Positions 1-24,374 of a DNA stretch of 24,374 nt are shown one piece after another (position 1 is the first letter of the stretch; each line of letters begins with the position of its first letter). Origin of the DNA: a virus; IMG/VR virus record IMGVR_UViG_3300002460_000109, positions 9,153 through 33,526 of that record; one strand, 5' to 3'. The position numbers and the translations under genes are program-made. The notes below the pieces were generated by a model. That model saw only the letters and a program-made list of their open reading frames with translations, made no database searches and had not been told where the DNA came from.

Positions 1-74
1 AACTCACTCTCGTCAATAGGGATAAAATCATCTTGACCAAACCCACGCATAATTTTGAATTTCATTTTCACCAT
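1..74 (-). CDS. Partial hypothetical protein, 5' end only
   Basis: Only the first 24 codons lie in the window; the gene runs off the left edge. The start ATG at 74-72 overlaps the TGA stop of the upstream replication-like gene (68-70), and in-frame GTG (71) and ATG (65) alternatives follow at once. The visible N-terminus reads roughly MVKMKFKIMRGFGQDDFIPI and then turns acidic. I do not recognise the family. The tight overlap suggests an operon with, and translational coupling to, the replication-like gene, so a DNA-replication or early role is plausible but unproven. Confidence 0.55.
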   Translation of the reverse strand, partial: MVKMKFKIMRGFGQDDFIPIDESE

Positions 75-835
75 ACAACATTATTTAGCTTTTCATTTTT
101 CTCATTTTCTTTTGACTTCATTTTGTTGACAAGTTTGACCCAGTTTTCTTTCAACTCATGGGGGGTAGTAATTTGCGCTAAGTAGAGTTTCATTTGATTT
201 ATTTGGGGGAGCACTGAAACGACTTCAAGCACTTTTTCTAATCCATGCTCGGCGATAAGGAAATCACACGCGGCTCTTTGGGTAGTGTTTGAGTAATACG
301 TTTTATTTTTGGAGTCCACTAACTCAAACGCCTTGATAACCTCTGCCCCTATTGTTGTGTATTTGGGTTGCTTCACTGCGACTGGCTTTGCTGTCGCTTT
401 AGAGGTAGAGGTAGAGGTAGAGGTAGAGGTAGAGGAGGGGGTGCCCTGGGGGGGGTCTATAGGGGGTCTACTCGAAGCAGAGAGTTTCCTTATTTTAAGC
501 CGTATTTTCTCTGGTACAGCCTCCCAAGCGTTCTCTATGCCTTTTTTCGTATCCGCCGACCCATTGTTGTGGTATTTCTCCCAATTCTTGAAACACACCC
601 ATCCATCGACATACAAAACCTTGGGCGAAAGCCGGGGGAGCATGGATTTTTCCAAGTCCCTTTCGTCAATCCCACACTCAAAAGCCATCACGCCTAAATC
701 TAATTCATAAACTCCACACCAAGACGAGCGTTCGTTAGTGAGAAGGTAAATAAATAAATACCGATCTAGCGGATTAAGTTTGCGTATCCACTGATCAGAC
801 CACAACTTTGGGTCTATCATTCTTTGTTTTGCCAT
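68..835 (-). CDS. Phage replication initiation / helicase-loader-like protein
   Basis: A 255-residue protein read from ATG at 835. A TTG three codons upstream (844) is possible but less likely. Residues 1-90 (MAKQRMIDPKLWSDQW..., then 'LNPLDRYLFIYLLTNE', 'GVYELDL', 'CFKNWEKYH') resemble the winged-helix N-terminal domain of phage replisome-organiser/DnaD-like proteins, which bind the origin and recruit helicase. A Ser-Thr dipeptide linker made by a hexanucleotide repeat follows near residue 135. A helical C-terminal domain with a Lys/Glu-rich tail ends the protein, as in helicase-binding domains of this family. The gene is transcribed away from the rest of the window, beside a cluster of DnaA-box-like sites. 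No convincing SD lies before the start. The family call is by pattern only; a generic HTH regulator is the alternative. Confidence 0.6.
   Translation of the reverse strand: MAKQRMIDPKLWSDQWIRKLNPLDRYLFIYLLTNERSSWCGVYELDLGVMAFECGIDERDLEKSMLPRLSPKVLYVDGWVCFKNWEKYHNNGSADTKKGIENAWEAVPEKIRLKIRKLSASSRPPIDPPQGTPSSTSTSTSTSTSKATAKPVAVKQPKYTTIGAEVIKAFELVDSKNKTYYSNTTQRAACDFLIAEHGLEKVLEVVSVLPQINQMKLYLAQITTPHELKENWVKLVNKMKSKENEKNEKLNNVVW
401..436 (+). repeat. AGAGGT hexanucleotide tandem repeat coding (Ser-Thr)n linker
   Basis: Five perfect AGAGGT units (401-430) plus a sixth with one change (431-436). On the minus strand they encode alternating Ser-Thr in the replication-like protein. Because the unit is six bases, slippage would lengthen or shorten the interdomain linker without a frameshift. 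Confidence 0.9.
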
Positions 836-855
836 GAAGAACAAAAAAAAGTTCT

Positions 856-910
856 AAGTAGAGAGAAGGGCTCAACGGGTGCTACGTTTCACCCTCCCCA
901 CTCTCTACTT
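856..910 (-). promoter_or_regulatory. Structured leader hairpin ahead of the replication-like gene (attenuator-like)
   Basis: AAGTAGAGAG (856-865) and CTCTCTACTT (901-910) form a perfect 10-bp inverted repeat. Inside it GGGTG and CACCC can pair again around an 8-nt loop. Read on the minus strand, the helix is followed after five bases (AGAAC) by a run of eight T and then GTTC. It therefore resembles an intrinsic terminator or attenuator about 20 nt before the start codon at 835. The transcript from the minus-strand promoter at 989-997 would carry it. I cannot tell a true attenuator from a plain mRNA-stabilising leader. Confidence 0.5.
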
Positions 911-980
911 AAAACTCATTAGTTTAATAACGTAGTAGATTTTGCAAAAAATTGCAAGTAGAACTTATTGAGTTCGCTCT

Positions 981-1054
981 ACAAAATAATTATACCATAT
1001 TTTTAATTGCAAGAATATGTGGTTTTCTCCACATGTGGACAACTTCGTGGACAA
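981..1054. other. Candidate replication origin: AT-rich stretch plus three DnaA-box-like 9-mers
   Basis: TTCTCCACA (1025-1033, + strand), TGTGGACAA (1034-1042, i.e. TTGTCCACA on the minus strand) and CGTGGACAA (1046-1054) are packed into 30 bp. TTGTCCACA is one base from the E. coli box TTATCCACA and equals the box used in actinobacteria. An AT-rich stretch (981-1016) that could unwind lies alongside, next to a replication-like gene. A further TTGTCCACA sits at 1980-1988. This is an origin by arrangement only; the boxes could instead be operators for another protein. Confidence 0.45.
989..997 (-). promoter_or_regulatory. Minus-strand extended -10 promoter (TGGTATAAT)
   Basis: ATTATACCA on the + strand is TGGTATAAT on the minus strand, a full TGn extended -10 within the exact 10-mer ATGGTATAAT shared with three other promoters here. 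The predicted start near 982 gives a roughly 147-nt leader before the replication-like gene. That leader can also fold a GAACT/AGTTC hairpin (about 962-980) and a TTGCAA inverted repeat. No -35 is seen at 17-bp spacing, as expected for an extended -10. Confidence 0.65.
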
Positions 1055-1132
1055 CCAAAAACAAGCCAAGGTAGAATGAACAACAGGAGGGAAACATCTT
1101 TTTTGATTGTGTTTATCACTAATCTAAAAAAC

Positions 1133-1771
1133 ATGTTCGTAAAAAAATGCTACTCGTGCAAAAGCTCTGCGGTAAATCTCTTGAAATCGTCGAATAATTG
1201 GAAAACTCTACACCAATTCTGTGCAAAATGCGGTAAAGACCAAACAAAGCAGGTGCTCAAGGTCAAAAACATGCGTAAATCTTGCAAATTCAAGCCCATA
1301 GCGCGTCGGAAGCCAACAGGTAGAGCTTTGGGTGTCTTTCTCTTAGTTTGGGCGTTTGTGGCAGTTTTGAGCCTTCCTTTCCTGTCCTCCACGGTAACGT
1401 ATGCCGCGGTTCCCGAAGAAAAGATTGTCAACAAGATTGTCAACCAAACACCAGAAGAAATTGCCATCGAGAAAATAAAGTTCTACGCCGCGAAGTATAA
1501 AGTTTCCTCAAAAGAAATGTACGCCGTTGTGAATTGCGAGACTGCCGGAACTTTTGACCCGACGATCCGCTCACGTTACTTGGAAGGCACACCGCGCCAC
1601 GAGAAAAGTTTTGGACTCTCACAAATTCATCTTCGGTCGCATCCTTACGTATCATACGAACAGGCCATAGACGCAGATTTTTCCCTAGATTTTATGGCAA
1701 AGAACTTCGCAAAAGGAAAGCAGGGGATGTGGTCATGCTATAAAATACTCAAGAAACAAGGTATAATATAA
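1133..1771 (+). CDS. Membrane-anchored lytic transglycosylase (SLT-like) with N-terminal zinc ribbon
   Basis: From ATG 1133 the protein has 212 residues. Residues 6-9 and 30-33 are CxxC pairs (CYSC, CAKC) typical of a zinc ribbon. A basic stretch and one membrane segment (about 65-85, 'ALGVFLLVWAFVAVLSLPFL') follow. The rest resembles a peptidoglycan-cleaving SLT transglycosylase: 'NCETAGTFDP' with likely catalytic Glu136, then 'SFGLSQI' (159-165) and 'FMAKNFAKGKQGMWSCY'. It probably cuts the wall from the outer face of the membrane during entry or release. The start is uncertain. A TTG at 1103 lies 12 nt after an AGGAGGG at 1085-1091, and ATG 1271 would give a plain signal peptide without the ribbon. 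TAGAAT at 1072-1077 is a possible -10. The family call is fairly secure, the ribbon fusion less so. Confidence 0.7.
   Translation: MFVKKCYSCKSSAVNLLKSSNNWKTLHQFCAKCGKDQTKQVLKVKNMRKSCKFKPIARRKPTGRALGVFLLVWAFVAVLSLPFLSSTVTYAAVPEEKIVNKIVNQTPEEIAIEKIKFYAAKYKVSSKEMYAVVNCETAGTFDPTIRSRYLEGTPRHEKSFGLSQIHLRSHPYVSYEQAIDADFSLDFMAKNFAKGKQGMWSCYKILKKQGII
1758..1767 (+). promoter_or_regulatory. Promoter -10 (AAGGTATAAT) for a small RNA
   Basis: A consensus TATAAT (1762-1767) overlaps the last codons of the transglycosylase gene. Transcription would start near 1774 and meet a clear terminator at 1861-1882, leaving no room for a protein gene. It lacks the TG of the extended -10 seen elsewhere. Confidence 0.5.
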
Positions 1772-1773
1772 GC

Positions 1774-1882
1774 AAAAGCAATTCTAGACTGCACGCCAGT
1801 ATACGGGTTATAGTTTTAGAAATAGAACAACATTGGCCTCCATGCAACGTCATTCTTGAGCACTCCGCAAGGGGTGTTTTTT
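1774..1882 (+). ncRNA. Putative ~110-nt small RNA
   Basis: The segment is bounded by a -10 and an intrinsic terminator and has no sensible ORF. It can fold as an outer helix TGCA/TGCA (1790-1793 with 1843-1846) plus GCCA/TGGC (1795-1798 with 1834-1837). This encloses a 6-bp hairpin with a GAAA tetraloop (GTTTTA 1813-1818 with TAGAAC 1823-1828) extended by GTT/AAC across a 3-nt bulge. The terminator hairpin follows. I do not recognise a known RNA family. It could be a regulatory sRNA or a decoy. Confidence 0.5.
1861..1882 (+). terminator. Rho-independent terminator with GCAA tetraloop
   Basis: CACTCC (1861-1866), loop GCAA, GGGGTG (1871-1876) form six pairs (one G-U), followed by six T. It ends the putative small RNA and any read-through from the transglycosylase gene. 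Confidence 0.8.
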
Positions 1883-1893
1883 GTTTCATTTTA

Positions 1894-1902
1894 TGGTAAG
1901 AT
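1894..1902 (+). promoter_or_regulatory. Extended -10 promoter (TGGTAAGAT) for a second short transcript
   Basis: TGG-TAAGAT has the TGn element and one change from TATAAT. With the preceding T-run it forms a segment (1874-1902) almost identical to the terminator-promoter junction at 3071-3100. The transcript would start near 1909 and stop at 1978, about 70 nt, with no ORF of note. Confidence 0.45.
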
Positions 1903-1930
1903 GAAGAAGCTTTCTTGTTTATGCGCCAGA

Positions 1931-1978
1931 AAACCGTAATCGTGCCTCTATACGTGAGGGCGTGATTAGCGGTTTTTT
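1931..1978 (+). terminator. Long-stem rho-independent terminator
   Basis: AAACCG/CGGTTT (1931-1936 with 1970-1975), TAATC/GATTA (1937-1941 with 1964-1968) and GCCTC/GAGGGC (1944-1948 with 1956-1961, one bulge) stack into one long helix that ends in six T. The stem may itself be most of a ~70-nt RNA begun at about 1909. Confidence 0.75.
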
Positions 1979-1979
1979 G

Positions 1980-1988
1980 TTGTCCACA
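1980..1988 (+). promoter_or_regulatory. DnaA-box-like 9-mer TTGTCCACA
   Basis: This is an exact copy, inverted, of the 9-mer at 1034-1042. As a lone copy it is weak evidence, but it lies in the intergenic block that shares other signals with the candidate origin. Confidence 0.3.
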
Positions 1989-2028
1989 GCTTTCTTTGAA
2001 AACCCCTATGCACCAAAAATAGGAAGCG

Positions 2029-2034
2029 TATAAT
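2029..2034 (+). promoter_or_regulatory. Promoter -10 (TATAAT) of the structured RNA cluster
   Basis: A perfect TATAAT hexamer just downstream of the terminator at 1931-1978. The predicted start near 2040 coincides with the 5' base of the long helix described next, which supports it. No good -35 is visible at 17 bp. Confidence 0.5.
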
Positions 2035-2039
2035 TAGCA

Positions 2040-2162
2040 AAGCCTCGCTCTTTCGTAAAATCGAAACAACTGTTCATCTCAAGAATTTCTCGCAATAAAG
2101 TTCTTTTTTGATACTACGCAGAACTCACGAGATGGTTGTTTCTCAGACGGAGAGCTTGGTTT
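2040..2162 (+). ncRNA. Structured RNA closed by a long interrupted helix
   Basis: Successive segments pair in register: AAGCC/GGTTT (2040-2044 with 2158-2162), GCTCTTTCGT/ACGGAGAGC (2047-2056 with 2147-2155, one bulge), GAAACAAC/GTTGTTTC (2063-2070 with 2135-2142, perfect) and CATCTC/GAGATG (2075-2080 with 2129-2134, perfect, after a 4-nt 5' bulge). GTTCT/AGAAC (2100-2104 with 2120-2124) sits at the tip. Nearly 30 co-linear pairs over 123 nt are hard to get by chance. It starts at the predicted transcription start and ends 3 nt before a tRNA. I do not recognise the family. It may be part of a larger phage RNA that includes the tRNA-like folds. Confidence 0.6.
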
Positions 2163-2165
2163 ATG

Positions 2166-2233
2166 AATGGATTAGCTCAATGGAAGAGCACCCCCTTAAA
2201 GGGTAGATGCGGGTTCGATGCCCGTATCCATTC
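2166..2233 (+). tRNA. tRNA with shortened anticodon arm
   Basis: The acceptor stem AATGGAT/ATCCATT (2166-2172 with 2226-2232), D arm GCTC-AATGGAA-GAGC (2175-2189, with the GG pair) and T arm GCGGG-TTCGATG-CCCGT (2209-2225, canonical TTCGA loop) are all intact. Between A26 (2190) and position 44 (2204) there are only 13 nt instead of 17. The best arm is CCC-CCTTAAA-GGG, three pairs plus a possible A-U. The 7-nt loop would have C at position 33 instead of U and a nominal TTA anticodon (reading UAA), so I assign no amino acid. No CCA is encoded. It could be a degraded tRNA, a tRNA mimic or an unusual functional tRNA. Confidence 0.6.
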
Positions 2234-2258
2234 GCAGTTCTTTGATGGTGAATAGATT

Positions 2259-2347
2259 ACAGGGATTGTGAGAAGATGGTGACTAGATCGCCTACACTCT
2301 TGGTAGGGTAGCTCCCTAAACGCGTGGGTCGTGTCGCGCATCCCTGT
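2259..2347 (+). ncRNA. Class-II-like tRNA-shaped RNA
   Basis: ACAGGGAT/ATCCCTGT (2259-2266 with 2340-2347) is a perfect 8-bp acceptor-like helix. Inside, CCTAC-ACTCTTG-GTAGG (2291-2307) is a 5-bp stem with a 7-nt loop. TAG-CTCC-CTA (2309-2318) looks like a variable arm. GCGTG/CGCGC (2322-2326 with 2335-2339) is a T-arm-like hairpin abutting the acceptor strand. The D arm is weak (TGA/TCG with a 16-nt loop), the T loop is 8 nt and not TTC, and position 33 is C. It is tRNA-shaped but not a normal tRNA. Confidence 0.35.
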
Positions 2348-2369
2348 ACACCTGTTCATCATAAGAGAG

Positions 2370-2446
2370 TTCCTTGAGAGATGTCTGAGGAATGCGGACA
2401 GTGATCCGCCGTAATGAAATGGAACAAAGCGTAAGTGGCACATTCC
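2370..2446 (+). promoter_or_regulatory. Mutually exclusive hairpins in the leader of the next gene
   Basis: TTCCT (2370-2374) can pair AGGAA (2388-2392), while the overlapping GGAATG (2389-2394) can pair CATTCC (2441-2446). A GCGGA/TCCGC hairpin (2394-2398 with 2405-2409) shares one base with the second helix. Two competing folds just before the start at 2466 are the layout of an RNA switch, but there is no ligand signature I recognise. Confidence 0.3.
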
Positions 2447-2465
2447 GCCTCATTATTGACCACTT

Positions 2466-2735
2466 GTGAAAGTCAAACCTTTCTCCTCAGACGCCTCTTC
2501 GGGAATAAAATATATGCGTTACTACACATCAGAAAAATACATCGACATCGCAAACGAGACCGACATCGCCTTCATGGGTGAATCTCAGTTATGGGTAGTC
2601 TCTTGCCCTCGTTGTTGGTCTGGTGTATGTGTTGGACAAAGACATTGCGCGTATTGTGGGTTCGGTACTTCCAAAGAAAAATTCAAGAAACTCGTTACAA
2701 ATCTGAGAAAAATCTATGCCCCCAGCACAACTTGA
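2466..2735 (+). CDS. Small zinc-ribbon protein
   Basis: Up to 89 residues from GTG 2466. ATG 2514, preceded by GGGA about 8 nt upstream, gives 73 residues and is equally likely. A CxxC pair, 'CPRC', and a second, 'CAYCG', about 12 residues later form a compact zinc ribbon in the C-terminal half, followed by a basic tail. Small ribbons of this type often bind DNA, RNA or transcription machinery, but no specific family is recognised. It is the first protein gene after the RNA cluster and overlaps the next ORF by 20 nt, so it is probably cotranscribed with it. Confidence 0.6.
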   Translation: MKVKPFSSDASSGIKYMRYYTSEKYIDIANETDIAFMGESQLWVVSCPRCWSGVCVGQRHCAYCGFGTSKEKFKKLVTNLRKIYAPSTT

Positions 2736-2904
2736 AAGACTAAACCGCGCTCGATTGGAATTGGTGGCCATAGTTGAATTAAACCCTCCCACAGATTTTT
2801 ACAAGCACATAAACTCTCTCGCAGATGAAATCGAACAACTCATCATTCGGAACTCTAACAGGGATAGCTCTGAAACTTCACAAGGCACCACGGTTAAATC
2901 TTGA
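2716..2904 (+). CDS. Hypothetical small helical protein
   Basis: 62 residues starting with ATG 2716, which overlaps the end of the zinc-ribbon gene. The sequence is mostly amphipathic helix ('LERLNRARLELVAIVEL', 'INSLADEIEQLII') with a polar tail, suggesting a coiled-coil or oligomerising peptide. TGAG lies 8 nt upstream as a weak SD. No family is recognised. Its last 80 nt are also coded in another frame by the ORF at 2825-3004, and which of the two is genuinely expressed there is unclear. Confidence 0.5.
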   Translation: MPPAQLERLNRARLELVAIVELNPPTDFYKHINSLADEIEQLIIRNSNRDSSETSQGTTVKS

Positions 2905-3004
2905 CGCGATCAACGCGAAAATGCCCGCACTGTTTCGGAATAACGGCATGGAGGAGTTTCGCAAGGTTTCGTGGGTTGAGAGGTTGAGTGAGTTAATAGT
3001 TTAG
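2825..3004 (+). CDS. Possible small overlapping gene, 59 aa
   Basis: An ORF of 59 codons from ATG 2825 to TAG 3004, in a different frame from the ORF at 2716-2904 and overlapping it by 80 nt. The part beyond the overlap is protein-like ('LDAINAKMPALFRNNGMEEF', 'VSWVERLSELIV') and fills an otherwise empty gap up to the terminator at 3052. No SD is visible, and an internal ATG at 2921 would give a 27-residue product. A frameshift joining the two ORFs is another reading. Confidence 0.4.
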   Translation: MKSNNSSFGTLTGIALKLHKAPRLNLDAINAKMPALFRNNGMEEFRKVSWVERLSELIV

Positions 3005-3051
3005 GAAACGGCTTATGTGATGTTTAGAAAAAGGGATTGAAAGTACAAACT

Positions 3052-3079
3052 ACACGCATTAGCTCATGGCGTGTTTTTT
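3052..3079 (+). terminator. Rho-independent terminator before the late operon
   Basis: ACACGC (3052-3057) pairs with GCGTGT (3069-3074) across an 11-nt loop, followed by a run of six T. It ends the small-gene unit at 2466-3004 directly before the promoter of the packaging operon. Confidence 0.75.
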
Positions 3080-3091
3080 GTTTTTATTTTA

Positions 3092-3100
3092 TGGTATAAT
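3092..3100 (+). promoter_or_regulatory. Extended -10 promoter (TGGTATAAT) of the packaging operon
   Basis: TGG-TATAAT is a complete extended -10 (TATAAT at 3095-3100). The expected start near 3107 leaves only about 4 nt before ATG 3111, so the terminase small-subunit message would be nearly leaderless. No -35 is visible. The 10-mer ATGGTATAAT recurs at 9098, 16030 and (minus) 989-998. Confidence 0.7.
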
Positions 3101-3110
3101 AGCTAGACCA

Positions 3111-3548
3111 ATGAGCGCAAACGGCAAGACTCCATTCCTAACACCGCAGCAGGAACTCTTCCTTGCTTATTACACAAACCCTAAAAGCGACACATTTTCA
3201 AATGCTTATCAGTCTGCAATCAAGGCAAAATACAAGGAAGATTATGCAAGAAACATAACGGCAGAACTTCCCGACTGGCTACAGGAAAACCTTGGTGACA
3301 TGACTAGACTGAGAAAAGCAGAGAAAAACCTTGATGAAGTACAGAATTTTAATGTAGTAGATGAAGAAGGGAAAGTAGATGTTCCTCTGTTGGAAAAAAG
3401 AATCAAGGTTGATATGTTCTATGCTGAACGGCTGGGGAAACAAAAGTATTCTGCTCGAACTGAACTTACTGGAAAAGATGGTGGTGCAATAGAGTTTTTA
3501 GATAAATCAGATGACGACCTCGCAAAACTCGCCGGACTCAAAGATTAA
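3111..3548 (+). CDS. terS: Terminase small subunit
   Basis: 145 residues from ATG 3111. An upstream in-frame start at 3066 would lie inside the terminator and promoter and is rejected. The N-terminus 'LTPQQELFLAYYTNP' followed by 'SNAYQSAIKAKY' looks like the helix-turn-helix DNA-binding part of phage small terminases, which recognise the packaging site. A charged middle region gives way to 'KYSARTELTGKDGGAIEF', a C-terminal phrase common in these proteins. It overlaps the large subunit by 38 nt, the usual gene order for the packaging complex. Translation appears leaderless. Confidence 0.75.
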   Translation: MSANGKTPFLTPQQELFLAYYTNPKSDTFSNAYQSAIKAKYKEDYARNITAELPDWLQENLGDMTRLRKAEKNLDEVQNFNVVDEEGKVDVPLLEKRIKVDMFYAERLGKQKYSARTELTGKDGGAIEFLDKSDDDLAKLAGLKD

Positions 3549-4992
3549 ACAAGAAGCCTTAGCAGAATTAGCCAAGCGTGAACTTGCCCGGCGCCATTTC
3601 CGCTATTTCTGCTTATACACTTACGACAACTACCTTGAAGGCTGGCACACCAAGCTACTCTGTGATGCACTAGAGCGAGTGGAGAAAGGCGAGATACGCT
3701 TCCTCATCATCGAAGCGCCTCCTCGTCATTCCAAGTCTGTCCACGTTTCTCAACTCTTCCCTGCATGGGTTGTAGGCAAAGAGAAGGACACTGATGTTAT
3801 CGTTGCTTCTTATTCTGGCGATCTAGCTACTGACCAAGGACGAGAAACAAGAAACCTCATTGAGACGCAGAAATACCAGAATGTTTTTAAGACGCGACTC
3901 GCTGAAGACTCTAATGCGAAGGGCAAATGGAATACAAACGGCAAAGGTTCCTACAACGCCGCGGGTGTCGGAGGCTCGATCACGGGAAGGGGTGCTGACT
4001 TCTTCATCATCGACGATGCGTTCAAAGACCGCAAAGAAGCTGACTCCATGATTATTCGTGATAATCAGTGGAAGTGGCTCAAGTCCGTCGCGTATACTCG
4101 CTTGTCTCCTCAAGGCGCAATGATTGTCATGGGTACTCGTTGGCATGAAGATGACATTGTTGGACGATTGACCGTTGGAGAAGAAAAGGAAGACTGGGTG
4201 GATTACTTTGATTACCTTGAAGGCAAACGCGCTAAATGGGTACGGCTTACACTCACCGCAATAGCTGAAAAGGACGAGCCATACCGCAAAAAAGGAGAAG
4301 CACTGTGGCCGGAACGCTTCCCCATTGAAGAACTTAACGACAAGAAACGCATGATGGGGCCTTATGAGTTCGGAGCACTCTACCAAGCCCGTCCTGTTGA
4401 CGACGCAAACCGCAAGTTTAAGAAGGAGTGGTTTCACTATCGCACATGGGCAGAAGTGGAAAAGATGCGAGTGAGGAAGTTCGCCACGATAGACCCAAAC
4501 CTGAAGAAGTCCGATGAGAGTGATTACTGCGGTGTCGCCCGAAACTACGTCAACGAACGCGGAGAATGGCACCTGAGGGCCAACAGATACCGTGTGGACT
4601 CAAGCGAAGTCATAAACCTTATCTTTCTCCTCCACGATGAGAAGTTTGAGAAGATCGGCGTAGAAGAAGGTGCGTTTTCGTATGTTGTTGCTCCTTTTCT
4701 CAAGGAAGAAATGAGGAAGCGCGGTAAGTTCCCCAACGTCGTTCCGTTGAAGCACGGAGGCCGCATGAAAGAGACACGTGTAGAAGGTTTGGTTCCGTGG
4801 TATAATAATGGACAGGTGTGGCACATCGTTGGCGAGTGTGAGGAGCTGGAGGAGGAGCTATTGGTCTTTCCAAGGGGCACACACGACGATGTTTGCGATG
4901 CCACGGCCTACATGGTCGGCTTTGCAGAAAAACCTACGCCACTTATTCAACAAAGACACGCATCAAGACCAAAAGTAAATATCGCTGTATAA
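3511..4992 (+). CDS. terL: Terminase large subunit (packaging ATPase-nuclease)
   Basis: 493 residues, the normal length. It powers DNA translocation into the prohead and cuts the concatemer. The Walker A loop is 'APPRHSKS' (69-76), a variant of the phage PPRHGKS with Ser for the middle Gly. Walker B is 'FFIIDDA' (164-170). 'MGTRWHEDD' (207-215) lies near the coupling region. The RNase-H-like nuclease shows 'TIDPN' (Asp328), a middle acidic patch 'GVEEGAF' and 'HDDVCDATAY' (458-467) supplying the metal ligands. The start overlaps the small subunit by 38 nt, indicating coupling. Unlike typical late operons, the portal does not follow at once; seven small genes intervene. Confidence 0.93.
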   Translation: MTTSQNSPDSKIKQEALAELAKRELARRHFRYFCLYTYDNYLEGWHTKLLCDALERVEKGEIRFLIIEAPPRHSKSVHVSQLFPAWVVGKEKDTDVIVASYSGDLATDQGRETRNLIETQKYQNVFKTRLAEDSNAKGKWNTNGKGSYNAAGVGGSITGRGADFFIIDDAFKDRKEADSMIIRDNQWKWLKSVAYTRLSPQGAMIVMGTRWHEDDIVGRLTVGEEKEDWVDYFDYLEGKRAKWVRLTLTAIAEKDEPYRKKGEALWPERFPIEELNDKKRMMGPYEFGALYQARPVDDANRKFKKEWFHYRTWAEVEKMRVRKFATIDPNLKKSDESDYCGVARNYVNERGEWHLRANRYRVDSSEVINLIFLLHDEKFEKIGVEEGAFSYVVAPFLKEEMRKRGKFPNVVPLKHGGRMKETRVEGLVPWYNNGQVWHIVGECEELEEELLVFPRGTHDDVCDATAYMVGFAEKPTPLIQQRHASRPKVNIAV

Positions 4993-4995
4993 ATT

Positions 4996-5220
4996 ATGAA
5001 AATAACAACGCTCAACTGGGATGACATTGTTCGAAGTTCAATGAAGGAGATTAGAGAAAGGGTTGAAAGTCCAAGTGATTACGTTATTGAGTGGGGTGTA
5101 GTTGGTTGGGGAATATTTCAACAGTTTGTTCCCAAAGCAAAAAATGGGATTACTTATCTTGGCATGAAACATCGTTTCAATGAGGAAATTGAAGATTATC
5201 GTATTATTAAGGCGATATGA
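4996..5220 (+). CDS. Hypothetical protein, 74 aa
   Basis: Starts 4 nt after the terminase stop and ends in an ATGA overlap with the next small gene, so it belongs to the operon. The sequence is mixed alpha/beta with an aromatic core ('DYVIEWGVVGWGIFQQFVP', 'NGITYLGMKHRFNEEIEDY'). No motif or family is recognised. No SD is apparent, and translation probably depends on coupling to the terminase gene. Confidence 0.65.
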   Translation: MKITTLNWDDIVRSSMKEIRERVESPSDYVIEWGVVGWGIFQQFVPKAKNGITYLGMKHRFNEEIEDYRIIKAI

Positions 5221-5369
5221 CCGAAGAAGAAACAGAAACCACAGAACCCGAATCTATCTTTCCTCGCACTCCACGGATTATTATCCCCACCTGTTGTTCC
5301 GAAGGCCGCGAAGATTGCAAACACTGTGTCCAGAAGCAAAGACCAGATAAAAGAAACGTAGGAATTTAA
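5217..5369 (+). CDS. Small cysteine-containing protein, 50 aa
   Basis: A 50-codon gene beginning in an ATGA overlap with the upstream stop and ending TAA 1 nt before the next ATG, so it fits the packing of this operon exactly. It opens with an acidic Glu/Thr-rich segment and then has 'PTCCSEGREDCKHC', a likely metal-binding knuckle (CC...C..C), before a basic tail. No family is recognised. It is one of several small Cys-pair proteins in the window. Confidence 0.6.
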   Translation: MTEEETETTEPESIFPRTPRIIIPTCCSEGREDCKHCVQKQRPDKRNVGI

Positions 5370-5370
5370 T

Positions 5371-5739
5371 ATGAAAAAGAAACAAGTTGAACCCGAAGAC
5401 AGAAAAGCCGAAGAAGTCGCCAAGAACTTACCCAAAGAACTTCCCCCTAGGGTTTCAGCGTTTCTTGGTATGCCTCAATACTTGAAGGAGCCAAAAAACT
5501 ACGAAAAGATATTCAAGGCAATCTACGAAGCGGGAAACTCCAAATGTTCTCATTCCGATGTTCTTGAGTATTCTGTGTGCAAGAAGTGTGAGGGTGCGAG
5601 ATTCAACAGGATGATGATGATGAAGAAGCTCGGATTTAAGGACGGTCAACAGTATTTAGCGTGGAGGCGTGTACACGAGAACCTCCGAACTTATCACAGA
5701 GACAAATTAGAGAAATATAATGGCATAAAAATAAAATGA
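5371..5739 (+). CDS. Small zinc-finger-like protein
   Basis: 122 residues from ATG 5371, with AGGA about 8 nt upstream as a fair SD. The N-terminal third is Lys/Glu-rich. The middle has 'KCSHSDVLEYSVCKKC', a Cys-His-Cys-Cys set that looks like a zinc finger. The C-terminal part is basic and helical ('RFNRMMMMKKLGFKD', 'RTYHRDKLEKYN'), suggesting nucleic-acid binding. It ends in an ATGA overlap with the SET-domain gene. No named family is recognised. Confidence 0.6.
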   Translation: MKKKQVEPEDRKAEEVAKNLPKELPPRVSAFLGMPQYLKEPKNYEKIFKAIYEAGNSKCSHSDVLEYSVCKKCEGARFNRMMMMKKLGFKDGQQYLAWRRVHENLRTYHRDKLEKYNGIKIK

Positions 5740-6158
5740 ATAGCCAAGAACATACCGCAGCAACATTAAACACCATCGTCAACGTGCGTATCGCCCCGTC
5801 AAAGATACACGGAGTCGGTGTCTTTGCCCTCCGAGACTTACAAGCCGGACGCAAACTTTACCTTGATGGTATTCCACAGGCTTTCCGAATATCTAAGGGA
5901 AATCTCTCAAAGCTATTCCCCGAAGTGAGGGCGCTGCTTACCGAGCGTTGGCCTCGTGTGTTCGTGGATTCTGTTGTTGCTTACCCTGATGCTTGTTATC
6001 AAGCCTATGCGAATCACTCTGAGGACTACAACTACGACTGCATCACGGATAAGCTGATTCAGGATGTGAAGAAGGACGAAGAAATTACAGAGAACTATCG
6101 TCATATCGAAGGTTGGGAAAGTGCTCATCCTTGGCTTGCAGAGAAAAAAGAGGTATAA
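5736..6158 (+). CDS. SET-domain protein (putative protein lysine methyltransferase)
   Basis: 140 residues. The SET signatures appear in order: 'RIAPSKIHGVGVFALRDL' (18-35) with the GxG turn that binds S-adenosylmethionine, 'YANHSEDYN' (91-99) matching the NHS core, and 'VKKDEEITENY' (111-121) matching the GEEI-T-x-x-Y end where a catalytic Tyr sits. The length is that of a minimal SET domain without pre- or post-SET cysteines. SET enzymes methylate lysines on proteins; the target here is unknown and could be a virion or a host protein. The start overlaps the upstream stop (ATGA), and the TAA stop lies inside the next promoter's -10. Activity is inferred from motifs only. Confidence 0.75.
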   Translation: MNSQEHTAATLNTIVNVRIAPSKIHGVGVFALRDLQAGRKLYLDGIPQAFRISKGNLSKLFPEVRALLTERWPRVFVDSVVAYPDACYQAYANHSEDYNYDCITDKLIQDVKKDEEITENYRHIEGWESAHPWLAEKKEV

Positions 6159-6159
6159 T
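6150..6159 (+). promoter_or_regulatory. Promoter -10 (GAGGTATAAT)
   Basis: TATAAT (6154-6159) overlaps the stop codon of the SET gene. The expected start near 6166 gives a ~30-nt leader with no SD before ATG 6196. It would give the virion block an internal promoter. Confidence 0.5.
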
Positions 6160-6195
6160 TACTAGAACAAGTTTTATTAAAACATAAACAAATCT

Positions 6196-6594
6196 ATGGG
6201 AAGAAAAGCAAACGCAGTTGTCGAGGGTGCTGTTGATGAAGCAGTTGTCCCCGCAAAGGTTGAGGAAGTCGAGACTCCAAAAGCAAAAGGTGTAAGTTAC
6301 TCGCTCACCGCATCGTTTAAGACGATTACTCGTGAAGGTGATCGTATTACCCACAAGTACAAAGGTGTAGGTGCATCACTCGCAGAAGCCATTGAGTCGG
6401 TTGTTGGTAGCGAAGAAGACTTGGTTGATGAGTATAACAAGCCATTTCCAAAAGGGATAAACATTCTCGTCAACGTAGTCGTAAGGACATCTGCTGGATA
6501 CGAGTTCTCCCGTGCGCTCGCTCCTCATGTCGCAGTAAGCATCTTGCAGAACAAGAACGTTGCATTAGCCGCCAAATTGCTTGGAGTATTATGA
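6196..6594 (+). CDS. Hypothetical phage protein, 132 aa
   Basis: Begins with a basic start and an Ala/Val/Glu-rich, probably disordered segment (1-33). A compact domain follows with alternating beta-like stretches ('VSYSLTASFKTITREGDRIT', 'INILVNVVVRTSAGYEF') and a helical end ('VAVSILQNKNVALAAKLLG'). No family is recognised. It sits between the SET gene and the portal with its own candidate promoter, and ends in an ATGA overlap with the next gene. Confidence 0.65.
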   Translation: MGRKANAVVEGAVDEAVVPAKVEEVETPKAKGVSYSLTASFKTITREGDRITHKYKGVGASLAEAIESVVGSEEDLVDEYNKPFPKGINILVNVVVRTSAGYEFSRALAPHVAVSILQNKNVALAAKLLGVL

Positions 6595-6815
6595 ATCACC
6601 AATGCGTAAAGTGTAAGGCAACATATCAAAGTGATGATGTTGATGCGTATTTGTGTCTCTCATGCACAGAGGCAAAGAAAGCCATTGCCGCACAAATTGA
6701 CGCGCAATTCGCCAATCGCCCAAGGTCAGAGCCAACTTCCGAACTGAGGCAGTTTGAGGCTAGCTCAACTACGAGGATGGTTGATGGAAGACAAGTAACA
6801 ATCGGACGCGCATGA
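6591..6815 (+). CDS. Small zinc-ribbon protein, 74 aa
   Basis: The N-terminal 26 residues hold two CxxC pairs, 'CVKC' (5-8) and 'CLSC' (22-25), spaced as in a zinc ribbon. A helical, Ala-rich middle and a polar tail follow. ATGA overlaps at both ends fix the start and show coupling. The function is unknown; nucleic-acid or protein binding is likely for such ribbons. Confidence 0.65.
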   Translation: MNHQCVKCKATYQSDDVDAYLCLSCTEAKKAIAAQIDAQFANRPRSEPTSELRQFEASSTTRMVDGRQVTIGRA

Positions 6816-7036
6816 AAGCAGTAATTGAAATTATGGGCAAGAAATACGAAGGGGAAGGTGCAACTCCCCGTGAGGCTATTGCCAACATTCCGTTCAAGGG
6901 ATTTGCTCGTTCAATGTCCAAGCTCACTGTAGATAAGAAAACTATTATTCTTGCTCCTATGCAGACAATGAGACTGTTTGCTCCAAATCCAACGATCAAG
7001 GAAGTTAACGTAAAATCCATTTCGCTAAGATTCTAA
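6812..7036 (+). CDS. Hypothetical protein, 74 aa
   Basis: ATGA overlap with the upstream stop and a 3-nt gap to the portal. The protein reads as a small beta-rich fold ('KAVIEIMGKKYEGEGATPRE', 'LTVDKKTIILAPMQTMRLF', 'VNVKSISLRF'). No family is recognised. Its position next to the portal suggests a packaging or head-assembly accessory, but that is position only. Confidence 0.6.
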   Translation: MKAVIEIMGKKYEGEGATPREAIANIPFKGFARSMSKLTVDKKTIILAPMQTMRLFAPNPTIKEVNVKSISLRF

Positions 7037-7039
7037 TCT

Positions 7040-8851
7040 ATGTTCCCTGAAAACATCTTCCAGTATATAACCGCCGAAGAGAATAAGTTTGACACTGAAG
7101 AGGTGTCCGTTGGTTCAAATTGGAGATGGAACTTCAAAACTCACACACAAATGATCTTCCACCTCAAGAACGGCGTGTTCTTTCAAGGTGAAAACGACTG
7201 GATGAGAGCGTTCAAGAACATCATGGAACCTGTCCTTTCTTTGGCGTACTGGACTGAGGACATCGAGGTAAAAGATGTGGTGTTCTTCATTGAAAACATG
7301 CCGGGACGCGTGGCTTCATTCTTCATCAAGAAATATCACGATGAGGTTTACGTTCGCGAACATGACTTGGATGAGATGTTTGACGAGATAACCGAGTCCG
7401 ATGTGGACTATGGTGGTGTTCTTGTCGAAATGATTTCCGAGAAACGTCCCAAGGTACTTCCACTTCCTCGGGTAGCGTTCTGCGACCAAACAGAGATGAT
7501 GGGTGGCCCGATAGGATTCAAGCTCTATCTCTCTCCTGCGAAACTCCGCCAGATGGAAAAGTCTGGCTGGTTCAAGAAAGAGAACGGTGCTACGGGAACG
7601 GCTAGCGAACTCATTGACTTAGCGACATTTGAGAAAACTGCCGACGGACAACTTGGGCAGAAAAAGAACACCACAACAGGCAAACAGATTGAGGTGTATA
7701 TCGTTCGTGGAGACTTGCCGCTTAGCTACCTTGACGACGGCGGAGACAAAGAAACAATGGAGGGACAACTGCAAATCGTTGCTTTTTATACTGACAAAGA
7801 CAAGAAAAAACAATACTTCACCTGCTATCGAAAGAAAGAGGACGAGGGGTCAATCCTCTCCTTCTCCTCACAGAAAATCACTGGTCGAGCACTTGGCCGT
7901 GGATGGGGAGAGCGTATGTTACATCCTCAGATTTGGACAAACTTCTTGGAGATTCACAAAACACAGATGCTCCAAGCAGCGGCTAAGGTTCCGTTGTGGA
8001 CTGACGACGAGACATTTGCGAACAGACATCAGGTTCAGGATATGGAAAATCTTGAGCTTATGACACTCAAGGAGGGTCGTCGTGTTGGACAAGTCCCGAC
8101 AGCGGCAACCGCAAACATCGCCCTTTTCAAAGATGGAGTGAACTCATGGTTTGAATACGCACAGTACGCAGGAGCCGCTTTTGACCCGATGATGGGCAAA
8201 GAGGCCAATTCAGGTACGACGTTCCGAGGTCAAGACCAAATCGTGCAACAAGGTCGTGGCCCACATGACCGACTCCGTGGCAAACGTGCTAAGTTCATCG
8301 AGGAGATTTACCGCAAGCGCATAATCCCCGATATTAAGAAAGAGATACTGAAAGGTAAGAAGTTCTTGGCCACTCTTTCTGGTGATGAGATGCTGTGGGT
8401 CTGTGATGAGCTGGCAATCAAGGAATGGAACAAGAACTACGCCAACAAGGTCATTGATGGACAGGATTTTGCTGAGGGTGAAAAAGAAGCGTGGATGGAA
8501 CAGTGGAAGCAGGAGTTCAAGAAGAAGGGTAGTCAGCACTTGCTCAAGATACTTGAAAAGGAGTTCGAGGGGATCGAATTACGGGCAGGTATCAACGTGG
8601 CGGGGAAACAGAAAGATCTCAAAGCATTATCCGACAAGGTTCTTGCTATCTTCCAGCTTGTCATATCTAACCCTGCGGCGTTTCAACAGGGTATGCAGGT
8701 TCCGGGCATGTCAGCGGCATTTGATAACATTTTGGAGTATTCTGGCGTGAATAAGGCTGACTTCTACGGCTTTACGCAGAAACTCGCACAACAACCGCAA
8801 ATGCCACAACAGCAACCCGCCCAATTACCAGCTCAAGCAATGGCACTGTGA
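7040..8851 (+). CDS. Portal protein
   Basis: 603 residues, in the portal size range, downstream of terminase and upstream of scaffold and capsid. The N-terminal part ('NGVFFQGENDWMRAFKNIMEPVLSLAYW') and the central section ('AAKVPLWTDDETFANRHQVQ', 'SGTTFRGQDQIVQQGRGPHD') read like the clip/wing and helical stem regions of phage portals. The C-terminal end is a Gln/Pro-rich tail. It forms the dodecameric DNA channel at the capsid vertex. No enzymatic motif applies, so the call rests on size, order and general resemblance. It ends in a GTGA overlap with the next gene. Confidence 0.75.
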   Translation: MFPENIFQYITAEENKFDTEEVSVGSNWRWNFKTHTQMIFHLKNGVFFQGENDWMRAFKNIMEPVLSLAYWTEDIEVKDVVFFIENMPGRVASFFIKKYHDEVYVREHDLDEMFDEITESDVDYGGVLVEMISEKRPKVLPLPRVAFCDQTEMMGGPIGFKLYLSPAKLRQMEKSGWFKKENGATGTASELIDLATFEKTADGQLGQKKNTTTGKQIEVYIVRGDLPLSYLDDGGDKETMEGQLQIVAFYTDKDKKKQYFTCYRKKEDEGSILSFSSQKITGRALGRGWGERMLHPQIWTNFLEIHKTQMLQAAAKVPLWTDDETFANRHQVQDMENLELMTLKEGRRVGQVPTAATANIALFKDGVNSWFEYAQYAGAAFDPMMGKEANSGTTFRGQDQIVQQGRGPHDRLRGKRAKFIEEIYRKRIIPDIKKEILKGKKFLATLSGDEMLWVCDELAIKEWNKNYANKVIDGQDFAEGEKEAWMEQWKQEFKKKGSQHLLKILEKEFEGIELRAGINVAGKQKDLKALSDKVLAIFQLVISNPAAFQQGMQVPGMSAAFDNILEYSGVNKADFYGFTQKLAQQPQMPQQQPAQLPAQAMAL

Positions 8852-9081
8852 ACGAACGCGAAATAGTAAAAATCCGTGGCTTCATCAACGAAAAGGAAAT
8901 GTCCGAAGCGGTACGGGTTTTGTTAATGCGGAACTTCTTAGCAAAGAAAACCAACGCCGATGTGTACACCCTCGCGGCTCAAACCTTAGCAGTGCAGTTC
9001 CTCTCCGAAGCATGGGTCGAGATGGAGAGACACAAGAACGAGCCGAAGAAGGAAGGGCAGAAATCTGCAAATTATTTGTAG
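8848..9081 (+). CDS. Hypothetical protein, 77 aa
   Basis: GTG start inside the portal stop (GTGA overlap), so it is translationally coupled to the portal. The protein is almost entirely helical ('EKEMSEAVRVLLMRNFL', 'VYTLAAQTLAVQFLSEAW') with a Lys-rich tail. No family is recognised. A small head-assembly or portal-associated factor is possible from position. Confidence 0.6.
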   Translation: MNEREIVKIRGFINEKEMSEAVRVLLMRNFLAKKTNADVYTLAAQTLAVQFLSEAWVEMERHKNEPKKEGQKSANYL

Positions 9082-9098
9082 GGACTTTTATAAAATAA

Positions 9099-9107
9099 TG
9101 GTATAAT
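9099..9107 (+). promoter_or_regulatory. Extended -10 promoter (TGGTATAAT), leaderless
   Basis: TATAAT at 9102-9107 with the TGG extension. The expected start, 7 nt on, is exactly the A of ATG 9114, so the message would be leaderless. It opens a three-gene unit closed by the terminator at 10352-10380. Confidence 0.7.
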
Positions 9108-9113
9108 AAGGAC

Positions 9114-9572
9114 ATGGTCAATAAAGAAAAATTTGTTCTCCCAACAATCATAGCTCTGTTAGCTGTTATCGTTGGACTGTTCGCTTTTGTCAGTAATGTT
9201 CGTCCGGCTGGTGCAAGTGCGCCTGTTTATGAGTCTAATTATTCAACGACAACTCGTTCTACCGATGCTTCCGCAACGTATAGCAGCAGGGTGTGCACAG
9301 GTTCGTGTCAGATCGCTTCGATCATCATAGTTCAGCCGGCGACAGCAGGTTATCTTCGTTTTTGGGACGCAACGACCACTGCAACATCGACCATTCAAAG
9401 TGATGTAGCAAGCTCCACCGCCTCGCTCACACTTGGAAAAGCTATTGCCAGAGTTTTGAGTGCATCAGACGTGTTCGGATTCTTGCAGATAGACGCGACG
9501 ATGAATAACGGTATCGTGCTTGAGACTTCCACTGGATTTGATGGCGAGTATATTATTACTTGGAAGAAATAA
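9114..9572 (+). CDS. Exported Ser/Thr-rich protein, 152 aa
   Basis: The N-terminus is a Sec signal or anchor: basic residues, a hydrophobic core ('LPTIIALLAVIVGLFAF', about 8-25) and 'PAGASA' as a possible cleavage site near 36. The mature part is Ser/Thr/Ala-rich, beta-like ('YLRFWDATTTATSTIQ') with a close Cys pair ('CTGSC') that could form a disulfide outside the cell. I do not recognise the family. It is the first gene of a self-contained cassette inside the virion operon and appears to be translated from a leaderless mRNA. Surface display or superinfection exclusion are possible roles, unproven. Confidence 0.65.
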   Translation: MVNKEKFVLPTIIALLAVIVGLFAFVSNVRPAGASAPVYESNYSTTTRSTDASATYSSRVCTGSCQIASIIIVQPATAGYLRFWDATTTATSTIQSDVASSTASLTLGKAIARVLSASDVFGFLQIDATMNNGIVLETSTGFDGEYIITWKK

Positions 9573-9573
9573 C

Positions 9574-9708
9574 ATGATAAAAAAACTCACATCACTCGCA
9601 GATAAGTTTGGCATCGCAGGAAAGAATCGGAAGCCTGGCTTGAAAGAGAAACTGGCAAAGGTTGAAACAAAGGTCGAAGCAACCGAGAAGAAATCAAAGA
9701 AGAAATAA
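9574..9708 (+). CDS. Small Lys-rich protein, 44 aa
   Basis: ATG 9574 lies 1 nt after the upstream stop (an upstream in-frame start at 9520 would overlap that gene deeply and is rejected). The product is a basic amphipathic helix with 'KEKLAKVETKVEATEKKSKKK' features at the C-terminus. No family is recognised. It may bind nucleic acid or acidic surfaces. Confidence 0.5.
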   Translation: MIKKLTSLADKFGIAGKNRKPGLKEKLAKVETKVEATEKKSKKK

Positions 9709-9729
9709 TTATCAATTTATAAATTAACT

Positions 9730-10254
9730 ATGAATCAAAAACTTATTACTGTCGGTGTCGTTCTCGCTCTGGTGCTCGGTATCGCTGGCTTTTTCATGGG
9801 AGGCAAAACGATCATCAACACTCCTGCTGGTGCTGCTGTGAGTTCGTTTTTTACTGAAAATGATTACGGTTATGGAGGAGTCGCACTTCGTTCTGAACGA
9901 GTCAAATTGGTTGGTACAGCCGCTTCAACAACGGTATGCGTAATTCCTGCCCCAAGAACAGCATCTTCAACTGTAGAAAAAATTTCATACGCAGCGACAT
10001 CTGCAACGGGAACTGATATGGATCTGATTATTTACAAATCAGTATCAGCGTATCTCGCAACTACTGCAATAACAGATCGAGTTGTGCTTTCGGCAAATAC
10101 GAATATGCGTGTGGTAGCAACATCAAGTACACTGGGTAATACAATTTATGCTCCTGGAGATGTCCTTGTTTTTCGTTCAACAGTTGCTGGTGGTGGTAAC
10201 GGAGTTTCGAGTCCAACAAACGGTGGATGCCAAGCAAGCTGGATACTGCTTTAG
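9730..10254 (+). CDS. Exported protein with N-terminal signal, 174 aa
   Basis: Residues 5-25 ('LITVGVVLALVLGIAGFFMG') are a signal peptide or anchor with 'PAGAA' just after as a possible cleavage zone. The mature part is Ser/Thr/Ala-rich and beta-like ('TTVCVIPAPRTASSTVEKIS', 'GDVLVFRSTVAGGGNG') and ends at 'GCQASWILL'. Organisation and composition match the first gene of the cassette (9114), suggesting the same structural class. No family is recognised. The upstream 21 nt are AT-rich without SD. The gene ends 22 nt before a long hairpin and 98 nt before the terminator. Confidence 0.65.
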   Translation: MNQKLITVGVVLALVLGIAGFFMGGKTIINTPAGAAVSSFFTENDYGYGGVALRSERVKLVGTAASTTVCVIPAPRTASSTVEKISYAATSATGTDMDLIIYKSVSAYLATTAITDRVVLSANTNMRVVATSSTLGNTIYAPGDVLVFRSTVAGGGNGVSSPTNGGCQASWILL

Positions 10255-10275
10255 AACTTTGACAACTGAATAGCG

Positions 10276-10336
10276 GAAACGACCAAACACTTGCGGCATC
10301 CGATCGGGGCTACAAGGGAAGTTTCTTGGTCGTTTC
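10276..10336 (+). promoter_or_regulatory. Perfect 11-bp hairpin in the 3' untranslated region
   Basis: GAAACGACCAA (10276-10286) and TTGGTCGTTTC (10326-10336) are perfect inverted repeats. The loop holds an inner CTTG/CAAG helix (10290-10293 with 10313-10316) and a CCGATCGG palindrome (10300-10307). It lies just before the terminator, so it may protect the transcript end or be a protein-binding or processing site. The whole 10255-10449 gap has no convincing gene. A TTGACA at 10259-10264 lacks a matching -10. Confidence 0.6.
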
Positions 10337-10351
10337 TTCTCTTGTTGTTCC

Positions 10352-10380
10352 AACCGGGTGTCGCAAGGCACTCGGTTTTT
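10352..10380 (+). terminator. Strong rho-independent terminator with GCAA loop
   Basis: AACCGGGTGTC (10352-10362) pairs with GGCACTCGGTT (10367-10377) over an 11-bp stem capped by GCAA, running into five T. It closes the cassette begun at 9099. Scaffold and capsid genes downstream would need read-through or another promoter that I cannot identify clearly. Confidence 0.88.
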
Positions 10381-10449
10381 GGTTATGCCACCACAAAAGG
10401 CGAATATGTTTATTCTTGTACATTTAACACAAGAGAACTAAAACTAGTT

Positions 10450-11034
10450 ATGATTACTATGGATGAAAACAATCAAGACGGTGCCGCTGACGTAACCAAC
10501 GGAGGAGAAGGAGGCGGAGTGCAAGAGTTTAAGCTCTCGAAAGATGAGTACGATAAGCTCAAGTCGCACGAAGCCACTGTTGGGTCGCTCAAACGAGATC
10601 TCAAGGACTTGAAAAAGCAACTTGAGGGAAAAACGGAGACCACGACAGAAACTCCTAAAAACCAAACAGAAGAATTTGGTCTTTTACAAAAATCCTATCT
10701 TCGTTCGGCCGGAATCACCGACCCAGACGAAGTGGAACTCGCCAAAGAGATCAGTAAGAAGTGGGGAATGGATGTTGATACACTCGTCGATGATGAGGAC
10801 TTCAAAGCCAAACTTGAGAAAATCCGAACGACAAAAGCTAACGCTAAAGCTACAGCAGTAGAAGGTGGTGGAGGGTCGTCGGGTGGAGCCAAGAACACAC
10901 TGGAATACTGGTCTCAGAAAGGTGAACTTCCGTCGCAAAAGGATGTGCCAGACCGCAAGACTCGTGCTGATATTAGCCGTAAACTGGCTCAAAACAGTAG
11001 GGGCGGTGGTGGAGGTACATTCTATAACGAATAG
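10450..11034 (+). CDS. Scaffold-like capsid assembly protein
   Basis: 194 residues from ATG 10450 (ATG 10459 is also possible; the upstream in-frame extension to 10291 crosses the terminator and is rejected). The protein is acidic to mixed-charge and helical. A coiled coil ('EFKLSKDEYDKLKSHEATVG', 'LKRDLKDLKKQLEG', about 27-58) is followed by 'FGLLQKSYLRSAGITDPDEV'. A Gly/Ser linker and the C-terminal piece 'LEYWSQKGELPSQKDVPDR' with 'ADISRKLAQ' then close the protein, a typical scaffold end. The position directly before the capsid gene is the classic scaffold slot. No protease motif is seen. Confidence 0.7.
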   Translation: MITMDENNQDGAADVTNGGEGGGVQEFKLSKDEYDKLKSHEATVGSLKRDLKDLKKQLEGKTETTTETPKNQTEEFGLLQKSYLRSAGITDPDEVELAKEISKKWGMDVDTLVDDEDFKAKLEKIRTTKANAKATAVEGGGGSSGGAKNTLEYWSQKGELPSQKDVPDRKTRADISRKLAQNSRGGGGGTFYNE

Positions 11035-11084
11035 GAAAAGGACGGATTCTTCTAATTAACCATTATTGACTAATTAGAAACTAT

Positions 11085-11951
11085 ATGTCCGTTGCTAATA
11101 CCATCACGTATTTGACGAGCTTTGAAGACGTGTTGCAAGACCGTCTCCATCATCCGACTACGTTTAAGGAGATGTGCGATATCATTGTCACCAATGAACG
11201 CGTCATCTCGAGTTCGTACATGAGTACAACTCCCGCTGTGCAGACTGTTACCCGTGGTACGGGTGCTATCCCACAGACGTTCGCAGAAACCGCCGATACG
11301 CTTACCATTTCGACAGGCCGTGACCTTGGTTTGGTCGTGGACTTTGCTGACGAAGCACAGTCGCCGTGGACTACTGGCGTTGAGCTCTTTGACCGCATTG
11401 GTGCGTTATTGAATGAGTTTATCGAAGCGAATGTGCTAGCACAGCACGCTTCTTGGACTGATTTCGACAACGCTTCCATCGGAGGCGCGGCAGGAAACAT
11501 CACTGTTTCCGCATCGAACATTGACGACATTATCCGTGGCGTGAAGCGGGAGATCCGCGAGGCCAACGGTCAGTCGTTGATGAACAAGAACGGTGTCGGC
11601 TTTGTGTGGCGTGCCGCAGACTTTGAACTCCTCGAAGCGTTTGTCCAGGCGAACGGTTTCATGAGTGCTGATAAAGCTCTCAAGGAGGGAACGGTCGAAG
11701 GACTCCGCTATATGGGCGCAGACCACATGTGGTCGAACGATCACACGGCAAACCATGTGTTTGCTGGCGTGAAGAAGATTCAGCGTCTCGGTATCTTGAA
11801 GAAACTCTATGGAAAAGCGTTTGTTCAGGAACTCCCCGGTTCGGATTCCAATTCGTTCCATTCGGGTACGCTCTACTACTCTCGTGTTGATATTGGACAT
11901 TTGACTCCTACGGCTCACGCAGGTCTCGTGTTCGATGTCGGTGTAGCGTAG
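11085..11951 (+). CDS. Major capsid protein
   Basis: 288 residues, directly after the scaffold. It has the composition of HK97-type coat proteins. There is a helical N-arm ('TSFEDVLQDRLHHPTTFKEM') and 'TRGTGAIPQTFAETADTLTI' like an E-loop or P-domain strand. A long spine-like helix ('DDIIRGVKREIREANGQSL') and beta strands that include 'GFVWRAADFELLEAFVQANG' and 'GTLYYSRVDIGHLTPTAHAG' follow. It builds the icosahedral shell. No N-terminal delta domain is visible, in keeping with a separate scaffold. No SD lies before ATG 11085. Downstream is an SD-sequestering hairpin. Confidence 0.75.
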   Translation: MSVANTITYLTSFEDVLQDRLHHPTTFKEMCDIIVTNERVISSSYMSTTPAVQTVTRGTGAIPQTFAETADTLTISTGRDLGLVVDFADEAQSPWTTGVELFDRIGALLNEFIEANVLAQHASWTDFDNASIGGAAGNITVSASNIDDIIRGVKREIREANGQSLMNKNGVGFVWRAADFELLEAFVQANGFMSADKALKEGTVEGLRYMGADHMWSNDHTANHVFAGVKKIQRLGILKKLYGKAFVQELPGSDSNSFHSGTLYYSRVDIGHLTPTAHAGLVFDVGVA

Positions 11952-11964
11952 TTTTCCATCTTTG

Positions 11965-12013
11965 CTCCTTAACCCTGCGGATTATCCCGCACAACATACA
12001 AAGAGTTAAGGAG
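11965..12013 (+). promoter_or_regulatory. Hairpin that buries the Shine-Dalgarno of the connector leader ORF
   Basis: CTCCTTAAC (11965-11973) and GTTAAGGAG (12005-12013) pair perfectly over 9 bp. The inner TGCGG-ATTATC-CCGCA (11976-11991) forms a second hairpin. The 3' arm contains AAGGAG, the strongest SD in this part of the window, 6 nt before ATG 12020. Folding would block ribosome entry to the connector gene after the highly expressed capsid gene. Confidence 0.65.
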
Positions 12014-12019
12014 TGAGAT

Positions 12020-12046
12020 ATGGCAAATTACCAGATAACAAAATAG
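12020..12046 (+). CDS. Eight-residue mini-ORF ahead of the connector gene
   Basis: ATG 12020 follows AAGGAG at ideal spacing and encodes MANYQITK before an amber TAG (12044-12046). The connector ATG at 12050 is in the same frame, so read-through of the TAG would fuse the two. It could be a leader peptide for re-initiation, or the true start of the connector with programmed amber read-through or a fresh nonsense mutation. Confidence 0.45.
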   Translation: MANYQITK

Positions 12047-12049
12047 GCA

Positions 12050-12799
12050 ATGCAGTACTCAGACACAACAAATAAAAATGGGATATTGCAAGTGTGCGAG
12101 TCTCTTTCCTTTCTTGGTGATGCGGCGATAACAGGAGATTCAACACTGAAAGCGCAATTCACCAACTACATCAACATTGCCATTGGTGAGATTCGCCAGC
12201 ATTTGCTGAAAGTAGACCGAAACTGGAAGGCCGATGATTATAACTACACCAATGTCCCCGACGCGCCTATCTCTTTTGTTGCCTCACAGTTTGACTATGA
12301 GCTTCCCGTCGCCGCTACGGGGAATAACCTCGCGACACTTCTTCGGGTAAATCATGTGTACTATGTAAGCGGAACGGAGAGAATCTACCTTGACCCCATC
12401 GACAGGCGTGAACAGTACAACTCTACGGCCACAGGTACTCCTACGGCGTACTACTTCGACGGTAAAAGCATCTGGTTTGATATTGCCCCCAGTGCGGAGT
12501 TCATCACCAGCGTCGCATCATTTCATGTGGACTTCTCTCGCCTCGATGATCCGTTCGTTGTCGCAGATACTTCACAGCAACCTGGCTTCATCGGAACATA
12601 CCATCATCTCATTGCTTATAAAGCCTGTTCCCTCTACCTGCTCGGCTCAAAGCCTGACCTTGCTTTGCGTTATTCAACAGGCAATATGGATAATCCGGGA
12701 ATGTTTGAATCAGGCATAAAAGAACTGCAATCCGCGTATTCACGGATGAACGGCGACAAGCGACACGTTATGAGACCGAAACTCACCCCGCATATATGA
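12050..12799 (+). CDS. Head-tail connector / adaptor-like virion protein
   Basis: 249 residues from ATG 12050, which has no SD of its own and follows the mini-ORF by 3 nt. 'LKAQFTNYINIAIGEIRQHLLKV' is the helical start typical of adaptor or gp4/gp11-like connectors. The strand-rich core follows ('SQFDYELPVAATGNNLATLL', 'VNHVYYVSGTERIYLDPIDR', 'TPTAYYFDGKSIWFDIAPSA'). A helical end ('YHHLIAYKACSLYLLGSKPD') completes a layout seen in neck proteins of short-tailed phages. The slot after the capsid gene agrees. It probably docks under the portal. Exact family not confirmed. It ends in an ATGA overlap. Confidence 0.6.
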   Translation: MQYSDTTNKNGILQVCESLSFLGDAAITGDSTLKAQFTNYINIAIGEIRQHLLKVDRNWKADDYNYTNVPDAPISFVASQFDYELPVAATGNNLATLLRVNHVYYVSGTERIYLDPIDRREQYNSTATGTPTAYYFDGKSIWFDIAPSAEFITSVASFHVDFSRLDDPFVVADTSQQPGFIGTYHHLIAYKACSLYLLGSKPDLALRYSTGNMDNPGMFESGIKELQSAYSRMNGDKRHVMRPKLTPHI

Positions 12800-12993
12800 C
12801 GTATTACACGCTCCCATCACGGCAGGGCAATTCATACTCACTTCCAAACCAAAACACAGGCAATTTACTCAAAGAAGATGGAGATATGTTACTACTAGAA
12901 AACGGAGATGGAATACTTATTGAAAATCCTACGAACAATCCAAACCTGACCGCACGCTCGTCGAGTTCTTATACGTTACCAGCACGAAATTAG
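12796..12993 (+). CDS. Small virion-associated repeat protein, 65 aa
   Basis: Coupled by ATGA overlap. A YTLP/YSLP motif occurs three times ('TYYTLPSRQ', 'SYSLPNQN', 'SYTLPARN'). The middle is 'DGDMLLLENGDGILIENP', a phrase often met in small phage virion proteins. The repeated motif at both ends suggests a short beta-repeat or a linear docking segment. No enzymatic role is expected. Confidence 0.55.
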   Translation: MTYYTLPSRQGNSYSLPNQNTGNLLKEDGDMLLLENGDGILIENPTNNPNLTARSSSSYTLPARN

Positions 12994-12994
12994 T

Positions 12995-14152
12995 ATGCTT
13001 AAAAAAACCTTTTTCACAATCATCATCCTCGCAGTTCTTGGTGGTTTCTACTGGCAGAACGCACAGATCAGAGAACTTGCTGACCAAGTAGGGAGACTGA
13101 CTGCATTAGGTGCAAATCAGGCTATTTCTGCCCTTACCGCCCTCACCTCCCCCGACGACGCCGACACGCTCGCTATCGTGGACAACGGCGTTTCTCCTGC
13201 AACCACGAAGAAAATCACTTGGGCAAACGCCACCTCTTCACTCCAAACATGGTATGACGGACGCTATTCACTCATTGCCGGAAGTGCGAGCATAGTAACA
13301 GTTGGCGCACTAACATCAGGCTCCCTCGGAGCAGGATTTACCGCTGTTCCCGTGTCTTTAGGTGGCACAGGCACAACCTCACCAGCGCAATATCGCGTGC
13401 TCTTTGGTAATGCGGGAAGTGGAATAACGATGGCCACATCAACGGGAACATCAGGGATGTTTCTCACCTCTTGTGGAGCGAATTGTTTCCCTCAATGGAC
13501 GACATCTGCCATAGACCAAGCGGCGAATTATACTTGGACGGGATCGCACACTTTCCCCGCGACAGTGGCCAATCCACTTACCTTAAATGGACTCGCCTAT
13601 AATTTCTTTGGCACTCGTGCCGCCTCTTCAACAGTTCTCACGGAGGATGGCTCGGGCAATCTGCGCTTTCTTCCTGTCCAATCTCAAGTGCTCTATGCAA
13701 GCAATGTGAAAGTTTCTACGACAGACAATAGTGCAACAACGACATTTACTACTGTGGTGATTCCTGCAAACACGCTCACGACAAGCAACATGCTACGCAT
13801 CACGGCAAACATAACGAGTGAGAGTGTGAGCTCTGAAAACGATGTTGATTATCAGTTCGGCAATGGCGTCTCCACATCGACCATCTTCTCCACAGAAGGA
13901 GGAAGCACTATGCGTAATCAGTCCATTGCCACGATAGTCGCAACCTCAACGACAGGACAACACACTCATCAGACCCACGGGACTAACGGCAATGGCGCAA
14001 GCGTAGATGCCACACTGACCATGAAAGGTTCTTACGTCACCACGTACTACTCCACCGCTGCACCACTATACATCGCCTTCCGTGGTCGCCCGATAGATTC
14101 CGGCAATCTCGCTGGTTACGAAAGCATCCTTGTTGAACTATTAGGCAGATAG
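12995..14152 (+). CDS. Fibre-like protein with N-terminal membrane signal
   Basis: 385 residues. Residues 5-22 ('TFFTIIILAVLGGFYW') are a signal-anchor, followed by a short coiled coil ('NAQIRELADQVGRLTALGAN'). 'DDADTLAIVDNGVSPATTKK' with 'ITWANATSSLQTWYD' is a phrase common in phage tail-fibre and tail-spike shafts. The rest is Ser/Thr/Gly-rich beta ('LGGTGTTSPAQYRVLFGNAG') with a His-rich 'GQHTHQTHGTNGNG' near the C-terminus. Fibres recognise the host surface. The membrane signal is odd for a virion protein and suggests export or membrane docking. It begins 1 nt after the previous stop, without SD. Confidence 0.65.
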   Translation: MLKKTFFTIIILAVLGGFYWQNAQIRELADQVGRLTALGANQAISALTALTSPDDADTLAIVDNGVSPATTKKITWANATSSLQTWYDGRYSLIAGSASIVTVGALTSGSLGAGFTAVPVSLGGTGTTSPAQYRVLFGNAGSGITMATSTGTSGMFLTSCGANCFPQWTTSAIDQAANYTWTGSHTFPATVANPLTLNGLAYNFFGTRAASSTVLTEDGSGNLRFLPVQSQVLYASNVKVSTTDNSATTTFTTVVIPANTLTTSNMLRITANITSESVSSENDVDYQFGNGVSTSTIFSTEGGSTMRNQSIATIVATSTTGQHTHQTHGTNGNGASVDATLTMKGSYVTTYYSTAAPLYIAFRGRPIDSGNLAGYESILVELLGR

Positions 14153-14185
14153 ACACTTAATCATTGAAACAATAGGAAACTAAAC

Positions 14186-14215
14186 ATGCAGAAACCCATC
14201 GTCTATGACAAATAA
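14186..14215 (+). CDS. Nine-residue mini-ORF overlapping the next gene start
   Basis: AGGA lies 8 nt before ATG 14186, which encodes MQKPIVYDK and stops 11 nt inside the next gene in another frame. The larger gene (14205) has no SD, so this may be a coupling leader, like the one at 12020. Chance cannot be excluded. Confidence 0.25.
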   Translation: MQKPIVYDK

Positions 14216-15725
14216 AATCATCACACGCCAAGTACGAGACATGAATCAAGGTATCCAGCCCAATATCTACAAAGATGGGCTAGCTCGTATTGAGCACTTT
14301 GACTTGGTTTCAGGCCAAGCACGGCCGTATCACCCGCTTACACTTTCGACGACAAATGGACTGAGTGGTACATCTCTGGCAACACTTGCTTTGCTCAAAT
14401 TAACCGCTGTTTCAGGTACAATTTACGGCGTAGGAGTAGATAATTCCACACCTACTTATGGAGCTATCTACTCGTGGGATGCAACGAATGAGTGGCAAAC
14501 TAAACTGACGTTTGGTGCGACATCGGCACCTAATGCTTTGTTCTTTTCGCATAAAGGAGTACTCTATGGGCTTCGCAATTCACAGTATGTCTATTCAATA
14601 CATACCGACGGAACACTTTATGTAGCATCACACACTGACCTCACTTCCGTTTCTTCTTTTGCCGACGCATTCACTCATTCAAAAGACGGGTGTACTTATT
14701 TTGCAACTGACAACAAAATACATAAACTTAGCACTGCCGCTGATGGTACGGCGGGAACAGGTTACTCTTTGGTCCTCACACTCCCTAATACAAATTTTGT
14801 CATCACCTCAATCGCTGAGCAGGGAAACTTTATAAATATCTGTGGCTATGACTCAACGACACGAATCTCGTCGTCCCTGAAGTGGGACAGAGATACTTCT
14901 GTTACAGATATTACAGAATCGTATATTCTTGGGCCGGAACGTGTCTATCACAACGCCACACTTGGAGGACGAACGTTCTTTGTACAAATGCGCCTCGATC
15001 AGACGAATACCACATTCGCCGAACAACCCATTCTCGTCATAAAGTACTTGAGTGGCGATGTGCCAGAGATAATCTTGGAACTTCCCATGAAAACAGGCGT
15101 ACTTGAGGCGGGAGGGCTTTTGATGGGTAAATTTGTCGCTAATGACAGACTATACTTCGCTGGATATGTTCGGTTACTCGGTGAATCAGCCTCGACATGG
15201 AGATGTTTTGTACTTGATAAGGATGGTAAACTCTCAATCGCTCAGAATATCGGAGTGGATACGGGGACTGTCGCTATAACAGGTGTCCATGTAGAAGGAC
15301 AAGGTTTTTGGTTCACCGCAGGCGCAGATGGTGCATGGAGTAACGGTGCGAGTAACAACACGGCATACGGTACGACTTCGATCATCGAGACAACAAAGGT
15401 GCGTTCAGATGATTTAGCAAAAAATGTCTCTTTCAAAGGGATGATACTTTCTTGTGAGCCACTTCCCACAGCAGGACAAATAGTTATTGCCGCACGGAAG
15501 AACTCTAGTGAATTGAAAGTTACACCCGACGCGACGTGGACAACTCTAAAAACTTTTACCACTGACGATGATGTGAAACTTGGTCTTCCTTCTGCCGTAG
15601 CAAAAAATGCGCTATCACTCGCAAATGTCAAAGAGTTCCAGCTTAGAGTGGAGTCGACTGGAGGAGCCGTGGTTACTGGGCTTCAGTACGCTTATGAGGA
15701 AAATGACGCAGAAAGCTATGGATGA
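14205..15725 (+). CDS. Beta-propeller-like virion protein (tail nozzle or fibre base)
   Basis: 506 residues with no signal peptide. The N-terminus 'RQVRDMNQGIQPNIYKDGLA' and 'RIEHFDLVSGQARPYHPL' resembles virion proteins that wrap the tail tip. The body is a run of repeating blades with 'YGVGVDN...GAIYSWDATNEWQ', 'GVLYGLRNSQYVYSI', 'CTYFATDNKIHKLS', 'FINICGYDS' and 'GRTFFVQMRLDQ', as in a beta-propeller. The C-terminal jelly-roll-like part ('IVIAARKNSSELKVTPDATW') could bind a receptor. In short-tailed phages a propeller nozzle follows the adaptor, which fits this order. No exact family is recognised. Confidence 0.6.
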   Translation: MTNKIITRQVRDMNQGIQPNIYKDGLARIEHFDLVSGQARPYHPLTLSTTNGLSGTSLATLALLKLTAVSGTIYGVGVDNSTPTYGAIYSWDATNEWQTKLTFGATSAPNALFFSHKGVLYGLRNSQYVYSIHTDGTLYVASHTDLTSVSSFADAFTHSKDGCTYFATDNKIHKLSTAADGTAGTGYSLVLTLPNTNFVITSIAEQGNFINICGYDSTTRISSSLKWDRDTSVTDITESYILGPERVYHNATLGGRTFFVQMRLDQTNTTFAEQPILVIKYLSGDVPEIILELPMKTGVLEAGGLLMGKFVANDRLYFAGYVRLLGESASTWRCFVLDKDGKLSIAQNIGVDTGTVAITGVHVEGQGFWFTAGADGAWSNGASNNTAYGTTSIIETTKVRSDDLAKNVSFKGMILSCEPLPTAGQIVIAARKNSSELKVTPDATWTTLKTFTTDDDVKLGLPSAVAKNALSLANVKEFQLRVESTGGAVVTGLQYAYEENDAESYG

Positions 15726-16023
15726 GCAACAAATTAGAGCAATAATCCGTGATGAAATGGCAAAAGGAAAGTTTCTCATTTCTCGACCCGCACAGATACT
15801 CGACGGTAACGATATTGTCATTGGTCAAACTTTGGGTACTCGTTTGGGAACTGCCGCTTCACAGAAACTTGCGTTCTATGGAAAGACACCAATCATTCAG
15901 CAATCGGGAGTTTCTACGCCAACAGCACCAAGCGTAGGTTACGTTCAGGCCGAAGCCGCAAGTGCAAAAACTGCCATTGATGCTTTAATCGCCATCGTTA
16001 AGAATATCGGAATCACGATTTAA
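15718..16023 (+). CDS. Small virion / fibre-associated protein, 101 aa
   Basis: ATG 15718 overlaps the upstream TGA by 8 nt; ATG 15703 is in frame and would add five residues. A helical start ('DEQQIRAIIRDEMAKGK') leads to 'GTRLGTAASQKLAFYGKTPI' and 'IQQSGVSTPTAPS', a phrase frequent in phage fibre and head-decoration proteins. A final helix ('AKTAIDALIAIVKNIGITI') may trimerise. Terminal position in the operon, directly before the next promoter, suggests an accessory virion part. Confidence 0.6.
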   Translation: MDEQQIRAIIRDEMAKGKFLISRPAQILDGNDIVIGQTLGTRLGTAASQKLAFYGKTPIIQQSGVSTPTAPSVGYVQAEAASAKTAIDALIAIVKNIGITI

Positions 16024-16030
16024 TAATTTA

Positions 16031-16039
16031 TGGTATAAT
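16031..16039 (+). promoter_or_regulatory. Extended -10 promoter (TGGTATAAT), leaderless
   Basis: TATAAT at 16034-16039 with TGG. The predicted start (7 nt on) is exactly ATG 16046. It launches the last transcription unit of the window. Confidence 0.7.
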
Positions 16040-16045
16040 TAGAAC

Positions 16046-17920
16046 ATGCCGACAGCAACTCCCGTAGACTACACAAAAAGAGCGATTGATGTGAACCCAG
16101 AACCAACCTTTGCCCAGCAACAACAGGCGGCTGGTATTCAACTTGCTGCGCCTGTTTCCACTATCACCCCGCAGTCTCTCACTCCTGCGGTTGCGGCTAC
16201 TCCAACTATTGCGTCTGAAACACCTGTGCCAAGCATTACTGGCGGACAAGCGACAATCGACGCAAACATAAAAACCCTCACACCCGAAGTTACGCCAGAT
16301 TCGTCCACGTCATTGTTTGACAAATACATAAAAGAGTTACAAGGAACCGAACAGCCCTCAGCGCAATCTCTCTATGGCTCTCTGGAGTCACAATCAGGTA
16401 TCAGTGGCTTCCAAACAGGCGCAAATGAAGCCGCACAAGCAGAAAGTGTCGCTCAACAGGAATTTGACGCAATTAACGCGCAAATCGCAGGATTAAATGC
16501 CGAAGCACAAGGAGTTCCCATCCAAACACAAGAAAATATCGCAGCAGGGGGAGCTAACGTAACAAAAGCAGGTGTTGCACCACAAAACACCGCCGCACTC
16601 CGAAATATCGCCCTACGTGCCATTCCCCTTCAATATCAAGGACTCATGGCACAAGCAAAACTCGCTGGCGCACAGAGAAAAACTGCTCTTGCTCAAAGTA
16701 TCTTAACCCAAGCACAGAATCATCTCGACAAGATATTTGGCTTTCAACTTGCGGACGCAAATAACAAATATGACGCACGCATAAAGAACATCGATGCGGC
16801 GTATGCGTTTGCGGACAAGCAAGACCAGAACAGGCTCGCTGACAAGAAAGCCACACTTGCCTCGAACAACTCGCAGTACAACGCTTTCATTCAGGACATT
16901 CGTAATAGCACGGACAAGGCAACGGCTAATTTCCAGCCAGACATTGCGATAAAGATTGCTCAACTTGCTGGCACGATCGATCCTGCATCAAAAACTTTCA
17001 TGCAAGATTTCAAAAAGGTGAACGACCAACTTTCTGTGTTAACGGGACAACTTGTCCAGCAAGGAAAGTACACGATAGGCGAAGATGCGGCTGGGAACAA
17101 AGTGGAGTATCAACTTGGGCCACAAGGGAATGTTATTTCGTCGAGGGTGTTGTCGAGTAAGGGTGATGGGAATGATGTAAATGTCCCTACTGGCTCAACT
17201 CCAGAGTTAAAAAATCTTTCCCAGACAGCCGGACTTATTTCAGGATTTTCCAGCGATAAAGCGAGGGCTTCATTTATGAAGTCTGTTAATCCGCTTATTC
17301 AACAAGGAAACTCGAAGGCACTTGCTGAAAAAATTATTGGACAAACTCTTGCAAACATTCCTGATGCTGACACACGGAAACGCACGATAGGAGGATTTAC
17401 CATTGCTCAAAGTCTTTCTCGACTAAGTGGATTATTGAACGAATACGAAAACGCTGGTGGTGAGACAGGCTTTTTCAGTGGAAATATCCAGAAACTTTAT
17501 GAAAAGGTTGGGCAAGTTGGCGATCCAGCCCTTGCGGGACTTGGAGTGCAGATTCTTAATACCCTTGATGTTTTGGCTCGTTCCCGTACTGGTGCCGTCA
17601 TTACTGAAAGCGAGGAGGAATTATACAATCGCATGTTGCCAAGCACTGACAAGGTTGGAGAACTGAACACGGTCGTTAGCGATAGCCTTCGTGAGTCTTT
17701 GATGTTTGACGTTGCAAGCCAACTGCGCTTTAACATCACCGAAGATGGCTACAATCAAGTAAAAAATGCCTTGCCCGATGTGTTCAATCCCACAACAAAA
17801 GATTTCATGACTGACGAAGAAATGACAAAACTAGAAGAAGGGCAACAATCAGTTATTCCCCCGATCAAAACCGAACCAGCCAGTTTCTTTGATAAGTTCT
17901 TAAAAGTCTTTGGCTTCTAA
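16046..17920 (+). CDS. Large putative internal virion protein, 624 aa
   Basis: The N-terminal ~85 residues are Pro/Thr/Ala/Gln-rich and disordered. Residues ~90-290 are long helices with Ala/Gln heptads ('ANEAAQAESVAQQEFDAINA', 'QYQGLMAQAKLAGAQRKTAL', 'DARIKNIDAAYAFADKQDQN'), giving a coiled-coil rod. A charged C-terminal half has a helical domain ('GGFTIAQSLSRLSGLLNEYE', 'GVQILNTLDVLARSRTGAVI', 'ESEEELYNRMLP'). No family is recognised. Size, composition and pairing with the Gly-zipper protein downstream suggest an ejection (core) protein of a short-tailed phage; a tape measure is less likely as it lacks membrane segments. It is first in its operon with a leaderless start. Confidence 0.55.
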   Translation: MPTATPVDYTKRAIDVNPEPTFAQQQQAAGIQLAAPVSTITPQSLTPAVAATPTIASETPVPSITGGQATIDANIKTLTPEVTPDSSTSLFDKYIKELQGTEQPSAQSLYGSLESQSGISGFQTGANEAAQAESVAQQEFDAINAQIAGLNAEAQGVPIQTQENIAAGGANVTKAGVAPQNTAALRNIALRAIPLQYQGLMAQAKLAGAQRKTALAQSILTQAQNHLDKIFGFQLADANNKYDARIKNIDAAYAFADKQDQNRLADKKATLASNNSQYNAFIQDIRNSTDKATANFQPDIAIKIAQLAGTIDPASKTFMQDFKKVNDQLSVLTGQLVQQGKYTIGEDAAGNKVEYQLGPQGNVISSRVLSSKGDGNDVNVPTGSTPELKNLSQTAGLISGFSSDKARASFMKSVNPLIQQGNSKALAEKIIGQTLANIPDADTRKRTIGGFTIAQSLSRLSGLLNEYENAGGETGFFSGNIQKLYEKVGQVGDPALAGLGVQILNTLDVLARSRTGAVITESEEELYNRMLPSTDKVGELNTVVSDSLRESLMFDVASQLRFNITEDGYNQVKNALPDVFNPTTKDFMTDEEMTKLEEGQQSVIPPIKTEPASFFDKFLKVFGF

Positions 17921-17921
17921 C

Positions 17922-19379
17922 ATGGAAACAAAAATTATAAATGGCGAGACATATACCAAGGTGGCTGGCGGTTGGCAGAAACAAAGAAAAGCACCCGTTG
18001 CTCCGCAACGTTCTTTCTTTGAGGAAGCCGTACCTGTTGCTGGCTCTATTGGTGGCGCAGTACTTGGCGGTATTGCTGGTGCACCACTTGGCCCAGCTGG
18101 AGTAGTTGCTGGTGGAATTGCGGGTGCTGGTGTTGGCGGTGCGGCGGGCGAAGCACTGCAACAGAGAATTGAAAAGGGTTATGGGCAACGTGACGAAATG
18201 AACGCTAGTCAAATACTTGGCACTGGCGCAACGTCTGCTGTATTACAAGGAACTGGCGTTGCCGCTCTAAAGGGACTGGGTATGGCAGCAAATGCGGTTC
18301 GCCCTGTTGCCGTTAAAACACTTAAATTTCTTTCTGGTTATGCAGATGATGCAATCGAAGCAGCACTAAAACGCACTCCGGGCGCGGTAGAGACAATGAA
18401 ACAAGGTGAGGTTGCCCTTAATGACATTATCAAACGCTCTGCATCAAAACTTCAAGATTTTGCCAGTGAAGCAGTAAAAGAGTCACGAAAAGCAGTTGCG
18501 GAATTTGATAAACTTTCTGGTGGTGGGGCAGGAAGTGGTGGTGTCCGCAGAGATTTTCTTAAAGAGGGTAGCCAATTTGTGTCTAATACTACAAGGGCAT
18601 TGAGGAGTAAATATAATATCGGAGTATCGTCAAATGGGCTACTTAATTTTGACCGAAGTGTGCTCCCGTCAAACATAGTATCAGGAGGTGACAAGGGTGC
18701 GATTCAATCTGCCTTTGATGCCGTGAGAAACATCACAAAAGATACCTCAGTGAAACAACTCGATGCAGTCACTGAGCGTTTGATCGTGTTAAAAACAAAA
18801 ACCCCAGCAGGTACACCAACGGGCGGGGAAACAAAGCAAATAATTGGAGGAATGATGGATGAGGTACTAAAGTTTGCCGAATCACTCGGTACTTATGGTG
18901 GTAAGGGTTATGCAGACTGGGCAAAATTTGCCAAACAAAACGTTGTCAAGCGTTCGATGATAGATGATATGAAGGAATTGTTCGGTTCTTCAAGAAATTT
19001 ATCACCAAAAGAAGTATCGCAGATTAGTCAAAAATTGCTTAATCTTTATAACACAGGAAAACTTGAAATTAGGGAAGCCGCACAAACTCTTGGGGAAAAG
19101 ATCGGTGAAGATATTACTGGCGGTGCGGCGGGAACAATCGTGAAGACTGGAAAACAAGTAAACACCACAGCGGGCATTCCGACAGCACGAGGACTTATTG
19201 AAAAAGCCGTTGAGGTTCTTCCTCGCACTGGATTAAAAAATTATATTGCTACAGGAAAAATAACAGGAGAGATTGCAAATCATCCAACATTGCTGAAAAT
19301 CTCACAAGCACTTGGAGTTTCCGTTAAGGCATTGCTTCAAGATATTGCCGCGTTAATGGAAGATAAGACTACTCGATGA
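17922..19379 (+). CDS. Glycine-zipper membrane-active virion protein, 485 aa
   Basis: ATG 17922 lies 1 nt after the upstream stop; the in-frame TTG at 17910 is rejected. After 'KIINGETYTKVAGGWQKQ' the stretch about 40-75 ('GSIGGAVLGGIAGAPLGPAG', 'VVAGGIAGAGVGGAAGEALQ') is a Gly/Ala zipper able to insert into or pore a membrane. The remainder is long, basic and helical ('KSEAVKESRK'-type stretches, 'DAVTERLIVLKTKTP', 'EVSQISQKLLNLYN'). Such proteins in phages are typically ejected with DNA and form a channel through the cell envelope. No catalytic motif is seen. The 3' end overlaps two small ORFs, one on the opposite strand. Confidence 0.55.
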   Translation: METKIINGETYTKVAGGWQKQRKAPVAPQRSFFEEAVPVAGSIGGAVLGGIAGAPLGPAGVVAGGIAGAGVGGAAGEALQQRIEKGYGQRDEMNASQILGTGATSAVLQGTGVAALKGLGMAANAVRPVAVKTLKFLSGYADDAIEAALKRTPGAVETMKQGEVALNDIIKRSASKLQDFASEAVKESRKAVAEFDKLSGGGAGSGGVRRDFLKEGSQFVSNTTRALRSKYNIGVSSNGLLNFDRSVLPSNIVSGGDKGAIQSAFDAVRNITKDTSVKQLDAVTERLIVLKTKTPAGTPTGGETKQIIGGMMDEVLKFAESLGTYGGKGYADWAKFAKQNVVKRSMIDDMKELFGSSRNLSPKEVSQISQKLLNLYNTGKLEIREAAQTLGEKIGEDITGGAAGTIVKTGKQVNTTAGIPTARGLIEKAVEVLPRTGLKNYIATGKITGEIANHPTLLKISQALGVSVKALLQDIAALMEDKTTR

Positions 19380-19470
19380 GTCCGAGAGCCGCAAGAATGA
19401 ACGCTCCGACAAATATCGAAACATACAAAATAATCCCCGCCAAAATTATTCCACCAGCAATTGCTAACAT
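19369..19470 (-). CDS. Small membrane peptide on the opposite strand, 33 aa
   Basis: From ATG 19470 to TAG 19369 the minus strand encodes a near-pure membrane helix (MLAIAGGIILAGIILYVSIF then VGAFILAALGLIE) with small-residue packing motifs. AGGAGG occurs about 16 nt upstream and AGGG about 7 nt upstream of the ATG. It lies in a gap between + strand genes, antisense to everything around it. It could be a holin-like or toxin-like peptide. No clear minus-strand promoter is visible, so chance or an antisense by-product remains possible. Confidence 0.4.
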   Translation of the reverse strand: MLAIAGGIILAGIILYVSIFVGAFILAALGLIE

Positions 19471-19498
19471 ATTCGCACCCTACCACCTCCTAACATAA
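19376..19498 (+). CDS. Possible small coupled ORF, 40 aa
   Basis: ATG 19376 overlaps the upstream TGA (ATGA), the coupling pattern used throughout the late operon, and the ORF fills the gap up to the next gene. The product is Pro/Ile/Ala-rich ('TYKIIPAKIIPPAIANIFAP') and not clearly protein-like. It is the complement of the more convincing membrane peptide at 19369-19470, and the two are unlikely both to be functional. Confidence 0.25.
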   Translation: MSPRAARMNAPTNIETYKIIPAKIIPPAIANIFAPYHLLT

Positions 19499-19506
19499 CC
19501 GTCAAC

Positions 19507-20247
19507 ATGCACCCCGAAAAGCTCAAAAAAATCCTTGAAGAATCAATAAAAATGGCTTCTTCACAGATCGACCCCGAAGACTTGAAGAAAATCTTTGAAG
19601 TCATGCTTTCCATGAGAAAAACCATCATGGCTGATATGGAGTCCCTGAAAAAACTTCACAACTCCGCAGTACAACTAATGGACGGCAAAGTAAGCAAAAG
19701 CATGTCTGAATCAGAGAAAAAGATGATGGACACAGCAAAGAAGGAAATGGAGAAGATGATGAATCCCATGATGGCTGAGCATGAAGAAATGATGGGGGAG
19801 TGCGAGGCGAAGATGGGGGCTATGGACGAGAAAATGGAGGCACACGAGAAAGAAATGTATGTGAAGATGGAAGAAGTTGTGAAGATGATCCCCGCTATCC
19901 CCGAACCCGTATCCCTAAAACCCGTAGAAGATAAAATAAAATCCCTCGAAGACATGCTCAAAGACTTTGAAAGGCGCATGATGAACTTTGCGACACAAAA
20001 CGGAAGACCACTGGGCGGCTCTGTAGTTCATAAGTTTGTTGATGATGACAGTTTGACTGGAACAAAGAATGACGTAAACACTACGTTCACTCTTTCCAAA
20101 GCACCAGTAAATGGATCACTGAAACTCTACAGGGGAGGGAGCCGCCAGCGAGTGACAGAGGACTATACTTTATCAGGAAAAACTGTCACGTTTGTCGTGG
20201 CACCAAGTGCGAACGAAATTTTGTGTGCTGACTACAGATATTTTTAG
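19507..20247 (+). CDS. Met-rich coiled-coil virion protein with C-terminal beta domain
   Basis: 246 residues. Residues 1-165 are a charged coiled coil strikingly rich in Met (about 26), with runs such as 'MMDTAKKEMEKMMNPMMAEH'. The final ~75 residues ('VHKFVDDDSLTGTKNDVNTT', 'FTLSKAPVNGSLKLYRGG', 'YTLSGKTVTFVVAPSANEIL', 'CADYRYF') match the beta-sandwich module commonly fused to phage fibres and baseplate proteins. The coiled coil probably forms a trimeric stalk that presents the module. Its role in host binding is inferred. Confidence 0.6.
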   Translation: MHPEKLKKILEESIKMASSQIDPEDLKKIFEVMLSMRKTIMADMESLKKLHNSAVQLMDGKVSKSMSESEKKMMDTAKKEMEKMMNPMMAEHEEMMGECEAKMGAMDEKMEAHEKEMYVKMEEVVKMIPAIPEPVSLKPVEDKIKSLEDMLKDFERRMMNFATQNGRPLGGSVVHKFVDDDSLTGTKNDVNTTFTLSKAPVNGSLKLYRGGSRQRVTEDYTLSGKTVTFVVAPSANEILCADYRYF

Positions 20248-20250
20248 GAT

Positions 20251-20865
20251 ATGAAAAAAGGAACATATAAACATTCTGTAGAGAGGTTAAAGAAAATGAG
20301 TGATATACAAAAGGGTCACCCTGTTTCAGAGCAAACAAAAGAGAAAATTAAGGCTGCGCACCTTGGAAAAAGATACTCTCCAAAGACGGAGTTTAAAAAT
20401 GGTCCACGGTACGATTTACGTAGCAGGGAGCTTATTACATGTCTTATATGTAATTTAAAGTTTGAAGTAAAAAAGTCACATGCAGCGAAAAGGAAAACAT
20501 GTTCAAAAGTTTGTTTTGGAAAATATAAGGGAATTCAGTCAAAAGGAAAAAAAATACACTCTGAAGAATTTAAAAAAAGACTTAGCGAGAGGAATTGGAA
20601 GGGTGGAGTCACTCCGGTAAACCAACTAATAAGGTCTAGTGCTGAGTATAAGCTATGGCGGATTGCCGTTTTTACAAGAGACAACTTCACTTGTGTGTGG
20701 GGTGGCACTGAGCATGGCAACAAGTTAAACGCAGACCATATTAAACCATTCGCCTTTTTCCCAGAACTCCGTTTCGCCATAGATAATGGACGAACACTCT
20801 GCGAAGACTGTCACAGAAAAACGGATACTTACGCAGGTAGAGCTAAAATTAAATTTAATCTATGA
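20251..20865 (+). CDS. HNH homing endonuclease with NUMOD3-like repeats
   Basis: 204 residues. N-terminal 'HSVERLKKMSDIQKGHPVSE' and a second copy near 105-125 ('KKIHSEEFKKRLSERNWKGG') are NUMOD3-type DNA-binding motifs. 'CLICNLKF' with 'CSKVCFGKYKG' is a zinc finger. The HNH core runs 'WRIAVFTRDNFTC', 'NADHIKPFAFFPELRF' (His163), 'AIDNGRTLCEDCH' (Asn179, His188). The usual CxxC that starts the core reads C148-V-W-G151, so one zinc ligand is missing by one base (GGT for TGT). Such selfish nucleases insert between phage genes. It ends in an ATGA overlap with the next gene. It may be weakened or inactive. Confidence 0.85.
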   Translation: MKKGTYKHSVERLKKMSDIQKGHPVSEQTKEKIKAAHLGKRYSPKTEFKNGPRYDLRSRELITCLICNLKFEVKKSHAAKRKTCSKVCFGKYKGIQSKGKKIHSEEFKKRLSERNWKGGVTPVNQLIRSSAEYKLWRIAVFTRDNFTCVWGGTEHGNKLNADHIKPFAFFPELRFAIDNGRTLCEDCHRKTDTYAGRAKIKFNL

Positions 20866-22457
20866 AAAAATACCTTCTTTTGTTTCTCTTGCTCCCACTT
20901 GTTTCATCTGCTGCAACAACCCTTTTTCCAATCGGCGGAGGTACAGGAACTTCATCGGTAAACGCTTCCGACGTAGGAAAGTATCTCAAAATCTCTGATG
21001 ATTCTCCGTTCACTTACACATTTGATACACCCACAGCAGGTGGCGGCTCCTTCCCCTTCACCTCCGCATCCTATGGTGTCTCCACATCCACGATCGTCGG
21101 TTTCCTCGCTGGCATGTTCTCTGTAGGCTCCTCGACTATACAGGACTTGCATGCAACCTACGCTTCGACCTCTCAACTCTCAGTAACGGGTTCAGCTACC
21201 ACGACCATTGCAGGAGGAGCAAGCGCGGGGATAAAATTTACCTCGGACGGTTCATGTATTGTTGGCCCAAACGACAGCATTGTGCATATCTGTTTCGACG
21301 AAGCAGCGGGGCTTCGCGTGGGATATAGCAATTTATCGGCAATGACACACACAACCTATACAGCGGCCGCAATTCAAACATTCGTTGCTGATGCGGAGAT
21401 TGGACGTTGGAATGCAACTGGCCTAGGAATTATGACCACCAATCCCACCACTGCGCTTGATGTGCAAGGTACGGCAAGTACCACCCATGCTCGCATCGCA
21501 GGAACACTGACCATCCCTCTCCTCACTTCTTCAGGACTCGGTGTAAATGCATCAGGGCAAGTATATGCCGCCGCCACGACCACCTTCACAGGCTCTACAG
21601 GCCTCACCTACGCCAATGGAAACGTAACGTGTGATGTGGCCACTGGTTCAGTTCCCGGCTGTCTCTCTGCGGCAAATTGGACGACATTCAACGGAAAAGA
21701 GGGGTCTTTGGGTACGATTAACGGACTTGTCGCAAGTAACGGAACCACTCGCTATCAAGCTGCTTCTTCGACCCTCTACGCCTCCCTCGGAACCCTCGGA
21801 GCACTCGGCTTGGACTCAACGGGCGCAGTCTACAAGTTCGCCACCACGACATTCTCGGGTGGACTCAGTTATGCGGCAGGCAACGTAACGGACGTGCTTA
21901 CTGCGGGCGATCATCTCACGCGCACGACAAATGACTTCGATGTTGACGATGACTTTATCTTGAACACGGGAGACGTAGGAACTGGCTCATACACATTCCC
22001 ACAGGTTGCTTTCACCAATGCCACTGGCACCTCGATTTATGCTTCCGCTTCCTCCACCATTCAAGACCTCCACGTCGATACCCTTGCCGTTGAGGATGTT
22101 ACGTTCAGTGGATTTACTGACTTTACTGATTCGACGGTAACGATAGAAATACCTTTTTCTTTTTACTACTCGACAACGACATGGGTTGGAACAACGACAA
22201 AAGAACTTGCCCCCGCATCGTCTGCGCAAACGTGGAAAAGTGTAATGTGTCATGCTCCTACGGGAACTGTGAATGTCGTTTTAGGCGACAACACAAATGA
22301 TATGAATTTATTTAATGCATCATCGACGGTCGGTGAAGTTAATCTCACAACCAACAATACATTCTTTAAAAGCGAAATGCGTTATGTTAAAATGGGTACT
22401 CCCGTGAGTAGTCCAACCGTTATTACGTGTACAGCCACTATCCTAATCAACGACTAA
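20862..22457 (+). CDS. Secreted fibre-like Ser/Thr-rich protein, 531 aa
   Basis: A classical signal peptide (MKKYLLLFLLLPLVSSAA, cleavage near 18) precedes about 510 residues of Thr/Ser/Gly/Ala-rich beta sequence with shaft-like phrases ('ASYGVSTSTIVGFLAG', 'TTALDVQGTASTTHARI', 'LGTINGLVASNGTTRYQAAS'). The motif SSTIQDLH occurs twice (90-97 and 397-404). The C-terminal end 'VSSPTVITCTATILIND' looks like a compact beta cap. It resembles exported Parcubacteria-type adhesins and phage fibre shafts alike. The export signal in a virion operon is the odd feature. It is coupled to the HNH gene by ATGA. Confidence 0.65.
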   Translation: MKKYLLLFLLLPLVSSAATTLFPIGGGTGTSSVNASDVGKYLKISDDSPFTYTFDTPTAGGGSFPFTSASYGVSTSTIVGFLAGMFSVGSSTIQDLHATYASTSQLSVTGSATTTIAGGASAGIKFTSDGSCIVGPNDSIVHICFDEAAGLRVGYSNLSAMTHTTYTAAAIQTFVADAEIGRWNATGLGIMTTNPTTALDVQGTASTTHARIAGTLTIPLLTSSGLGVNASGQVYAAATTTFTGSTGLTYANGNVTCDVATGSVPGCLSAANWTTFNGKEGSLGTINGLVASNGTTRYQAASSTLYASLGTLGALGLDSTGAVYKFATTTFSGGLSYAAGNVTDVLTAGDHLTRTTNDFDVDDDFILNTGDVGTGSYTFPQVAFTNATGTSIYASASSTIQDLHVDTLAVEDVTFSGFTDFTDSTVTIEIPFSFYYSTTTWVGTTTKELAPASSAQTWKSVMCHAPTGTVNVVLGDNTNDMNLFNASSTVGEVNLTTNNTFFKSEMRYVKMGTPVSSPTVITCTATILIND

Positions 22458-22458
22458 C

Positions 22459-23337
22459 ATGTCTGAATTTATCACATCAATGGTTCGGTCAAAATATCGC
22501 GGAGCATGGGATTCTGGATATAACTACCAAATACGCGACGTGTGTACGTCAGGCGGGTCTATGTATTACTGCAATGTACCCAACGTAAACCAAGTACCGC
22601 CAAACGCGAGTTATTGGACGCTGATGGTAGAAAAAGGTGCTGACGGCGCACAGGGAGACACAGGTGGGACAGGCAATCTCGCCACACTCGGTGGTATCGC
22701 TCACTCGCTTGCGACGGCGGCCAATGACTTTCTGGTTGCCTCGGGTGCAGGAGTATTCATCAAAAAGACTCTCGCAGAAGTAAAAACCATACTCGGACTT
22801 GGTACTGCGGCGTATACCGCCTCAACGGATTACGCAACGGCAGGACACACACACGCAGGAAGCGAGGCGTTCCCCGTTGGCTCGGTCTTTCTCTCTGTTG
22901 TCTCAACAAACCCAGCCACGCTTCTCGGTTACGGAACATGGTCGTCTATCGCTGCGGGTCGTGCGCTTGTAGGCCTTGATGCAGGAGACACGGATTTCGA
23001 CACAGTAGAGGAAACAGGAGGTGCAAAGACCAAAACTATTGCTCAGGAGAATTTACCGAATATCTCAACAGGTGCAGGGACAGCGCATACACACACACAA
23101 AACGCCCACAATCACTCCCAGCGATACAATTCTGCAACTACAGGACCGCTTTCGGGACCAACGACCGCACCAGACGCTTCATCCAACAACACGACGAATT
23201 ACGCAATAACAACCGCAGACGCTACAGCCACAAACCAAGATGAATCTGCACACACGCATTCTCTTGGAGGAAGTGGAACAGCACTGAACGTGATGAACCC
23301 TTACTTTATTTGCTACATGTGGAAACGCACTTTGTAA
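22459..23337 (+). CDS. Tail fibre / collar protein with carbohydrate-binding-like and HxH tip domains
   Basis: 292 residues with no signal peptide. Residues 12-56 ('RGAWDSGYNYQIRDVC', 'MYYCNVPNVN') resemble a chitin-binding-like (CBM5/12-type) module. 'GADGAQGDTGGTG' is a short collagen-like stretch. 'AFPVGSVFLSVVSTNPATLL', 'GYGTWSSIAAGRALVGLDAG' and the final 'NPYFICYMWKRT' form a phage tail-collar domain. Histidine triads HTH (130-132, 210-212, 265-267) and HNH (217-219) lie in the tip, as in iron-binding trimeric fibre tips. It probably binds a cell-surface glycan. It begins 1 nt after the upstream stop. Confidence 0.75.
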   Translation: MSEFITSMVRSKYRGAWDSGYNYQIRDVCTSGGSMYYCNVPNVNQVPPNASYWTLMVEKGADGAQGDTGGTGNLATLGGIAHSLATAANDFLVASGAGVFIKKTLAEVKTILGLGTAAYTASTDYATAGHTHAGSEAFPVGSVFLSVVSTNPATLLGYGTWSSIAAGRALVGLDAGDTDFDTVEETGGAKTKTIAQENLPNISTGAGTAHTHTQNAHNHSQRYNSATTGPLSGPTTAPDASSNNTTNYAITTADATATNQDESAHTHSLGGSGTALNVMNPYFICYMWKRTL

Positions 23338-23338
23338 T

Positions 23339-23848
23339 ATGTCATTCCTCGTCTCATTTTTCTGCCTCTTTATGACCTGCACGGCCACCCCGCCGACCGT
23401 GGTGCATACTCCTGCTACCTCGTTCACCATCGACACGGTGAAAGTCGGCGCAATCGTGAAGCCAGCTGTTAAGAAGCCAGTTCAAAAGCCTGTTGGTGGT
23501 ACGGCGTTGGGTGCGACCACTGAACAGTTACTCGCACAAGAAGAATCACTATTTGCTGAAGTAATTGATGGAGTGGTCGTTCGTGTCATCGTTATATCGC
23601 AGGAAACCCTCAACACAGGCAAATGGGGCGATCCGAAGAACTGGATACAAACAAGCGCAAAAGGAACAATAAGAAAAAACTATGCAGGAATGGGATATGA
23701 ATATGACAAAACCATTGATGCGTTTATTCCGCCAAAATCACCCGATGAGACGATTTTTAATAGCACAAAAGCACTATGGGGAGCACCCGTTGTTGCTTCG
23801 GTCGTCCACGATGCTTCGTTTTACTCGGCATCATCAACTACTTTATGA
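23339..23848 (+). CDS. Virion-type protein with the YAGxGYxYD...FIPPK domain
   Basis: 169 residues. The first ~15 residues ('FLVSFFCLFMTCTA') are hydrophobic like a signal, though without the usual basic start. A Val/Pro/Lys-rich linker follows. The C-terminal part has 'KWGDPKNWIQTSAKGTIRKN' and 'YAGMGYEYDKTIDAFIPPK', a conserved signature of small phage virion-associated domains known from marine phages. The module may attach to the fibre. Start and stop are fixed by neighbours (1-nt gap, ATGA overlap). Confidence 0.6.
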   Translation: MSFLVSFFCLFMTCTATPPTVVHTPATSFTIDTVKVGAIVKPAVKKPVQKPVGGTALGATTEQLLAQEESLFAEVIDGVVVRVIVISQETLNTGKWGDPKNWIQTSAKGTIRKNYAGMGYEYDKTIDAFIPPKSPDETIFNSTKALWGAPVVASVVHDASFYSASSTTL

Positions 23849-24374
23849 AAAAGCTCCTCATCATCTCCCTATTCCTCCTCTTGCCATTTCAGGCGTTTGC
23901 TGCAACAGCATCGGTGCTTGTCATCTCGGGTGGAGGTGGTGGAGGTGGTGCTATTGGCGGCGGCGGCGGCGCGGGAGGACTTACCTACGATGCCACATAT
24001 ACAATAACGACGGGTTCTGGACTTACTGTTACTGTTGGTGCTGGCGGGGCTGGTGCCGCTCCGTCAGCCGTGTCTTCAAACGGTGCAACCTCTACATTTG
24101 ATACAATCTCTCCGCAAGTCGGAGGAATGGGTTCTGGTCGCAAAGTTGCTGGTGATGTACTCTTCCCTGCAAGTCGCGGCGGTTCAGGCGGCGGCGGAGA
24201 TGCTTATAGTTATCCGAGTCAACAAACTCAAGCTCCTGGCGTTGGAACTGCAGGTGAAGGGAATGATGGAGGATCAGCACCGACAAATTGTGCAGGTGCT
24301 GGGGGGGGTGGTTCGGGGGCTGTTGGGGCAGATTGTAGCGGAACAACAGGCGGAACAGGCGGAGCAGGAACAGC
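23845..24374 (+). CDS. Partial secreted glycine-rich fibre-tip-like protein
   Basis: Starts in an ATGA overlap and runs off the right edge (176 codons visible). A strong signal peptide (MKKLLIISLFLLLPFQAFAA, cleavage after AFA) is followed by 'SVLVISGGGGGGG', 'GLTYDATYTITTGSGLTVTV' and 'GAGGAGAAPS' blocks. This is the Gly-rich domain known from phage receptor-binding tips, where polyglycine helices pack together. Its GC-rich Gly codon runs set it apart from its neighbours. The C-terminus is not seen. A cell-surface adhesin is the alternative. Confidence 0.65.
   Translation, partial: MKKLLIISLFLLLPFQAFAATASVLVISGGGGGGGAIGGGGGAGGLTYDATYTITTGSGLTVTVGAGGAGAAPSAVSSNGATSTFDTISPQVGGMGSGRKVAGDVLFPASRGGSGGGGDAYSYPSQQTQAPGVGTAGEGNDGGSAPTNCAGAGGGGSGAVGADCSGTTGGTGGAGT

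Follow-up and report, generated by a model that had tools for sequence, protein, structure and literature searches.

The tRNA cluster of phage T4 includes two stable structured RNAs without a known function, 'RNA C' and 'RNA D', that are co-transcribed with the phage tRNAs, and the phage RNA GOLLD carries linker tRNAs. GOLLD and ROOL are phage noncoding RNAs that adjoin or contain a tRNA, and many GOLLD RNAs exceed 800 nt (PMC12286853). The theta (HDV-like) ribozymes of phages are structured RNAs directly 3' of a tRNA, which is sometimes a suppressor tRNA (PMC10879173).

The locus described here lies between a lytic transglycosylase-like gene (tg) and a small Cys-ribbon ORF in a 24,374-nucleotide stretch of phage DNA, hereafter the window, which comprises positions 9153–33526 of a 33,526-base IMG/VR virus record. 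It is likewise a phage noncoding RNA region with a tRNA, and it has the tRNA-adjacent phage location that serves as a criterion for GOLLD and ROOL. However, it measures approximately 420 nt, compared with more than 800 nt for many GOLLD RNAs, and no ornate multi-domain core was recognised. When positions 1700–3120 were searched with cmscan against all 4227 Rfam families, tRNA was the only match at E<=5, and a search at the gathering cut-off likewise gave tRNA alone; the locus is thus not identified as GOLLD or ROOL. An earlier note on this DNA had described a structured-RNA locus and a possible relative of GOLLD or ROOL; noncoding structure around a tRNA is supported by the present analysis, but the kinship is not. 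There is also no match to tmRNA at the locus by either ARAGORN or Rfam.

As with the theta ribozymes, structured RNA follows the tRNA on its 3' side. That class is characterized by a P1-P2-P3-P4 double pseudoknot, a catalytic C, and a cleavage site at most 5 nt from the tRNA 3' end; a simple home-made descriptor, uncalibrated on known members, gave 0 matches in 2201–2470 and saw no double-pseudoknot arrangement. The locus would resemble T4 'RNA C' and 'RNA D' in being stable structured RNA co-transcribed with a phage tRNA. Comparison of the locus with 50,697 phage records by blastn returned short chance matches only. Single-sequence covariance models of both helices flanking the tRNA, searched over approximately 829 kb of related phage loci, recovered the window itself and one trivial antisense match, and a homologue of these helices was found neither in the related loci nor in the phage records.

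The noncoding gap and its surroundings

The phage is of the tailed dsDNA type. Its plus strand carries small and large terminase, portal-like, capsid and tail genes; genes of replication and recombination type lie to the left on the minus strand. The gene at 7040–8851 has no Pfam or PHROG match, and its position suggests that it encodes the portal. It has about 50 relatives in IMG/VR and none among the 50,697 phage records, while the terminase is at most 38% identical to named phages among the matches listed; the host has therefore probably not been cultivated or sampled. Alignments of the tg and terminase proteins against GTDB genomes yielded no relatives. Just upstream of the portal-like gene, a 74-aa ORF (6812–7040) has its TAA stop one codon ahead of the portal-like ATG and in the same frame, such that readthrough of this single TAA would fuse the two. 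The structural region also encodes a small SET-domain-like protein (5736–6158) that scores 22.2 bits, just below the Pfam cut-off of 22.4.

The gap between the two genes (1772–2465) is noncoding and holds one real tRNA gene between two strong hairpins (Table 1). Its sole ORF of at least 60 aa lies on the minus strand, spans 88 aa and matches no Pfam or PHROG family, in agreement with the earlier reading that these roughly 700 bases carry no convincing protein gene. The tg product is 45% identical over 135 aa to the protein encoded at 5001–5375 of L028, a locus of another phage, and this homologue matches the Pfam SLT family (E 1.4e-07). Relatives of the zinc-ribbon neighbour were not found when it was used as bait.

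Table 1. Features of the tRNA locus and its flanks (window coordinates; z, folding stability relative to shuffled sequences)
Feature	Position	Strand	Evidence or remark
Lytic transglycosylase-like gene (tg)	1007..1771	+	C-terminal half homologous to SLT-domain protein of L028
Rho-independent terminator downstream of tg	1858..1882	+	Scan and fold: 9 bp, -12.3 kcal/mol, U-tract
Promoter-like GGTAAGAT (TATGGTAAGAT)	1895..1902	+	One change from recurrent TATGGTATAAT (motif list)
Long, strong terminator-like hairpin, then U-tract	1929..1979	+	-24.7 kcal/mol, z -4.25
TATAAT -10-like box	2029..2034	+	Sequence, motif list
Leader hairpin, interrupted long helix	2041..2162	+	-33.7 kcal/mol, z -2.75
tRNA gene	2165..2235	+	ARAGORN; Rfam RF00005, 44.4 bits; suboptimal folds
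Trailer hairpin, long-range helix of 5 + 11 + 8–9 bp	2239..2368	+	-47.7 kcal/mol, z -3.64
Short, mutually competing hairpins	2366..2462	+	z -1.77
Small Cys-ribbon ORF	2466..2735	+	Start uncertain (2466 GTG or 2514 ATG); Zn_ribbon_3 only E 0.056
Terminator-like hairpin closing short operon, before terminase promoter (TATAAT at 3095)	3052..3075	+	Fold -11.5 kcal/mol, sequence, motif

A generic sigma-70 scan of window positions 1–5000 showed no excess of promoters (5 found, 7.4 expected in shuffles), and we therefore base promoter assignments on the phage's own recurring motif. This promoter-like motif of the record is TATGGTATAAT, and several genes start a few bases downstream of it (motif list). 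Three -10 promoters had been proposed at 1762, 1897 and 2029. Exact TATAAT boxes do occur at 1762 and 2029, and TATGGTAAGAT at 1892–1902 is the TATGGTATAAT motif with one change. The 2029 box stands at the beginning of the folded stretch and lacks the TGG that usually precedes the motif in this phage. The two terminators claimed for the gap are also present as strong hairpins in both scan and folds, and the one at 1929–1979 would terminate an RNA of about 70 nt begun near 1905.

The pairing of a terminator with a promoter occurs twice in the window, at 1874–1902 and 3067–3100 (GTGTTTTTTGTTT..ATTTTATGGTAWRAT). In both units an extended -10 promoter directly follows the terminator, and several genes start 5–10 nt past the -10.

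A tRNA with an abnormal anticodon arm

The tRNA seen at 2166–2233 in the earlier note is real, and both ARAGORN and the Rfam covariance model place it at 2165–2235, with a score well above the RF00005 gathering cut-off of 29 bits. The acceptor stem (AAUGGAU/AUCCAUU, 7 bp), D-arm (GCUC/GAGC) and T-arm (GCGGG-UUCGAUG-CCCGU) are canonical. Like the tRNA genes and arrays of other phages (RF00005), it thus folds as a genuine tRNA, complete with D-arm, T-arm and 7-bp acceptor, is intergenic, and has its own promoter-like box. It differs from them in being a single tRNA with an anticodon stem of 3–4 bp, an ambiguous anticodon, no CCA, and very stable flanking hairpins.

The anticodon stem (ACCC/GGGU at best, with loop CCUUAAA) is shortened in every near-optimal fold listed, and GAGC to GGUUCGA measures 22 bases compared with 26 expected (our own count, standard tRNA numbering). 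The combination of a 5-bp anticodon stem and a 7-nt loop with U33 is not found in this tRNA. With the 4-bp stem, the anticodon is UUA, the complement of the stop codon UAA, and position 33 is C; if U33 is kept, the anticodon is UAA (Leu), and only two standard pairs are left in the stem. ARAGORN accordingly assigns no anticodon ('(ta)', 'Stop|Leu'). In addition, G-1 faces C73, as in tRNA-His, and CCA is not encoded, the next three bases being GCA. Pattern scans of IMG/VR for tRNAs with this anticodon loop returned only unrelated ordinary tRNA-Lys(CTT) and one tRNA-Leu(TAA) from other phages.

One interpretation of the arm is a functional ochre-suppressor tRNA whose UUA anticodon reads UAA in recoding or stop readthrough. 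The best-paired arm does present UUA in its loop, and ARAGORN in metazoan-mitochondrial mode gives Stop(tta). However, we regard a working suppressor as highly improbable because TAA is the stop codon of 11 of the 32 ORFs listed, the large terminase gene among them, and these frames require no suppression. Such a tRNA would also have C at position 33, where U is nearly universal, and the theta-ribozyme-like motif that is frequent with phage suppressor tRNAs (PMC10879173) was not seen downstream by the uncalibrated descriptor. Given the short anticodon stem, the ambiguous anticodon and the absence of an encoded CCA, the tRNA appears to be either a divergent, non-standard one or one that is losing its decoding function, and the latter is more likely.

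Structure on either side of the tRNA

The helix of nearly 30 pairs noted at 2040–2162 is present at 2041–2162, where the minimum free energy (MFE) fold contains 39 pairs interrupted by bulges. Its segments are AAGCC..GGUUU, GCUCUUUCG..CGGAGAGC, GAAACAAC..GUUGUUUC and CAUCUC..GAGAUG, and only 6 of 500 dinucleotide shuffles are as stable. For the trailer (2239–2368) a single shuffle of 500 reaches the stability of the native sequence. Together, the 2041–2365 stretch has a z of -4.4 relative to shuffles, and the tile at 2001–2400 (z -4.2) ranks second lowest of the roughly sixty 400-nt tiles in the window. Tiles of 150 nt inside the stretch are unremarkable (z -0.2 to -2.6) because the signal sits in the long-range helices.

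These values bear on whether the gap is simply an intergenic stretch with a single tRNA, its other folds reflecting ordinary base composition. The 150-nt tiles are consistent with such a chance origin, as is the comparable folding seen in other regions of the window. Yet the leader and trailer domains surpass 494 and 499 of their 500 shuffles, respectively, and the rank of the 400-nt tile points the same way; we consider chance very unlikely.

Not all of the structure proposed for the region is convincing. The competing hairpins described at 2370–2446 fall in a segment (2366–2462) that reaches only z -1.8. The second tRNA-shaped fold at 2259–2347 is a long helix instead, and we reject it as a tRNA: its interior (2267–2339, the "cloverleaf") is no more stable than shuffles (z 0.0), the covariance search with cmscan and Rfam found no tRNA match at E<=5, and ARAGORN proposes 2260–2347 only when the threshold is lowered to 74%, a level of noise at which 50 "tRNAs" appear in the window. 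As this fold lacks a tRNA signal and has an interior no better folded than shuffles, the locus has one tRNA and not two.

Related phages and the interpretation of the locus

L028 (record G001) was matched in a single-protein search with tg. Approximately 200 nt past the stop codon of its tg homologue are five canonical tRNAs (His-Pro-Leu-Arg-Gln), and a terminator and a GGTATACT promoter-like box lie between. None of the other G001 proteins matches this phage, and among the terminase and portal relatives scanned, no other one carries a tRNA in the tg-tRNA slot. The layout common to the window and this one other phage may be either a shared module or a coincidence.

It is conceivable that a larger array, as in L028, was once present and has been reduced to one damaged tRNA, with the others surviving as folded debris. 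The normal five-tRNA array behind a homologous tg fits this history, as do the shortened anticodon arm, the GCA where CCA is expected, and a 7–8 bp acceptor-like stem in the second fold. However, no tRNA sequence signal is recognisable in the flanking folds (Rfam at E<=5; relaxed ARAGORN), unusually stable helices are kept that drifting debris should lose, and intermediate relatives are absent. We therefore judge an array remnant unlikely.

The leader of L028 can itself form a helix around a tRNA: read directly, GAGGTGTCTTT (5578–5588) can pair over 11 bases with AAAGACATCTC in the trailer (5667–5677), enclosing tRNA-His. This helix competes with a terminator hairpin between tRNA-His and the next four tRNAs, and the MFE fold of the whole leader does not select it. 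The sequence of L028:5578–5690 would be compatible with a tRNA-containing attenuator, and it may parallel the long helix around a tRNA-sized insert.

Another relative, L010 (terminase 40% and small terminase subunit, tss, 42% identical), has a noncoding stretch of approximately 340 nt at 245–590, which directly follows a TATAAT and precedes a Cys-ribbon ORF, tss and terminase. It is strongly folded (z -4.1), with a long-range helix of 23 bp (329–351/467–489, G-U allowed), and shows no sequence similarity to the window.

This unrelated-looking but equally structured stretch in the corresponding slot is one reason to consider that the locus encodes a structured phage RNA of a new class, approximately 320–420 nt long, in which the two long helices and the embedded tRNA domain form one functional RNA, comparable to GOLLD in kind and not in sequence. 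The stability of 2041–2365, the promoter-like box at its start, and the lack of any Rfam match beyond tRNA are also as expected of such a class. Against it, neither helix has a homologue in the collections searched, the second fold has an interior no more stable than shuffles, the tRNA looks ordinary and processable except for its anticodon arm, and structured noncoding stretches of differing forms occur in many of these phages. On balance we find a new class rather unlikely. A still less likely version of it, which we would put forward only with considerable doubt, has a tRNA-like, non-decoding domain that is kept uncut between the helices for a non-translational use, for example as a decoy for a host tRNA-binding or tRNA-cleaving factor.

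Other structured stretches were observed in this group. L009:28–205 contains a long-range helix of approximately 20 bp (GGTGAGTTTGTGGGGG../..CCCCTCCACAAGCTCATC) around approximately 120 nt; it is flanked by a direct repeat, AACCAATTAAATAAATAAAGA, with a third copy before a gene, and has no Rfam match at the gathering cut-off. Two relatives (L064:720–1200, also L063) share an approximately 480-nt structured noncoding stretch directly upstream of the portal-like gene, again with no Rfam match. The intergenic array at L050:2950–3470 (minus strand) consists of palindromic TACCAAGCAGAA / TTCTGCTTGGTA repeats that form very strong hairpins. In the window itself, a structured leader (10285–10395, plus strand) between 10254 and the capsid-region genes has a 13-bp long-range helix (CTTGCGGCATCCG/CGGGTGTCGCAAG). 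A terminator-like hairpin (ACCGGGTG..CACTCGGT-TTTT) overlaps this helix, an arrangement like that of an antiterminator/terminator switch; 10255–10447 has a z of -4.5.

With moderate confidence, we interpret the locus as the tRNA locus of a phage with a probably uncultivated host, in which a structured leader and trailer surround an atypical and possibly decaying tRNA. This reading draws on the detection of the tRNA by two methods, the absence of any other Rfam family, the tg and tRNA array of L028, the terminators, the recurring promoter motif and the stability of the hairpins. However, the tg-tRNA layout is shared with one other phage only, and a tRNA leader and trailer would not require hairpins as long and as stable as those on either side here.

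Under the tRNA-locus interpretation, the TATAAT at 2029 probably drives transcription from a start near 2041, about 7 nt past the box and at the foot of the 2041–2162 helix, and the two upstream terminators would insulate the transcript from upstream transcription. It is plausible that one long transcript runs to the next convincing terminator, judged by eye and by folding, at approximately 3052–3075. Such a transcript would contain, in order, the leader hairpin, one tRNA, the trailer hairpin and a small three-ORF operon, ending at the terminator near 3075. Host tRNA-processing enzymes would excise the tRNA. The leader and trailer hairpins would shield the precursor from nucleases and present the processing sites, and they would cap the mRNA fragment remaining after excision.

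If the locus is ordinary in this sense, it is another phage tRNA locus and a useful example of an atypical tRNA. Phage evasion of retrons with tRNAs is the subject of one report (PMC11555353). Should the tRNA-like domain prove non-decoding and retained, the locus would agree with an emerging picture in which phage tRNAs also have a part in defence and counter-defence, and it would offer a testable tRNA-shaped decoy.
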